Shown piece by piece: positions 1 to 64,000 of a stretch of 64,000 bases of DNA. Every line of letters begins with the position of its first letter. Within the stretch, counting starts at the first letter, position 1. The notes below the pieces were generated by a model. That model searched no databases. It was not told where the DNA came from and saw only the letters and a list, made by a program, of their open reading frames with translations. The translations under genes and the position numbers were made by a program. The DNA comes from Sinorhizobium saheli (GTDB lineage: Bacteria > Pseudomonadota > Alphaproteobacteria > Rhizobiales > Rhizobiaceae): positions 62,001 to 126,000 of the forward strand of contig NZ_LNQB01000071.1 in NCBI RefSeq assembly GCF_001651875.1, read 5' to 3'.

Positions 1-231
1 ATTCCCTTCAACCCCTGGCCGGGCACCAACTACCAGTGCTCGGACTGGGAGCAGATCGAGGCCTTCGCCGACTTCATCAACCAGGCCGGCTATGCCTCGC
101 CGATCCGCACCCCGCGCGGCCGCGACATCCTCGCCGCCTGCGGCCAGCTGAAGTCGGAATCGGAGCGCATGCGCAAGGTCGACCGCCTCGCCTTCGAGGC
201 GATGATGATCGCGAACCACGGCGAGGATTGA
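1..231 (+). CDS. rlmN: RlmN, 23S rRNA/tRNA adenine-C2 methyltransferase (C-terminal fragment)
   Basis: Last 76 residues of RlmN, the radical-SAM enzyme that methylates C2 of A2503 in 23S rRNA and A37 in some tRNAs. The gene runs in from before the window, so the start and the iron-sulfur CxxxCxxC core are not visible. Seen here: IPFNPWPG at the very beginning, a conserved RlmN segment, and [12 protein letters not shown] further on, whose cysteine corresponds to the one that forms the transient covalent link to RNA in the characterised enzyme. The stop is followed by a strong hairpin. Identification is firm although only the tail is present. Confidence 0.93.
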
Positions 232-258
232 TCGCGGAGAGCGTGGCGACGGCGCTAC

Positions 259-284
259 CCCCTCTGGCCTGCCGGCCAGAGGGG
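259..284. repeat. Strong inverted repeat after rlmN
   Basis: Perfect 11-base arms (CCCCTCTGGCC / GGCCAGAGGGG) around a 4-base loop, 28 bases after the rlmN stop. No T-run follows, so it is not a standard intrinsic terminator; it may protect the 3' end of the rlmN mRNA or be a relic of the CCCCTC-type intergenic repeats found elsewhere in the window. Confidence 0.6.
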
Positions 285-441
285 CTTGAGGATGCGTGTG
301 AATGGGGCAGAATCAAAAACTTTGATGGGTGAAGCTCGTGCCATCGATTGATTTCATCCATCCGCCTGCCTAAGAAAGCGGCAAATCATCCTGAGCGGAT
401 ATTCGGCCCGGCTCCCGCTCGCAGAGATCGGAGGACCAACC

Positions 442-1395
442 ATGCGTTCACTTCTCATTGCGCTCGCCGCCACGGTGGCGCTCTCCCTGCCGGCGCGTGC
501 CGACGAGGTCACGGTCGCCGTGACGGCGATCGTCGAGCATCCGGCGCTCGATGCCGCCCGCGACGGCGTCAAGGATGCGCTTGCCGCCGCCGGCTACAAG
601 GAAGGCGAGAACCTGAAGTTCATCTACGAGTCCGCCCAGGGCAATCCGGCGACCGCGGCGCAGATCGCCCGGCAGTTCGCCGGCGAGGCGCCGGACGTGA
701 TCGTGCCGATCTCGACGCCGTCGGCCCAGGCCGTGGTCTCCTCCACCCGCGATATCCCGGTGGTCTTCACCGCCGTCTCCGATCCCCTCGGCGCCCAGCT
801 CGTCAAGGACATGGAGAAGCCCGGCGGCAACGTCACCGGCCTTTCGGACATGTCGCCGGTCGCCGAGCACGTGGCGCTGATCAAGGAGATCCTGCCGAAC
901 GCCAAGACGATCGGCTATCTCTACAATTCCGGCGAAGCGAACTCCGTATCGCTGTTGGCGGCGCTCAAGGCAGAGGCCGAGAAGGCCGGGTTGACCGTGG
1001 TCGAATCCGCCGCGACCAAGTCGGCCGAGGTGCAGGGTGCGGCCCGCGCGCTCGTCGGCCGCGCCGACGCGATCTATGTGCCGACCGACAACACGATCGT
1101 TTCCGCCCTGGAAGGTGCGGTCGCCGTTGCCGAGGAAAGCAAGCTGCCGCTCTTCACCGCCGACACGGATTCGGTTTCCCGCGGCGCGCTCGCCGCCCTC
1201 GGCTTCAACTACTACGACGTCGGCAAGCAGACGGGCGAAGTGGTCGTGCGCGTTCTCAAGGGCGAGAATCCGGGCGATATCCCGGTCAAGGTTGCCGCCG
1301 GCACCGACCTCGTCATCAACAAGGGCGCGGCCACCCGGATGGGCGTGACGCTGCCGGAAAGCATCGTCGGCCGGGCGACCCGCACGATCGAGTAA
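442..1395 (+). CDS. ABC transporter substrate-binding protein (TrpX-like)
   Basis: 317-residue periplasmic binding protein of the ABC_sub_bind family, related to TrpX-type binding proteins of Gram-positive amino-acid importers; the ligand here cannot be read from sequence. An N-terminal signal peptide (about residues 1-20, ending ARA-DE) is clear, followed by the typical type I binding-protein pattern including VIVPISTPSAQAV and IPVVFTAVSDP. A good ribosome-binding site (GGAGGA, about 6 bases before the ATG) fixes the start. Permease and ATPase genes follow on the same strand, making a complete importer. A nested stem-loop at 1524-1553 separates it from the permease gene and may favour high expression of the binding protein. 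Confidence 0.88.
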   Translation: MRSLLIALAATVALSLPARADEVTVAVTAIVEHPALDAARDGVKDALAAAGYKEGENLKFIYESAQGNPATAAQIARQFAGEAPDVIVPISTPSAQAVVSSTRDIPVVFTAVSDPLGAQLVKDMEKPGGNVTGLSDMSPVAEHVALIKEILPNAKTIGYLYNSGEANSVSLLAALKAEAEKAGLTVVESAATKSAEVQGAARALVGRADAIYVPTDNTIVSALEGAVAVAEESKLPLFTADTDSVSRGALAALGFNYYDVGKQTGEVVVRVLKGENPGDIPVKVAAGTDLVINKGAATRMGVTLPESIVGRATRTIE

Positions 1396-1523
1396 CGGGC
1401 CCGCGGCCTTTTTGTTGCCTTCTTGCCGCCTCCGTTCCATACTGGGGCGGTTCGCTTATCGAGCGGGAGCTGAAATGCATGCGCGGTTTCCGTCCGCATC
1501 CCGCGCCAACTTCAAAAATGCAT

Positions 1524-1553
1524 GTTCCGCATCTCGCCGCGAGCCTGCGGAAC
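1524..1553 (+). repeat. Nested stem-loop between binding-protein and permease genes
   Basis: Outer arms GTTCCGCA / TGCGGAAC (8 bp) enclose an inner CTCG-CCG-CGAG hairpin. It lies 24 bases before the permease start in an otherwise featureless spacer. Structures in this place in importer operons often stabilise the upstream message or reduce read-through; that role is inferred. Confidence 0.5.
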
Positions 1554-1576
1554 ATCGGAGAAGAGGACTACCGGCG

Positions 1577-2455
1577 TTGAGTCAAATCGCTTTCTGGGGA
1601 GCCGTCGAACTGGGGCTCGTCTATGCCTTCGTCGCGGTCGGCGTGTTCCTCGCCTTCCGGGTGCTCGACTTTCCCGACCTCACCGTCGACGGCTCCTTTC
1701 CGCTCGGCGCTGCCGTCACCGCGGTGCTGATCATCGCCGGCGTCAATCCGTGGCTGGCGGCGGCGGTGGCGATGGCCGCCGGCGCCGCGGCGGGGATCGC
1801 CACGGCGATCCTGAACGTGCGGTTCAAGATCTTGAACCTGCTCGCCTCGATCCTGACGATGATCGCGCTCTTCTCCGTCAACCTCAGGGTCATGGGCAAG
1901 CCCAACGTCGCCTTGATCAACGCCGACACCATGCTCTCGCCCTTCTACGGTCTCGGCTTGAGGGATTTCTACGTGCGTCCGCTTTTCGTCGGCGTCCTCG
2001 TGCTCGTCGCGGTCGTCCTCGTCTGGCGCTTCCTCGAAAGCGACGCGGGGCTTGCCATGCGGGCGACGGGAGCCAATGCCCGGATGGCGCGGGCGCAAGG
2101 GGTCGACACCAGCCGGCAGATCTATCTCGGCATGGCGATTTCCAACGCGCTCGTCGCCCTCGCCGGCGCGCTCTTCGCGCAGACCAACGGCTTTGCCGAC
2201 GTGACCTCGGGCGTCGGAACGATCGTCGTCGGGCTTGCCGCGGTGATCATCGGCGAGACGCTGCTCGGCGCCCGCGGCACGCTGATCGCGCTCGTCGGCT
2301 GCGTGCTCGGGTCGATCCTCTACCGCATCGCCATACAGGTGGCGCTTTCGACCGATACGCTCGGGCTCCAGGCTTCCGACCTCAATTTCGTGACCGCGGT
2401 GCTTGTCACGGTGGCGCTCGTCCTGCCCCGCTTGCGTCGTGGAGGTGCCGCATGA
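1577..2455 (+). CDS. ABC transporter permease
   Basis: 292-residue inner-membrane permease of the LivH/branched-chain-like superfamily, the membrane part of the importer formed with its two neighbours. It is hydrophobic throughout, with about eight or nine predicted membrane segments. The chosen start is TTG at 1577 (reading MSQIAFWGAVELGLVYAF), preceded by GAGAAGAGGA at good spacing; upstream the open frame has no hydrophobic or family-like sequence, so longer versions are unlikely. The family hallmark FPDLTVDGSF near the N-terminus is present. The stop overlaps the ATPase start in an ATGA junction, indicating translational coupling. Confidence 0.86.
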   Translation: MSQIAFWGAVELGLVYAFVAVGVFLAFRVLDFPDLTVDGSFPLGAAVTAVLIIAGVNPWLAAAVAMAAGAAAGIATAILNVRFKILNLLASILTMIALFSVNLRVMGKPNVALINADTMLSPFYGLGLRDFYVRPLFVGVLVLVAVVLVWRFLESDAGLAMRATGANARMARAQGVDTSRQIYLGMAISNALVALAGALFAQTNGFADVTSGVGTIVVGLAAVIIGETLLGARGTLIALVGCVLGSILYRIAIQVALSTDTLGLQASDLNFVTAVLVTVALVLPRLRRGGAA

Positions 2456-3246
2456 TCATCCTCGACAACATCCAGGTCGTCTTCGGCAAGGGCACGCCGC
2501 TGCAGAAGCAGGCGCTGAACGGCGTCAGCCTGACGATCGAGCAGGGCTCCTTCGTCACCGTGATCGGCTCGAACGGCGCCGGCAAATCGACGCTGCTCGG
2601 CGTCCTGGCCGGCGACGTGCTGCCGAGCGGCGGCCGGGTGACGATTGGCAACACCGAGGTGACGCGTAAGGGCACGGCCGCCCGCGCCGGCCTCGTCGCC
2701 CGTGTCTTCCAGGATCCGCTCGCCGGCAGTTGCGGCGCGCTCTCGATCGAGGAGAACCTCGCGCTTGCCGCCAGGCGCGGCGAAAGCCGCGGCCTGACGC
2801 CGGCGCTCGGGAGCAGGCGGCGGGCGCATTTCCGCGAGCGTATCGCCGAACTCAATCTCGGGCTCGAGGACCGCATGCGCGACCGCATGGACCTGCTTTC
2901 GGGCGGCCAGCGGCAGGCGGTCTCGCTGGTGATGGCAACACTCGCCGGCTCGAAGGTGCTGCTCCTCGACGAGCACACGGCGGCGCTCGACCCCGGCATG
3001 GCCGAGTTCATCATGAACCTCACGCAGAAGATCGTCGCCGAGCGCAAGCTGACGACGCTGATGGTGACACACTCGATGCGACAGGCGCTCGACTTCGGCC
3101 ACCGCACGATCATGCTGCACGGCGGCGAAATCGTCCTCGACGTCGCCGGCGACAGCCGCAAGACGCTCGAGGTCGAGGACCTGATCGCCATGTTCCGCCG
3201 CATCCGCGGCCAGACGCTCGACGACGATGCGCTGCTGATCGGCTGA
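2452..3246 (+). CDS. ABC transporter ATP-binding protein
   Basis: 264-residue ATPase that powers the importer. Walker A GSNGAGKST lies at about residues 39-47, the signature LSGGQRQ at about 148-154, and Walker B VLLLDE just before 175, followed by a switch histidine in MVTHSMRQA. This is a complete nucleotide-binding domain with no extra domains. The ATG overlaps the permease stop by four bases. Its closest architectural match is the ATPase of TrpXYZ/YufNOPQ-like importers. The downstream spacer holds two repeat elements and no obvious terminator. Confidence 0.9.
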   Translation: MIILDNIQVVFGKGTPLQKQALNGVSLTIEQGSFVTVIGSNGAGKSTLLGVLAGDVLPSGGRVTIGNTEVTRKGTAARAGLVARVFQDPLAGSCGALSIEENLALAARRGESRGLTPALGSRRRAHFRERIAELNLGLEDRMRDRMDLLSGGQRQAVSLVMATLAGSKVLLLDEHTAALDPGMAEFIMNLTQKIVAERKLTTLMVTHSMRQALDFGHRTIMLHGGEIVLDVAGDSRKTLEVEDLIAMFRRIRGQTLDDDALLIG

Positions 3247-3263
3247 GGCGATTTCCGGGTATT

Positions 3264-3315
3264 GCCCCTCATCCGCCTGCCGGCACCTTCTCCCCGTCCT
3301 GACGGGGAGAAGGGG
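3264..3315 (+). repeat. RIME-type intergenic repeat, copy 1
   Basis: Begins GCCCCTCATCCGCCTGCCGG and contains a perfect 13-bp hairpin (CCTTCTCCCCGTC / GACGGGGAGAAGG, 2-base loop). It matches the consensus shared by the copies at 6.2, 14.0, 31.5 and 34.0 kb. A GC-rich spacer leads straight into a second repeat family at 3379. Confidence 0.75.
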
Positions 3316-3378
3316 TATGCCGCGGCGCCGTATTACCTCGCCCCGCGTGCGGTTCGCGTGGGGGAAAAGGCCGGGGGC

Positions 3379-3474
3379 GGGATGCGCTCACATGCGTTCG
3401 CGCCACCGCCCTATCTGTTTGATTTGCCGCATTTGTGCGACGTCGGGGGGAATCCACCTGATTGCAAAATGCTC
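3379..3474 (+). repeat. Second-family intergenic repeat (element B), copy 1
   Basis: Runs from GGGATGCGCTCACATGCG to TTGCAAAATGCTC, with CTATCTGTTTG, GCCGCATTTGTGCGACGTC and AATCCACCTG between. The same ordered blocks recur at 20.3, 28.5, 29.2 and 33.8 kb, some inverted and some truncated. Confidence 0.7.
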
Positions 3475-3513
3475 CAGGGTGAGGGGCGTCCGTGGTCTTG
3501 AAGACGCTTCCGA

Positions 3514-3897
3514 TCAAGCGCCCCGGAAGGCCGTGACCTCGATTTCGATCAGCATTTCCGGGCGGATGAGGTCGCAGACGACCATCGTCGCGGCCGGGCG
3601 GATTTCGCCGAAGACCTCGCCGAGGATCGGGAAGACCCGGTCGGCGAAGCTGGCATCGGTGACGTAGTAGTGATTGCGCACGACGTCGGCGAGCGAGAAG
3701 CCCGCTTGCCTCAGCGCGTTCTCGATCGTCTTCAGGCAGTTGCGCGCCTGTTCCTCCAGCGTTTCCGGCATGGTCATGGTGGCGTAGTCGTAGCCGGTCG
3801 TGCCGGAGACGAAGCACCAGTCGCCCTTGACGACGGCACGCGAATAGCCTGCCGTCTTTTCGAAAGGCGAGCCGGAGGAGATGAGCTTGCGCGTCAT
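3514..3897 (-). CDS. RidA/YjgF family protein
   Basis: 127-residue member of the Rid (YjgF/YER057c/UK114) family, small trimeric proteins many of which hydrolyse reactive enamines/imines made by PLP enzymes. The fold pattern is complete: FVSGTTGYD early, then NCLKTIENAL, then IRPAATMVVCDL and IEIEVTAF. Canonical RidA has an Arg where this protein appears to have Ala-Thr (PAATM rather than PARSC), so it probably belongs to a divergent Rid subgroup and may not have standard imine deaminase activity. It lies 14 bases downstream of leuD on the same strand and is probably co-transcribed, which fits the known link between Rid proteins and branched-chain amino-acid synthesis. Confidence 0.85.
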   Translation of the reverse strand: MTRKLISSGSPFEKTAGYSRAVVKGDWCFVSGTTGYDYATMTMPETLEEQARNCLKTIENALRQAGFSLADVVRNHYYVTDASFADRVFPILGEVFGEIRPAATMVVCDLIRPEMLIEIEVTAFRGA

Positions 3898-3911
3898 CGC
3901 GGCGCGCGCGC

Positions 3912-4517
3912 TCAGGCCCAGGGATGTGAGGAGGCGTTCTTCTTCTCGAAGCTGTCGATGGCGCTGCCCTTCTCGAGCGTCAGGCCGATATCGTCGAGGC
4001 CGTTCAACAGGCAGTGGCGCTTGAAGGCGTCGATCTCGAACTTGATCGAGCCGCCGTCGGGGCCGGTGATTTCCTGCGCTTCGAGGTCGACCGTCAGGAT
4101 GGCGTTGGAGCCGCGGCTGGCGTCGTCCATCAGCTTGTCGAGGTTCTCCTGGCTGACGACGATCGGCAGGATGCCGTTCTTGAAGCAGTTGTTGTAGAAG
4201 ATGTCGGCGAAGGAGGTGGAGATCACGCAGCGGATGCCGAAATCGAGGAGCGCCCAGGGCGCATGCTCGCGCGAGGAGCCGCAGCCGAAATTGTCGCCGG
4301 CGACGAGGATCTTGGCATTCTGGTAGGCCGGCTTGTTGAGCACGAAATCCGGGTTCGGCGTGCCGTCCTCGTTGTAGCGGGATTCGGCGAAAAGGCCCTT
4401 GCCAAGACCGGTGCGCTTGATCGTCTTCAGGTAATCCTTCGGAATGATCATGTCCGTGTCGATATTGACGACGGGCAGGGGGGCGGCGACGCCGGTGAGC
4501 TTGACGAACTTGTCCAT
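3912..4517 (-). CDS. leuD: 3-isopropylmalate dehydratase, small subunit
   Basis: 201-residue LeuD, which with the iron-sulfur subunit LeuC isomerises 2-isopropylmalate to 3-isopropylmalate in leucine synthesis. Full family length and motifs: [14 protein letters not shown] near the N-terminus, [17 protein letters not shown] (the swivelling-domain substrate loop), [20 protein letters not shown], and the C-terminal [22 protein letters not shown]. The partner leuC is not in the window, which is usual for rhizobia, where leuC and leuD are separated. ridA follows 14 bases later. Confidence 0.97.
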
Positions 4518-4674
4518 GACTTGGCCTTCGATTTCAGCGGAAACGTTGAAAGAGCGTTTAGATCAGTTTTGTGCCGAAATGAAGGAGAATCTGCGTTGAG
4601 CGTCCCGCAGGCCCTGAAGCGCGCGGCATCGGGGCGGAAAAGCGCTTCACCGCTCTCCTTATCCCGTCTCGCGC

Positions 4675-4920
4675 CTAGAGATCGATGATCGTGCCGCGTC
4701 CGTCGTTCCAGATCCGCATTTCGCGCGCGGCGCCGGCAGGCCGTGCGCGGCTGCGCGCGTGCACCGACCGGCCATTCAGTCTCGTGGCGATCGCGCTGCC
4801 GATGGCGACAACGGCGGCGATGCCGGCCAGCGCCAGGGCCAGCGAGGCGGTGAAGACGAAAGCCGCAAGCGTGACGGCGATGGCTGCGGCCGTGAAGAGG
4901 ACAGAGCGGATGCTTTGCAT
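4675..4920 (-). CDS. Small membrane protein, function unknown
   Basis: 81-residue protein beginning MQSIRSVLF, with AAGGTG upstream at good spacing. Residues about 8-45 are almost entirely hydrophobic (one long or two short membrane helices) and end in IGSAIATRLNG. A basic, soluble tail follows (HARSRARP), ending IWNDGRGTIIDL. I do not recognise a characterised family. It is divergent from the CitE-like gene, with 107 bases between the two starts. Coding is supported by the ribosome site, hydrophobic block and sensible composition. Confidence 0.6.
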   Translation of the reverse strand: MQSIRSVLFTAAAIAVTLAAFVFTASLALALAGIAAVVAIGSAIATRLNGRSVHARSRARPAGAAREMRIWNDGRGTIIDL

Positions 4921-5027
4921 GAACGTCACCTTTCCAAGGCCGATGTGGGTGCTCGATGGGGACCTTACAAGAGGGGCCGATTTGTGTCCGCTTGCGCAAA
5001 GGTGGAAAGGCGGGCACAACGAAGTGC

Positions 5028-5933
5028 ATGACAAGAGCGACACACCATCATCCCGTGCGGCTGCGCCGTTCGGTGCTTTCCGTTCCGGCCGACAATCAGC
5101 GTGCCCTCGCCAAGGTCAGCGCTCTCGACGCCGATGCGGTGATCTTCGATCTCGAGGATGCGGTCGCGCCGGACCGCAAGGCTGAAGCGCGCGACGCGCT
5201 CGTCAGGCATCTGGCCTCGAGCCGGCCCACGGGCGAAGCGATCATCCGCGTCAATGCGGCGGAGTCGGGTTTCCGCGAAAAGGACTTCGCCGCCGCCCTT
5301 GCGGCAAGGCCCGATGCGCTCCTACTCCCAAAGGTCGAAAGCCCCGCCGATATTCAGGCCGCGCTCGACTGGCTCGCGGAGAACGACGCGCCGGAGGAGT
5401 TGAGGCTCTGGGCGATGATCGAAACGCCGCGCGGCATCATCAACGCGCCGGCGATCGCCGAGACCGGCCGCACGTCCGGCGGCCGGCTCGACTGCTTCGT
5501 CGTGGGCCTGAACGATCTGCGCAAGGAGACGGGCGTTCCCGCTCTTCCCGGCCGCACCTATCTCGTCCCCTGGCTGATGCAGGTCCTGCTTGCCGCGCGC
5601 GGCAGCGGCCTCGACGCGATCGACGCGGTCTTCAACGATTTCCGCGATGCGGCGGGCTTCGCGGCCGAATGCCGCCAGGGGCGCGACATGGGCTATGACG
5701 GCAAGATGCTGATCCATCCGGCGCAGATCGACGAGGCCAATCGATGCTTCGGCGTCGACGAGGCGGCGGTCGAGGAAGCGCGCGCCATCATCGCGGCCTT
5801 TGCGCAGCCGGAAAATGCCGGCAGGGGCGTGATCAACCTTCACGGCCGGATGGTCGAGCGCCTGCATCTCGATCAGGCGGTAAAACTCGCGGCCAAGGCG
5901 GACATCATCGAAAGACGAAAGGCAACATCTTGA
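5028..5933 (+). CDS. HpcH/HpaI aldolase/citrate lyase family CoA-ester lyase
   Basis: 301-residue TIM-barrel lyase of the CitE-like family, which cleaves or forms beta-hydroxyacyl-CoA thioesters (citryl-, malyl- or methylmalyl-CoA types). Motifs: LRRSVLSVPADN at the N-terminus, VIFDLEDAV with the metal-binding acidic pair, IRVNA, MIETPRGIIN with the second metal-ligand Glu, and GYDGKMLIHPAQI near the C-terminus. Citrate lyase alpha and gamma genes are absent, so it acts alone, probably as a malyl-CoA or similar lyase; substrate not determined. Start at MTRATHH is the best guess; the ribosome site is weak. The last codons overlap the DUF1737 gene. Confidence 0.83.
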   Translation: MTRATHHHPVRLRRSVLSVPADNQRALAKVSALDADAVIFDLEDAVAPDRKAEARDALVRHLASSRPTGEAIIRVNAAESGFREKDFAAALAARPDALLLPKVESPADIQAALDWLAENDAPEELRLWAMIETPRGIINAPAIAETGRTSGGRLDCFVVGLNDLRKETGVPALPGRTYLVPWLMQVLLAARGSGLDAIDAVFNDFRDAAGFAAECRQGRDMGYDGKMLIHPAQIDEANRCFGVDEAAVEEARAIIAAFAQPENAGRGVINLHGRMVERLHLDQAVKLAAKADIIERRKATS

Positions 5934-6136
5934 AACTCTACCGCTTTCTCACGGGACCCGACGACGCGTCGTTCTGCCACAAGGTGACGGCGGCCTTGAA
6001 CCAGGGATGGGCACTGCACGGCTCGCCCACCTACGCCTTCAACGCCGACACCCAGCACATGCAGTGCGGTCAGGCGGTGGTGAAGGAGGTGGCGGGCAAG
6101 GACTATCATCCGGACATGAAGCTGTCGGAGCAGTAG
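5930..6136 (+). CDS. DUF1737 domain-containing small protein
   Basis: 68-residue protein starting at a TTG that overlaps the stop of the preceding lyase gene (TCT-TGA against TTG-AAA), with GAAAGG about nine bases upstream. It reads LKLYRFLTGPDDASFCHKVT at the start and HGSPTYAFNAD in the middle, matching DUF1737, a short domain thought to bind nucleic acid or ligands but of unknown role. The one-base-scale overlap implies translational coupling with the lyase. No membrane segments or signal peptide. Confidence 0.75.
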   Translation: MKLYRFLTGPDDASFCHKVTAALNQGWALHGSPTYAFNADTQHMQCGQAVVKEVAGKDYHPDMKLSEQ

Positions 6137-6212
6137 GCGCGACTCTTTATTGTCTTGGCTTGCCCCTTGGGCTGCGATCGGCTGACAACTTCTTCCTATA
6201 TGGCGGCGGTTT

Positions 6213-6335
6213 GCCCCTCACCCTAACCCTCTCCCCGCGCGCGGGGAGAGGGGACGCGTTTGGCGCGAGGCATCGCCACTTGTCCCTTCTCCCCGTCAGA
6301 ACGGGGAGAAGGTGCCGGCAGGCGGATGAGGGGCG
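6213..6335. repeat. RIME-type intergenic repeat, copy 2 (complete)
   Basis: Bounded by inverted ends GCCCCTCA and TGAGGGGC. Inside are two hairpins: CCCTCTCCCCGCG/CGCGGGGAGAGGG, and TTCTCCCCGT/ACGGGGAGAA, then GGTGCCGGCAGGCGGATGAG. This is the fullest copy of the family in the window, sitting between the convergent ends of the DUF1737 and peptidase genes. Confidence 0.78.
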
Positions 6336-6355
6336 AATCCGGTCGGAAGGCTGCC

Positions 6356-6790
6356 TCAGCCGCCGACGTGCTCGACGCTTGCCTCGATCCGATCCATGTC
6401 GTCGTCGGAAAGGCCGAAGTGGTGGCCGATCTCGTGGATCAGCACATGGGTGATGATGTCGCCGAGCGTTTCCTCGTTTTCCGCCCAATAGTCGAGGATC
6501 GGGCGGCGATAGAGGGTGATGCGGTTCGGAAACTCGCCGGTTTCCATGGTGAAGCGTTCGCCGATGCCGCGGCCTTCGAAGAGGCCGAGCAGGTCGAAGG
6601 GCGTCTCGAGCGCCATGTCTTCGAAGACGTCGTCGCTCGGGAAATCGGCGACTTCGATAATGAGATCCGTCGTCAGCTTGCGGAATTCCTCAGGCAGATG
6701 GCTGTAGGCTTCAAACGCGAGCTGCTCGAATGTGGAAAGCGTCGGTGCGTGGCGTTCCCGCCAATCATCGGTCTGGTCAATGCGGGCCAT
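6356..6790 (-). CDS. Zincin-like metallopeptidase family protein (DUF1025 type)
   Basis: 144-residue cytoplasmic protein with a zincin signature: HVLIHEIGHHFGLSDDDM near the C-terminus gives HExxH plus a following conserved region. The start is ATG at 6790 (MARIDQTDDW), with AAGGAG five bases upstream; a GTG two codons earlier is a weaker alternative. The family is widespread in Actinobacteria and Alphaproteobacteria, and no substrate is established. It is transcribed divergently from imuA, with 209 bases between starts; the LexA site lies on the imuA side. Confidence 0.82.
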   Translation of the reverse strand: MARIDQTDDWRERHAPTLSTFEQLAFEAYSHLPEEFRKLTTDLIIEVADFPSDDVFEDMALETPFDLLGLFEGRGIGERFTMETGEFPNRITLYRRPILDYWAENEETLGDIITHVLIHEIGHHFGLSDDDMDRIEASVEHVGG

Positions 6791-6932
6791 GGGCACTCCT
6801 TGTCGCCCTCATATAGCGATTTTGCCTTTGCATTTCGAGTATTGAATTCGGCCGGTGCCTGTCGCCCAAAAGCGTAGGGCGGTTATGGGACGATCTGTGC
6901 AGGGATGAGGCATAAATTCCTATGTTCCGCTG

Positions 6933-6938
6933 TTGACT
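6933..6938 (+). promoter_or_regulatory. Possible -35 element of the imuA promoter
   Basis: TTGACT about 27 bases before the LexA site. The region where a -10 would fall (6955-6965) is AT-rich but not a clear consensus, so the LexA site would cover the -10/start region. Confidence 0.35.
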
Positions 6939-6964
6939 CTCCCGCCAAGCTCTGGAATCAATAA

Positions 6965-6979
6965 GAACATAACAGGAAC
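6965..6979 (+). promoter_or_regulatory. LexA (SOS) operator
   Basis: GAAC-ATAACAG-GAAC, a perfect match to the alphaproteobacterial SOS box GAAC-N7-GAAC. It ends 20 bases before the imuA ATG. LexA bound here would block transcription of imuA-imuB-dnaE2 until DNA damage triggers RecA-stimulated LexA cleavage. Confidence 0.9.
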
Positions 6980-6999
6980 ATTTGGTGGAGTTGACCGTC

Positions 7000-7953
7000 A
7001 TGGCCGCAGATGCCGTGCAACGGCAAACCGTTCTTTCCCTTCGCGAGACCATAGCGCGGATTGAAGATCAGAGGCTGCCGGGAAGTGTCCGGGCGGCGAG
7101 CGCGGCCGATCCCGCCGGCTTCCGGCGGGGCAGGGATGAGACTTCCCGCCGCAGGGTCCTGCCGGTTGGAATCCCGGAGCTCGACGTCGTCCTGAACGGC
7201 GGGTTGCCGCTCGAGGGCATGACGGAAATCCGCAATGCCGAAACCCGCGACGCGGGCGCGGCCGCCGGTTTCGTGGCGGCGCTCGCGGTGCTCTATCAGC
7301 GGGAGAAGAAGGAGAAGGGCAGCCTCGCTCCGGTGCTCTGGATCAGCCAGTCGCTTGCCGCCCAGGAGGCGGGCCAGCCTTATGCGCCGGGGCTCAAGGC
7401 CCATGGGCTCGACGCCGAACGCTTCCTCTTCGTCTCGGTGCGCACGGTCAAGGATGTGCTCTGGATCGCCGAGACGGCGCTTTCGGTGCCGGTCTTCGCC
7501 GCGGTCGTCCTGGAAATCCGCGGCAATCCCGCCTGTCTGACCTTAAGCGAGAGCCGGCGCCTGCATGTGAGAGCCCGGGCGGGCGGCGTGCCTCTCCTCG
7601 TCTTTCGCCAGGCGGGCGAGGAGGAGGCGAGCAGCGCCTTCTTCCGCTTCCAGGTCAGGCCGGCGCCGGCCGGCGAGCGTCCTCTCCCCGGTGGTTCGAT
7701 GCTTTGCGGCAGCATCGGCCATCCCGCCTTTCACCTCCTTGTCGAAAAAAGCAGGGCTCACGCCCCTCTCGGCATCTTTCTGGAATGGAACGCCCATGAC
7801 TGCCGCTTCTACTCCCTCGACGAGCGCCGCAGCGCCGCTCTTCAGGCAAACGACGAGCCAGCGGATCCTCGCGATCCACTTTCCGCATCTGCCGGCCGAT
7901 CGCATCGCGCGCAGCCGATGGGGCGCCTCCTGGCTTTCGCGCGGGCGTCCTGA
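7000..7953 (+). CDS. imuA: ImuA, SOS-mutagenesis accessory protein
   Basis: 317-residue ImuA, a RecA-like-fold protein that works with ImuB and DnaE2 in damage-induced translesion synthesis. Characteristic sequence: LPVGIPELDVVLNGGLPLEGMTEI (RecA/SulA-like start of the core), FVAALAVLYQ, and LVFRQAGEEEASSAFFRFQV in the last third. Start taken at ATG 7000, with GGTGGAG nine bases upstream; TTG/GTG codons at 6982 and 6985 are possible but lack spacing for a ribosome site. First gene of the cassette, directly under the LexA operator. Its 3' end overlaps the imuB start by about 158 bases. Confidence 0.92.
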   Translation: MAADAVQRQTVLSLRETIARIEDQRLPGSVRAASAADPAGFRRGRDETSRRRVLPVGIPELDVVLNGGLPLEGMTEIRNAETRDAGAAAGFVAALAVLYQREKKEKGSLAPVLWISQSLAAQEAGQPYAPGLKAHGLDAERFLFVSVRTVKDVLWIAETALSVPVFAAVVLEIRGNPACLTLSESRRLHVRARAGGVPLLVFRQAGEEEASSAFFRFQVRPAPAGERPLPGGSMLCGSIGHPAFHLLVEKSRAHAPLGIFLEWNAHDCRFYSLDERRSAALQANDEPADPRDPLSASAGRSHRAQPMGRLLAFARAS

Positions 7954-9403
7954 CCATCCGCCCGTCGTCTTTACCGCCAAGATCGACAATGCCATGCGCC
8001 TCGTCGCGCTCGACACGCTTGCGGAGCGCATCGGCCTGAAGCGCGGGCAGGGGGCGGCGGAAGCCCGCGCCATGTGTCCGTCGCTCGACGTGATCGCCGC
8101 CGATCCGGCGGCGGACCAGGCCTTTCTGGAAGCGCTTGCCGACTGGTGCGATCGCTATACGCCGCTGGTCGCGCTCGACGGCAAGGACGGCCTCTTCCTC
8201 GACATCACCGGTTGCGCGCATCTCCATGGCGGCGAGAAGGCGTTCGTCAGCGATGTCCTGTCGCGGCTCTTTTCGCTCGGCGTCGAGGCGCGGGCGACCG
8301 TTTCCTCCGCGGCCGGCCTCTCCTGGGCGGCCGTCCGCCATGGCAATGTCGCCGTCATCGCGCCCGGGGATGCCGACCGGGTGCTTGCACCCCTGCCGGT
8401 CGCCGCGCTGCGTCTGCCGGCGGAAACGGCCGCCGCACTCGAAAGGGTCGGGCTGAAGCAGGTCGGCGATCTGCTCGAGGCGCCGCGGGCGCCGCTCGCC
8501 CGCCGCTTCGGCTCCTTCCTCCTCCTGCGCCTCGACCAGGCGAGAGGCGAGGTCGACGAGCCGCTGTCGCCCCGCCTGCCGGTGCCGAGCTTTTCCTCCG
8601 AGCGCCGGCTTGCCGAACCGCTTCAGGACGAAGAGTACATTCTTGAACTCACGCGCCACCTCGCCAAGGAGGTCCGCGCCTTGCTGGAGCGGCATGGCGA
8701 AGGCGGGCGCCTGTTCGAGCTCCTCCTGTTTCGCGTCGACGGCCGGGTGTTCCGCGTCCGGGCCCATGCGGCCGTCGCGCTCAATGACGCCGATCGCATC
8801 GCCGCCCTCTTTCGCGAGCGGCTGCAGGCGGTCCATGACGATCTCGATGCCGGATACGGCTTCGAAATCCTCCGGCTTTCCGTCATCAGAAGCGAAAGGC
8901 TCGATCCGACGCAGGAGGATTTTTCCGGCGTTCCGGACGAAAGCCAGCCGCTGGCCGCCTTTGTCGACAAGGTTTCCGCCCGGTTCGGACCGGATTGCCT
9001 GATGCAGGCGGCTCTTTTCGAAAGCCACCTGCCGGAGCGGGCGGGCGGCTTTGCGCCCGTGAGGGACGTGGCCGCGGTCCTGGCACCTGCCGTCGATAGA
9101 GCCCTTCCTGAAAACCGCCCGCTTCGGATTTTCGCGCATCCGGAGCGGGTCGAGGCGACGGCCGAAGTGCCCGAAGGCGCGCCGCGCAGCTTCAACTGGC
9201 GCAAGACCCAGTACCGCGTCGCCCGTGCCGAGGGGCCGGAACGCATCGCCGCCGAGTGGTGGATCGATGGCGAAAACCATCCGACGCGCGATTATTTCCG
9301 GGTCGAGGATCAGGAGGGCCGCCGCTTCTGGCTGTTCCGCGAAGGCCTTTACGGCCGGGAAACCGCCTCGCCCCGCTGGTTCATGCACGGAGTTTTCGCA
9401 TGA
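7796..9403 (+). CDS. imuB: ImuB, catalytically inactive Y-family polymerase homologue
   Basis: 535-residue ImuB, the hub of the mutasome: it binds the beta clamp and recruits ImuA and DnaE2. The polymerase-like core begins [16 protein letters not shown], where active Y-family enzymes have a DxD-type metal site; those acidic residues are missing, as expected for ImuB. Later features: [15 protein letters not shown], a helix-hairpin-helix-like [16 protein letters not shown], and a C-terminal [13 protein letters not shown] domain. Start chosen at ATG 7796 (MTAASTPST), giving a long overlap with imuA in another frame; the open frame extends further upstream without family-like sequence. The stop overlaps the dnaE2 start (ATGA). 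Confidence 0.9.
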
Positions 9404-12400
9404 GCGGAGAGCCTGTTTTCTACGAGCTGGGCGCACGCACGAACTTCTCCTTCCTCGAGGGGGCGGCGCCGGCCGAGGAGATGGTCGTCTTCGCCAAGAA
9501 GGTCGGGCTTTCGGGCCTCGGCATCGCCGACCGCAACAGCGTCGCCGGCGTCGTGCGGGCCCATGCCAAGGCGAAGGTGGAGGGGTTTCCCTTCCAGCCG
9601 GGCGCCCGCCTCTCCTTTGCCGACGGCACGCCGGAGATTCTCGCCTATCCGAAAAACAGGCGCGGCTGGGGGCATCTCTGCCGCCTGCTCAGTGCCGGCA
9701 ACCTGCGCTCGAAGAAGGGCGACTGCACGCTTTATCTCGCCGATCTCCTCGAATGGCAGGAGGAGCTTCTGCTGATCGTCCTGCAGGGCGCGGGGCGGCC
9801 GGAGCCGGAAAGCCTCTGCGCACTGCTGGAAAAATTAAAGGAGCATGCAGGCGGCAGGCTCTATCTCGGCCTGACGCCGCATTATGACGGCTTCGACCGG
9901 CATGATTTCGCCGTGCTTGCGGCGGTCGCCCGCGGGGCCGGCATCCGGCTTCTCGCCACCAATGACGCGCTCTATCACGATCCGCACTACCGCCCGCTTG
10001 CCGATGTCGTGACCGCCATTCGCGAGCATGTGCCGATCGCCGACGCCGGTTTCCTCGCCCAGAGGAATGCCGAACGGCATCTGAAGGGCCCCAAGGAAAT
10101 GGCCCGGCTTTTCAGCGACTACCCCGAGGCGGTCGCCAATACGCGCAAGTTCTACAAGGAGCTCGCCTTCAGCCTCGACGAGCTCAGCCATCAATATCCG
10201 GATGAGAGCGCCGAAGGCGAGACGCCGGCCGAAAGCCTGCGGCGGCTCGTCGCGGAAGGGGCAGAGGAGCGCTATCCCGACGGCGTGCCGGAAAAGGTGA
10301 AGCGCCAGATCGAATACGAACTCGAACTCATCCACGACAAGAAATACGAGCCCTATTTCCTCACCGTCCACAAGCTGGTGAAGTTCGCCCGCAGCAAGGA
10401 AATCCTTTGCCAGGGGCGGGGCTCGGCGGCCAATTCCTCGGTCTGCTTCTGCCTTCGCATCACCGATGTCGACCCGCAGAAGTTCACGCTGCTCTTCGAC
10501 CGTTTCCTGTCGCGCGACCGCGACGAGCCGCCCGATATCGACGTCGATTTCGAGCACGAGCGGCGTGAAGAGGTCATCCAGTATATCTACGAGACCTATG
10601 GCAAGGAGCATGCCGGACTCACCGCCGCGGTGATCAGCTATCGTTCGCGCTCGGCGGGCCGCGAGGTCGCCAAGGCCTTCGGCCTCTCGGAGGATGTGCA
10701 GTCCGCGCTGGTGAGCTCGATCTGGGGCTGGGGAACCTCACCCTTCACCGAAGAGCAGGCGAAGGGCGCCGGCCTCGATGCGGCGGACCCACTCACCAAA
10801 CGCGTCCTTGCCTATGCCAGCCTGCTCATGAACTTTCCACGGCATCTGTCGCAGCATGTGGGCGGCTTCGTGATCACCCGTGATCGGCTCGACGAGGTCG
10901 TGCCGATCATGAACACGGCCATGCCCGACCGCTACATGATCGAATGGGACAAGGACGATCTCGACCAGTTGAAGATCCTCAAGGTCGACGTGCTGGCGCT
11001 CGGCATGCTGACCTGCCTCGCCAAGGCCTTCAAGCTCCTCAAGGCGCATTACGGGGAGGAGAAGATCCTGGCCGAAATCTATCAGGATCATCGGGAGGCC
11101 GTGTACGACATGATCTGCCGCGCCGATACGGTCGGGGTCTTCCAGATCGAAAGCCGGGCGCAGATGAGCATGCTGCCGCGCCTCCGCCCGCGTGAAATGT
11201 ACGACCTGGTGATCGAGGTCGCGATCGTCCGGCCGGGTCCCATCCAGGGCAACATGGTGCACCCCTATCTGAAGCGGCGCGAGGCGCAGCGCAGGGGCGA
11301 AAACGTCTTCGACTTTCCGAAACCGGAGTTGCGGCCCGTCCTCGAAAGGACGCTGGGCGTGCCGCTGTTCCAGGAACAGGCGATGCAGATCGCCATTACC
11401 GCCGCCGGTTTCTCGCCGAGCGAGGCCGACCGCCTGCGCCGCGCCATGGCGACCTTCAAGCGCACCGGCACGATCCATACCTTTGAGCGGAACATGATCG
11501 AGGGCATGGTCGCGAACGGCTACGAGAGGGACTTCGCCGAGCGCTGCTTCAACCAGATCAAGGGGTTCGGCGAATACGGTTTCCCCGAAAGCCATGCCGC
11601 CTCCTTCGCCTCCCTCGTCTATGCCTCGGCCTGGTTCAAGACCTATTATCCGGACATTTTCTGCGCGGCGCTCCTGAATTCGCAGCCGATGGGCTTTTAT
11701 GCGCCCGCACAGCTCGTCCGCGATGCCCGCGAGCACGGGGTGAAGCTGTTGCCGGTCGATATCAACCATTCGGATTGGGATGCCCTGCTCGAAGGCGAGG
11801 GGATGTTCAACAAGGATGCGATCGATCCGCGCCATGCCGAAATGCGGGAGGTTATCAAGTCCGGGAAGGCCGTCCGGCTCGGCTTCCGGCTGGTCAAGGG
11901 GCTGAGGCAGACGGATATGGAGGCGCTCGCCAGGCGCCGCGGCAAGGGATACCGCTCCGTCCACGATCTCTGGGTCCGCTCCGGCCTTTCCCGCGCCGTC
12001 CTGGAGCGCCTTGCCGATGCCGATGCCTTCCGCTCCATCGGCCTCGACCGGCGCGCGGCCCTTTGGGCGGTGAAGGCGCTGGACGAGCAGTCGGCGATCG
12101 AGCGCCTGCCGCTTTTCGGTGAGGCGGGTTCCGAGGATCTGCAGGCAGAGCCCGCGGTCACCCTCCCCGACATGCCCGCGGGCGAGCATGTCGTCCATGA
12201 CTATCGTTTCCTGACGCTCTCGCTCAAGGCCCATCCGGTTTCCTTCATGCGGGAGGGTTTTGCCCGGATGGGCATTGTCTCCAGTCGCGCCCTGGCGAGG
12301 ACCCCGGCGGGAAGATGGGTCACGGTGGCGGGCCTTGTGCTCGTTCGCCAGCGGCCGGGTTCCGCCAACGGCGTCATCTTCATGACGATCGAGGACGAGA

Positions 12401-12750
12401 CCGGGATTGCCAACATCATCGTCTGGGAAAGGACGTTCAAGAAATACCGGCTGCAGGTCATGGGATCGCGGCTTGTGAAGGTGCGCGGCCGCTTGCAGAG
12501 CCAGAGCGGTGTCATCCATGTCGTTGCCGACCACATCGAGGACATGACGCCGATGCTCGGCCTCCTGCGCCAGGAGGCCCGGCGTTTCGGCGCCAATGAC
12601 CGCGCGGACGAGGCCTTCCGGCCGACGATGGATGCGCGCGACAAGAAGAAACTCCGGCAATTGCGCCTGGGCCTGCCGAGCCCGGCGCCGGACGGTGATG
12701 CAGCCGCCGAGATGGCGGAGGTGATGCCGAAAGGGCGCAACTTCCATTGA
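9400..12750 (+). CDS. dnaE2: DnaE2, error-prone DNA polymerase III alpha subunit
   Basis: 1116-residue C-family polymerase of the DnaE2 type, which performs translesion synthesis with ImuA/ImuB. An N-terminal PHP domain ([20 protein letters not shown]) is followed by the polymerase core with the catalytic acidic segment [15 protein letters not shown], then GRGSAANS and QHVGGFVI. The C-terminal OB-fold region includes [19 protein letters not shown]. It is shorter than the replicative DnaE1 (about 1160-1180 residues), as expected. The ATG overlaps the imuB stop. No proofreading subunit is encoded nearby. Confidence 0.96.
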
Positions 12751-12762
12751 GCCCTCATGCAT

Positions 12763-12856
12763 GCCGCGCAAAAGTGCGCGCTTTTGCGATAACGACATGC
12801 GTAAAAACAAGACCTGAAGCGCGCCGCGTGAATTCGATTGAATGCGACGCGCTCTA
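12763..12856. repeat. Third-family intergenic repeat (element C), copy 1, with hairpins
   Basis: Opens with a perfect inverted repeat CGCAAAAG-TGCGCG-CTTTTGCG (12767-12788), then ATAACGACATGCGTAAAAAC, then a second imperfect dyad AGCGCGCCGCG / GCGACGCGCTC ending at 12856. An inverted copy lies at 29075-29166 and a fragment at 57935-57990. The first hairpin sits just after dnaE2 and could act as its transcript end. Confidence 0.6.
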
Positions 12857-12990
12857 GCGTGACGGCAGCGCCGCCACACGGTCGTAGCAGGGGTCCCGCC
12901 TTGCCGGTCTCCGCCGGCAGAACATGCCTGTGTAAAAATGTCGCAGCATGCGCAACCGATGCTGCACTTTGCGGAAGCAAAATCTTCTCC

Positions 12991-13004
12991 TTAGAATCGT
13001 CTAA
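12991..13004. promoter_or_regulatory. Possible degenerate second Irr half-spaced site
   Basis: TTAGA-ATCG-TCTAA has the same half-sites as the better Irr-type dyad at 13035 but a spacer of four instead of five. It could be a weak auxiliary site or coincidence. Confidence 0.3.
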
Positions 13005-13034
13005 TATTCTGTAAATGCGACGTTTTTCATCAAG

Positions 13035-13051
13035 TTTAGAACCGGTCTAAG
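13035..13051. promoter_or_regulatory. Probable Irr binding site (ICE-type motif) upstream of bfd-bfr
   Basis: TTTAGAACCGGTCTAAG contains TTAGA-N5-TCTAA, close to the rhizobial iron-control element TTTAGAA-NNN-TTCTAAA. It lies about 34 bases before a promoter-like TTGACG and 100 bases before bfd. Irr control of bacterioferritin genes is established in rhizobia; assignment of this site is by sequence only. Confidence 0.6.
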
Positions 13052-13084
13052 ATGCCGCTCAACTTTATGGAGAGGAGTTTTTTG

Positions 13085-13113
13085 TTGACGGCAAATATCC
13101 TCTTTTGCTTTAT
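13085..13113 (+). promoter_or_regulatory. Candidate promoter for bfd-bfr
   Basis: TTGACG at 13085-13090 and CTTTAT at 13108-13113 with a 17-base spacer, resembling the Sinorhizobium housekeeping pattern CTTGAC-N17-CTATAT. Transcription would begin near 13120, giving a leader of about 33 bases before bfd. Confidence 0.5.
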
Positions 13114-13152
13114 GCGGGAAATCAGGGCGTTGCGTTTAACAGGCAAGACGAA

Positions 13153-13464
13153 ATGCTGGTTTGCAGCTGCAATTTCATCACCGAGAAAGAGATCGAGGAT
13201 ACGATCGTCAGCCTCCTCGACGAGGACTGCTGGCAGTTGATCGTGCCGGCGAAAGTCTATCACGCGATGGAAAAGCGCGGCCGCTGCTGCGGCTGCTTCC
13301 CCAATGTCGTCGACATCATCATCCGCACCACCGAAGCCTATCACGCCAGCCGCCCCTCGACGGAAGCCGAGATATTTGATTTCATGACCCGCCTAAAACA
13401 ATTCCACGAAGAAAACCGGAGGGCGGATCTTGAAAGGCGACGCAAAGGTCATCGAGCAGCTTAA
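13153..13464 (+). CDS. bfd: Bacterioferritin-associated ferredoxin
   Basis: 103-residue (2Fe-2S) protein that reduces bacterioferritin heme so that stored iron can be released. The cluster ligands fit C4-x-C6 and C45-xx-C48 (MLVCSC...RCCGCFP), with an additional C46. The first 65 residues make the Bfd fold; a basic tail of about 35 residues (ending [13 protein letters not shown]) is longer than in short Bfd proteins. Start at ATG 13153, where MLVCSC aligns with the family N-terminus. The 3' end overlaps bfr by 35 bases, so the electron donor and its storage partner are translationally linked. Confidence 0.9.
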
Positions 13465-13915
13465 CGAAGCGCTCTTTCTCGAACTCGGGGCCGTAAACCA
13501 GTACTGGGTCCATTACCGTCTTCTCGAAGACTGGGGTTACACGCTGCTCGCGAAGAAGGAGCGCGCCGAGTCGATCGAGGAAATGCACCATGCCGACAAG
13601 CTCATCGCGCGGATCATCTTCCTCGAGGGTCACCCGAACCTCCAGACGGTCGCGCCGCTGCGCATCGGGCAGAACGTCAAGGAAGTCTTGAAGGCGGACC
13701 TCGCCGGCGAATACGATGCCCGCACCGCCTACAAGAATTCCCGCGACATCTGCCATGCCGCCGGCGACTATGTCTCGATGAAGCTTTTCGAGGAACTGCT
13801 CGCCGACGAGGAGGGCCACATCGACTTCCTCGAATCGCAGATCCAGTTGCTCGAAACCATCGGCGAGGAGAAATACGGCCAGCTCAACGCCGCCCCCGCC
13901 AACGAGGCCGAGTAA
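13430..13915 (+). CDS. bfr: Bacterioferritin
   Basis: 161-residue bacterioferritin, a 24-subunit heme-containing iron store with ferroxidase activity. Ligands are visible: E18 ([13 protein letters not shown]), E51 and H54 (EEMHHAD) and the heme-ligating M52, with the second half of the di-iron site in the later [15 protein letters not shown] segment. Start is TTG at 13430, with a strong GGAGGGCG ribosome site; the mature sequence then begins [12 protein letters not shown], exactly as in the family. It overlaps bfd by 35 bases and shares its putative Irr control. Confidence 0.97.
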
Positions 13916-14010
13916 GCGCCCGGCTTTGCGACTGCGGGCGCCGCGCGGTTCAGGGCGCGGCGCGTTCTTCGCTCGAGAAATCAGCCCCCTCTCCTTGGAC
14001 CCGAGGAATA

Positions 14011-14110
14011 ACCCTCTCCCCGTTCTGACGGGCAGAGGGGCCTGAGGCGCCGCCGCGAGTCCCCTTCGCCCCGCGTGCGGGGAGAAGGTGCCGGCAGGCG
14101 GATGAGGGGC
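14011..14110. repeat. RIME-type intergenic repeat, copy 3
   Basis: Starts ACCCTCTCCCCGTTCTGACGG and ends GGTGCCGGCAGGCGGATGAG-GGGC, with two hairpins of the same type as copy 2. It separates the convergent bfr and rppH genes. The left end is less regular than copy 2. Confidence 0.7.
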
Positions 14111-14130
14111 GATGCGGACGCTTTTTACTC

Positions 14131-14658
14131 TCAGCCCGCCAGATGCGAGAAGGCGGCGACGACCTGTTCGTAGACCTTGCGCTTGAACGGCACGATCAGG
14201 TCGGGCAGTTCGTGCATCGGCTTCCATTCCCAGGCATCGAACTCCGGGGCGTGGCCGCCGGGCGGCGGATCGATGGCGATCTCGCTTTCGTCGCCCTCGA
14301 AGCGGAAGGCGTACCAGCGCTGTGTCTGGCCACGGTACTTGCCCTTCAGCCCGATGCCGATCAATTGCGGCGGCAGGTCGTAATGGATCCAGTCCGGCGC
14401 CTCGGCGAGCAGCGAAACCGAGCGGATGCCGGTCTCCTCGTAAAGCTCGCGATAGGCGGCCGCGAGCGGCTCCTCGCCTTCGTCGATGCCGCCCTGCGGC
14501 ATCTGCCAGAGCTGCGGCGAGCCGTCATATTCCGAATTGCCGACAGCGACCCGGTGCCCGGCCCAGACGAGCCCCTGCCGATTGAGGACCATGACGCCGA
14601 CGCAAGGCCGGTAGGGCAAATCCTCCGCCGTCACGATCCTGCCTTTGTCCTTACCCAT
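14131..14658 (-). CDS. rppH: RNA pyrophosphohydrolase (Nudix)
   Basis: 175-residue Nudix hydrolase of the RppH/IalA type, which removes pyrophosphate from 5' ends of mRNA and so triggers decay. It begins [21 protein letters not shown]; the Nudix box GGIDEGEEP...RELYEETGI is intact, and WIHYDLP and GQTQRWYAF follow, as in RppH. Start at 14658, with GGAAGGA upstream. The upstream neighbour is the deacetylase gene on the same strand (64 bases between), a common rhizobial order. Confidence 0.94.
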
Positions 14659-14722
14659 GCGTCCTTCCTTTTCGTGCCTGCATACCCGCCGCCTGACAAG
14701 ACGCGCGGCGATCCGCCCTCGG

Positions 14723-15922
14723 TCATTTTTGCCGCGGATCGTCGACGAGCGCCGATGCGCCGACGATTTCGATACCGCGTCCCCGGGCCTCCTCCATCCA
14801 TGCGGCGATGGCCGCGATGCTTTCGTCGAAGGCCGAAGCGACACCGATCGCCGTGCCGTTTCGCTGCGCGATGCGCTCCAGTTCGTCGAGCCTGCGCAGG
14901 ATGGCGGTCTCGCTGATCTCGCTGTCGAGGACGAGGTCGGCGAAGCCGTGCGGCACGTCGAAGGCGCCGGCGAGCGTGCCGGAGAGCGACTGCGCCGAGC
15001 TGCCGTCGTCGAGGAACAGGAGGCCCCGCTTGGCGAGGTCGCGCATCACCGGCTCGAGCGCGTCGGCGTCGGCGAGAAAGCGTCCGCCGAGATAGTTCAT
15101 GATGCCGGTGTAATTGGTGATCTCAGCCATGCTGCGGTGCAGTTCCGCGAGGTTCTTCTTGGCCCCGAGGGAAACGCGCAGCGCATGCGGGCCCGGGTCG
15201 TTGTCGGGGAAGTCGAACGGCTCCATCGGGATCTGCAACAGGATCTCGTGGCCGTCGCGTCTCGCCTCCTGCATCCAGCGTTGCAGGCTGTTGCCGGCCG
15301 CGGCGAAGGCGAGCGTCACCTCGCCCGGCAGGTCGCGGATCGCCCGCTGGGTCCCGGTCTGGCTGAGGCCGAGGCCGCCGACGACGATGGCGATGCGCGT
15401 GCCGCGGGCGCCGGACCAGGGCCGGGCATATTGATCCATCGGCCTCAGCCCGTCCGGACCGATGATCGGCAGCCGGCCCTCCGGAGCATCCTCGAGCAGA
15501 TCCTCGTTCGGCAGCGCCGCCATGCGCGGGTCCTGGCCGCGTGCCGCCCCGACATCGATCAGCGCCGGGCCGCCGTTTTCGCGCGAGCGCGGGGTGTATT
15601 TCGTGACGGTCGCGCCATCGTCGGTCAGCACTTCCTCGACCTGCGCACCGGAAAGCGCGCCGCTGCGCTTCAATCCCCTCTGCTTGTCAGGTTCCCCCGC
15701 AGGTGCCGTCCGCTCGGCGATCGCGGCTGCTTCCGTTCCGGCCGGCGTCGCCGGTGCGCGCGTCAGGCCGTCGGGGGAAAGGGCGCTCCATGCGGAGAGA
15801 CCGATGATGGCAAATGCGGCGGCGCCGAGGCCCGAATAGCGAAGGATGTGGCGCAGGCGATGCCTGCGCGCCGGCCTCTCCTTCCGGTGCTGGCCAAGCG
15901 GGGCATTGAGATCAGTTCCCAA
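14723..15922 (-). CDS. Divergent polysaccharide deacetylase family protein
   Basis: About 399 residues, with one membrane anchor near residues 30-50 (basic [13 protein letters not shown], then [13 protein letters not shown]), a Pro/Ala-rich linker and a C-terminal periplasmic domain of the divergent polysaccharide deacetylase family (DUF610/YibQ-like): [53 protein letters not shown], and FLDDGSSA. Substrate unknown. The start is uncertain: TTG 15922 ([10 protein letters not shown]) has GAGG at good spacing; TTG 15946 would add eight residues. It commonly follows ctpA and envC-like genes, suggesting a cell-envelope role. Confidence 0.85.
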
Positions 15923-16089
15923 ACGGAGCCTCGGTCGTCTCTGCAATCATCGCCCGCCGCCGTCGCGGGGTCACTCGGAAAGGCCGGCGGGAGAACCCGG
16001 CGCATCCCACGAGCCCGACAAGCCGTCGGCAGCGGGCGAGGGGTGCAAGGAGAATCATCGCACATCCGGCTATATCGCCGATGGATAAT

Positions 16090-16121
16090 AGAAAGGCGCC
16101 GGGTTGAACAGCCCGGCGCCT
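16090..16121 (-). terminator. Hairpin terminator after ctpA
   Basis: Perfect 10-bp stem AGGCGCCGGG / CCCGGCGCCT with an 8-base loop. On the minus strand it is followed by TTTCTATTATC. It lies 22 bases after the ctpA stop and before the deacetylase gene, so the latter probably has its own promoter. Confidence 0.65.
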
Positions 16122-16143
16122 CCGATCGGTCCCGTTACGGACC

Positions 16144-17469
16144 TTATTTCTTGAGCACGGCCTGTTCCGGATTGGCCGGGAAGGCCGGATCCGTCTTCTT
16201 GCCGTGCAGCAGGTCGAGTGCGTAGTTCAGCTGCAGGTCGTCCTTGGTTTCCGGCGGCACGTAGGCAACCGAGCCGGAGCCCTCGTCGCCCTCGTTCTGG
16301 CCCTTGATATGGCCGCGCAGATCCGACTCGCCCTGTGCTTCCACCTTGCCGAGGAGTTCGGGCGGCAGCGGCTGCTCGACCTTGATGTCCGGCGTGATGC
16401 CGGTGCCCTGGATCGACTTGCCGGACGGCGTGTAATAGAGCGCCGTCGTCAGCCTGAGCGCGCCGGCGTCGCCGAGCGGAATGATCGTCTGCACCGAGCC
16501 CTTGCCGAAGGAGCGCGTGCCGAGCACGGTCGCGCGCTTCAAGTCCTGGAGCGCGCCGGCGACGATCTCCGAGGCCGAGGCCGAGCCGCCATTGACGAGC
16601 ACGATGACGGGCTTGCCGTCGATGAGGTCGCCCGGCGTCGCATTGAAGCGGCGCGTCTCGTCCGGGTTGCGGCCGCGGGTCGAAACCACTTCGCCACGCT
16701 CGAGGAAGGCATCCGAAACATTGATCGCCTGGTCGAGCAGGCCGCCCGGGTTGAGGCGCAGGTCGAGGACATAGCCCTTGAGCTTGTCCGCCGGGACTTC
16801 CGACTTGATCTTGTCGATGCCCTTCTTCAGGTCGTCGAAGGTCTTCTCGGTGAAGGAGATCACCCGGAGGTAGCCGACGTCGCCGCCTTCGACACGGAAC
16901 TTGACCGCGCGCACGGCGATCACGTCACGCACGATCGTCACTTCGATCGGCTTTTCGGCGCCCTTGCGCAGGATCGTCAGCTTGATCGGCGTTCCGACGG
17001 CGCCGCGCATCTTGTCGACCGCTTCCTCGAGCTTCAGCCCGCGGACATCCTGGCCGTCGATCTTGGAGATGAGGTCGCCGGCGAGCACCCCGGCGCGGGC
17101 GGCGGGCGTGTCGTCGATGGGGCTCGTCACCTTGACGAGATCCTCTTCCATCGTCACCTCGATGCCGAGGCCGCCGAACTCGCCGCGCGTCTGCGTGCGC
17201 ATGTCTTCGGCATCGGTCGCGTTCATGTAGCTCGAGTGCGGGTCGAGCGACGAGAGCATGCCGTTGATGGCGTTCTCGATCAGCTTGTCGTCCTGAGGAG
17301 GCGTCACATATTGCGCGCGGACGCGCTCGAAGACATCGCCGAAGATCGCCAGTTCCCGGTATGTCGACGAATTCGCCGCCACGGCGGGGATGGCCGCCGA
17401 ATAGACGACGCCCATTGCCGTCGCCCCCATCAGCGCCCCGACCAGAACAAGTGAAGCTCTACGTATCAT
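16144..17469 (-). CDS. ctpA: C-terminal processing peptidase (S41 family)
   Basis: 441-residue periplasmic serine protease with a PDZ domain. An N-terminal signal/anchor (MIRRASLVLVGALMGATAMG) is followed by the PDZ region (GLGIEVTMEEDLVKV to LRKGAEKPI) and the S41 catalytic domain, in which the Ser of GGSASASEI and the Lys of FGKGSVQ form the Ser-Lys dyad. Length and order match CtpA. Its start overlaps the end of the EnvC-like gene by 11 bases, so the two are co-translated; together they probably act in peptidoglycan hydrolase control or turnover. GGAAAGG precedes the ATG. Confidence 0.94.
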   Translation of the reverse strand: MIRRASLVLVGALMGATAMGVVYSAAIPAVAANSSTYRELAIFGDVFERVRAQYVTPPQDDKLIENAINGMLSSLDPHSSYMNATDAEDMRTQTRGEFGGLGIEVTMEEDLVKVTSPIDDTPAARAGVLAGDLISKIDGQDVRGLKLEEAVDKMRGAVGTPIKLTILRKGAEKPIEVTIVRDVIAVRAVKFRVEGGDVGYLRVISFTEKTFDDLKKGIDKIKSEVPADKLKGYVLDLRLNPGGLLDQAINVSDAFLERGEVVSTRGRNPDETRRFNATPGDLIDGKPVIVLVNGGSASASEIVAGALQDLKRATVLGTRSFGKGSVQTIIPLGDAGALRLTTALYYTPSGKSIQGTGITPDIKVEQPLPPELLGKVEAQGESDLRGHIKGQNEGDEGSGSVAYVPPETKDDLQLNYALDLLHGKKTDPAFPANPEQAVLKK

Positions 17470-18892
17470 TTCGCGCCTTTCCAACCTCTGCTGCGGTCCA
17501 CCACGGTCGGGAATCAACCGGTTTCCCGTCTTTTCGGAATTCAATGTAAAGCGTTGGCCGGTCCGTTTCCAGCGCCAAGGCCGCCGCACTCGCGACTCTT
17601 TTTGCACCCATCGTCGCCACCGGCTCCCCCGCCACGACGAACTGCCCCGGCCGGACGCCGACGCTCTCCATGCCGGCAAGAACGATGTGATATCCGTCAC
17701 CGGCGTTGAGGATGATCATCTGTCCGTAACTGCGGAAACTGCCGGCATAGACGATCCACCCGTCCGCCGGCGTCGTCACCAGTGCGCCTGCATTGGTTTC
17801 GAGCATGATCCCCTGCAGTGAATGCCCGGTGCCGTCCGCGTCGCCAAACTGGCGCACGAGCGAACCCGCGACGGGATAGGCCAGCCTCGCCCGCAACTCC
17901 GAGAAGACGTATGCCGGTGCAATGCGGTTTTTGTCGGGCACGGCGCTTCTCGCCCGCTCGCGCGCCGCCTCGCGCTCGGCCTCGGTCATCCGCCGGCGCT
18001 CCTCCTCCTGAGCCCGTGCCGCCGCGGCCGCCTCGCGCACCGACGAGATCTCGTTCTCGATCGAGGCGATCAGGCCCTCGAGGTTGGTCGCCTGCGAGGC
18101 GAGTTCGCCGGTCTTGCGCTGTTCGGCCGCCAGTTCGGTCGCGTTCTGCCGGCGCAGCTTCTCCTTCTCGGCGACGAGCATCGACATCCGCCGCTCCTCC
18201 TCGACGCTCGCCGTCATCGCCGCCGTCAGTTCGCCGCGTTGGGCGTTGATGCCGTTGCGAATGTTTGCAAGCGCCTTCAGGTCGGCGACGAGGCTTTCCG
18301 TCTGCTCGCGTATTTCCGGAACGACGGCGCCGAGCAGAATGGCGCTGCGGACCGAGGCAAGCGCGTCCTCCGGCGTCACCAGGATCGCCGGCGGCGGATT
18401 TCGCCCCATCCGCTGCAGCGCGGCGAGCACCTCGGCGAGCACCCCGCGCCGGCCGCGGAGCGACCGCCGCACCACATCCTCCTTCGCGCGCAGCTCGTTG
18501 AGCTTTCTTTCGCCATCGGCGATCTGCCGTTCCAGCTCCTGGCGCTTCCTCGCCGATTCGACGATGGCGTCGCGCAAGGCCTCGTTGCTCTTGTCGATTT
18601 CGGCAATCGTCTGCTCGAGCGCCTCGGCCCGTTCGCGAGAGAGCGTGATCGTCTTCGACAGCGCCTCGAGCTCGCTGCGCGTGCTGTCGCGCCTGAGCGC
18701 AAGATCGGCGGCCGGGTCCGGCGGGCCCTGCTTTGCCGCGGCGGGCGCGGCAGGCACGCTCACCGCATCCTGGCCAAGCACCGGCGCGGCCGTCGAAAGG
18801 AGCAGGGCGACAAGGGCCACAAGGGCCACCGGTCGGCCGACGGCGCTCGGCCTCGTTCCCGTCACATCGGCTCTTTTCTTCCGGGCTCTCAT
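17459..18892 (-). CDS. EnvC-like murein hydrolase activator with degenerate LytM domain
   Basis: 477 residues: signal peptide (LVALVALLLSTAAPVLGQ), a long coiled coil (about residues 60-330, rich in Glu/Arg/Ala heptads) and a C-terminal M23/LytM domain. The zinc ligands of active LytM peptidases are not preserved (GHSLQGIML lacks the HxxxD Asp, and YHIVLAG replaces HxH), as in EnvC, which activates amidases without cutting peptidoglycan itself. The start is uncertain: ATG 18892 lacks a clear ribosome site, and GTG 18865 is possible. Overlaps ctpA. Confidence 0.86.
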   Translation of the reverse strand: MRARKKRADVTGTRPSAVGRPVALVALVALLLSTAAPVLGQDAVSVPAAPAAAKQGPPDPAADLALRRDSTRSELEALSKTITLSRERAEALEQTIAEIDKSNEALRDAIVESARKRQELERQIADGERKLNELRAKEDVVRRSLRGRRGVLAEVLAALQRMGRNPPPAILVTPEDALASVRSAILLGAVVPEIREQTESLVADLKALANIRNGINAQRGELTAAMTASVEEERRMSMLVAEKEKLRRQNATELAAEQRKTGELASQATNLEGLIASIENEISSVREAAAAARAQEEERRRMTEAEREAARERARSAVPDKNRIAPAYVFSELRARLAYPVAGSLVRQFGDADGTGHSLQGIMLETNAGALVTTPADGWIVYAGSFRSYGQMIILNAGDGYHIVLAGMESVGVRPGQFVVAGEPVATMGAKRVASAAALALETDRPTLYIEFRKDGKPVDSRPWWTAAEVGKARNDT

Positions 18893-19003
18893 TCCGTCAC
18901 ATGCATGGCGATAAAGTTAGGAGACCCTAATCTGATTTGGGGGGCCCACCAAGACATATTCTTGTTATTGCTTCGAGAGCGCTGCTTGTCATGGCTGGGG
19001 GGC

Positions 19004-19045
19004 GCCCCTCATCCGGCCTGCCGGCCACCTTTTCCCGATGAAAAG
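19004..19045. repeat. RIME-type intergenic repeat, partial copy
   Basis: GCCCCTCATCCGGCCTGCCGGCC followed by ACCTTTTCCCGATGAAAAG: the left third of the family only, with the hairpin arms decayed. Confidence 0.5.
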
Positions 19046-19061
19046 CCGCGGCTCGAGTCGT

Positions 19062-19544
19062 TCACGCACGGTGATAGGGGTGGCCGGACAGAATGGTGAC
19101 GGCCCGGTAGAGCTGTTCGGCGATCAGGATGCGGACGAGCTGGTGCGGCCAGGTCATCTTGCCGAGGCAAAGGACGGCGTCGGCGCGTGCATGGAGGGCC
19201 GGGTCCAACCCGTCGGCGCCGCCGATCGCGATCATCAGATCGCGCTTGCCGCCGTCCCGGAAGCCGCCGAGCAGGGCGGCGAAGGCTTCCGAATCCACCG
19301 CCTTGCCGCGCTCGTCGAGGAGCACCAGCAGGCTGCCGTCGGGAAGCGCCTTTTCGAGCTGTGCGGCCTCGTCGCGCTTGCGCGTCTCCGCGTTGGCGGC
19401 GCGGCTCTCGCCCACCTCCACCACGCGCGCGAGTTCAAGGCCAACGGCCGGCCCCGCCTTGGCGAAACGGTCGAGATAGCGGCCCGCAAGGTCCTTTTCC
19501 GGCCCCGCCTTGAGGCGGCCGACTGCGAAAAGTCCGATACGCAT
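19062..19544 (-). CDS. rlmH: 23S rRNA pseudouridine-1915 N3-methyltransferase
   Basis: 160-residue SPOUT-family methyltransferase acting on helix 69 of 23S rRNA. It begins MRIGLFAVGRLKAGPE; the SAM-binding knot is LMIAIGGADGL and the C-terminus LVRILIAEQLYRAVTILSGHPYHRA is diagnostic. Length is typical. It follows rsfS on the same strand at a distance of 162 bases, in the conserved nadD-rsfS-rlmH order. Confidence 0.97.
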   Translation of the reverse strand: MRIGLFAVGRLKAGPEKDLAGRYLDRFAKAGPAVGLELARVVEVGESRAANAETRKRDEAAQLEKALPDGSLLVLLDERGKAVDSEAFAALLGGFRDGGKRDLMIAIGGADGLDPALHARADAVLCLGKMTWPHQLVRILIAEQLYRAVTILSGHPYHRA

Positions 19545-19706
19545 GACCCGAACTGCCCCCACCGGTGCGCGGTCGACCAAGATTTTCGACCGGCAAAACT
19601 CTTCTTGCTGCCATTGACCCGTCCGGGCAATGACAGCCGCATTGCAAATCCGGCACCGGTCGTCGCTCCGTCCCGAGGCTAACGGGTCAGGTACGGGCGG
19701 CGCGTC

Positions 19707-20120
19707 TCAGTGCAGGGTGCCGTCCTCGATCTCGGGAGCCGCCCACATCTTTTCGATGTTGTAGAACTCCCGGATTTCCGGCCGGAAGATGTGGATGATC
19801 ACATCGCCGGTGTCGATCAGCACCCAGTCACCACCCTCGAGACCCTCGACCCGCGGGGTGCCAAACCCCTCGTCCTTCAGGTCCGTGGTCAGGTGATCGG
19901 CAATCGCCATGACATGCCTGTTCGATCGCCCGGAGACGACGACCATGAAGTCTCCCAGCGCCGATTTTCCGGCAATGTCGATGGTAACGATATCCTCTGC
20001 CTTTGAGTCCTCTAGGCTTTCGAGGACCAGTTGAAGCGCACGGACAGCGGCTTCGTCGCTCGATTCCGTGCGGCGCGGGATTGCGGAGATCGCATATCCC
20101 TTGGCGTGTGCTGTTGTCAG
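19707..20120 (-). CDS. rsfS: Ribosomal silencing factor RsfS
   Basis: RsfS/YbeB binds ribosomal protein L14 and blocks subunit joining under starvation. Conserved core: LESLEDSKAEDIVTIDI, MVVVSGRSNRHVMAIAD, VEGLEGGDWVLIDTGDVIIHIF. The start is unusual. A strong AAGGAAAG lies six bases before a CTG at 20120 (reading TTAHAKGYAIS), which matches where rhizobial RsfS proteins normally begin, but there is no ATG, GTG or TTG there. A GTG at 20153 would add 11 hydrophobic residues (LVLFIWKGKT) and has no ribosome site. I therefore favour CTG initiation; the length is then 137 residues. Confidence 0.92.
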   Translation of the reverse strand: MTTAHAKGYAISAIPRRTESSDEAAVRALQLVLESLEDSKAEDIVTIDIAGKSALGDFMVVVSGRSNRHVMAIADHLTTDLKDEGFGTPRVEGLEGGDWVLIDTGDVIIHIFRPEIREFYNIEKMWAAPEIEDGTLH

Positions 20121-20278
20121 GGTCTTTCCTTTCCAAATGAACAGAACAAGCACGTGCGATTCGAGGTCATAATTCGAACCGTCCGTAAATGTAGGCACCA
20201 AACCCCACCTGTTTCAAGACACGAGACATGAATCGCCGCAATTGACCCGGATTTGGTTTGCTGCCTGTTTCTCAAGAG

Positions 20279-20345
20279 CGGGATGCACTCGCATGCGTTC
20301 GCGCCTCCCCTTATCTGTTTGTTGCCGCATTCGTGCGACGTCAGG
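20279..20345 (+). repeat. Element B, copy 2 (truncated)
   Basis: CGGGATGCACTCGCATGCG, TTATCTGTTTG and GCCGCATTCGTGCGACGTCAGG blocks in the same order as copy 1, but lacking the AATCCACCTG...AAAATGCTC end. It abuts the nadD stop. Confidence 0.6.
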
Positions 20346-20955
20346 CGCGCGGCGGCGCCGTTGCGCGCAGCGCCGTCGAGCTCAAGCCCGAGCGGGGGCC
20401 GTGGATGAAGGTCCAGGCGGGCGGGCGGCGGAAGGCGAGGGTCTGCGCATCGACCTCGTCGATGCGGGCGTAGCCGAACGCCCTCGCCATCGGGGACGAG
20501 AGATAGGCAAGGGTGGAGCCCGGCCGGTCGATGACGGCGATCGGGAAGGTGGCGACGATCTTGCGCCAGTTCTGCCAGCGGTGAAAGTTCTTCAGGTTGT
20601 CCGCCCCCATGACCCAGACGAAGCGCACGTCGCGATTGCGGGCCCGGACGATTTCGAGCGTGCGCGCCGTGTAGCTCTGGCCGAGCGCCTGCTCGAAGGC
20701 GGTGACCTTGATGCGCGGGTTGGGGGCGATCTTCTCGCTCATGGCGATGCGTTCGCTGAGCGGCGCGAGGTTGCTGTTGTTCTTCAGCGGGTTGCCGGGC
20801 GTCACCAGCCACCAGAGCTGGTCCAGCGCGAGCCGGCGCAAGGCCGTCTCGGCGACGAGCGCATGGCCCTCATGCGGCGGATTGAAGGATCCGCCGAAAA
20901 GGCCGACCGTCATGCCGCCTTCGACATGGGGCATGCGCAGGTAGCGCGCATCCAC
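20341..20955 (-). CDS. nadD: Nicotinate-nucleotide adenylyltransferase
   Basis: 204-residue NadD, which converts nicotinate mononucleotide to deamido-NAD. The nucleotidyltransferase signature GLFGGSFNPPHEGH is near the N-terminus; LWWLVTPGNPLK and FVWVMGADNLKNFHRW match the family. The start is GTG 20955 (MDARYLRMPHVEGGM) by analogy with rhizobial homologues that carry a short N-terminal extension; ATG 20934 is the alternative, and neither has a clear ribosome site. The upstream 18-base tandem repeat keeps this frame open into the end of proA. Confidence 0.94.
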   Translation of the reverse strand: MDARYLRMPHVEGGMTVGLFGGSFNPPHEGHALVAETALRRLALDQLWWLVTPGNPLKNNSNLAPLSERIAMSEKIAPNPRIKVTAFEQALGQSYTARTLEIVRARNRDVRFVWVMGADNLKNFHRWQNWRKIVATFPIAVIDRPGSTLAYLSSPMARAFGYARIDEVDAQTLAFRRPPAWTFIHGPRSGLSSTALRATAPPRA

Positions 20956-20964
20956 TGCGCCCGG

Positions 20965-21007
20965 CGTCAGGTCACTTGCCGTCGTCAGGTCACTCGCCGT
21001 CGTCAGG
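20965..21007. repeat. 18-base tandem repeat at the proA-nadD junction
   Basis: Two full units (20965-20982 and 20983-21000, differing at one base) plus a seven-base partial unit (CGTCAGG) that contains the proA stop. Unit sequence CGTCAGGTCACTYGCCGT. Each unit repeats the TGA of proA in the proA frame. Confidence 0.85.
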
Positions 21008-22307
21008 GCCGCACCTGTCCCGTGCCGCGCACGCGATATTTGAACGAGGTGAGCTGCTCGACGCCGACCGGCCCGCGCGCATGCATCTTGCCGGTGGCGA
21101 TGCCGATCTCGCCGCCCATGCCGAACTCGCCGCCATCGGCAAATTGCGTCGAGGCATTGTGCAGGAGGATGGCGGAATCGATCTCGGAGAAGAAGCGCTT
21201 GACGACGGCCGGATCCTCGGCGATCACCGCTTCGGTGTGGGCCGAGGACCAGGTGTTGATGTGCTCGATGGCGCCGGCAATGCCGTCGACCAGTTTCGCC
21301 GAGATGATGGCGTCGAGATATTCGGTCGCCCAGTCCTCGTCGCGGGCACTCTTCAAGCCGGGAGCGAGATCCTTGAGATCGTCGGTGACGCGCACCTCGC
21401 AGCCGGCATCGACGAGCGCCTGGAGGAGCGGCTTCGCGAGCTTGCCGGCGGCGTTCCGGTCGATCAGCAGCGTTTCGGCGGCGCCGCAGATGCCGGTGCG
21501 GCGCATCTTGGCGTTGACGACGATCCTCTGCGCCATGTCGAGGTCGGCCGAGGCGTCGACATAGATGTGGCAGAGGCCCTCGAGATGGGCGAAGACCGGC
21601 ACCCGCGCCTCGGTCTGGACGCGGGCGACGAGGCTTTTTCCCCCGCGCGGCACGATCACGTCGATCGCGCCCTCGAGGCCCGAAAGCATGGCGCCGACGG
21701 CGGCGCGATCGGCGACCGGCACCATCTGGATCGCGTCTTCCGGCAGCCCCGCGGCCCTCAGCCCTTCGGCGAGGCAGGCGTGGATCGCCCGCGACGAGTG
21801 GAAGCTGTCGGAGCCGCCGCGCAGGATCACCGCATTGCCGGCCTTGAGGCAGAGCGCGCCGGCATCGGCCGTGACGTTCGGCCGGCTTTCATAGATGACG
21901 CCGATGACGCCGAGCGGCGTGCGTACGCGCTCGATGTGCAGGCCGTTGGGGCGGTCCCATTCGGCGATCACCTCGCCGACCGGGTCCTTGAACCCGGCGA
22001 TCGCGCGAATGCCGTCCGCCATGTCGCGGATGCGGCCGTCCGTCAGCGTCAGCCGGTCGATGAAGGCCTTGGCGACGCCGGTTTCGCGCGCGTTTTCGAG
22101 ATCGATGGCATTGGCCGCGAGGATTTCACCGCTCCTGGCGATCACCGCATCGGCGATCGCGACGAGCGCCGCGCGCTTGCGCTCGGCGCCGGCGATCGAA
22201 AGCGGTCGGGCGGCCGCTTTCGCACGCCGGCCGATCTCCAGCATGATCGCGTTGACGTCGTCGCCGTTCTCGATTCTGTCAGGCATGGAGCTTGCCCTCT
22301 CTTTCAT
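21003..22307 (-). CDS. proA: Gamma-glutamyl phosphate reductase
   Basis: 434-residue ProA, second step of proline synthesis, reducing glutamyl phosphate to the semialdehyde. Aldehyde-dehydrogenase-like; the catalytic Cys lies in [15 protein letters not shown], the cofactor region is [22 protein letters not shown], and the C-terminus [20 protein letters not shown] is diagnostic. The start at ATG 22307 has an exceptionally good AGGAGGAAAAGG before it, although a later ATG (22286) would give the more common N-terminus MPDRIENG. It overlaps proB by 29 bases. Confidence 0.96.
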
Positions 22308-23460
22308 CCTTTTCCTCCTGGGCCCTCGCGGCGGCCGGGGCGGTCATCACCATGTCGTCGCGATGCACCATCGCGGCGCGGCCGGCATAACCGAGGACCA
22401 CGCCGATTTCGGCCGATTTCTTGCCGGCGATCTGGCGCGCCTCGTCCGCGTCGTAGCCGGCAAGCCCGCGCGCGACCTCGCGGCCGGACGCGCCGAGGAT
22501 GGCGATCGTGTCGCCGCGGCTGAAGCTTCCCGTCACCTGCCGGACGCCGGCCGGAAGCAGGCTCTTGCCGGAGCGGAGGGCCGCTTCGGCGCCGGCATCG
22601 ATCGCGACGGAACCCGCCGGCAGAAGCTGCCCGGCGATCCAGGTTTTTCGCGCGGTCACCGGCGATCCCGACGGCGCGAACCAGGAGGAGCGGGCGCCCG
22701 CTTCGATGGCGGCCAGCGGATGCTCCGGCTTGCCGGAGGCGATGATCATCGCGCAGCCGGCGGTGGTGGCGATCTTGCCGGCGTCGATCTTGGTGCGCAT
22801 GCCGCCGCGCGAGAGCTCGGAGGCGGCACCCCCGGCCATCGCCTCAATCTCGGGCGTGATCTCGGCGATCGTCTCGAGGAAGCGGGCATTCGGGTCGAGA
22901 TGCGGCGGCGCGGTATAAAGCCCGTCGATGTCGGAGAGGAGCACGAGCAGGTCGGCACCGACCATGGTCGCGACCCTTGCGGCGAGCCGGTCGTTGTCGC
23001 CGTAGCGGATCTCGGTCGTCGCGACCGTGTCGTTCTCGTTGATGATCGGCACGGAGCCGAGCTTCAGCAATTGTCCGATCGTCGCGCGGGCATTCAGGTA
23101 GCGGCGGCGCTCCTCGGTGTCGCCGAGCGTCAGCAGGATCTGGCCCGCGACGATCGCATGGGTGGACAGACTTTCCGACCAGGCGCGCGCAAGCGCGATC
23201 TGGCCGACGGCCGCGGCCGCCTGGCTTTCCTCGAGCTTCAGGGCGCCCGAGGCGAGGTCGAGCACGGTGCGGCCCATCGCGATGGCGCCGGAGGAGACGA
23301 CGAGCACCTCGACGCCCTTGGCCCTCAGCGCCGCGATATCGGCGCACAGCGCGTCGAGCCAGGCCTTCTTCAGCCCGCTCTTGCGGTCGACGAGGAGGGC
23401 AGAGCCGGTCTTGATGACGACCCGGCGGTATTTCTCGAGCGCCTTGCGGGTCTTCGTCAT
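22279..23460 (-). CDS. proB: Glutamate 5-kinase
   Basis: 393-residue ProB, first step of proline synthesis, usually feedback-inhibited by proline. An amino-acid kinase domain ([51 protein letters not shown]) is followed by a C-terminal PUA domain (about residues 290-370). Start at ATG 23460 with GGAGAAGG upstream. It lies two bases after the obgE stop and overlaps proA, so obgE-proB-proA form one operon, as usual in rhizobia. Confidence 0.97.
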
Positions 23461-23461
23461 C

Positions 23462-24484
<1,023 letters not shown>

Positions 24485-24544
24485 TCATTTCAGTAGGCCG
24501 CCATCGATATAGGCGCTTCCCGCAGAGGTCAAAGATTATCGTGT

Positions 24545-24581
24545 AAAAAGAACCCGCCGACGCGTGGCTCCGGCGGGTTCT
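24545..24581 (-). terminator. Intrinsic terminator after the GNAT pair
   Basis: On the minus strand AGAACCCGCCG / CGGCGGGTTCT (11-bp stem, 11-base loop) followed by TTTTTAC. It starts eight bases after the acetyltransferase stop and lies just ahead of obgE, so obgE needs its own promoter. Confidence 0.85.
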
Positions 24582-24588
24582 CGCGTGT

Positions 24589-25173
24589 TCAATTCGGCCG
24601 CCGGAGGTCCTCGGCCGTCAGCCGCGTTTCGATATGCGCCACCATTGCATTGCGGGCGAGCGCATAGATCTGGCTGCAGCCGGTGATCTTGAAGCCGAGC
24701 TTCTCCTGCACCTTGAGCGAGGCGGGATTGTCGGCGAAGACGCCGGACCGGAGCACCGCCTCCGGCATGTGGCAAAAGAAGCGCTCGACCGCGGCATGGA
24801 CCGCCTCGCTCATCAGCCCCTTGCCCCAATGGAAGCGGTTCAGCCAATAGCCGACATGCCATTCGCCGTTCCTGAGCTCGATGCCGACGCAGCCGATATG
24901 GACATCCTCGCCCGTGGTGACGGCGAGGGTCCAATCGGGCAGCGCCCTGGCGCTCTGGCGGGTGAGCCAGTCGAGTGCGTCCTGTTGGTGATAGGGCGCC
25001 GGCACGCGCGAAAGCATTCGCGCGACCTCGAAGTCGCCAAGCGATCCGGCGATCGCCGGCGCATCGGAAAGCCGGTGCGGCCGAAGCTTCAGCCGCGCCG
25101 TCTCGATCGAGGGGCAGGGGCCGGGATCATGACGCGCGACGACGCGCGCGCGTTCAGAAACGTGCGCGTTCAT
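24589..25173 (-). CDS. GNAT family N-acetyltransferase (RimJ/RimL-like), second of pair
   Basis: 194-residue acetyltransferase of the RimJ/RimL-like GNAT group. ETARLKLRPHRLSDAPAIA begins the domain; the acetyl-CoA loop is in GYWLNRFHWGKGLMSEAV, and NPASLKVQEKLGFKITG completes the fold. Substrate unknown (protein N-termini, antibiotics or small amines are all possible). Start at 25173, with GGAGGAAG; its ATG overlaps the stop of the upstream paralogue (ATGA), so the pair is co-translated. Confidence 0.85.
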   Translation of the reverse strand: MNAHVSERARVVARHDPGPCPSIETARLKLRPHRLSDAPAIAGSLGDFEVARMLSRVPAPYHQQDALDWLTRQSARALPDWTLAVTTGEDVHIGCVGIELRNGEWHVGYWLNRFHWGKGLMSEAVHAAVERFFCHMPEAVLRSGVFADNPASLKVQEKLGFKITGCSQIYALARNAMVAHIETRLTAEDLRRPN

Positions 25174-25802
25174 CGGCTTCCTCCCCAGCTCCTGAGCGAT
25201 ACCCAGGTCTTGCGGTCGAGCCGGTACCACTCGACCGGGACCATGCCCCCGACAGCGAGGCTGCCGACCATGCCGGAGCCCTGGAACTGGAAGCCGCACT
25301 TCTGGATGACCCGGCGCGAGGCGACGTTCATGACCCGGCAGCGCGCATCGATCTGGTCGATGTCGCGGGTGCGGAAGGCCATGTCGGTCAGGGTTTGCGC
25401 GGCTTCCGTCGCATAGCCCTGGTTCCAGTAGGGCTCGCCCAGCCAGTAGCCGAGCTCGACTGTCCTCTGGTCGGAATGCGGCTCGATCCCGCAGCAGCCG
25501 AGGAATGCGCCATTGTCCGCTTTCGTGATCGCGTAGACGCACTTGCCAATCGTGCCGGCTTTTGCGCGTCGCACGAAATCGGCCGCATCCGCCGTGGTGT
25601 AGGGGTGCGGCATGCGCGAGACCATGGTGGCGATGTTGGCGTTGTTGGCAAGATGGGCAAGGGCGTCGATATCGTCTTCATGCGGCGCACGCAAAACGAG
25701 CCGGGGCGATAACAATATCGGGCAGTCGGTCCTTGACCTTAGAGGCCTCAGCCTTTGTTCGGGAGACCGGGATTGGTCTTCCCTCAAGAGCTCGGTTTGC
25801 AT
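25170..25802 (-). CDS. GNAT family N-acetyltransferase (RimJ/RimL-like), first of pair
   Basis: 210-residue paralogue of the next gene, with SPRLVLRAPHEDDIDALAHLAN, the cofactor-binding LGYWLGEPYWNQGYATEAA and VASRRVIQKCGFQFQG. Start at ATG 25802 (MQTELLRED), with GGAGGAAG seven bases upstream; an earlier ATG would add six residues. The two acetyltransferases clearly arose by duplication and lie immediately after rpmA, a conserved rhizobial neighbourhood. No target can be read from sequence. Confidence 0.85.
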   Translation of the reverse strand: MQTELLREDQSRSPEQRLRPLRSRTDCPILLSPRLVLRAPHEDDIDALAHLANNANIATMVSRMPHPYTTADAADFVRRAKAGTIGKCVYAITKADNGAFLGCCGIEPHSDQRTVELGYWLGEPYWNQGYATEAAQTLTDMAFRTRDIDQIDARCRVMNVASRRVIQKCGFQFQGSGMVGSLAVGGMVPVEWYRLDRKTWVSLRSWGGSR

Positions 25803-25823
25803 GGTTCTTCCTCCAGACATGCG

Positions 25824-25858
25824 AAAAGGGGAGTTGGGTACCGTCCCATCTCCCCTTT
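25824..25858 (-). terminator. Terminator-like hairpin between rpmA and the GNAT pair
   Basis: Near-perfect 14-bp stem (AAAGGGGAGTTGGG / CCCATCTCCCCTTT, one mismatch) with a six-base loop; on the minus strand it ends CCCCTTTT. It would end the rplU-rpmA transcript just before the acetyltransferase ribosome site. Confidence 0.6.
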
Positions 25859-25932
25859 GAAGTCTGGCCTTGAACCTTGCAGGTGCGTCAGCCGGGTCGA
25901 TGAGACGCCGGCTGTTTTAGAGCGCTACCGGC

Positions 25933-26202
25933 TTATTCCGCTGCTTCGGCTTTTGGCATTACAGACACGTAGACTCGGCCGTTGGCCTTCGTACGGAAGT
26001 CCACGTTGCCTGCCGTAAGCGCGAAAATCGTATGATCCTTGCCCAGGCCGACATTGGCGCCGGCATGCCACTTGGTGCCGCGCTGGCGCACGATGATGTT
26101 GCCTGCAACGACGGCTTCGCCGCCGAACTTCTTCACGCCAAGGCGCTTGGACTCAGAATCGCGACCGTTGCGCGACGAACCGCCAGCTTTCTTGTGTGCC
26201 AT
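25933..26202 (-). CDS. rpmA: 50S ribosomal protein L27
   Basis: 89-residue L27, whose N-terminal arm reaches the peptidyl transferase centre. [22 protein letters not shown] is the unmistakable start, with no cleavable Firmicute-type extension; the family's [17 protein letters not shown] follows. It is 33 bases downstream of rplU in the standard L21-L27 operon. Confidence 0.98.
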
Positions 26203-26235
26203 TGGTGTTCTCCTTTAAACCTTCGATCCCGGAAC

Positions 26236-26610
26236 TCAGTTTGCGGCTTCTTCGGCGGCGGCTTCGGTCTTCTTCGAAGCCTTCTTCGCCTTGCCGCCGC
26301 TGGCTGCGACGTCCAGGATGCGGACGGTCGTCTGATGCTGGCGATGGCCGCGCGAGCGCTTGGAGTTCTGGCGGCGGCGCTTCTTGAAGGCGATGACCTT
26401 CTTGGCGCGGCCCTGTCCCACGACCTCGGCGCTGACGACGGCACCTTCGACAAACGGAGCGCCGATGGTGGCATCGGCGCCGGTGCCGACCATCAGGATC
26501 TCGGTGAATTCGATCTTGTCGCCTTGGACGCCTTCCAGCTTCTCGATGGTGATGACGTCGTTGGCCGCCACGCGGTACTGCTTACCGCCGGTCTTGATGA
26601 CTGCGAACAT
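26236..26610 (-). CDS. rplU: 50S ribosomal protein L21
   Basis: 124-residue L21, a 23S rRNA-binding protein. It begins [20 protein letters not shown], with AAAGGAC before the ATG at 26610. The core ends near residue 100 ([20 protein letters not shown]) and is followed by a Lys/Ala/Glu-rich tail ([14 protein letters not shown]) that is absent from the short E. coli-type protein but common in rhizobia. First gene of the rplU-rpmA operon. Confidence 0.97.
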
Positions 26611-26781
26611 ATTTTGTCCTTTCATGTTCGGTCCGGCTCTTTGCCTTAAAAAGGCAAGGCCGTCTTTTTATCAGTCGTTACATTAGAGCGAAGCGCCTCG
26701 GGAAACCCTCGACCTTCGCCAGTGAACGGGCACGAACACCCGGGTCGCGGCGCGGGATGACCCCACACCACCTCATGGCGC

Positions 26782-26810
26782 GGATTACGGGAGTCGCCCT
26801 TGCTTGTCAA
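26782..26810 (-). promoter_or_regulatory. Candidate rplU-rpmA promoter
   Basis: On the minus strand CTTGACA (the -35 TTGACA complementary to 26805-26810), then a 17-base spacer and TAATCC (26782-26787). The -35 is a perfect match and the -10 is weak. It would give a leader of roughly 165 bases before rplU. Confidence 0.45.
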
Positions 26811-26851
26811 GGCGGAAGCCGCCCGATGGCAGATATTCTTCCAAAGAGCCC

Positions 26852-26880
26852 TTGCCAGCGGCAAAAACTGCCGCTATGTA
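26852..26880 (+). promoter_or_regulatory. Candidate tRNA-Ser promoter with palindromic spacer
   Basis: TTGCCA at 26852-26857 and TATGTA at 26875-26880, 17-base spacing. The whole spacer is a perfect inverted repeat, GCGGCA-AAAAC-TGCCGC. Transcription would start about 28 bases before the mature tRNA. Confidence 0.5.
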
Positions 26881-26914
26881 CCGCCCGCGCTCAAACAGCG
26901 CCAACCGGCCCCGC

Positions 26915-27006
<92 letters not shown>

Positions 27007-27258
27007 GGCAAATCTCGGCGATCGCCCCAAATGCGGATCTGTCCCCAGCTCACACCCGGGATGCCGTCTGGCTCACACGCTTAGTTACGGCTGACGTTTC
27101 GCGCGGAGATTCTTTCCCGCGTCCGTTTACTCATCAGTCATGTGGAACCGGTATTTCTCGCATAACTTGCCGAGAGGCGCGCTCTTACCATGGACGTTGT
27201 CGGTTCAGAGCACCTGCAGGCTAGGAAAGGTGTGCCACAATTCTACCGAGGCGGCGAC

Positions 27259-28455
27259 ATGGAAGCTTTAGCTTATCGAATTCTACAGATCGGAGAATTA
27301 GGCTCGCTCGCGTTGGCATGGGCGGTCCTATTCGTCTCGGCGGCGGCCGCCCTGGCTTTCACAAAGTACGAACTTAAGCTCAGCCGGCCAGCATACTTCC
27401 TGATAACGGGTCTGTCGTTCCTCCTTTGTGCAATGACTTCGCTTTTTGCTCTTGGAATCCAGGACGCCATTAAGAATGACTACCTCGCGGCAATCGTCGC
27501 CCTGAGCTATGGTTCGCTAATCCCAATCGGGGCTCTTGCCGGGATCAGCGCAGCGGCGCGGTCGAACGATGCTTATGGCACGCGAGACAAGTGGTTCCTG
27601 TCCTTTGTCCCATTCGCGAACCTGGCCTTGCTGTTCGCGGCGTCCCTGGAAAGGCCGGAATCGGGTATCCCGCGGGTCGTGAGGAGCATCGTGCTCGTCA
27701 CGTTGGGCGTCCTGATGATGGGAGCAGCAGAAGGGGTTAGCCGGTGGGTCGAGAGGCAGGCGGCTCAGGCAGCCGACGGAGCACAGAATGATGCGCAATT
27801 GCAAGATAAAGTCATCCGGTACGAGGTGCAGAATAATGGCTTGGAGGCATCTCTGAAGGAAGCGGCGGAAGCCATTCCCGTGCCAGCGAAGCTCGATGCC
27901 ATCACCAGCCTGAAGGCGGTAGAGGTCGACAAGGAGACGTTCCGTTACGTTTATGAAATTTCGGATAAAAACGCCAATTTTTCCAGTAGTTGGCAGGATA
28001 TAATGACAAATAGGTGGTGCAAGTCGCCGGACTTCAAGGCGATGATCGACTTAGGCGCAACCGTCGAAGGAAAGTACGTATCGCAAGACGGACAACAGCT
28101 TGCCAGCTTGCGGGTCAGCACGGCGTTGTGTGAGCAATGGCGATCCCAGTTCCAGAAGGCCATGGAGGACGCCGCCAACGCCATAAAGGGACCGACCAAG
28201 CTCGATGAGGTCACCACATTGATGGGCGCCGACTACAAGGACGGCACCTTCAGCTACTACTACACGTTTGCTTTGCTGCCGCGGGATCCTGCGTGGAAAG
28301 AATACATGAAGAACAGGTGGTGCCAGACTGATCAGTTCAAGGCAATGATGGCGGTGGACCTCGACATCCGCGGTGTCTACACGACCGAGACCAACGCGCC
28401 GATCGGCGAGGTTCTTGTCAATTCAAGGATATGCGGCACCTCAGCGCTCAATTAG
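27259..28455 (+). CDS. Membrane protein of unknown function with duplicated two-Cys C-terminal domain
   Basis: 398 residues from ATG 27259 (GAGGCGG upstream; an ATG at 27190 would add 23 residues). Residues about 15-160 hold five hydrophobic segments, including KWFLSFVPFANLALLF. After a short linker (about 161-204) come two related units. Unit 1 (about 205-292) has AKLDAITSL, FRYVYEI, NRWCKSPDFKAMI and LRVSTALC. Unit 2 (about 308-392) has TKLDEVTTL, FSYYYTF, NRWCQTDQFKAMM and VLVNSRIC. Each unit has two cysteines (C254/C291, C355/C392), suggesting a disulfide in the periplasm. No family recognised. Codon use is less GC-rich than in its neighbours, and its place just after tRNA-Ser suggests acquisition; no integrase or duplicated tRNA end is visible. 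Confidence 0.75.
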   Translation: MEALAYRILQIGELGSLALAWAVLFVSAAAALAFTKYELKLSRPAYFLITGLSFLLCAMTSLFALGIQDAIKNDYLAAIVALSYGSLIPIGALAGISAAARSNDAYGTRDKWFLSFVPFANLALLFAASLERPESGIPRVVRSIVLVTLGVLMMGAAEGVSRWVERQAAQAADGAQNDAQLQDKVIRYEVQNNGLEASLKEAAEAIPVPAKLDAITSLKAVEVDKETFRYVYEISDKNANFSSSWQDIMTNRWCKSPDFKAMIDLGATVEGKYVSQDGQQLASLRVSTALCEQWRSQFQKAMEDAANAIKGPTKLDEVTTLMGADYKDGTFSYYYTFALLPRDPAWKEYMKNRWCQTDQFKAMMAVDLDIRGVYTTETNAPIGEVLVNSRICGTSALN

Positions 28456-28458
28456 ACC

Positions 28459-28483
28459 GGGATGCGCTCACATGCGTTCGCGC
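28459..28483 (+). repeat. Element B, fragment
   Basis: GGGATGCGCTCACATGCG-TTCGCGCC, identical to the left end of copy 1, directly after the stop of the tRNA-adjacent membrane protein gene. The rest of the element is missing. Confidence 0.5.
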
Positions 28484-28528
28484 CTCGTGCGGTGCCCTGG
28501 CCTGGCGCCGGCGACACAGCCTTTCGCG

Positions 28529-29035
28529 TTATTCTCCTGCATTCCTCTTCAGCCACGGCTCCAAGGCCGCGATTACCGATAGTCTCAGACTGGCGTTGCG
28601 GGTGAGCGCGCGGGCGAGCGGGCGACCGTCGGGCGGGAAGCCCAGCTCGGCCATTACCTCGTCGGCTTTCAGCCGGCGCCGCGCCATTATCGACCGGATC
28701 GCGGCCACCGTCGCGGGAAGCAGGTAGCGGCCGCTGGCGATCGGCGCGGCCAACAGGTCGGCCGGACAGACGGTGGAGGGGGCTGCGTCGGCCGGGGGGA
28801 GCGCGCCGGTGGCGGCGAGCCAGGCGAGGAAGCCGTCGCGCTCGGCGTCGCTCGCCTTCAGCCAGGAATTCTTGAGCTTCTCCAGCCGCGTGCGCTCGGG
28901 CTTCAGGCCGGCAAGCACGAGCGCCTGGCGCAATGACGGGATCCGGCCGGCCGCGAAGGCGGCGTGGAGGTCCGGAAACTCGGCCTTGAGCCGCTGCAGG
29001 TGATAGGCCTCGTCGCGCTTCGTCTTCTTCGCCAT
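28529..29035 (-). CDS. Hypothetical protein (168 aa, helical, basic)
   Basis: 168-residue soluble protein starting MAKKTKRDEAYHLQRLKAEF with CGGAG upstream. Predominantly helical, rich in Leu, Ala, Arg and Lys; two halves joined by a Pro/Ala-rich segment (GALPPADAAPST). The second half reads RYLLPATVAAIRSIMARRRLKADEVMAELGFPPDGRPLARALTR-like sequence, suggesting a helix-turn-helix or other nucleic-acid-binding helical bundle, but I do not recognise a named family. No signal peptide or membrane segment. Codon use is typical of the core genome. Confidence 0.65.
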   Translation of the reverse strand: MAKKTKRDEAYHLQRLKAEFPDLHAAFAAGRIPSLRQALVLAGLKPERTRLEKLKNSWLKASDAERDGFLAWLAATGALPPADAAPSTVCPADLLAAPIASGRYLLPATVAAIRSIMARRRLKADEVMAELGFPPDGRPLARALTRNASLRLSVIAALEPWLKRNAGE

Positions 29036-29074
29036 CGTCTGCTCCGAAGGTGATTTCCGTCGTCCGAAAGCGCC

Positions 29075-29166
29075 GCGCTCGAATGCATTCAGGCGACGCG
29101 CTTCAGGGCCCTGCTTTCATGCCTGTCGTGTCGCAAGACCGCTGCACCCTTTCGGGCGACAGGCAT
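29075..29166 (-). repeat. Element C, copy 2 (inverted)
   Basis: Reverse-complement relative of 12763-12856: GAATGCATTCAGGCGACGCGC, TTCAGGGCCCTG, then the dyad ATGCCTGTCG ... CGACAGGCAT (29119-29166) around GCAAGACCGCTGCACCCTTTC. Diverged but co-linear. Confidence 0.5.
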
Positions 29167-29168
29167 TA

Positions 29169-29262
29169 GAGCATTTTGCATGGAGGTGGAATCACCTGAC
29201 GGCGCACGAATGCGGCAAAAACAGACAGATGAGCGGCGCGAACGCATGGGACCGCATCCCGC
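29169..29262 (-). repeat. Element B, copy 4 (inverted, near complete)
   Basis: GAGCATTTTGCATGGAGG, GGTGGAATCACCTGACG, CACGAATGCGGC, AACAGACAGATGAGCGGCG and GAACGCATGGGACCGCATCCC follow the reverse order of copy 1. It starts two bases after element C ends. Confidence 0.65.
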
Positions 29263-29377
29263 TCCAGCGCGCAGAAGGGCGGCGCGAGCAAATGCCGCGC
29301 TCAAGTTTTGCGCAAGTCAGCCTTCCTATCGTCGCGGGCACGGCCGGAATGCAATCCGGCGAAGGAAGGACGATGAG

Positions 29378-29539
29378 ATGTCTGACGATGTTGAGCCTTA
29401 CAGCGACCCGCAGGACGCGGCCGTTGCGCTGTTTCTCCTGAACAATGACGGCGACGAACTGACCGATGTCCTGGTCGCCGCGCTCGAGGACGCATTGCGC
29501 ATCCTCGACGAGGAGTGGCCGTCGCGGACCATGCATTGA
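29378..29539 (+). CDS. Small acidic protein of unknown function (53 aa)
   Basis: Begins [21 protein letters not shown], with GGAAGGAC upstream at acceptable spacing. Very acidic, with an amphipathic helix ([21 protein letters not shown]) that could be a protein-interaction segment. It is too short for confident family assignment, but the ribosome site, composition and codon use support translation. It lies between a repeat cluster and typA. Confidence 0.55.
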
Positions 29540-29678
29540 GGCGACGCCCAAGCGGCAATGTGCGGCTGAGTGACCCCTCTGGCCCCTTTCGCGATCGCAA
29601 AAAAACCTGTATGAGCGCGGCAACTGAAAAAGCGGTGCCCGCCTTGCTGCGCGTGCCCAGAACTTTCCGAGAGAAAAA

Positions 29679-31505
29679 ATGAGCATTCGTAACATCGCGA
29701 TCATCGCGCACGTCGACCATGGGAAAACGACGCTCGTCGACGAGCTTCTGAAGCAGTCGGGCGCGTTTCGCGACAACCAGCGCGTCGCCGAGCGCGTCAT
29801 GGACTCCAACGACCTGGAAAAGGAACGCGGCATCACCATCCTCGCCAAGGCGACCTCGGTCGTCTGGAAGGGCGTGCGCATCAATATCGTCGACACCCCC
29901 GGCCACGCCGATTTCGGCGGCGAGGTCGAGCGCATCCTCAACATGGTGGACGGCGCGATCGTGCTCGTCGATGCCTCCGAGGGGCCGATGCCGCAGACGA
30001 AATTCGTCGTCGGCAAGGCGCTGAAGGTGGGGCTGAAGCCGATCGTCGCGATCAACAAGATCGACCGCCCGGATGGCCGTCACGAGGAAGTCATCAACGA
30101 GGTGTTCGACCTCTTCGCCAATCTCGACGCGACCGACGAGCAGCTCGACTTCCCGATACTCTACGGTTCTGGCCGCGACGGCTGGATGAACGTCAATCCG
30201 GAAGGGCCGAAGGACCAGGGCATGGCGCCGCTCTTCGACCTCGTGCTGAAGCACGTGCCGGAGCCGACGGTGGCCGAAGGCCCGTTCCGGATGATCGGCA
30301 CGATCCTCGAGGCGAACCCCTTCCTCGGCCGCATCATCACCGGCCGCATCCATTCGGGCTCGGTCAAGCCCAACCAGTCGGTCAAGGTTCTGGCGCAGGA
30401 CGGCACGGTGCTCGAATCCGGGCGTATTTCGAAGATCCTCGCCTTCCGCGGCATCGAGCGCCAGCCGATCGAGGAAGGCCAGGCGGGCGACATCGTCGCG
30501 ATTGCCGGCCTCACCAAGGGCACCGTCGCCGACACCTTCTGCGATCCCTCTGTCACCGAGCCGTTGAAGGCGCAGCCGATCGATCCGCCGACCGTCACCA
30601 TGTCCTTCATCGTCAACGATTCGCCGCTTGCCGGCACTGAGGGCGACAAGGTGACCTCGCGCGTCATCCGCGACCGGCTGTTCAAGGAGGCGGAGGGCAA
30701 CGTCGCGCTGAAGATCGAGGAATCCTCCGAGAAGGATTCCTTCTACGTTTCCGGCCGCGGCGAACTGCAGCTCGCGGTGCTGATCGAGACGATGCGCCGC
30801 GAAGGGTTCGAGCTTGCCGTCTCGCGGCCGCGCGTCGTCATGCACAAGGACGAGAGCGGCCAGCTTCTCGAGCCGATCGAGGAAGTGGTCATCGACGTCG
30901 ACGAGGAGCATTCCGGCGTCGTCGTGCAGAAGATGTCGGAGCGCAAGGCCGAGATGGTGGAACTGCGTCCGTCGGGCGGCAACCGCGTCCGCCTCGTCTT
31001 CTTCGCCCCGACCCGCGGCCTCATCGGCTACCAGTCGGAGCTTCTGACCGACACGCGCGGCACGGCGATCATGAACCGGCTGTTCCACGATTATCAGCCC
31101 TACAAGGGCGAGATCGGCGGCCGCATCAACGGCGTGCTGCTCGCCAATGAGCCGGGCGAGGCGGTCGCCTACGCGCTCTTCAACCTCGAAGACCGCGGCC
31201 CGATGGTGATCGAGCCGGGCGAGAAGGTCTATGAGGGCATGATCGTCGGCATCCACACCCGCGACAACGACCTCGAGGTCAACGTCTTGAAGGGCAAGAA
31301 GCTCACCAACATGCGCGCCGCCGGCAAGGACGAGGCCGTCCGCCTGACGCCGCCGATCCGAATGACGCTCGAGCGGGCGCTCTCCTGGATCCAGGACGAC
31401 GAGCTCGTCGAAGTGACGCCGAAGTCGATCCGGCTGAGGAAGCTCCACCTCGACCCGCACGAGCGCAAGCGCTTCGAGAAGGCCCGCACGGCCGGCGCGG
31501 CGTAA
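29679..31505 (+). CDS. typA: Translational GTPase TypA/BipA
   Basis: 608-residue ribosome-associated GTPase that aids 50S assembly and growth at low temperature or under stress. G1 is [17 protein letters not shown]3 [15 protein letters not shown]4 [11 protein letters not shown]-like domains III and V and the BipA-specific C-terminal domain ([39 protein letters not shown]) follow. Length and all blocks are intact. A RIME repeat and a good terminator lie downstream. Confidence 0.98.
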
Positions 31506-31530
31506 GCGGCCTTCTTATTCTTAGGGGGAC

Positions 31531-31696
31531 GCCCCTCATCCCGCTGCCGCGACCTTCTCCCCGTTCTGACGGGGAGAAGGGGTATGCCGCGCCGTTAAAG
31601 TCCCCGGCGAATACGGAAATAAACCACGGTGCTGCCCGCGAACTCCCTTCGCCCGTCTTTACGGGGCGAAGGTGGCCGGCAGGCCAATCGAGGGGC
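31531..31696. repeat. RIME-type intergenic repeat, copy 4 (long)
   Basis: GCCCCTCATCCCGCTGCCGCGACC, hairpin CTTCTCCCCGTTCTGACGGGG, a spacer, a second hairpin CCCTTCGCCCGT/ACGGGGCGAAGG and a terminal GGGGC. About 40 bases longer than copy 2 owing to the central spacer. Confidence 0.7.
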
Positions 31697-31723
31697 AAAC
31701 ACATGCCCGTCCGCCGCGTTTGC

Positions 31724-31750
31724 AAACCCCGGAGCGATCCGGGGTTTTTT
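31724..31750 (+). terminator. Intrinsic terminator after typA
   Basis: AACCCCGGA-GCGA-TCCGGGGTT (9-bp stem, 4-base loop) followed by TTTT. It lies about 220 bases after the typA stop, beyond the RIME copy. The rest of the 31506-31899 space holds no gene. Confidence 0.88.
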
Positions 31751-31899
31751 GCTGTGTGTGCCTTTCGCGACCGGCTTGCGGACAAAGTTAAAAAGGCGTT
31801 AACCTTCGGCAAGAAGCCGTTAAAGTTGCCTGTGGGTTAACGCCAGGCGGCGGGCCGGCGGGATTCCGGTTCGGCGGAGCGTGTGGTTAGAGTCGAGTC

Positions 31900-32406
31900 A
31901 TGAAGACTGTTTCGATCGAGGTCAGGCCCGGGGAGCCGCATGAGGCGGCGGCGATCGCCGACGTGCATCGCGTTTCCTGGCTGCAGACCTATGGCGGTCT
32001 CATCCCGCACCGCCCCCTGGTCCGGATGGTCAACCGCCGCGGCGAAACGTGGTGGCGGAAGGCGACGCGGGGGCCGGCGACGCTGCTCGTCGTCGACGTT
32101 GCGGGGACGATAGCCGGCTATGCGACGCTGGGCTTGAGCCGGGCGCGGGCGCTGCCGCAGGAGGGCGAGATCTACGAGATCTACCTGCGCCCGGAATATC
32201 AGGGCATCGGCCTCGGCCGCATCCTCTTCGGCGAGGCAAAGAGCCTCCTCAATTCGCTCGGCTGCGAGGGCCTCGTCGTCTGGTGCCTCGAGGACAGCGA
32301 GCTCGCCTATAACTTCTTCCTTTCGGCCGGCGGCCGCGATGTCGCCGAGGGCATGGAAGACTTTGGCGAAAAGCACCTGAAGAAGGTCGGCTTCGTCTGG
32401 AAGTGA
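31900..32406 (+). CDS. GNAT family N-acetyltransferase
   Basis: 168-residue single-domain acetyltransferase. [23 protein letters not shown] is the typical N-terminal half; the cofactor loop is in [19 protein letters not shown] (Q/RxxGxG/A), and [18 protein letters not shown] is the final strand-helix. Substrate not predictable. It stands alone between a terminator and ppa. Confidence 0.87.
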
Positions 32407-32581
32407 GTGCTTCCACCGTCTCTGCGCGTTCCACGGTAGGCGGACGCCCCGGCGCGGCTTCGCCCACATTTGGCCGCGTCGTCCGCCTAGAGCAATCTGC
32501 CCGTCGGACGAAAGTCATGTTGCATCGCGGCATGTTTCCCTTTATCCGACGGGGCGACTTTTCAATAACCTGGAGGTGCTC

Positions 32582-33115
32582 ATGCGGATCGACGCGATTT
32601 CCATCGGAAAGAATCCACCGGAAGATGTCAATGTGATCGTGGAAGTCCCCGTCGGCGGGCATCCGATCAAGTACGAGATGGACAAGGAGGCCGGCACGCT
32701 GGTCGTCGACCGCTTCCTCTATACGCCTATGACCTATCCGGGCAATTACGGCTTCGTCCCGCACACGCTTTCCGATGACGGCGATCCGATCGACGTGCTG
32801 ATCTGCAATACGCGTCCGCTCATCCCGGGCTGCGTCATCAATGTCCGGCCGATCGGCGTGATGATGATGGAAGACAATTCCGGCAAGGACGAGAAGGTCA
32901 TCGCCGTGCCGTCGGGACATCTCACCAAGCGTTACGACAAGGTGCACGACTATACCGACCTGCCGGAAATCACCCTCAAGCAGATCGAGCACTTCTTCGA
33001 GCACTACAAGGATCTGGAGCCCGGCAAGTGGGTGAAGATCTTCGGCTGGAAGGATGCGAGCGTCGCCCGTCAGCTGATCGTCGAGGCGATCGAGCGCGCC
33101 AAGGCGAAGAAGTAA
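32582..33115 (+). CDS. ppa: Inorganic pyrophosphatase
   Basis: 177-residue family I soluble pyrophosphatase, hydrolysing PPi and so driving biosynthesis. Core: [39 protein letters not shown], the metal-binding [10 protein letters not shown], and KDEKVIAVP. Start at ATG 32582, with GGAGG five bases upstream. Monocistronic; convergent with yggU. Confidence 0.97.
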
Positions 33116-33436
33116 TCATTCCGTCCCGCCGACGAGTTCGGCGAGGCGTTTCCTGATCTCCTCCGGGTCGGCCTCGATCCGGAGGATTTTTTTGCGCTGC
33201 GTGTCGCCGGAGACGAGCGTGATCCGGTTCCTGGCGATGCCGAGCGCCTTGGCGAGGACGATGACCAGCGCCTCGTTCGCCTTGCCCTTTTCCGGTACCG
33301 CGCGCACCCGCACCTTGAGGTGCTCCGCGCCGTCGGCCGCCGTTTCAAAGCCGTCGATCGCGTCGCGGCCGCCGTTCGGCGTCAGCCGCACGGTCAGGCG
33401 GACATGGTCTTCGTGGCTGGTCAGCGCCGCGTGCAC
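33116..33436 (-). CDS. yggU: DUF167/YggU family protein
   Basis: 106-residue YggU-fold protein (RLTVRLTPNGGRDAIDGF, VRVRAVPEKGKANEALVIVLAKALG), a small alpha/beta protein of unknown role found in all domains. It starts with GTG at 33436 directly after the yggT stop (TAA-GTG), so the two are translationally coupled; this yggT-yggU order is conserved. Confidence 0.9.
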   Translation of the reverse strand: MHAALTSHEDHVRLTVRLTPNGGRDAIDGFETAADGAEHLKVRVRAVPEKGKANEALVIVLAKALGIARNRITLVSGDTQRKKILRIEADPEEIRKRLAELVGGTE

Positions 33437-33733
33437 TTATATGCCGATCACCGCCGAAGCGACCGTGGTGTTGAGGAAGTACCAGATGAAATAGAGGATA
33501 ACCAAAACGACCAGCGGCGAGAGATCGACGCCGCCCATGTCCGGCAGCACGCGGCGGATCGGCCTGTAGAGCGGCTCGGTCAGTTGATAGAGCGAGCGGC
33601 CGATCATGTTGATCGCGTGGTTGTTCACGTTGATCACGTTGAAGGCATAGAGCCAGGAGAAGATGGCCGAGGCTATGATCAGGAACCAGGCTATGTTGAT
33701 AATGAAGTTCAAGGTTGCGATGACAGCAATCAT
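33437..33733 (-). CDS. yggT: YggT family membrane protein
   Basis: 98-residue protein with two YggT segments: IINIAWFLIIASAIFSWLYAFNVI near the N-terminus and LVVLVILYFIWYFL near the C-terminus, joined by the family motif LYQLTEPLYRPIRRVLPDMGGVDLSPL. It belongs to the YCF19/YggT family implicated in osmotic tolerance and cell-division-related membrane functions. Start at 33733 because GGAGACTGGC precedes it; an ATG ten codons earlier lacks a ribosome site. Confidence 0.9.
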   Translation of the reverse strand: MIAVIATLNFIINIAWFLIIASAIFSWLYAFNVINVNNHAINMIGRSLYQLTEPLYRPIRRVLPDMGGVDLSPLVVLVILYFIWYFLNTTVASAVIGI

Positions 33734-33821
33734 GCCAGTCTCCAATTCGTTGTCTACCGACATGTAGACATTGGGAACTGAACGGGCAAGTGCGCTGCGG
33801 GGCGCGGCGCGATCATGTTTG

Positions 33822-33890
33822 GAGCATTTTGCAGCCAGGTGGAATCACCTGACGTGGCACAAATGCGGCACAAACAAACAGATGGAGCGG
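33822..33890 (-). repeat. Element B, copy 5 (inverted)
   Basis: GAGCATTTTGCAGCCAGGTGG, AATCACCTGACG, GCACAAATGCGGC and ACAAACAGATGGAGCGG, in the same order as the inverted copy at 29169. The far third is missing. A RIME copy begins about 80 bases further on. Confidence 0.65.
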
Positions 33891-33971
33891 CGGCCTCTTC
33901 CGGGCGAGGGGCGTCTTTCGCTTGCCGCGCATCTTCTTTCTATGTTGGGGGTGATCGTACCGTTGGAGAAG

Positions 33972-34085
33972 GCCCCTCATCCGCCTGCTGGCACCTTCTC
34001 CCCGTTTTGGCGGGGAGAGGGGACACGCGGCGCCGCCTCAGCCCCTTCTCCCCGTCAAAACGGGGAGAGGGCTGGGGTGAGGGGC
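33972..34085. repeat. RIME-type intergenic repeat, copy 5 (complete)
   Basis: GCCCCTCATCCGCCTGCTGGC start, hairpins CTTCTCCCCGTTTTGGCGGGG and CTTCTCCCCGTCAAAACGGGG, and a GTGAGGGGC end forming the outer inverted repeat. With element B it fills the 33734-34097 spacer; no gene is seen there. Confidence 0.75.
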
Positions 34086-34097
34086 ATTTGTTGCCAC

Positions 34098-34826
34098 TCA
34101 GGGCGTTTCTGTCGCCTCGCCGCGCAGGAAGATCAATTCGAGGAAATTCTCCATCCAGGTGCGCAAGGGGTGGTCGTGGAGCATCCGGCCCTCGAGATGC
34201 GCCTTGCCCATCTGGGCGCCCGGGAGGACGAAGCGGTGGGCGCCGTGCACGACCCAGCGGTGCATCATCGCCCGCGTCAGCTCGCCGTGGAACTGGATGC
34301 CCCAGGCGTTCTCGCCGTAGCGGAAGGCCTGGTTCGGGTAGGTATCGCCGGTTGCCAAGAGCTCTGCCCCCTTGGGCAGGTCGAAGCCCTCGCGGTGGAA
34401 ATGATAGACCATGGCCGGCCAGTCCATCAGCGCCCTGCCGGCCTCCGTGGCCCGCAACGGATACCAGCCGATCTCGGTCATGCCCTCGTGGTGGGGCGCG
34501 ACCTTGCCGCCGAGATTGCGGGCGAGCATCTGCGCCCCGAGGCATATGCCGAGATAGGGCTTGTTTTCGAGAAGCGGCACCGACAGCCAGTCGATCTCGC
34601 GGCGGACGAAGTCCTCCTCGTCGTTCGCGCTCATCGGTCCGCCGAAGATGATCGTGCCCGAGTGGCCCTCGAGCGTCGGCGGCAACTCGTCGCCCAGCGC
34701 CGGGCGGCGGATATCGAGCGGGAAGCCCTTCTGCTGCAGAATGTGGCCCACCCGGCCAGCACTCGACCGCTCCTGGTGGAGCACGATGAGGACGGGTCTT
34801 TTGGCGTCGCTCGCTTCCTGCGGCAT
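34098..34826 (-). CDS. Class I glutamine amidotransferase-like protein
   Basis: 242-residue single-domain amidotransferase (GMP-synthase-like GATase type 1). The nucleophile is C95 in YLGICLGAQML; the His of WGIQFHGE completes the usual triad, and IIFGGPMSAND is the oxyanion strand. Free-standing members of this family include putrescine-degrading gamma-glutamyl hydrolases and enzymes of unknown substrate. Start at ATG 34826, with AGGAAAG. It follows the TerB-like gene by two bases, indicating an operon. Confidence 0.85.
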   Translation of the reverse strand: MPQEASDAKRPVLIVLHQERSSAGRVGHILQQKGFPLDIRRPALGDELPPTLEGHSGTIIFGGPMSANDEEDFVRREIDWLSVPLLENKPYLGICLGAQMLARNLGGKVAPHHEGMTEIGWYPLRATEAGRALMDWPAMVYHFHREGFDLPKGAELLATGDTYPNQAFRYGENAWGIQFHGELTRAMMHRWVVHGAHRFVLPGAQMGKAHLEGRMLHDHPLRTWMENFLELIFLRGEATETP

Positions 34827-34828
34827 CG

Positions 34829-35311
34829 TCAGCTTTCCTGTTGCGCCTCGTTGTCCTCCTCGATGTCGATCTTGGCGGCAGCTTCCCGCCGTTTCAAGAC
34901 CCGGTCGCGCCCGGAGACGCCGAGCAGGTCGGCGATCCGCCAGATGGCGTGGTCTTCCATCTCGCTGCGCTTGCCGTCGGCATAGACGATTTCCCACAGC
35001 ATGCCGACGAGTTCGATCCGTTGCTCCTCCGAAAGGTGGCGCTTGATCTCCGCGGTGAAGCGATAGAAGTCGATCGCCTCGTTTTCGGCCGTCTCTCCCG
35101 CCTCGATGAGCGCATCGAGGGCTGCTTTGTCGAGCCTGTAGTGCTCCTTGATGAGCTTGCGCATCTTGCGGCGCTCGGAGAAGCGGACCGCGCCGTCCGC
35201 CTCCATGACCTGGAAACAGAGCCCGATCACGGCAATGCGCGGATCATCCTTTTCGATCCGCGGGCCGGGTCCCGTCAATCCTTCGAGAAACGCTCGAAAC
35301 CGTTCAAACAT
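34829..35311 (-). CDS. TerB family protein
   Basis: 160-residue TerB/TerB-like helical protein (RIAVIGLCFQVMEADGAVRFSERRKM, and ELVGMLWEIVYADGKRSEMEDHAIWRIADLLG), with the repeated acidic ADG(xx)xxE patterns proposed to bind metal. Core genomes of rhizobia carry this without the rest of a tellurite operon, so a direct tellurite-resistance role is not supported. Start at ATG 35311, with AGGAAG. It lies 98 bases after hemY and two bases before the amidotransferase. Confidence 0.85.
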   Translation of the reverse strand: MFERFRAFLEGLTGPGPRIEKDDPRIAVIGLCFQVMEADGAVRFSERRKMRKLIKEHYRLDKAALDALIEAGETAENEAIDFYRFTAEIKRHLSEEQRIELVGMLWEIVYADGKRSEMEDHAIWRIADLLGVSGRDRVLKRREAAAKIDIEEDNEAQQES

Positions 35312-35409
35312 GTCTTCCTGCCCGCAAGCCCGATCAAGTCCAAGAGTTGAGACGCGCGATGGCCGGCGGAAAGCCGAGGCGACTTTCCGTGATCGCGCGC
35401 TATCGAAGT

Positions 35410-36990
35410 TCAGAAAAGCCGCAAGCCGGCCTTGTCCTTGTTCCCCGCGGCCGGGTCGCGGACGCCCGGATCGTCCGGCGGGCGGCCGAAGAAGGGATCC
35501 GGGGCCTCTTCGGGCTCTTTTGCCTTGCCGGCTGCCTCGCTCGGCTCGCTCTGTTCCGGAACCCGGATCGCCGGCTCGGCTTCGATGGTGGCCGGGGGCT
35601 TGGCGGGCTCCGGCTCCGGTGCCGGGGGCGTCGCCGATACCGGCGGCAGGCTGCGGATCGCCTCGTCGGCGTTCGGATGACCGTCTTCGGTCGCGCCCGA
35701 AAGCTGCAATGGCGGCGCCTTCCATTCGAAGGCGTCGAGCCGGCCGCTGACCGGCGAGACCGGCAGCCATGTCGGCGAGGTCACGCCGTCGGCGGTCCAG
35801 GCCGGGTCCCGCGGGCTGCGCAGCGCCTGCGCCATCCAGTGGCGGATGCGCCCTTCGTCGCCGGTATCCGCCTCCTCGATATCGGCGAGCAGGAGGAAGA
35901 TGCTCTCGGTCGGCTCGAGCCGGGCGGCGGCCTCGGCCTTCTCCCGGGCGAGCGCAAGCTCGCGCGCCTCGAGCGCCGCCTCGGCGACCGTGGCGAGCGC
36001 GACGGCGTTGTTGCTGCGGATGGATTCGAGCCTTTTGGCGCGCTTCAGCCGGTCGACGGCGGAATCGCCGCCGCGCGCCCTGACATAGAGGCGCGCCACT
36101 TCCGGATGCGGCCCCAGCTTCCAGATCTTTTCGAGGATCGAGGCGCCCTTGCGGAGATTGTCCTCGCGAAACAGCGCCTTGGCGGCAATGAGGGCGGCGG
36201 GCACCAGGCTGTCGTCGAGCTTCAGCGCCGCCAACGCATCGTCGCGCGCGCCCCTGGCATCCCGGTCAAACTTCTCCATCGCCCGCGCGGTGAGGAGAAC
36301 CGCCTTCTTGCGGTCCGCCTCCTTCTTTTCGAGAACACGGGCGGCGCGGCTCTGGTCGAGGAGCCGGATCGCCTCGTCCCACTCGCCGGCCTGGCCGCGA
36401 TGATCGAGGGTGGCGAGCGTCGCCCACGGGAGGTGCGGCGCCTTTTCGGCGGCGCGCTCGGCATATTGGCGGGCGGCCTCATGGGCGCCGAGCCGCCTGG
36501 CCTCGAGAAAGAGCCCGCGCAGCCCGAGTTCGCGCGTCTCGGGATCGTCCGCCATCAGCTCGAATTTCTTGCGCGCGTCGTCGTATTTGCCTTCTATCAG
36601 CGCCGTCTGTGCCTCGAGCAGATGAATGAGCGGCTCCTGGTCGGCACTGATGAGGCTGCGCGTGCGAAGCGCCATCTTGCGGGCGAGGCTGGCATCGCCG
36701 GCGCCGGCCGCGATCAGTCCGGTCGACAGCGCCTGGTAGCCGCGATCGCGCTTGCGGGCGCGAAAATAGCGGGTGACGGTGTGCGGCGACTGCCAGACCG
36801 CGCGGACCAGCCAGATGACGATCAGAACCGCGGCAAAGAGCGAGATCAGGATCGACGCGGCGCGCATCAGGCTCATTTCGATGAGCTGCCCCTGCCAGAT
36901 CAGCGACAACTCTCCCGGACGATCCGCAAGCCATGCAAAGCCGAGGGCAAGCGCGAGGACGAGGAGGATGAAGAACAGAATTCGGATCAT
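35410..36990 (-). CDS. hemY: HemY-type TPR membrane protein
   Basis: 526 residues: membrane segments at about 1-22 and 43-66 (MIRILFFILLVLALALGFAW; ASILISLFAAVLIVIWLVRAVW), then the HemY_N domain and tetratricopeptide repeats to about residue 400, then a long Pro/Glu/Ala-rich disordered tail. In other bacteria HemY is a heme-pathway scaffold, but it is not the protoporphyrinogen oxidase of the same name. It follows the mitofilin gene by 21 bases in the hemC-hemD-mic60-hemY order. Confidence 0.9.
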   Translation of the reverse strand: MIRILFFILLVLALALGFAWLADRPGELSLIWQGQLIEMSLMRAASILISLFAAVLIVIWLVRAVWQSPHTVTRYFRARKRDRGYQALSTGLIAAGAGDASLARKMALRTRSLISADQEPLIHLLEAQTALIEGKYDDARKKFELMADDPETRELGLRGLFLEARRLGAHEAARQYAERAAEKAPHLPWATLATLDHRGQAGEWDEAIRLLDQSRAARVLEKKEADRKKAVLLTARAMEKFDRDARGARDDALAALKLDDSLVPAALIAAKALFREDNLRKGASILEKIWKLGPHPEVARLYVRARGGDSAVDRLKRAKRLESIRSNNAVALATVAEAALEARELALAREKAEAAARLEPTESIFLLLADIEEADTGDEGRIRHWMAQALRSPRDPAWTADGVTSPTWLPVSPVSGRLDAFEWKAPPLQLSGATEDGHPNADEAIRSLPPVSATPPAPEPEPAKPPATIEAEPAIRVPEQSEPSEAAGKAKEPEEAPDPFFGRPPDDPGVRDPAAGNKDKAGLRLF

Positions 36991-37011
36991 GTGGTCTTCT
37001 TTCCTTGCCCC

Positions 37012-38271
37012 TTAGCCCTGCGTCCCGGTTCGCGTCATCGTCGCGGCGACGGCCGCATCGATGACGGACTCGACCTTGAGCCGGCGGTCGAGCTTGGCCT
37101 TGAACGCCTCGCCGGCGGATTTTGCCGGCTCGGGGAGGCTCGCCCATTCCAGCGATGCCCCCTTGAGGTCGCCGTTGTCGAGCTTGTCCTCGATGCGGGC
37201 GATCACCGCCTCCGGCGTGTCGCCCTCGACGCTGCCGACGGGGCGTATGCGGATGCCCGAAAGGGCGCTGGAATAGAGCCTGGAGAAGATGCCCTCATTC
37301 GGATCTGGCTGCTGGAGGGCGTCGAGCATCGCGTCCGCCGCTGCCGGGAAGCTCTCCCGGAGCTCCGTCCGCGTCGCGACGCCGGTTGCGGCGACCTCCG
37401 TCAGCTCCTTCACCGCCGCGTCCTCCGGCGCAACGCTGCGCAGGGCATCGAGCTCGGCGAGGAAAGGTCCGCCGCGGTCGATCGCCGTCTTCAGCGCGGT
37501 CACGGCCACGGCCTTCGCCATCTCGATGTCGTTCAGTGGTGCATTCAGCTTCTGTTCCGCCTGGTCGATGCGGCCGGCGAGCTCGGCTCTGGCGGCATCC
37601 GCCGCCTGCCGCGCCTCGGCAAGGGCGGTCTTCAGGGCAGCGATTTCACTGGTGAGATTGGTGACCTCGGCTTCGAGGGCCTTCACGTCAGGCGCTCCGG
37701 CCGCGCCCGGCTCGCGGGCCTCCAGCGCGGCGAGGCGGCTTTCCAGCGGGGCGACATCCACCGCCGCCGGCGCCGGCCGCGATTGCAGCTCGGCCTTGAT
37801 CGCCTCGATCTCGCTCGCGAGGTCCTGCTCTACGCCGGGCCGCTGCGGACCGGGCGCCGGCACATAGCCGGCATATTGAAGGACGCCGGCGCCGGCGAGC
37901 GCCACCAGACCGCCGAGGATGCCGGCGGCGAGCGCGCCGGCACTCGTCGCCTGTTTCCGCTGCGGCTCGGGGGCGGCGCTCTCGCTCAGGTGCGGCGGCT
38001 CTTCGTCGAAGGCCGCCGCGGCGGCGTCGGCGCGCGCCTCCTCCGTTTCTTCCGTCGCTTCGGCCGCCGCCTCGGTTTGCACGGGCTCCGCTTCCGCCGC
38101 CTTGCCTGCCTCGGACGCCTGGCTCGCGGAAATCTCCGCCGGCTCGTCGGTCACTGCCTCCCGGTCGGCGAGGGACTCGGTCTCCTCGGCCGCGGTTCTC
38201 TCCGCCTCGAGGTCGATCGTCAGCGGTTCCTTCTCGGGTTTCGAGCGGCGCGGCGGCTTTTCCGATACCAT
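37012..38271 (-). CDS. Mic60/mitofilin family protein (COG4223)
   Basis: 419-residue alphaproteobacterial homologue of mitochondrial Mic60. Layout: an acidic, disordered N-terminus to residue 110; one membrane helix at 111-134 (AGALAAGILGGLVALAGAGV); coiled coil about 145-260; and a C-terminal mitofilin-like domain (GIFSRLYSSALSGIRIRPVG, KGASLEWASLPEPAKSAGEAF). Start at ATG 38271, with AGAGG upstream. Alphaproteobacterial Mic60 proteins are known to shape intracytoplasmic membranes and affect the envelope. It is inside the heme-synthesis block, directly before hemY. Confidence 0.87.
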   Translation of the reverse strand: MVSEKPPRRSKPEKEPLTIDLEAERTAAEETESLADREAVTDEPAEISASQASEAGKAAEAEPVQTEAAAEATEETEEARADAAAAAFDEEPPHLSESAAPEPQRKQATSAGALAAGILGGLVALAGAGVLQYAGYVPAPGPQRPGVEQDLASEIEAIKAELQSRPAPAAVDVAPLESRLAALEAREPGAAGAPDVKALEAEVTNLTSEIAALKTALAEARQAADAARAELAGRIDQAEQKLNAPLNDIEMAKAVAVTALKTAIDRGGPFLAELDALRSVAPEDAAVKELTEVAATGVATRTELRESFPAAADAMLDALQQPDPNEGIFSRLYSSALSGIRIRPVGSVEGDTPEAVIARIEDKLDNGDLKGASLEWASLPEPAKSAGEAFKAKLDRRLKVESVIDAAVAATMTRTGTQG

Positions 38272-38506
38272 GGTGACCTCTTGCTTCTCGTTGCCTTCGG
38301 GCGGCAGATCCAGTCGAAGCAGGATGCGGGTCAAACCGCATTCTCCTCTTCCTCTGACGCCAAACCTAGTCAGGGAAATCCGGCGGGGAAAGTCCCTGCA
38401 CCCCCCTTTTTAGAAGAATCGCATCAGATGACCTCAGTCGCGGACCCGATGCGGGCGGGAATCCGCTGCCGACTGTGCTGATCCCGTCCTCGATCCGCAT
38501 CGCGCG

Positions 38507-39214
38507 TCAAATCAACCGGAAAAGACTGTCCTCGTCGGGCGCTGCGGCGACCTCGGCGGCGATGCCGCCCGGCAGAACCTTCGCGGCTGACGCGCTCAGG
38601 CAGAGATAGCGGGCGGCGAAGGCGGCGGCGTCGACGCCGTTCTCGTCAAGGAGGGCGGCGAAGCGCCGCGCGGTCTCGCGCGAATAGAGGAGCACCGCGT
38701 CGAAAGCTCCGTTGCGGATGAGCTCGGCAAGCGTATCCGGCTGATGGGCGACCGGCGCCATCCGGTAGCATTCGACGGTGACGTGGTCGATCCGGCCTTG
38801 GCGCAGGCGGCGCTCGAGGCCGTCGGCGCGCGGCGACCCGGCGAGGTAGAGCAGCGTCCCGCCCGGGCGCATGCGGGCGGCAATCGTCCCGGCGAGGCCT
38901 TCGCCGGTTCCCGGTCCGGCGTGGATATCGGCAAAGCCGAGATCGGCGGCAGCGCGCGCGGTCGCGTCGCCGACCGAAAAGAGCGGTGTCGCGAGATGCG
39001 GGTGGAGCGCGGGTCCGAGTGCCGCGAGCACGCGGATTGCCTCGGCGCTGGTGACGGCGATCGCGTCGTGACGCCTGTCGAGCGCCGCCCGCACCACTGC
39101 CACAGAATGCTCGGCCTGCATCATCGGCAGGATGACCGCTTGGTGTCCTCTTGCTTCGAGCCTGGCCGCCGTCCTTTCGGCCGCCGGGTGGGGCCGGGTC
39201 ACCAGCACGCGCAT
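38507..39214 (-). CDS. hemD: Uroporphyrinogen-III synthase
   Basis: 235-residue HemD, which cyclises hydroxymethylbilane to uroporphyrinogen III. The family is poorly conserved, but MRVLVTRPHPAAERTAARL at the N-terminus, FSVGDATARAAADLGF in the middle and the position four bases after hemC make the call firm. The gap of about 235 bases to the mitofilin gene downstream contains no gene, only a weak GATGCGG/CCGCATC dyad. Confidence 0.9.
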   Translation of the reverse strand: MRVLVTRPHPAAERTAARLEARGHQAVILPMMQAEHSVAVVRAALDRRHDAIAVTSAEAIRVLAALGPALHPHLATPLFSVGDATARAAADLGFADIHAGPGTGEGLAGTIAARMRPGGTLLYLAGSPRADGLERRLRQGRIDHVTVECYRMAPVAHQPDTLAELIRNGAFDAVLLYSRETARRFAALLDENGVDAAAFAARYLCLSASAAKVLPGGIAAEVAAAPDEDSLFRLI

Positions 39215-39218
39215 TGAA

Positions 39219-40148
39219 TCAAGTCCAGCTCGAGAAGAATCCCGGTCCGGCCTTCGCCCGGATCCGTTCGCCGGCCTTGCGGCCGAGCTCCGCCGCGTCC
39301 GCCGCCTTGCCCTCGATCGCGATCCGATGGCAGGTGGTGCCGTCCGGCGTCAGGATCATCCCGGAAAAGCGGACATGCGTTCCGTCCGACCGGGCGTAGC
39401 CGGCGATCGGCGTGCGGCAGGAGCCGTCGAGCGTTGCGAGGAAGCCGCGCTCGCAGGAAACGGCCTGATGCGTCCTGGCGTCGTCGACCGCGGCGAGAAG
39501 AGCGTTGACGCGCTCGTCGCCGATGCGGCTCTCGATGCAGATCGCCCCCTGGGCCGGTGCCGGCAGGAACTCTTCCGGGTCGAGGAGCTCGGTCGGTACG
39601 TCGGCGAGGCCGAGCCTTTTGAGGCCGGCGTAAGCCAGCAGCGTGCCGTCGACCTGGCCTTCCGCGAGCTTGCGCAGCCGCGTTTCGACCAGGCCGCGAT
39701 AGGTGATGACGTTGATGTCGGGCCTGAGCCGCCGGATCAGGGCCTGGCGGCGCAGCGACGAGGAGCCGACGGTGGCGCCCTGCGGAAGTTCCACGAGCCG
39801 CTTCGCGGTGCGGCCGACGAAGGCGTCGCGGACATCCTCGCGCGGCAGGAAGGCGGAGAGGATGAGGCCGTCCGGCAGCCGCGTCGGCATGTCCTTCGAC
39901 GAATGCACGGCGAAATCCAGATCGCCCGACGACAGCTGCTGCTCGAGTTCCTCGGTGAACAGGCCCTTGCCGCCGATTTCCGAGAGCGCCCGGTCGGTGA
40001 TCCGGTCGCCCTTCGTCGAAAGAACGACGACCTCGAACATTTCCGGCGGCAGACCGTGCGCGGCGGCGAGCCGGTCGCGCACTTCATGCGTCTGGGCGAG
40101 CGCCAGCGGGCTGCCGCGCGTGCCGATGCGGAAAGGTTTTGTTTGCAT
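39219..40148 (-). CDS. hemC: Hydroxymethylbilane synthase (porphobilinogen deaminase)
   Basis: 309-residue HemC, which joins four porphobilinogens. [12 protein letters not shown] at the N-terminus; [12 protein letters not shown] with a catalytic Asp; [13 protein letters not shown] with the Cys that carries the dipyrromethane cofactor. One conserved segment, usually RGNVxTRLxKL, reads [12 protein letters not shown] here, an Asn-to-Leu change worth checking. Divergent from tsaD, with a long palindromic repeat in between. Confidence 0.96.
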
Positions 40149-40167
40149 CCGTGGCCATCCGTTGTTA

Positions 40168-40267
40168 CTGCATGGTTCCTTAAATCGGAATCGATTTAAG
40201 GACTAAACCATGCAGCACTTCAATGCGTTACAGCGTCCTTTGTGCGCCTGAAAGACGCACGGCGCCG
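40168..40267. repeat. Fourth-family intergenic repeat (element D) with long dyad
   Basis: Between hemC and tsaD. Imperfect inverted repeat CTGCATGGTTCCTTAAATCG ... CGATTTAAGGACTAAACCATGCAG (40168-40215), then TTACAGCGTCCTTTGTGCGCC and a shorter dyad around GAAAGACGCAC. It resembles repeats common in Sinorhizobium intergenic space. The tsaD and hemC promoters must lie in or beside it. Confidence 0.6.
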
Positions 40268-40323
40268 GAGAGTTTCGTGTAGCCACCTTTCACGGCGACC
40301 GCAATCTTTGAGTATATCACGCG

Positions 40324-41427
40324 ATGTCCCCGCCCTTGCGCATTCTCGGCATAGAGACAAGCTGCGACGAAACCGCGGCTTCGGTCGTGCTGCGCGATGA
40401 CGAGGGCGGCGGCCGGATTCTCGGCGATGTGGTGCTGAGCCAGCTGGAGGAGCACAGCGCCTATGGCGGCGTCGTTCCCGAGATCGCGGCGCGCGCCCAT
40501 GTGGAGGCCTTGGACGCGCTGATCGCGGAGGCGCTCCTGCGCGCCGGCGTGACGCTCCGGGAGATCGACGCGATCGCTGCGACAAGTGGTCCCGGCCTGA
40601 TCGGCGGCCTGATCGTCGGGCTGATGACCGGCAAGGCGATCGCCCGGGCGACCGGCAAGCCGCTCTATGCCGTCAACCACCTCGAAGGGCACGCCCTGAC
40701 GGCACGGCTGACGGACGGGCTTTCCTTTCCCTATCTGATGCTGCTCGTCTCCGGCGGCCACACGCAGCTCATCCTCGTCAAGGGCGTCGGCCGCTACGAG
40801 CGCTGGGGCACGACGATCGACGACGCGCTCGGCGAGGCCTTCGACAAGACCGCCAAGCTGCTCGGCCTTCCCTATCCTGGCGGGCCGGCCGTGGAGCGGG
40901 CGGCGCGGGCCGGCGATCCGGAGCGCTTCGATTTCCCGCGGCCGCTCGTCGGCGACGCCCGGCTCGACTTCTCCTTTTCCGGCCTGAAGACGGCGGTGCG
41001 CCAGGCGGCGCAGGCGCTGGAGCCGGTGACGGACAAGGATATCGCCGATATCTGCGCCTCGTTCCAGCGCGCCATCTCGCGCACGCTGAAGGACCGCGTC
41101 GGTCGGGGGCTGAAGCGGTTCAAGGCCGAGTTTGCCGCGGCCGGCGAGGCGGCTCATCCCGCTCTGGTCGTCGCCGGCGGCGTCGCCGCCAACGAGATGC
41201 TGAGGACGACGCTGCAGTCGCTCTGCGACGCGCTCGGCTTCCGCTTCGTTGCGCCGCCGCTCGCGCTCTGCACCGACAATGCGGCGATGATCGCCTGGGC
41301 CGGGGCCGAGCGGCTGGCGGCGGGGCTGCCGGCGGACGGTCTCGATGCGGCACCGCGCTCGCGCTGGCCGCTCGACAGCGAGGCTCAGGCATTGATCGGC
41401 TCCGGCAAACGCGGCGCCAAGGCGTGA
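40324..41427 (+). CDS. tsaD: tRNA N6-threonylcarbamoyladenosine synthase subunit TsaD
   Basis: 367-residue TsaD (formerly Gcp), which transfers the threonylcarbamoyl group to A37 of ANN-reading tRNAs. [15 protein letters not shown] opens the ASKHA fold; the metal ligands are in [10 protein letters not shown], and [19 protein letters not shown] and [13 protein letters not shown] are all present. Length is slightly above average, with a normal C-terminus. gpsA starts 10 bases downstream. Confidence 0.97.
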
Positions 41428-41437
41428 TGGATGGAAG

Positions 41438-42427
41438 ATGGACGGTAATCCGAAGATCGTGGTCGTTGGTGCGGGCGCTTTCGGAACGGCGCTCGCGGCC
41501 GTCGCGGCGGCAAAGGAGAAGGCGGACGTCACCCTGCTTTCACGGCGGGAGGAGGTGGCTGCCGAATGCCGCCGGACCGGGCGCAACGAGGCTGTCCTGC
41601 CCGGCATCGAGCTGCCGGCCGGCCTTGCCTTCTCCGCCGATACCGCAGTTCTCATGGATGCCGATATCGTCCTCTTCGCCATGCCGTCGCAGGAGCAGCG
41701 GGCGGCGGCCCAGAGCTATGGCGCCTCCATCCGTACCGACGCGACGATCGTCACCTGCGCCAAGGGCATGGAGCAATCGACCGGCCGGCTCCTGACCGAC
41801 GTGCTCGACGAGGAGCTCCCGGGCCACACCATCGGCGTGCTCTCGGGTCCCGGATTTGCCGCCGATATCGCCAAGGGGCTGCCGACGGCGATGGTGGTCG
41901 CGGCAGCGGACGGCGATGTCGCCGCGGAGCTTGCCGGCATCCTGTCGGGGCCGACGTTCAGGCTTTATCCATCGGCCGACCGCATCGGCGTGCAGCTCGG
42001 CGGCGCCCTCAAGAACGTGCTGGCGATCGCCTGCGGCATCGTCGAAGGGGCGGGACTCGGCGATTCGGCCCGCGCGGCGCTGATCTCCCGCGGGCTTGCG
42101 GAAATGTCGCGCTTCATCGCTGCGAAGGGCGGCGAGGGGGATACGGTGCGCGGCCTTTCCGGCCTCGGCGACCTCGTGCTGACGGCGACGAGCCACCAGT
42201 CGCGCAACCTGCGCTTCGGCATTGCGCTCGGGCGGAACGGGCGTTCCGACGGGCAGGGCGGGGAACTCGTCGAGGGCGCCTTTGCCGCGTCCGTCGCCGC
42301 TCGCGTCGCGAAGGACCTCGGCGTCGACATGCCGATCACCGAGGCCGTCGCCGCCATCATCGAGGGAAAACTCGACGTCCGCACGGCGCTCGAACAATTG
42401 ATGTCGCGGCCGATCACTCAGGAATAA
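41438..42427 (+). CDS. gpsA: Glycerol-3-phosphate dehydrogenase [NAD(P)+]
   Basis: 329-residue GpsA, supplying glycerol-3-phosphate for phospholipids. The Rossmann motif [29 protein letters not shown], the catalytic-Lys segment [17 protein letters not shown] and [13 protein letters not shown] are all present. It is tightly coupled to tsaD, an arrangement conserved across Alphaproteobacteria. Confidence 0.97.
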
Positions 42428-42506
42428 TCCGGCAGCGGGATGGGGACGAGTGAAGCGGGTTTTCGTTCCCCGTATCCCGCACCAGTCATCAAAATCAGGA
42501 GGAACC

Positions 42507-42800
42507 ATGCTCTTCGCACTCATCTGCACGGACAAGCCCGGCGCGCTGCAGCTCAGGCTCGACACGCGCCCCGACCACCTCGCCTATCTCAACGAGCTCA
42601 ACGCCCGGGGTATCCTGAAGATCGCCGGGCCCTTTCTCGGTGAAGACGGCAAGCCGACGGGAAGCCTGGTGATCGTCAGGGCCGAAACGATCGAGGAGGC
42701 GCAGGCGCTCGCCGCGGCCGATCCCTACGCGAAGGCAGGGCTCTTCTCGAATGTCGAGATCAAGGCCTACAACTGGGTCTTCAACAATCCCGAGGCTTGA
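42507..42800 (+). CDS. YciI-like protein
   Basis: 97-residue YCII-family protein with a ferredoxin-like fold: MLFALICTDKPGALQLRLD, RPDHLAYLNEL with the conserved His, GPFLGEDGKPTGSLVIV and DPYAKAGLFSNVEIKAYNWVF. Related proteins have been linked to hydrolase or dehalogenase-like functions, none established here. AGGAGG lies six bases before the ATG. The EVE gene starts seven bases downstream. Confidence 0.9.
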   Translation: MLFALICTDKPGALQLRLDTRPDHLAYLNELNARGILKIAGPFLGEDGKPTGSLVIVRAETIEEAQALAAADPYAKAGLFSNVEIKAYNWVFNNPEA

Positions 42801-42807
42801 GGCGGCG

Positions 42808-43239
42808 ATGGCGTACTGGCTCTATAAATCCGAACCCAACAAATGGTCCTGGCAGATGCAGAAGGACGCCGGCGAGAAGGGCACCGAATGGACCGGCGTG
42901 CGCAACTACCTGGCGCGCAACAACATGCGGGCCATGAAGATCGGCGACAAGGGCTTCTTCTATCACTCCAACGAGGGGCTGGAGATCGTCGGCATCACCG
43001 AGGTCTGCGCCCTCTCGCATCCGGATTCGACGGCCGAGGGTGACGCCCGCTGGGACTGCGTCGACATCCGCGCCGTCACCGACATGCCGCGTCCGGTCTC
43101 GCTGAAGGCGATCAAGGAGAACCCCAAGCTCGCCAAGATGTCGCTCGTCACCTCGATGCGTCTTTCGGTGCAGCCGGTGACGGAGGACGAGTGGATCGAG
43201 GTCTGCCGCATGGGCGGGCTCGACAACCCGCCGAAGTAG
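42808..43239 (+). CDS. EVE domain-containing protein
   Basis: 143-residue EVE (PUA-superfamily) protein: MAYWLYKSEPNKWSW, WTGVRNYLARNNMRAMKIGDKGFFYHSN and the C-terminal LSVQPVTEDEWIEVCRMG are classic for the thymocyte nuclear protein 1-like group. EVE domains read modified bases in nucleic acid; free-standing core-genome copies probably sense modified RNA or DNA. It is co-transcribed with gpsA and the YciI protein. No restriction or defence genes lie nearby. Confidence 0.92.
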   Translation: MAYWLYKSEPNKWSWQMQKDAGEKGTEWTGVRNYLARNNMRAMKIGDKGFFYHSNEGLEIVGITEVCALSHPDSTAEGDARWDCVDIRAVTDMPRPVSLKAIKENPKLAKMSLVTSMRLSVQPVTEDEWIEVCRMGGLDNPPK

Positions 43240-43307
43240 CTTTGTTTGCCGCATGATTTGTCCGAGAACCGGCTCCCGGTTGTCGGTTCGCGCTCGAGAG
43301 TCCCCGT

Positions 43308-43964
43308 TTGAAAACCGACCCCGAAAGCTTCATCCGCGCCAATACCGCCATCCTCGCGCCGCCGCATGTGCCGGAAGTCCGGTTGCACCTCGCCAGCGAG
43401 GCGCATGACCTCTGGCTGAAGACCGAGGAGGAACTCGAGGCGATCGGCCTGCCGCCGCCCTTCTGGGCCTTCGCCTGGGCCGGCGGGCAGGGGCTTGCCC
43501 GCTATGTCCTCGATCATCCGGAAACGGTGCGCGGCCGGCGCGTCATCGACTTCGCCTCCGGCTCCGGCCTCGTCGCCATCGCGGCCAGGCTCGCCGGCGC
43601 CGCGCAGGTGGTCGCCGCCGACATCGACCCCTGGGCCGAAACGGCGGTACGGCTCAATGCCGAGCTGAATGGGGTCGAGATTGCCTTCACGGGCGCGGAC
43701 ATCGTCGGCGAAGAAAGGGCGGCCGACGTCTACCTGGCCGGCGACGTGTTCTACGACAAGGGCTTCGCTGACCTGCTGATCCCCTGGTTCGACGCGCTCG
43801 AAGGCGCCGGCGCCGCCGTTCTCGTCGGCGATCCGGGGCGCGCCTACTGCCCGCGCGAGCGGATGACGGCGCTTGCGACCTACGAGGTGCCGGTGACGCG
43901 AGCGCTCGAGGACAGCGAGGTGAAACGCACGACGGTCTGGCGGTTCGGGCCGGCGGCCGGTTGA
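43308..43964 (+). CDS. Class I SAM methyltransferase, ETF-beta lysine methyltransferase-like
   Basis: 218 residues starting at TTG 43308 (MKTDPESFIRANTAIL). SAM-binding motif I is VIDFASGSGLVAIAA; the substrate-side motif DVYLAGDVFYDKGF matches METTL20-type enzymes, which methylate lysines of electron-transfer flavoprotein beta subunits; a homologue from Agrobacterium has been reported active. PrmA-like (L11) methyltransferases are the alternative but are longer. The gene is in a run with gpsA and EVE, not next to etfAB. Confidence 0.8.
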   Translation: MKTDPESFIRANTAILAPPHVPEVRLHLASEAHDLWLKTEEELEAIGLPPPFWAFAWAGGQGLARYVLDHPETVRGRRVIDFASGSGLVAIAARLAGAAQVVAADIDPWAETAVRLNAELNGVEIAFTGADIVGEERAADVYLAGDVFYDKGFADLLIPWFDALEGAGAAVLVGDPGRAYCPRERMTALATYEVPVTRALEDSEVKRTTVWRFGPAAG

Positions 43965-44073
43965 GGTGCCTCTCGATTCGCCAGGAAGACCCCTTCGAAG
44001 ACCCCCTCCTCAAGCCCTCCCCCTTGTGGACCCCTTGTGTGGAAAAGTTGGGGAGGGGTAAAGCCGCGAACAC

Positions 44074-44715
44074 CTACGGCCGGACGATGCAGACGCCGTG
44101 CTCCCATGCGCAGGCGCTGGCGTTCGTTTGCGGCGAGACGATGATGATCTTGGCGCGTTTCGACGGTGCGGCCCCGGACGACTCCCCCGGAAAATAGCCG
44201 TAGCCGTCTTCGCGGCTGAAAAAGATGCCGTTACCGTCCTCGCGGAAGGCCGAGAGGCTGCCGGCATAGGTGCCGATTCCCGAGACCGGGGAGGGAAGGC
44301 CGTAGCCCAGGTAACCGCTATCGCCGTCAAAGCCATGACCGCCGGCGTCGATGACGATCAGGGAACCACCATTCCACCCGCGCCGCGCGAAGTGCCTCGA
44401 GCGGTGTTTCAGCCGGACATGCCGTGTGCGGGTGCTGACATCCGGGAGACCGCCCGACACGAAGGACGGGAAATCATCGATGCCGCGCATGACCGAGCGG
44501 TGCCGCCTGTGAGCGGCAAAGAAGCGGGCGCCGTGATGGCGCTTGCGAAAGGCGTGATGGGGGAGCCGATGCTTGAGCCGGACATGGCGGACACGCGTCT
44601 GCGCCTCGGAGAAGCCCTCAGCGGCAACGGTTTCCGCCGGCAGGCCAACCGGCATCGCAAGCGCGAACGCCAGAAGTAGAACTTTGGTCGCACGGGCCGC
44701 TCGCAACAGACTCAT
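44074..44715 (-). CDS. Secreted His/Arg-rich protein with repeated TRxRHVRLKHR motif
   Basis: 213-residue protein with a signal peptide (RATKVLLLAFALAMPVGLPAETVAA). Two copies of a basic segment occur: TRVRHVRLKHRLPHH (about residue 40) and TRTRHVRLKHRSRHF (about residue 96), each within His/Arg-rich sequence. The C-terminal half is Gly-rich and ends with AKIIIVSPQTNASACAWEHGVCIVRP, with two cysteines likely paired. I know no characterised homologue. The motif could bind metal, anionic polymers or the cell surface. It is convergent with the methyltransferase and divergent from sdhC. Confidence 0.65.
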   Translation of the reverse strand: MSLLRAARATKVLLLAFALAMPVGLPAETVAAEGFSEAQTRVRHVRLKHRLPHHAFRKRHHGARFFAAHRRHRSVMRGIDDFPSFVSGGLPDVSTRTRHVRLKHRSRHFARRGWNGGSLIVIDAGGHGFDGDSGYLGYGLPSPVSGIGTYAGSLSAFREDGNGIFFSREDGYGYFPGESSGAAPSKRAKIIIVSPQTNASACAWEHGVCIVRP

Positions 44716-45022
44716 TCTGCCCTCGCCTCCGATCGGGTTAACAAATCATTAAGACCGCATCCTGCGGCAAAAGCGGGCGAATGTCACGGAATTGCTTGGG
44801 TTTTTCGCGCTGATCGTTAACGCCGGCGCATGTCTCTGCGAGGCCGGAAAATGGCGTTTTTCGTCTAATCGATTTTATTTATTTTGCACTGCAAACACAC
44901 TTGTCGTTAAGCATTATGGTGATTAAAGGTCCGAAGGACTGAATTGCGCACAATCGGGTGCGAAACCGGATGGTAAATCTCTAGTTTTGAGGGGATCTAT
45001 CCGGTCATTCCGTGAGGTTCCG
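44716..45022. other. AT-rich divergent promoter region ahead of sdhC
   Basis: About 300 bases, markedly richer in A and T than its surroundings around 44860-44990 (TTTTATTTATTTTGCACTGC), as expected of a regulated promoter. I see no convincing single -35/-10 pair, riboswitch or open frame. The sdhCDAB and His-rich gene promoters must both be here. Confidence 0.5.
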
Positions 45023-45415
45023 ATGACGAATGTCACAAGAAGCCGGCCGCTCTCGCCGCATCTTCAAATCTACAAGCCGATTCCCACCATGGTCATGTCG
45101 ATCATGCACCGCATCACCGGCGGCGCGCTCTACTTCGGCACGATCCTGGTCGCCTGGTGGTTGATCGCCGCCGCCTCGGGCGCGGCCCATTACGACTGGG
45201 TGAGCTGGCTGTTCGGCACGCTGATCGGCAAGATCGTGCTCTTCGGCTATACCTGGGTGCTGGTGCATCACATGCTCGGCGGCATCCGCCACTTCATCTG
45301 GGACCTCGGCTACGGCTACGAAAAGCATTTCGCGACCAAGATGGCGAAGGCGACGATCATCGGATCGGCGACGCTGACGCTCATCATCTGGATCGTCGGC
45401 TACCTGGTTCGCTGA
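45023..45415 (+). CDS. sdhC: Succinate dehydrogenase cytochrome b556 subunit
   Basis: 130-residue SdhC with three membrane helices. RPLSPHLQIYKPIPTMVMSIMHRITG carries the signature start, with the Ser/Arg residues near the quinone site; HHMLGGIRHFIWDLGYGYE has the heme-ligand His. Start at ATG 45023, with GTGAGG upstream. First gene of sdhCDAB, with 12 bases to sdhD. Confidence 0.95.
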   Translation: MTNVTRSRPLSPHLQIYKPIPTMVMSIMHRITGGALYFGTILVAWWLIAAASGAAHYDWVSWLFGTLIGKIVLFGYTWVLVHHMLGGIRHFIWDLGYGYEKHFATKMAKATIIGSATLTLIIWIVGYLVR

Positions 45416-45427
45416 GGGGGACAAATC

Positions 45428-45808
45428 ATGGATATGCGCACACCCCTCGGCAAGGTCCGCGGTCTCGGCTCCGCCAAGGAGGGCACGGAGCACTTCTGGC
45501 GGCAGCGGCTGACGGCCGTCGCCAATGTTCCGCTCTTGATCTTCTTCGTCTTCTTCGTCGCCCGCTATGCCGGCGCGCCGCATGCCGATCTCGTCGCCGC
45601 GCTCTCGAACCCGTTCGTCGCCGTGATCATGGGCCTGGTCGTCACGTCCGCGCTCGTCCACATGCGGATCGGCATGCAGGTCATCATCGAGGACTACGTT
45701 CATGCGGAGGGCGCCAAGATCGCGCTTCTCATGCTCAACACATTCTTCGCGATCCTGGTCGGCGGGCTCTGTCTTTTCGCCATCCTGAAGATCGCTTTTG
45801 CAGGGTAA
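45428..45808 (+). CDS. sdhD: Succinate dehydrogenase membrane anchor subunit
   Basis: 126-residue Sdh[31 protein letters not shown] is the typical alphaproteobacterial N-terminus; three hydrophobic segments follow, with [15 protein letters not shown], the second helix end that holds quinone/heme-site residues. Completes the membrane anchor with SdhC. Confidence 0.94.
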
Positions 45809-45815
45809 TTTCGTC

Positions 45816-47657
45816 ATGGCTTCGATCAGTTCACCCGCTGCAAACGGCAAGGCCTACCAGTATGTCGATCATTCCTTCGACGTCGTCGTCGTCGGCGCCG
45901 GCGGCGCGGGGCTTCGCGCGACGCTCGGCATGGCCGAGCAGGGGCTCAAGACCGCCTGCGTCACCAAGGTCTTCCCGACCCGCTCGCACACGGTCGCGGC
46001 GCAAGGAGGCATCGCAGCTTCGCTCAGGAACATGACGCCGGACTGCTGGCAGTGGCACCTCTACGACACGGTGAAGGGCTCGGACTGGCTCGGCGACGTC
46101 GATGCCATGCAATATCTCGCCATGGAGGCGCCGAAGGCGGTCTATGAGCTCGAGCATTACGGCGTGCCCTTCTCGCGCAACGAGGAAGGCAAGATCTACC
46201 AGCGCCCCTTCGGCGGCCACATGCAGAACTACGGCGAAGGCCCGCCGGTGCAGCGCACCTGCGCGGCCGCCGACCGCACCGGCCACGCGATCCTGCACAC
46301 GCTCTACGGCCAGTCGCTCAGGAACAACGCCGAGTTCTTCATCGAATATTTCGCCATCGACCTGATCATGTCGGACGACGGCCGCTGCACCGGCGTCGTC
46401 GCCTGGAACCTCGATGACGGCACGATCCACCGCTTCGCCGCCAAGATGGTGGTGCTGGCGACCGGCGGCTACGGCCGCGCCTATTTCTCGGCGACCTCGG
46501 CGCATACCTGCACCGGCGACGGCGGCGGCATGATCGCGCGTGCCGGCCTGCCGCTGCAGGACATGGAGTTCGTGCAGTTCCATCCGACCGGCATCTACGG
46601 CGCCGGCTGCCTGATCACCGAAGGCGCCCGCGGCGAGGGCGGGTATCTCGTCAACTCGGAAGGCGAGCGCTTCATGGAGCGCTACGCCCCGTCGGCCAAG
46701 GACCTTGCCTCGCGTGACGTCGTCTCGCGCTGCATGACGATGGAAATCCGCGAGGGCCGCGGCGTCGGCAAGAACAAGGACCACATCTTCCTGCATCTCG
46801 ACCACCTCGATCCGGCGGTGCTCGCCGAGCGCCTGCCGGGCATCTCGGAATCGGCGAAGATCTTCGCCGGCGTCGACGTCACCCGCGAACCGATCCCGGT
46901 GCTGCCGACGGTGCACTACAACATGGGCGGCGTGCCGACCAACTATTGGGGCGAGGTGCTGAATGCCGACGCCCAGAACCCGGAGCGCATCGCGCCCGGC
47001 CTCATGGCCGTCGGCGAGGCGGGCTGCGCCTCGGTGCACGGCGCCAACCGGCTCGGTTCGAACTCGCTGATCGACCTCGTCGTCTTCGGCCGCGCCGCGG
47101 CGATCCGCGCCGGCCAGATCATCGACCGCAACGAGTCGGTGCCGGCGGTCGACACGGCCGCCTGCGACCGGATCATGGACCGCTTCGACCGGCTGCGGAA
47201 CGCCAATGGCGGCACGCCGACGGCGGTGCTGCGCGACAAGATGCAGCGCGCCATGCAGGAGGACGCGGCGGTGTTCCGCACGCAGGAATCGCTCGAATCC
47301 GGCTGCCGCCGCCTGTCGGCGATCTGGAAGGAGCTGCCGGACGTCAAGGTCACCGACCGTTCGATGATCTGGAATTCCGACCTCGTCGAGACGCTGGAAC
47401 TCGAAAACCTGATGGCCAATGCCATCACGACGATCTACGGCGCCGAGGCCCGCAAGGAGAGCCGCGGCTCGCATGCACGCGAGGACTATTCACAAGGCCC
47501 GCTCGGCGGCCGCGACGACGTGAACTGGCGCAAGCACACGCTCGCCTGGGTCAACGAGGCGGGCGACGTCCGGCTCGACTATCGCCCGGTCCACACCGAG
47601 CTCATCGCCGACGGCATCGATCCCAAGAAGATCGAGCCGAAGGCGCGCGTCTACTGA
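45816..47657 (+). CDS. sdhA: Succinate dehydrogenase flavoprotein subunit
   Basis: 613-residue SdhA. FAD-binding [15 protein letters not shown]58 in [11 protein letters not shown], the histidine that binds FAD covalently; the active-site segment [18 protein letters not shown]; and the C-terminal [27 protein letters not shown]. Start at ATG 45816, seven bases after the sdhD stop. Complete and typical. Confidence 0.98.
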
Positions 47658-47675
47658 TCTCGAGGATTAAGGCAC

Positions 47676-48455
47676 ATGGTTGAACTCGCTCTTCCCAAGA
47701 ACTCGCAGATCACCGAAGGCAAGGTCTGGCCGAAGCCGGCAGGCGCGACCAATCTCCGCGAATACCGCGTCTACCGCTGGAACCCGGACGACGGCCGCAA
47801 CCCGCGCATCGACACCTATTACATCGACATCGATGATTGCGGGCCGATGGTGCTCGACGGCCTGCTCTACATCAAGAACAAGATCGACCCGACGCTGACG
47901 CTCCGCCGCTCCTGCCGCGAAGGCATCTGCGGCTCCTGCGCGATGAACATCGACGGCACCAACACGCTCGCCTGCACCAAGGGCATGGACGAGATCAACG
48001 GTGCGGTGAAGATCTATCCGCTGCCGCACATGCCGGTGGTGAAGGACCTGGTGCCGGATCTCACCAATTTCTACGCCCAGCACCGGTCGATCGAGCCCTG
48101 GCTCAAGACGGTGTCGCCGACGCCGGCCAAGGAATGGCGGCAGAGCCATGAGGACCGCCAGAAGCTCGACGGCCTCTATGAATGCATCCTCTGCGCCTGC
48201 TGCTCGACATCCTGTCCGAGCTACTGGTGGAACGGCGACCGCTATCTCGGGCCGGCCGTGCTGCTGCAGGCCTATCGCTGGCTGATCGATAGCCGCGACG
48301 AGGCGACCGGCGAGCGGCTCGACAATCTCGAGGATCCGTTCCGGCTCTATCGCTGCCACACGATCATGAACTGCGCCCAGGCCTGTCCGAAGGGGCTGAA
48401 CCCGGCGAGGGCGATCGGCGAGATCAAGAAGATGCTGGTCGAACGGAGGCTCTGA
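47676..48455 (+). CDS. sdhB: Succinate dehydrogenase iron-sulfur subunit
   Basis: 259-residue SdhB with an N-terminal [2Fe-2S] ferredoxin domain ([22 protein letters not shown]) and a C-terminal domain carrying [4Fe-4S] and [3Fe-4S] ligands ([35 protein letters not shown]). Last gene of sdhCDAB; a terminator follows. Confidence 0.98.
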
Positions 48456-48489
48456 CCGGCGCCTCTCCAGTTCGACATGGCGAATTCGG

Positions 48490-48520
48490 CGGCGGGCCTC
48501 CAGCCCGCCGTTTTCAGTTT
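48490..48520 (+). terminator. Intrinsic terminator after sdhB
   Basis: CGGCGGGC-CTCCA-GCCCGCCG followed by TTTTCAGTTTT, 34 bases after the sdhB stop. Separates the sdh operon from msrA. Confidence 0.82.
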
Positions 48521-48607
48521 TCACGACGCTCACACCGACGTGTCGGTAAGTGATTTGAAAGCCGCAGCGAGACGCATAGGTAATAATCCGGGGGATGGAG
48601 ATTGCCG

Positions 48608-49201
48608 ATGCGTCGCCTGCTCATTGGACTTGCCGCGACTTGCCTGCTGTTGCCTGCGCGGGCGGCCGAGCCGCAATATGCGATCTTTGCAGGCGGCTGC
48701 TTCTGGTGCGTCGAGAGCGATTTCGACAATGTTCCGGGCGTTCTCGAGACCATCTCCGGCTATGCGGGCGGCAAGAGGGAGAAGCCCACCTATGAAGACT
48801 ATGCGAAGGCCGGCCACCGCGAAGTGGTGCGGATCAAGTTCGATCCCGACCGGGTCTCCTATGCGGAGCTCGTCGGCGTTCTCTTCCGCACGACCGACCC
48901 GACCGATGCCGGCGGCCAGTTCTGCGACCGCGGCTTTGCCTATAGCACGGCGATTTATGCCCTGAACGACCGCCAGGCGATGGACGCCAAGGCGGAGAAG
49001 ATCAAGGCCGAGGCGGAACTCGGCAGGCCGATCGTCACGCCGGTCGAAGGGCCGGTCAAATTCTGGCCGGCGGAAGACTACCACCAGGATTTCGGGGCGC
49101 GAAATCCGATCCGCTACTGGTACTATCGCAACGGCTGCGGCCGGAACCGGGCTGTCGAGACGCTCTGGGGCGACCGCGCCTATGCCGGCGTCAATCACTG
49201 A
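48608..49201 (+). CDS. msrA: Peptide methionine-(S)-S-oxide reductase, exported form
   Basis: 197-residue MsrA repairing oxidised methionine. A signal peptide (MRRLLIGLAATCLLLPARAAE) indicates a periplasmic enzyme; the catalytic C31 is in FAGGCFWCVES, then ISGYAGGKREKPTYEDY, TDPTDAGGQFCDRG and the C-terminal FWPAEDYHQDF. Resolving Cys candidates are C34 and the Cys of NGCGRN near the end. GGAGA precedes the ATG. Confidence 0.94.
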   Translation: MRRLLIGLAATCLLLPARAAEPQYAIFAGGCFWCVESDFDNVPGVLETISGYAGGKREKPTYEDYAKAGHREVVRIKFDPDRVSYAELVGVLFRTTDPTDAGGQFCDRGFAYSTAIYALNDRQAMDAKAEKIKAEAELGRPIVTPVEGPVKFWPAEDYHQDFGARNPIRYWYYRNGCGRNRAVETLWGDRAYAGVNH

Positions 49202-49590
49202 TCGGCCGGTCCTGTTCTTCCGCTCGCAAGCACCTCGCGCCGTTCTCGCCAGAGGACGGAATTCGGCCCATACCTTGCGCATGCCGACTCCTCCTCGATC
49301 CCAATCGATTCCAGCCCCGCGCCGTGCTCAGCCAGGCGCATTCGTCGGCGACGGCGGCGTGCGGCTGAGACGCCCTCCCGGCGCCAGCCGGCGAAGATAA
49401 TTGCCGTCGTCTATGGCGACCATCCGGCTCGCCACGGAACTTCCGATGATGATCAACTTCGTCGGCGTTTGTGCCGTGCAACCAACAAGAGTGAAGAGGC
49501 TCGCCTTGATTTGAAAGGTGGTTTTGCTGTAATTCGGCCTTTATTATCGCGTTGCATCATGGTTCGCGGACAATATTTGGGGGTGAAGAT
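49202..49590. other. Spacer with a possible decayed minus-strand gene; omp19-like promoter side
   Basis: 389 bases without a convincing intact gene. On the minus strand about 49355-49525 reads ASLFTLVGCTAQTPTK, then IIIGSSVASRMVAIDDGNYL, a lipoprotein-like stretch with no usable start and an early stop. A strong GAGGAGG-ATG further on runs into msrA antisense. I treat this as a probable remnant. Confidence 0.35.
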
Positions 49591-50130
49591 ATGCGGGTTT
49601 CTCATGCGGCGGCCGGGCTGGCGGTTGTACTTGCGCTGACCGGGTGCCAGCGGACGTCCTTCGGCGGTTTCGGTTCTCAGGATGTTTCTCCCGCTCCCGC
49701 GCCCTTGCAGGCCCAGCCCGTGCCGTCGGTTTCGGCGGGCCAGCTGCCGCCGCCGGCCGGCGCATCGCAGTTCCCGGCCGCACCGGCGGCCGGCACCGCA
49801 GCGCCCGGCGCTGCTGCCGGCACCGAGGTGGCGGCGGCGACCAATGCGCTCGACGTCACCAAGGAATCGATGGTCGGCAACTGGCGCGTTTCGAGCGCCG
49901 GCAGCTCCTGCGACATGTTCCTGACGCTCACCAATCTCGGCAGCGGCTCGCGCGGCGGCACCCGCGGCTGCGCCGGCGAGCTGACGACGATGGGATCCTG
50001 GGAAGTGGCGGGCAAGCAGGTCGTGCTCAAGGACCGCGGCGGCAATCCGATCGCCCGGCTCTACAAGACGGCCGATTCGCGCTTCGACGGCTCGACCAAC
50101 AGCGGACAGCCGGTCAGCCTCAGCCGCTAA
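49591..50130 (+). CDS. Omp19-like outer-membrane lipoprotein, AprI/Inh protease-inhibitor domain
   Basis: 179 residues. Lipoprotein signal ending LALTGC, so Cys24 or so is lipidated; a Pro/Ala-rich linker to about residue 95; then an Inh/AprI beta-barrel domain ([58 protein letters not shown]) with a conserved Cys pair. The arrangement and the C-terminal block closely match Brucella Omp19, a surface lipoprotein that inhibits host proteases. Start at ATG 49591, with GGGGGTGAAG. Confidence 0.85.
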
Positions 50131-50286
50131 GGATCACTTCACGCCGGCTTCATGGCCGGGAGACGAAGCGGCCTGCGGCAGGGTGGTTTCCCCGGCCCGC
50201 CGCTGATCCGGCTTCGTGCAAGCGGCCCCACATCCTTGGATCGGCGTCGATTTGAGGAACCTGCAGCAGCGCACCCCGGACCTATC

Positions 50287-51441
50287 GTGCTCAATCCCGA
50301 CGACAGCATCCACCACAAGCTCGAAGCCCTCGTCACGGCCGGCGAGCGGCAGCGTGACCCCGCCCAATCTGCGATCGCCAGACGGCTCGACCATCTGACG
50401 GCGGAGCTGCTCGCCAGCCGCCCCTCGCGCAAGGCCAATGCGCTCGGCTGGCTGTTCGCCGCCCGCAAGAGGGATCACGCGCCGGTCAAGGGGCTTTACA
50501 TCCATGGCGGCGTCGGCCGCGGCAAGACCATGCTGATGGACATGTTCTTCGACGCGGTGCCGATCCAGCGCAAGCGCCGCGCGCATTTCCATGCGTTCAT
50601 GGCCGATGTGCACGAGCGCATCTACAAGCATCGGCAGAAGCTCAAGAACGGCGAGACGAAGCAGGCCGACCCGATCCCGCCGGTCGCCGCCGAGCTTTTC
50701 GGCGAGGCGCGGCTCCTGTGCTTCGACGAGTTCACCGTCACCGACATCGCCGATGCGATGATCCTGGCGCGACTCTTCGGCGAACTCTTCGCCAAGGGCT
50801 GCGTGCTCGTCGCGACCTCCAATGTCGAGCCGGACAATCTCTACCGCGACGGTCTCAACCGCGGCCTCTTCCTGCCCTTCATCGATCTCCTGAAGGTGAA
50901 TGCGGAAGTGGTCTCGCTCGACACGGAGACGGACTATCGCCTGCAGAAGACGGATGGCACGCCCGTCTGGCTGTCGCCGCTCGGGCCCGAGGCGGAGGCG
51001 GCGATGGACCGGGCCTGGTATCGCGAGACGGGCGGGGCGCCGGTGTCGGCGGCCGAGATCGGCCGCAAGGGGCGCATGATCCGCGTGCCGGCCGCCGCCG
51101 GCCGCAGCGCGCGTTTCACCTTTGCCGATCTTTGCGCCCAGCCGCTCGGCGCTGCCGACTACCTCGCCATCCTCGCGCATTACAGCACGATTTTCCTCGA
51201 CCACGTGCCGCATCTCGGCCCGCACATGCGCAACGAGACGAAGCGGTTCATCATTCTCGTCGACGCCCTTTACGATCGCGGCGCCCGGCTCTTCGCCTCG
51301 GCGGCCGCCGAGCCGCAGGACCTCCTGACCGCCAGGAAAGGCACCGAAGGCTTCGAGTTCGACCGCACCGTTTCGCGCCTGATCGAGATGCAGAGCGAGG
51401 AATATGCCGCCGCGCATCCGGCGGAATCGCCAGCCGAATGA
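50287..51441 (+). CDS. zapE: Cell division ATPase ZapE/AFG1-like
   Basis: About 384 residues. AFG1-type P-loop ATPase: Walker A GLYIHGGVGRGKTMLMD, RAHFHAFMADVHERI, Walker B LLCFDEFTVTDIADAMIL, the sensor region VLVATSNVEPDNLY, and KRFIILVDALYDRG near the end. ZapE destabilises FtsZ rings in other bacteria; AFG1 is a mitochondrial quality-control ATPase. Start taken at GTG 50287 (MLNPDDSIHHKLEAL); the frame is open back to 50152, but that stretch is Arg/Pro/Gly-rich and has no ribosome site. In rhizobia it commonly precedes mdh. Confidence 0.9.
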   Translation: MLNPDDSIHHKLEALVTAGERQRDPAQSAIARRLDHLTAELLASRPSRKANALGWLFAARKRDHAPVKGLYIHGGVGRGKTMLMDMFFDAVPIQRKRRAHFHAFMADVHERIYKHRQKLKNGETKQADPIPPVAAELFGEARLLCFDEFTVTDIADAMILARLFGELFAKGCVLVATSNVEPDNLYRDGLNRGLFLPFIDLLKVNAEVVSLDTETDYRLQKTDGTPVWLSPLGPEAEAAMDRAWYRETGGAPVSAAEIGRKGRMIRVPAAAGRSARFTFADLCAQPLGAADYLAILAHYSTIFLDHVPHLGPHMRNETKRFIILVDALYDRGARLFASAAAEPQDLLTARKGTEGFEFDRTVSRLIEMQSEEYAAAHPAESPAE

Positions 51442-51456
51442 CACAATGACGGCAGC

Positions 51457-51480
51457 AGTTCTTACGTTTACGTAAGAACT
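51457..51480. promoter_or_regulatory. Perfect 24-base palindrome upstream of mdh
   Basis: AGTTCTTACG-TTTA-CGTAAGAACT, 10-base arms, 15 bases after zapE and 141 bases before mdh. Too AT-rich to be a strong terminator. The core TTACGTTTACGTAA looks like an operator for a dimeric regulator. Confidence 0.55.
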
Positions 51481-51549
51481 TTATGATCTAACCGATTGAA
51501 TTTGCTTCGCCGAAAAGTATCGATTGATATTTTACCATTTGGCGTTTAA

Positions 51550-52584
<1,035 letters not shown>

Positions 52585-52617
52585 TCGCCGAACCGGCCTA
52601 TCAGACAGGAAAGAACC

Positions 52618-53814
<1,197 letters not shown>

Positions 53815-53820
53815 CGTTTC

Positions 53821-54723
53821 ATGTCCATCCTGATCAACAAAGACACCAAGGTCCTCGTCCAGGGCCTGACCGGCAAGACCGGCACCTTCCACACCGAGCA
53901 GGCGCTTGCCTATAACGGCACCAAGATGGTCGGCGGCATCCACCCGAAGAAGGGCGGCGAGACCTGGACCGGCGCCAAGGGCGAGCAGCTTCCGATCTTC
54001 GCGTCGGTCGCCGAAGGCCGTGACGCGACCGGCGCCAACGCTTCCGTGATCTACGTTCCGCCGGCCGGCGCCGCGGCTGCGATCATCGAGGCGATCGACG
54101 CGGAAATCCCGCTCATCGTCTGCATCACCGAGGGCATCCCGGTCGCCGACATGGTCAAGGTCAAGGCACGGCTCGAAAAGTCGTCCTCGCGCCTCATCGG
54201 CCCGAACTGCCCGGGCGTGCTGACGCCGGACGAGTGCAAGATCGGCATCATGCCAGGCAACATCTTCCGCAAGGGCTCGGTCGGCGTGCTGTCGCGCTCC
54301 GGCACGCTCACCTACGAGGCGGTGTTCCAGACGTCCAACGAAGGCCTCGGCCAGACGACGGCCGTCGGCATCGGCGGCGACCCGGTCAAGGGCACCGAAT
54401 TCATCGACGTCCTGGAAATGTTCCTCGCCGACGACGAGACCAAGTCGATCATCATGATCGGCGAGATCGGCGGCTCGGCCGAAGAGGACGCGGCGCAGTT
54501 CCTGAAGGATGAGGCCAAGCGCGGCCGCAAGAAGCCGATGGTCGGCTTCATCGCCGGCCGCACGGCCCCTCCCGGCCGCACCATGGGCCATGCCGGCGCC
54601 GTCATCTCCGGCGGCAAGGGCGGCGCGGAAGACAAGATCGCGGCGATGGAATCCGCCGGCATCCGCGTCTCGCCCTCGCCGGCCCGCCTCGGCAAGACGC
54701 TGGTCGAAGTCCTCAAGGGCTGA
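53821..54723 (+). CDS. sucD: Succinyl-CoA synthetase alpha subunit
   Basis: 300-residue SucD, CoA-binding subunit. [19 protein letters not shown]; the CoA-site [36 protein letters not shown]; and the phosphohistidine in [19 protein letters not shown] strong hairpin begins 14 bases after the stop. Confidence 0.98.
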
Positions 54724-54737
54724 CCGGAACCAAGCCG

Positions 54738-54761
54738 ATGGGGCGGCACCGGCCGCCCCAT
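54738..54761 (+). terminator. GC-rich hairpin between sucD and sucA
   Basis: ATGGGGCGG-CACCGG-CCGCCCCAT, 9-bp stem, no T-run. More likely an mRNA-stabilising or attenuating structure than a full terminator, as sucA belongs to the same functional group. Confidence 0.5.
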
Positions 54762-54883
54762 TCGCAGCCACGAACGATGCCGGGATGAAGCATCGGAGAG
54801 GGGACGTGTCCTGGCTCGGGACCGCCCCGAAAGGCTGAGAGCAGACAGACACGACCGGGACAACCCGGCATTCCAACTAAGTC

Positions 54884-54912
54884 AGGAGGCGGACGCGAGT
54901 CCGCGAGAGACC
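54884..54912 (+). promoter_or_regulatory. sucA ribosome-binding site with intervening hairpin
   Basis: AGGAG(G) at 54884-54889, then the hairpin GCGGAC-GCGA-GTCCGC (54889-54904), then eight bases to the ATG at 54913. The linear distance is too long for a normal ribosome site; folding the hairpin brings AGGAG to normal spacing. Confidence 0.6.
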
Positions 54913-57909
54913 ATGACAAGGCAAGAGGCCAACGAGCAATTCCAGCTCACATCCTTTCTGGACGGCGCCAACGCCGCCTATATCGAGCAGCTCTATGCAC
55001 GCTATGAAGCGGATCCGTCCTCCGTCTCGGCCGAATGGCAGGCCTTCTTCAAGGCGCTCGCCGACAGGCCCGAGGACGTGGTGAGGGCCGCCAAGGGCGC
55101 CTCCTGGAAGAAGAAGAACTGGCCGATCCCCGCCAATGGCGAGCTCGTCTCGGCGCTCGACGGCGACTGGGGAACCGTCGAGAAGATCGTCGAGAAGAAG
55201 GTCAAGGCCAAGGCCGAGGAGGCCGCCGCGGCGACCGGCGTGCCGATCAGCGAGGCCGAGGTTCATCAGTCGACGCGCGATTCCGTCCGCGCCATCATGA
55301 TGATCCGCGCCTATCGCATGCGCGGCCACCTGCATGCCAAGCTCGATCCCCTGGGTCTTGCCGATCCGGTCGAGGATTACGACGAGCTCTCGCCGAAGAC
55401 CTACGGCTTCGAGGAGAAGGATTACGACCGCAAGATCTTCATCGACAACGTCCTCGGCCTCGAATACGCGACCGTGCGCGAGATGGTCGAGATCCTCGAG
55501 CGGACCTATTGCTCGACGATGGGCGTCGAGTTCATGCACATGTCCAACCCGGAAGAAAAGGGCTGGATCCAGGAGCGGATCGAGGGCCCTGACAAGGGCG
55601 TCGAATTCACGGCCGAGGGCAAGAAGGCGATCCTGCAGAAGCTGATCGAGGCGGAAGGCTTCGAGCAGTTCATCGACGTCAAGTACAAGGGCACCAAGCG
55701 CTTCGGCCTCGACGGCGGCGAATCGCTGATTCCGGCGCTCGAACAGATCATCAAGCGCGGCGGCCAGCTCGGCCTCAAGGAGATCGTCCTCGGCATGGCC
55801 CATCGCGGCCGCCTGAACGTTCTCTCCCAGGTGATGGCCAAGCCGCACCGCGCCATCTTCCACGAGTTCAAGGGCGGCTCCTATGCGCCGGACGACGTCG
55901 AGGGCTCGGGCGACGTCAAGTACCACCTCGGTGCCTCCTCCGACCGCGAGTTCGATAGCAACAAGGTGCACCTGTCGCTGACGGCGAACCCGTCGCACCT
56001 CGAAATCGTCAACCCGGTGGTCATGGGCAAGGCGCGCGCCAAGCAGGACCAGATGGCGACCGTGTTCGAGGGCGACATCATTCCGCTGCGCGAACGCGTC
56101 AAGGTCATGCCGCTGCTGCTGCACGGTGACGCGGCCTTCGCCGGCCAGGGCGTCGTTGCCGAAATCCTCGGGCTTTCCGGCCTGCGCGGCCATCGCGTCG
56201 CCGGCACCGTCCACTTCATCATCAACAACCAGATCGGCTTCACCACGAACCCGGCCTTCTCGCGCTCCTCGCCCTATCCGTCGGACGTCGCCAAGATGAT
56301 CGAGGCGCCGATCTTCCACGTGAACGGCGACGATCCGGAAGCGGTCGTCTATGCCGCCAAGATCGCGACCGAGTTCCGGATGAAGTTCCACAAGCCGGTC
56401 GTCATCGACATGTTCTGCTACCGCCGCTTCGGCCACAACGAGGGCGACGAGCCGGCGTTCACGCAGCCGAAGATGTACCGGGCGATCCGCGCCCACAAGA
56501 CGGTGGTGCAGCTCTATTCGCAGCGTCTCATCGCCGAAGGTCTGATGACCGAGGGCGAAGTGGAGAAGATGAAGGCGGACTGGCGCGCCCATCTCGAGCA
56601 GGAGTTCGAGGCCGGCCAGTCCTACAAGCCGAACAAGGCCGACTGGCTCGACGGCCTCTGGTCGGGGCTGCGCACCGCCGACAACCAGGATGAGCAGCGT
56701 CGCGGCAAGACCTCGGTGCCGATGAAGCAGTTGAAGGAAATCGGCCGCAAGATCTCCGAGATCCCGGCCGGCTTCAACGCGCACCGCACGATCCAGCGCT
56801 TCATGGAAAACCGCGCCAATATGATCCAGACCGGCGAGGGGATCGACTGGGCGATGGCGGAGGCGCTTGCCTTCGGCACGCTGGTGACCGAGGGCACGAA
56901 GATCCGCCTTTCCGGCCAGGATTGCGAGCGCGGCACCTTCTCGCAGCGCCACTCGGTGCTCTACGATCAGGAATCCGAGGAGCGCTACATTCCGCTCGCC
57001 AACCTGTCGCCGACGCAGGCGCGTTACGAGGTCATCAACTCGATGCTCTCGGAAGAGGCGGTGCTCGGCTTCGAATACGGCTATTCGCTCGCCCGCCCGA
57101 ACGCCCTGACGCTGTGGGAAGCCCAGTTCGGCGACTTCGCCAACGGCGCCCAGGTGATCTTCGACCAGTTCGTCTCGTCGGGCGAACGCAAGTGGCTGCG
57201 CATGTCCGGCCTCGTCTGCCTGCTGCCGCACGGCTATGAGGGCCAGGGGCCGGAGCATTCCTCCGCCCGCCTCGAACGCTTCCTGCAGCTCTGCGCGGAA
57301 GACAACATGCAGGTCGCCAACGTCACGACGCCGGCGAACTACTTCCACATCCTGCGCCGTCAGGTGAAGCGCGATTTCCGCAAGCCGCTGATCATGATGA
57401 CGCCGAAGTCGCTGCTGCGCCACAAGCGGGCCGTATCGAGCCTGGCGGAGATGGCCGGCGAGAGCTCTTTCCACCGGCTGCTCTGGGACGACGCGGAGGT
57501 CATCAAGGACGGCCCGATCAAGCTGCAGAAGGATTCGAAGATCCGCCGCGTCGTGCTCTGCACCGGCAAGGTCTATTACGACCTCCTCGAGGAACGCGAG
57601 AAGCGCGGCATCGACGACATCTACCTCCTGCGCGTCGAGCAGCTCTATCCGTTCCCGGCCAAGGCGCTCATCAACGAGCTCAGCCGCTTCCGCCATGCGG
57701 AGATGGTCTGGTGCCAGGAAGAGCCGAAGAACATGGGCGCCTGGTCGTTCATCGACCCCTATCTCGAATGGGTGCTTGCCCATATCGACGCCAAGTACCA
57801 GCGGGTGCGCTACACCGGCCGTCCGGCCGCCGCTTCGCCGGCTACCGGCCTGATGTCCAAGCACCTGGCGCAGCTCGCCGCCTTCATCGAGGACGCGCTG
57901 GGGGGCTGA
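54913..57909 (+). CDS. sucA: 2-oxoglutarate dehydrogenase E1 component
   Basis: 998-residue thiamine-diphosphate-dependent E1. An N-terminal [28 protein letters not shown] segment for complex assembly; [17 protein letters not shown] and the ThDP/metal region [20 protein letters not shown]; then [17 protein letters not shown]; and the C-terminal [33 protein letters not shown]. Complete. The leader contains a hairpin-spaced ribosome site (see 54884-54912). Acts with SucB (next) and an E3 encoded by lpdA. Confidence 0.98.
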
Positions 57910-57934
57910 ACGCCCCCTTGCGGCCTGCCAATCG

Positions 57935-57990
57935 CTGAAGCACCTTCAGGAAAAGTGTGCAGCGGTTTTCCGGCCGGGAGTGCGTAACTC
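57935..57990 (+). repeat. Element C fragment between sucA and sucB
   Basis: AGGAAAAGTGTGCAGCGGTTTTCC and following sequence resemble the AAAAGTGYGC...TTTT half of element C. It forms an imperfect GGAAAA...TTTTCC hairpin 41 bases before sucB. Confidence 0.45.
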
Positions 57991-58030
57991 AAAGCGCTTG
58001 AAACAGAAATCTGATCAACGGACACAAATC

Positions 58031-59275
<1,245 letters not shown>

Positions 59276-59281
59276 CAAGGG

Positions 59282-59316
59282 CGGGGGTGCGACTGGCAGC
59301 CCCCGTCTCTTTCTCC
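59282..59316 (+). terminator. Probable terminator after sucB
   Basis: CGGGGGTGC ... GCAGCCCCCG (stem with one bulge) followed by TCTCTTTCTCC. It begins seven bases after the sucB stop and would end the mdh-suc transcript ahead of the LysE gene. Confidence 0.5.
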
Positions 59317-59441
59317 TCCGACGTGCGCGTCCGGCAGGCATCGACAGAAATGGAGCCGGAGGCTAGGCTCCGGAGGCACGCTATGCGCGCATTCCGGCAC
59401 CCTTCGGCTCCATCTGGATCCTCAACGCATCGGTCAAAACC

Positions 59442-60083
59442 ATGAGCAGCTACCTGTTCGAACTCGCATCGCTGATGGCAATCTTCTCCTTCGCCATCGT
59501 CTCCCCTGGCGCGGATCTCGCCATGGTCATGCGGCAGTCGCTGGTGCATGGACGCCGCCCGGCGATCATCACCTCCTTCGGCATCGGCACGTCGCTGATG
59601 TTCCACGTCACCTACACCATTCTCGGCCTGGGGCTGATCATTTCGCAGTCGATCTACCTCTTCAACATCGTCAAATGGTGCGGCGTCGCCTACCTGATCT
59701 ATATCGGCGTCAAGGCGCTGAGGGCCGGCCAGACGGAGATCGCCGTCGACCAGGGGCCCGCGGCCGGGGAGGGCAGGCGACAGTCGGCGATCAAGGCCTT
59801 CGGCCTCGGTTTTGCCGCCAATGCGCTCAACCCGAAGCCGGTTTTCTTCTTCCTGTCGATCTTCTCGACCGTCGTCAGCGCGCATACGCCGATGATGGTG
59901 AAGTTCGGCTACGGCCTCGTCATGGCGAGCGCGCTCATCCTCTGGTTCGTCGGCGTCAGCCTGTTCATGACGACGCCGCGCATGCGTGCCGCCTTCACGC
60001 GGGCAAGCAAGTGGATCGACCGGGCGAGCGGCATGGTCTTCATCGCCCTTGGCCTGAAGCTCGCGACCGAAAAGGCCGCCTGA
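59442..60083 (+). CDS. LysE/RhtB family translocator
   Basis: 213-residue membrane exporter of the LysE superfamily (amino acids or derivatives). Six hydrophobic segments; the family signature FAIVSPGADLAMVMRQSLVHGRR near the N-terminus and FGLGFAANALNPKPVFFFLSIF in the middle. Substrate not predictable. It is followed by a secreted protein gene two bases later and lies between sucB and lpdA. Confidence 0.88.
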   Translation: MSSYLFELASLMAIFSFAIVSPGADLAMVMRQSLVHGRRPAIITSFGIGTSLMFHVTYTILGLGLIISQSIYLFNIVKWCGVAYLIYIGVKALRAGQTEIAVDQGPAAGEGRRQSAIKAFGLGFAANALNPKPVFFFLSIFSTVVSAHTPMMVKFGYGLVMASALILWFVGVSLFMTTPRMRAAFTRASKWIDRASGMVFIALGLKLATEKAA

Positions 60084-60085
60084 CC

Positions 60086-60586
60086 ATGGACCGCCGGACC
60101 GCTCCCATGGCTTGGCTCTCCGCCGCGCTTGCCGCGACGCCCGCGTCTGCGCAGTGCGTCCAGGCGCGGGCGATCTATGCCGATCCGGCCGGCACTTACG
60201 AACTGCATTTCGAGCCGGTCGGCTCTGAAAGCGCCGTCACCAGCAATCACTTCAAGGTCAAGGTCGGGAAGACCGGGCTGTCGCTCGACGGCGTCGTGAT
60301 GCAGTCGGGCGAACCCATGCGCGCCAACGGGATCGTCATGCACGATTGCCCGACGGGCGACGTCACCGGCGCGGAACTCGATGCCTGCACCGTCTGGGAG
60401 GGTGTGATCTACACCGTCGACAAGGCCGGCCGCATCGGCCTGCTCGAGACGGAGGACGCGCCGGCGGCCGAGCAGATCCTGCTTCCGGATTTCGGACCGT
60501 CGCTGCGGACGTCGAGCGCCTGGGGCGCCGGCAAGGCCAATGCCGACAGCTCCGATGTCTTCGCGTTCAAGGGTTGCGCCGGATGA
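60086..60586 (+). CDS. Predicted secreted protein, function unknown
   Basis: 166 residues with a signal peptide (MAWLSAALAATPASAQC, cleaved near ASA-QC). Mature sequence is beta-rich with four cysteines (CVQAR, HDCPTG, LDACTVW, KGCAG), probably two disulfides; TYELHFEPVGSESAV and GLSLDGVVMQSGEP stand out. No family recognised. It starts two bases after the LysE gene and overlaps the SDR start (ATGA), so the three form a coupled set. Confidence 0.7.
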   Translation: MDRRTAPMAWLSAALAATPASAQCVQARAIYADPAGTYELHFEPVGSESAVTSNHFKVKVGKTGLSLDGVVMQSGEPMRANGIVMHDCPTGDVTGAELDACTVWEGVIYTVDKAGRIGLLETEDAPAAEQILLPDFGPSLRTSSAWGAGKANADSSDVFAFKGCAG

Positions 60587-61335
60587 GCGACGGGCGCGTG
60601 CTTCTCGTGACCGGCGGCAGCCGCGGCATCGGTGCGGCCGTATCCTTTGCCGCGGCGAGAGAAGGATGGCGGGTCGCCGTCAACTATGCGGTGAACCGGC
60701 AGGCGGCCGAGGACGTCGTTCGTCTCGTCACGGGGGCGGGCGGATCGGCGCTTGCGGTTCAAGGCGACGTCGGCACGGAAGACGGAATAGAGGCGATCTT
60801 TGCCGCAGTCGACTCCGCCTTCGGCCGCCTCGACGGCCTCGTCAACAATGCCGGCATCGTCGGCCCGCCGCAGCGCGTCGACGAGATTTCGGCCGAACGG
60901 CTGGAGCGGATGCTGCGCGTGAACGTGGCCGGCTCCATCCGCTGCGCGGCGGAAGCGGTCAGGCGGATGTCGACGCGTCACGGCGGCATGGGCGGCGCCA
61001 TCGTCAATCTCTCGTCCATGGCGGCCGTGCTCGGATCGCCGGGGCAATATGTCGAGTATGCCGCGGCGAAGGGCGCGATCGACAGCTTCACCGTCGGTCT
61101 CGCGCGCGAGGTGGCGGGAGAGGGCATTCGCGTCAACGCGGTGCGGCCCGGCATCATCGACACCGAAATCCACGCGTCGGGCGGCCTGCCCGATCGGGCC
61201 CGCGACCTGGCCTCCTCCATCCCCCTGAAGCGGCCCGGAGCAGCCGGCGAGGTTGCCGATGCAATTCTCTATCTCCTGTCGGATAAGGCGACTTATGTGA
61301 CCGGAGCCATTCTCAATGTCAGCGGCGGGCGATGA
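60583..61335 (+). CDS. SDR family oxidoreductase
   Basis: 250-residue classical short-chain dehydrogenase/reductase. Cofactor motif TGGSRGIGAAV; NNAGIVG; catalytic Ser in VNLSSMAAV; the YxxxK pair in YVEYAAAKGAIDSF; and the C-terminal ATYVTGAILNVSGGR. The Asn after strand 2 (AVNYAVNRQAAE) suggests NADP(H) preference. Substrate unknown. It ends 24 bases before lpdA. Confidence 0.9.
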   Translation: MSDGRVLLVTGGSRGIGAAVSFAAAREGWRVAVNYAVNRQAAEDVVRLVTGAGGSALAVQGDVGTEDGIEAIFAAVDSAFGRLDGLVNNAGIVGPPQRVDEISAERLERMLRVNVAGSIRCAAEAVRRMSTRHGGMGGAIVNLSSMAAVLGSPGQYVEYAAAKGAIDSFTVGLAREVAGEGIRVNAVRPGIIDTEIHASGGLPDRARDLASSIPLKRPGAAGEVADAILYLLSDKATYVTGAILNVSGGR

Positions 61336-61359
61336 CCGCCGCCCAGGAAGGGTTATCAA

Positions 61360-62766
61360 ATGGCTTATGATCTCATCGTAATCGGAAGCGGCCCCGGCGG
61401 CTATGTCTGCGCCATCAAGGCGGCACAGCTGGGCCTGAAGGTTGCCGTGGTCGAGAAGCGCAGCACCTATGGCGGCACCTGCCTCAATGTCGGCTGCATC
61501 CCGTCCAAGGCGCTGCTGCATGCTTCCGAGATGCTCCATCACGCGCAGCACGGCCTCGACGCGCTCGGCGTGGAGGTCGAAGGCCCGAAGCTCAATCTCG
61601 GAAAGATGATGGCCCACAAGGACGCGACCGTTAAGGCGAATGTCGACGGCGTCTCCTTCCTCTTCAAGAAGAACAAGATCGACGGCTTCCAGGGCCTCGG
61701 CAAGGTGCTGGGCCAGGGCAAGGTTTCCGTCACCAACGACAAGGGCGAGGAGCAGGTCCTCGACACCAAGAACATCGTCATCGCCACCGGTTCCGACGTT
61801 GCCGGCATTCCGGGCGTCGAGTTCGCGTTCGACGAGAAGGTCATCGTCTCCTCGACCGGCGCTCTCGCGCTGGAAAAGGTGCCGGAGCGCATGATCGTCG
61901 TCGGCGGCGGCGTCATCGGCCTCGAGCTCGGCTCGGTCTGGGCGCGCCTCGGCGCCAAGGTGACGGTGGTCGAATTCCTCGACACGATCCTCGGCGGCAT
62001 GGACGGCGAGGTCGCCAAGCAGCTCCACCGGATGCTGACGAAGCAAGGCATCGACATCAAGCTCGGCGCCAAGGTGACCGGCGTTGCGAAGCCTGGCAGC
62101 GGCGCGAGGGTCACCTTCGAGCCGGTGAAGGGCGGCGAGTCGACCGCGCTCGATGCGGACGTCGTGCTGGTCGCGACCGGCCGCAAGCCCTGCACGGAAA
62201 ACATGGGGCTCGCCAAGGCGGGCGTCGTCCTCGACGCGCGCGGCCGGATCGAGATCGACCGTCACTTCCAGACGAGCATCACCGGCGTCTACGCGATCGG
62301 CGACGTGGTGCGCGGGCCGATGCTCGCCCACAAGGCCGAGGACGAAGGCGTAGCGGTCGCCGAGATCATCGCCGGCCAGGCCGGCCACGTGAACTACGAT
62401 GTCATTCCGGGTGTCGTCTATACCCAGCCGGAGGTCGCCTCCGTCGGCAAGACAGAGGAAGAGTTGAAGGCCGCCGGCATCGCCTACAAGGTCGGCAAGT
62501 TCCCCTTCACCGCCAACGGCCGCGCCCGCGCGATGCTGCAGACGGACGGTTTCGTCAAGATCCTCGCCGACAAGGAGACCGATCGCGTGCTCGGCGGCCA
62601 TATCATCGGCTTCGGCGCCGGCGAGATGATCCACGAGATCGCCGTGCTGATGGAATTCGGCGGCTCGTCGGAAGACCTCGGCCGGACCTGCCACGCCCAT
62701 CCGACCATGTCCGAGGCGGTGAAGGAAGCGGCGCTCGCCACCTTCGCCAAGCCGATCCACATGTGA
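61360..62766 (+). CDS. lpdA: Dihydrolipoyl dehydrogenase (E3)
   Basis: 468-residue flavoprotein E3. FAD motif [16 protein letters not shown]; redox disulfide C41-C46 in [16 protein letters not shown]-binding [40 protein letters not shown]; the catalytic His-Glu pair in [14 protein letters not shown]. Close to sucAB, so it most likely serves 2-oxoglutarate dehydrogenase; other complexes usually have their own lpd in rhizobia. Confidence 0.97.
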
Positions 62767-62775
62767 CAATTCGCC

Positions 62776-62799
62776 GGGGGGCTGCGACGAGCGGCCCCC
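62776..62799 (+). terminator. Hairpin after lpdA
   Basis: GGGGGC ... GCCCCC with an 11-base loop, beginning nine bases after the stop. No T-run follows, so its terminator role is uncertain. Confidence 0.4.
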
Positions 62800-62894
62800 T
62801 GCGCTCGCGCCGCATTTGCGCGCAATCATGAAGCATTCACCGCGGCCGTGACGCCCCGATCGGCGGGACCGGCGAAAGCGAAGAGGACGCGTTC

Positions 62895-63383
62895 ATGAAA
62901 CCCCGAAGCGTCGGCGCCAGGCTGCCGAACCGATGGCTGCCCGGCGCGGACTGGGCGGACCGCTACGAACTGCTCGTCTTCGGCGAACGCATGACCGCGG
63001 CCGAGGCGGCAAGGCGCACGCTCGGCAACGCGCCGGGCTGGGTTCGCGGCCTTCTCGGATTACGCAACCGCCTTGCCGCGCTCATCGGCCTCAAGGCCGC
63101 CGCACCGGCCGCGGCGGCCGGACGGATCGGTGGCTTCCCGGTCCTCTACAGCGACGATCGCGAGACCGTGCTCGGCCTCGATGACCGCCACCTCGATTTC
63201 CGCATCGTCGTCAACGTGCGCGACGGTCCCGCGGACAGCCAGATCATCGGCTTCACCACGCTGGTGCGCCGGCGGAACCTCTACGGCCGGATCTATCTCG
63301 CTGCGGTCATGCCCTTTCACAAGGCGATCGTCCCGGCATTGCTTTCGGGGGTGAGCGAACGGACGTCAGGTCGGATCAGTTGA
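62895..63383 (+). CDS. DUF2867 domain-containing protein
   Basis: 162 residues with a DUF2867-type core: LPNRWLPGADWADRYEL, GGFPVLYSDDRETVLGLDDRHLDFRIVV, and FTTLVRRRNLYGRIYLAAVMPFHKAIVPALL. The domain is related to polyketide-cyclase/StAR-like folds and is often found fused to or beside SDR-type enzymes; no reaction known. AAGAGGA precedes the ATG. Its end overlaps the convergent TraB-family gene by eight bases. Confidence 0.78.
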   Translation: MKPRSVGARLPNRWLPGADWADRYELLVFGERMTAAEAARRTLGNAPGWVRGLLGLRNRLAALIGLKAAAPAAAAGRIGGFPVLYSDDRETVLGLDDRHLDFRIVVNVRDGPADSQIIGFTTLVRRRNLYGRIYLAAVMPFHKAIVPALLSGVSERTSGRIS

Positions 63384-64000
63384 GGGGCGTGACCGTGAAC
63401 CCCTGCCGGCGCAGGAGTTCGACCAGGCCCTCGTTGCCGGGAAGATGCAGCGCGCCGACGGCCATGAAGGCGCCGCCATCCTTCAGGATGGGCGAGGCCC
63501 GCTCCGCCATGGTCCTGTTGCGGTCGATGATGATGCGCTGCTCGAAATCGGCATAGCCGACGTCGTCGGAGGAGACTTCCGAGGAGACGAATTTCATCAT
63601 CGGCATGATCATGCCGGTATCGCCGGCGAGATAGAGGTCGGTCGTCGTTGCCAGCACGTCGTCGATCGTCTTGCCGAGCGCCAGCGTCTGGATCAGCGCC
63701 TTGAGATGCAGTTCGACCGGCAGCGAATCCATGGCGGCGAGCTGCTCGACCAGCGTCTCCAGGCCCTTCAGGCTCTTGCCGTCGCGCACCGCGTCCTCGG
63801 CGAGCTTCTTGTCGAGGAAGGAGGCGCCGGCCGCCTTGCGCGAGAATTCGCAGGCCGGCAGCGCCACGAAGCTCGCGATCATCCAGGGCTTCATCCTGGC
63901 GACGAGGGGAAGGGGGATGCCGCGCGCCTTGAGGCCGGTCTCGAGAAGCGCCCGATCCGCCGGTTCGAGATAATCGCCGATCGTCTTGTCTGCGGAAAGC
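63376..64000 (-). CDS. TraB/GumN family protein (C-terminal part)
   Basis: Partial: the gene runs off the right edge, and at least 208 residues are visible. Sequence such as LSADKTIGDYLEPADRALLE, DGKSLKGLETLVEQL, MAERASPILKDGGAFMAVGALHLPGNEGLVELLRRQGF is typical of the TraB/GumN (COG3735) family, related to Tiki proteases, whose GxxH (GALHLPG here) near the C-terminus is a metal-site motif. An N-terminal signal peptide would lie outside the window. Convergent overlap with the DUF2867 gene. Confidence 0.88.
   Translation of the reverse strand, partial: LSADKTIGDYLEPADRALLETGLKARGIPLPLVARMKPWMIASFVALPACEFSRKAAGASFLDKKLAEDAVRDGKSLKGLETLVEQLAAMDSLPVELHLKALIQTLALGKTIDDVLATTTDLYLAGDTGMIMPMMKFVSSEVSSDDVGYADFEQRIIIDRNRTMAERASPILKDGGAFMAVGALHLPGNEGLVELLRRQGFTVTPLN

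Follow-up and report, generated by a model that had tools for sequence, protein, structure and literature searches.

The stretch of DNA analysed here (the window) comprises 64,000 nucleotides of the Sinorhizobium saheli genome and contains an open reading frame that begins 254 bp past the end of a tRNA-Ser(CGA) gene (Table 1). An earlier note on this DNA placed the reading frame at 27259-28455, directly after a tRNA-Ser, and both the coordinates and the position are correct. A longer version starting from the ATG at 27190 is unlikely, because homologues from other genera align from the same methionine as the frame that starts at 27259. The gene is followed by a fragment of a dispersed repeat and by a gene conserved among congeners. 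The product of the latter has 168 amino acids and no Pfam match at E 0.001, and the gene is present in the 27 congeners in which the interval at this site is measurable.

Table 1. Features of the tRNA-Ser(CGA) site and of the gene that it carries (positions refer to the window).
Feature	Position	Strand	Basis or remark
Window gene, 398 aa: DUF805-related membrane domain and two predicted AspS-fold domains	27259..28455	+	ORF, homologue alignment, model
N-terminal membrane domain, residues 1-186, DUF805-related, predicted N-out/C-out	27259..27816	+	
AspS-fold unit 1 (predicted), residues 205-297, Cys254/Cys291	27871..28149	+	
AspS-fold unit 2 (predicted), residues 307-398, Cys355/Cys392	28177..28452	+	
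tRNA-Ser(CGA)	26915..27004	+	strain-specific segment has its left edge at the tRNA 3' end
Strain-specific segment, tRNA end to downstream conserved gene	27005..28532	.	right edge uncertain; congener similarity resumes at 28518-28550
30-nt fragment of dispersed genomic repeat	28455..28484	.	inverted relative to 29235-29264
Downstream conserved gene, right flank of variable site	28529..29035	-	without Pfam match

Comparison with other Sinorhizobium genomes revealed that this site is highly variable. Similarity upstream of the gene ends at 27004-27006, the end of the tRNA, in the 31 of 32 congeners (all but G009) that have an upstream match among those listed, and it resumes at the downstream gene. 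The interval between the tRNA and the downstream gene is measurable in 27 of the 32, five being left out because their matches lie on separate contigs or opposing strands, or are lacking; it spans 0.2-1.9 kb in 12 congeners and 7.9-72 kb in the other 15. An integrase is located inside the interval in at least six of the long-interval congeners (G002, G015, G016, G019, G020 and G024), and in two of these (G020 and G024) the tRNA region recurs, at 94-95% identity, near the far end of the interval, some 0.9 kb short of the downstream gene, an arrangement that integration would be expected to produce. The tRNA-Ser(CGA) gene is therefore a genus-wide insertion hot spot. The window protein has no match in any of the 32 other congeners (G009 and G023 being represented by assemblies that are 70% and 85% complete), and the 12 short-interval sites contain nothing that matches positions 27007-28517 at E 1e-3. 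Acquisition at the tRNA, as suggested in the earlier note, agrees with this comparison.

The window carries a foreign segment that abuts the 3' end of a tRNA and is absent from congeners, but the integrase and repeated tRNA end of a typical genomic island are missing, as had been remarked before: a direct repeat of the tRNA end of at least 12 nt is not present in 26600-29700, and no integrase lies beside the gene, the nearest on the contig, among the matches listed, being 36 kb away. This suggests that the 1.5 kb segment either was imported as a small piece or is what remains of a larger import. The base composition of the gene agrees with import. Its GC content is 56.0% and its GC3 0.693, compared with a mean of 0.822 (sd 0.091) for 48 other ORFs of the window, a crude set that includes spurious frames, five of which have a GC3 as low or lower; its codon fit (0.4675) is the lowest of this set, although barely so (next 0.4684, mean 0.682). 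The unusual codon use pointed out in the earlier note is borne out, and we consider the gene to be apparently horizontally acquired. The repeat fragment previously noticed after the stop codon is 90% complementary to 29235-29264, which is part of a dispersed repeat of about 105 bp. This repeat is represented in the window at 29154-29272, with at least eight further copies in the genome and copies also in congeners; we presume that it may be a RIME-type element.

The C-terminal half of the protein contains a tandem duplication, as the earlier note recognised. Residues 205-292 and 307-392 share 26 identities over 85 aligned positions, with an alignment score of 134 compared with a mean of 24.2 and a maximum of 49 in 2000 shuffles (0/2000 as high), and BLASTP aligns unit 1 with unit 2 at E 9e-17. 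Each unit has exactly two cysteines (254/291 and 355/392), spaced 37 residues apart in both, and the remaining cysteine of the protein, Cys57, lies inside a hydrophobic segment. Both cysteines of the unit are invariant in 12 aligned domains, and likewise in 17. The profile of the two-cysteine domain does not match the membrane domain, so the two halves of the protein are not repeats of each other.

Curated sequence libraries do not assign the protein to a family: nothing in Pfam or NCBIfam exceeds its cut-off, unit 1 reaching only 15 bits against the 25-bit cut-off of T2SSS_2 (PF16549) and unit 2 giving no match to this model. A PDB search with the window protein alone returned only an aldolase at E 0.09. 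This aldolase and the library matches to Gag_p24, ThrE and AbrB are sub-threshold and were judged to be due to chance. Comparison of structures and profiles, in contrast, identifies the units. The AlphaFold model of the whole protein has a mean pLDDT of 85 and a pTM of 0.57, the latter leaving the placement of the domains unsure. Unit 1 of this model superimposes on PA3611 (3npd) with Z 15.2 and an rmsd of 1.7 over 100 aligned residues, followed by EpsS (6i2v, Z 13.9), AspS (4ftf, Z 12.0) and AspS in complex with GspD (5zdh, Z 8.7), whereas the best unrelated chain after these AspS-type structures reaches only Z 5.8. Unit 2, folded alone (pLDDT 89), gives Z 12.5, 10.8, 9.5 and 6.3 to the same four structures, the next row being at 5.5. 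Foldseek finds 3npd at E 3.6e-4. A profile of 17 domains matches 3npd at E 6.4e-5 and 4ftf at 8.8e-4, but 6i2v and 5zdh only at E ~0.5, and a profile of 11 family members finds both 3npd and 4ftf at E 0.005. The two family cysteines align onto the two cysteines of both solved structures. On the predicted structure, then, the units have the AspS/PA3611 fold and are not a new fold. The earlier failure to recognise a family holds for curated sequence libraries and not for fold or profile comparison. We take PA3611 to belong to the Pfam family QSregVF (PF13652).

The cysteine pair of each unit sits at the positions of the alpha2-alpha4 disulfide of AspS. In AspS, Cys74 and Cys111 form a disulfide that is reported to be conserved in PA3611 (PMC3542185), and by analogy each unit of the window protein would be locked by one disulfide. 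The same report describes PA3611 as small, possessing a signal sequence but lacking a lipoprotein signature, and its authors left the role of PA3611 in the periplasm open; a 2022 paper calls PA3611 secreted (PMC8860233). Other proteins with the two-cysteine domain also occur: L106, L025, L023 and L105 have a signal-like or single hydrophobic segment and one copy of the domain. L023, a family match with one membrane segment, passes the T2SSS_2 cut-off (28.6 versus 25 bits), L103, L106 and L107 have no match to Pfam at E 0.01, and L106 alone finds nothing in the PDB. As L023 is the only one of those scanned to pass a Pfam cut-off, the two-cysteine module seems to be wider than the curated families.

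The N-terminal half contains five hydrophobic segments by hydropathy, as the earlier estimate of about five membrane segments had it, but the structure model and the loop charges suggest four crossings and one short non-crossing segment, the short helices at 112-125 not traversing the membrane in the model. Lys and Arg are frequent in the loops at 34-45 (mean 2.8), 100-113 (2.8) and 127-142 (3.1) and rare at the N-terminus (0.6) and in the loop at 67-76 (0.4), each mean being taken over 9-11 sequences. The stretch at 160-186, past the last membrane segment, has a mean of 2.8 Lys/Arg but 4.1 Asp/Glu. The positively charged loops, combined with the non-crossing helices, place the N-terminus and the C-terminal domains outside, and the cysteine domains are therefore predicted to reside in the periplasm, a location that the earlier note had suggested checking.

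This membrane half appears to be DUF805-like in origin. A search with the family profile retrieves a curated DUF805 protein from genome G1000 (E 1.9e-9), and hhalign to DUF805 gives E 4e-4, with a probability of only 34%, and aligns the R-YF, R-x-D and IP positions. The window protein scores 12.6 bits against the DUF805 (PF05656) cut-off of 25.7, and although four of 11 family members match the model at E <= 1 (best 0.027), none exceeds the cut-off; we therefore term this half DUF805-related rather than DUF805. DUF805 is not mentioned in the main text of PMC9427106.

The window protein had been described as an orphan, but homologues occur in further genera of the Rhizobiaceae and in other Alphaproteobacteria, and within this class their distribution is sporadic. 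With its own genome counted in each case, a protein search found relatives in 4/100 relatives and 10/394 family genomes, and a profile search in 19/385 genomes of the class and 7/398 of the phylum. Nine of the 19 class matches cover both halves (the own genome, G459, G575, G627, G655, G680, G724, G773 and G785), six comprise the two-cysteine domain only, and four (G547, G592, G633 and G671) are confined to a portion of the membrane half and may not be true members. A scan of named genomes identified one close relative (UBTA01000031.1). BLAST searches of plasmids and phages found no relative, nor did one scan of viral contigs, which reaches close relatives only.

Most members with both halves carry a single unit; two are present in the window gene, G245, G288 and G459. 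The G245 protein is 49% identical to the window protein, and in the G288 relative the reading frame is interrupted between unit 1 and unit 2. A tree of 29 domains places the second units of the window protein, G245 and G288 together (100/98); the three first units also cluster, with support short of the starred level (86/80), and a node at 96/96 unites the six. Both G459 units, the first of which has a long branch, fall in a different starred group (96/90) together with single-unit proteins. This tree omits duplicate retrievals of a locus, the almost identical L009, the fragmentary L033, and L022 from G655, which was missed by the domain profile. The G655 protein matches the profile over its full length and has a cysteine pair of its own at spacing 37. 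The grouping of the sequences favours at least two separate duplications, the alternative being loss of a unit in other lineages, which the tree also allows. The G459 tandem-domain gene (L092, 4209-8581), apparently separately duplicated, is flanked by a Fic gene on one side and a gene for a trypsin-like peptidase on the other.

A search for an operon partner in 17 relative loci and the window revealed no adjacent gene that any loci have in common. Neighbours that recur in at least three loci lie away from the gene and form two groups (in five and three loci), which by Pfam are ABC-transporter ATPases and LysR regulators; as these are very common superfamilies we did not count them as partners. 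Adjacent genes, for which 20 ORFs flanking the window gene and 11 relatives were searched (3/22 listed ORFs were unscanned), are diverse; the families identified include Mg-chelatase, glyoxalase, universal stress protein, lipoate ligase, T5orf172, Fic and trypsin-like genes, and five of the 20 have no Pfam match. Across 18 genomes examined for integrases near relatives, the shortest distance from a full gene is about 9.1 kb (G291); G773 has an additional, fragmentary copy (contig C114) with an integrase at about 5.3 kb. A tRNA is present within 200 bp in three of the 17 relative loci (L085, L088 and L090), which is no more than suggestive, at about 1.4 kb in L082 and at a distance in L092.

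We consider it probable, by analogy with AspS and EpsS, that the gene encodes an acquired, inner-membrane-tethered pair of helix-binding periplasmic domains. The DUF805-related domain would anchor the two AspS/PA3611-fold domains in the periplasm, each of which probably grips, in a hydrophobic groove, a short amphipathic helix belonging to a client, an envelope or secreted protein. The protein would thus act as a bivalent peptide binder (a holdase or tether) rather than as a lipoprotein pilotin, its gene having presumably entered the tRNA-Ser hot spot by horizontal transfer. EpsS is described as binding the secretin helix in a hydrophobic cavity, the wall of which is held by the disulfide (PMC6532946). 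When the groove residues given in that paper are transferred to the family through the structural alignment, five of six positions carry a hydrophobic residue in 10 or more of the 12 domains (F228, W245, W253, V269 and Y273 in unit 1; F331, W346, W354, I370 and Y374 in unit 2), whereas the sixth, equivalent to EpsS Ile91, is Gly in six of the 12 and mostly polar in the other six. Helix binding would fit this pattern, but so would the mere conservation of a core, whose positions are hydrophobic whether or not a ligand is bound.

The shared fold with AspS and EpsS, and the presence in the genome of three secretin-domain proteins of 447-510 residues, might suggest that the protein is itself a secretin pilotin, either T2SS-like or serving these short secretins, which judged from length alone are probably of the Tad/CpaC type. 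However, no lipobox or signal peptide is visible by eye, the N-terminus is multi-pass and the first cysteine is residue 57, within a hydrophobic segment. Moreover, the three secretins score 104-158 bits against a GspD cut-off of 351, GspD exceeds its cut-off in only four of 20 carriers, and two of the 20 (G291 and G655) have no match at all to the GspD model. The lack of a lipobox and of GspD over the cut-off makes a T2SS role unlikely, and it is highly improbable that the protein is a pilotin of either kind. Equally little speaks for a decaying, non-functional import. Foreign codon use and the broken G288 relative would fit decay, but the window reading frame is intact, and both cysteine pairs, W245, W253 and the membrane motifs are common to the window protein and that of G245 at 49% identity, so that we regard decay as very unlikely.

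A role in envelope defence or immunity, such as superinfection exclusion or the neutralising of toxins in the periplasm, deserves somewhat more weight. Carriage as cargo of an insertion hot spot, sporadic presence (10/394 family genomes including its own), duplication of a binding domain and the lack of an adjacent partner common to the loci would all suit such a protein, and a few relatives lie beside T5orf172, HNH (just under cut-off) or Fic genes. Nevertheless, PADLOC matches only one of 11 members (AbiEii, E 0.003), PHROGs none of the 11, most identified flanking genes are ordinary and no copy was found on a plasmid, phage or viral contig; we therefore think this role unlikely. It is similarly doubtful that these proteins constitute a mobile alphaproteobacterial family of inner-membrane receptors, in which an AspS fold freed from secretins has been duplicated more than once for bivalent peptide capture in envelope defence or stress. 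The tethered, bivalent peptide binder outlined above is the reading that we prefer.

Secretin pilotins are the proteins for which the AspS fold is best known. If true, a version that is anchored in the membrane, arranged in tandem and independent of secretins would suggest that this fold serves more generally to bind peptides in the periplasm, and the window protein would be a tractable one with which to find ligands of the fold; the genus-wide tRNA-Ser hot spot is likewise a useful site at which to look for variable cargo. Among the titles and abstracts listed by literature searches, none describes a membrane-anchored or tandem AspS domain. What had been singled out as the clearest candidate for undescribed biology in the window is therefore an apparently undescribed architecture, built with a domain of a known kind.

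With the AspS/GspS-beta/EpsS pilotins (4ftf, 6i2v and 5zdh; T2SSS_2) the units share the predicted fold and the order of secondary structure, the spacing of 37 between the paired cysteines in the case of AspS, and a mostly hydrophobic set of groove-equivalent positions in that of EpsS. Unlike these pilotins, the window protein is multi-pass, has two domains and no lipobox, and is encoded in a genome without GspD over the cut-off. DUF805 proteins may resemble the membrane half in the R-YF, R-x-D and IP positions, which hhalign lines up with those of the window family, and differ from it in that their RLHD motif is replaced by ARS-x-DAYG. Both units match PA3611 best in structure (Z 15.2 and 12.5), but PA3611 is a small protein with a signal sequence, whereas the window protein is predicted to be a membrane-anchored tandem.
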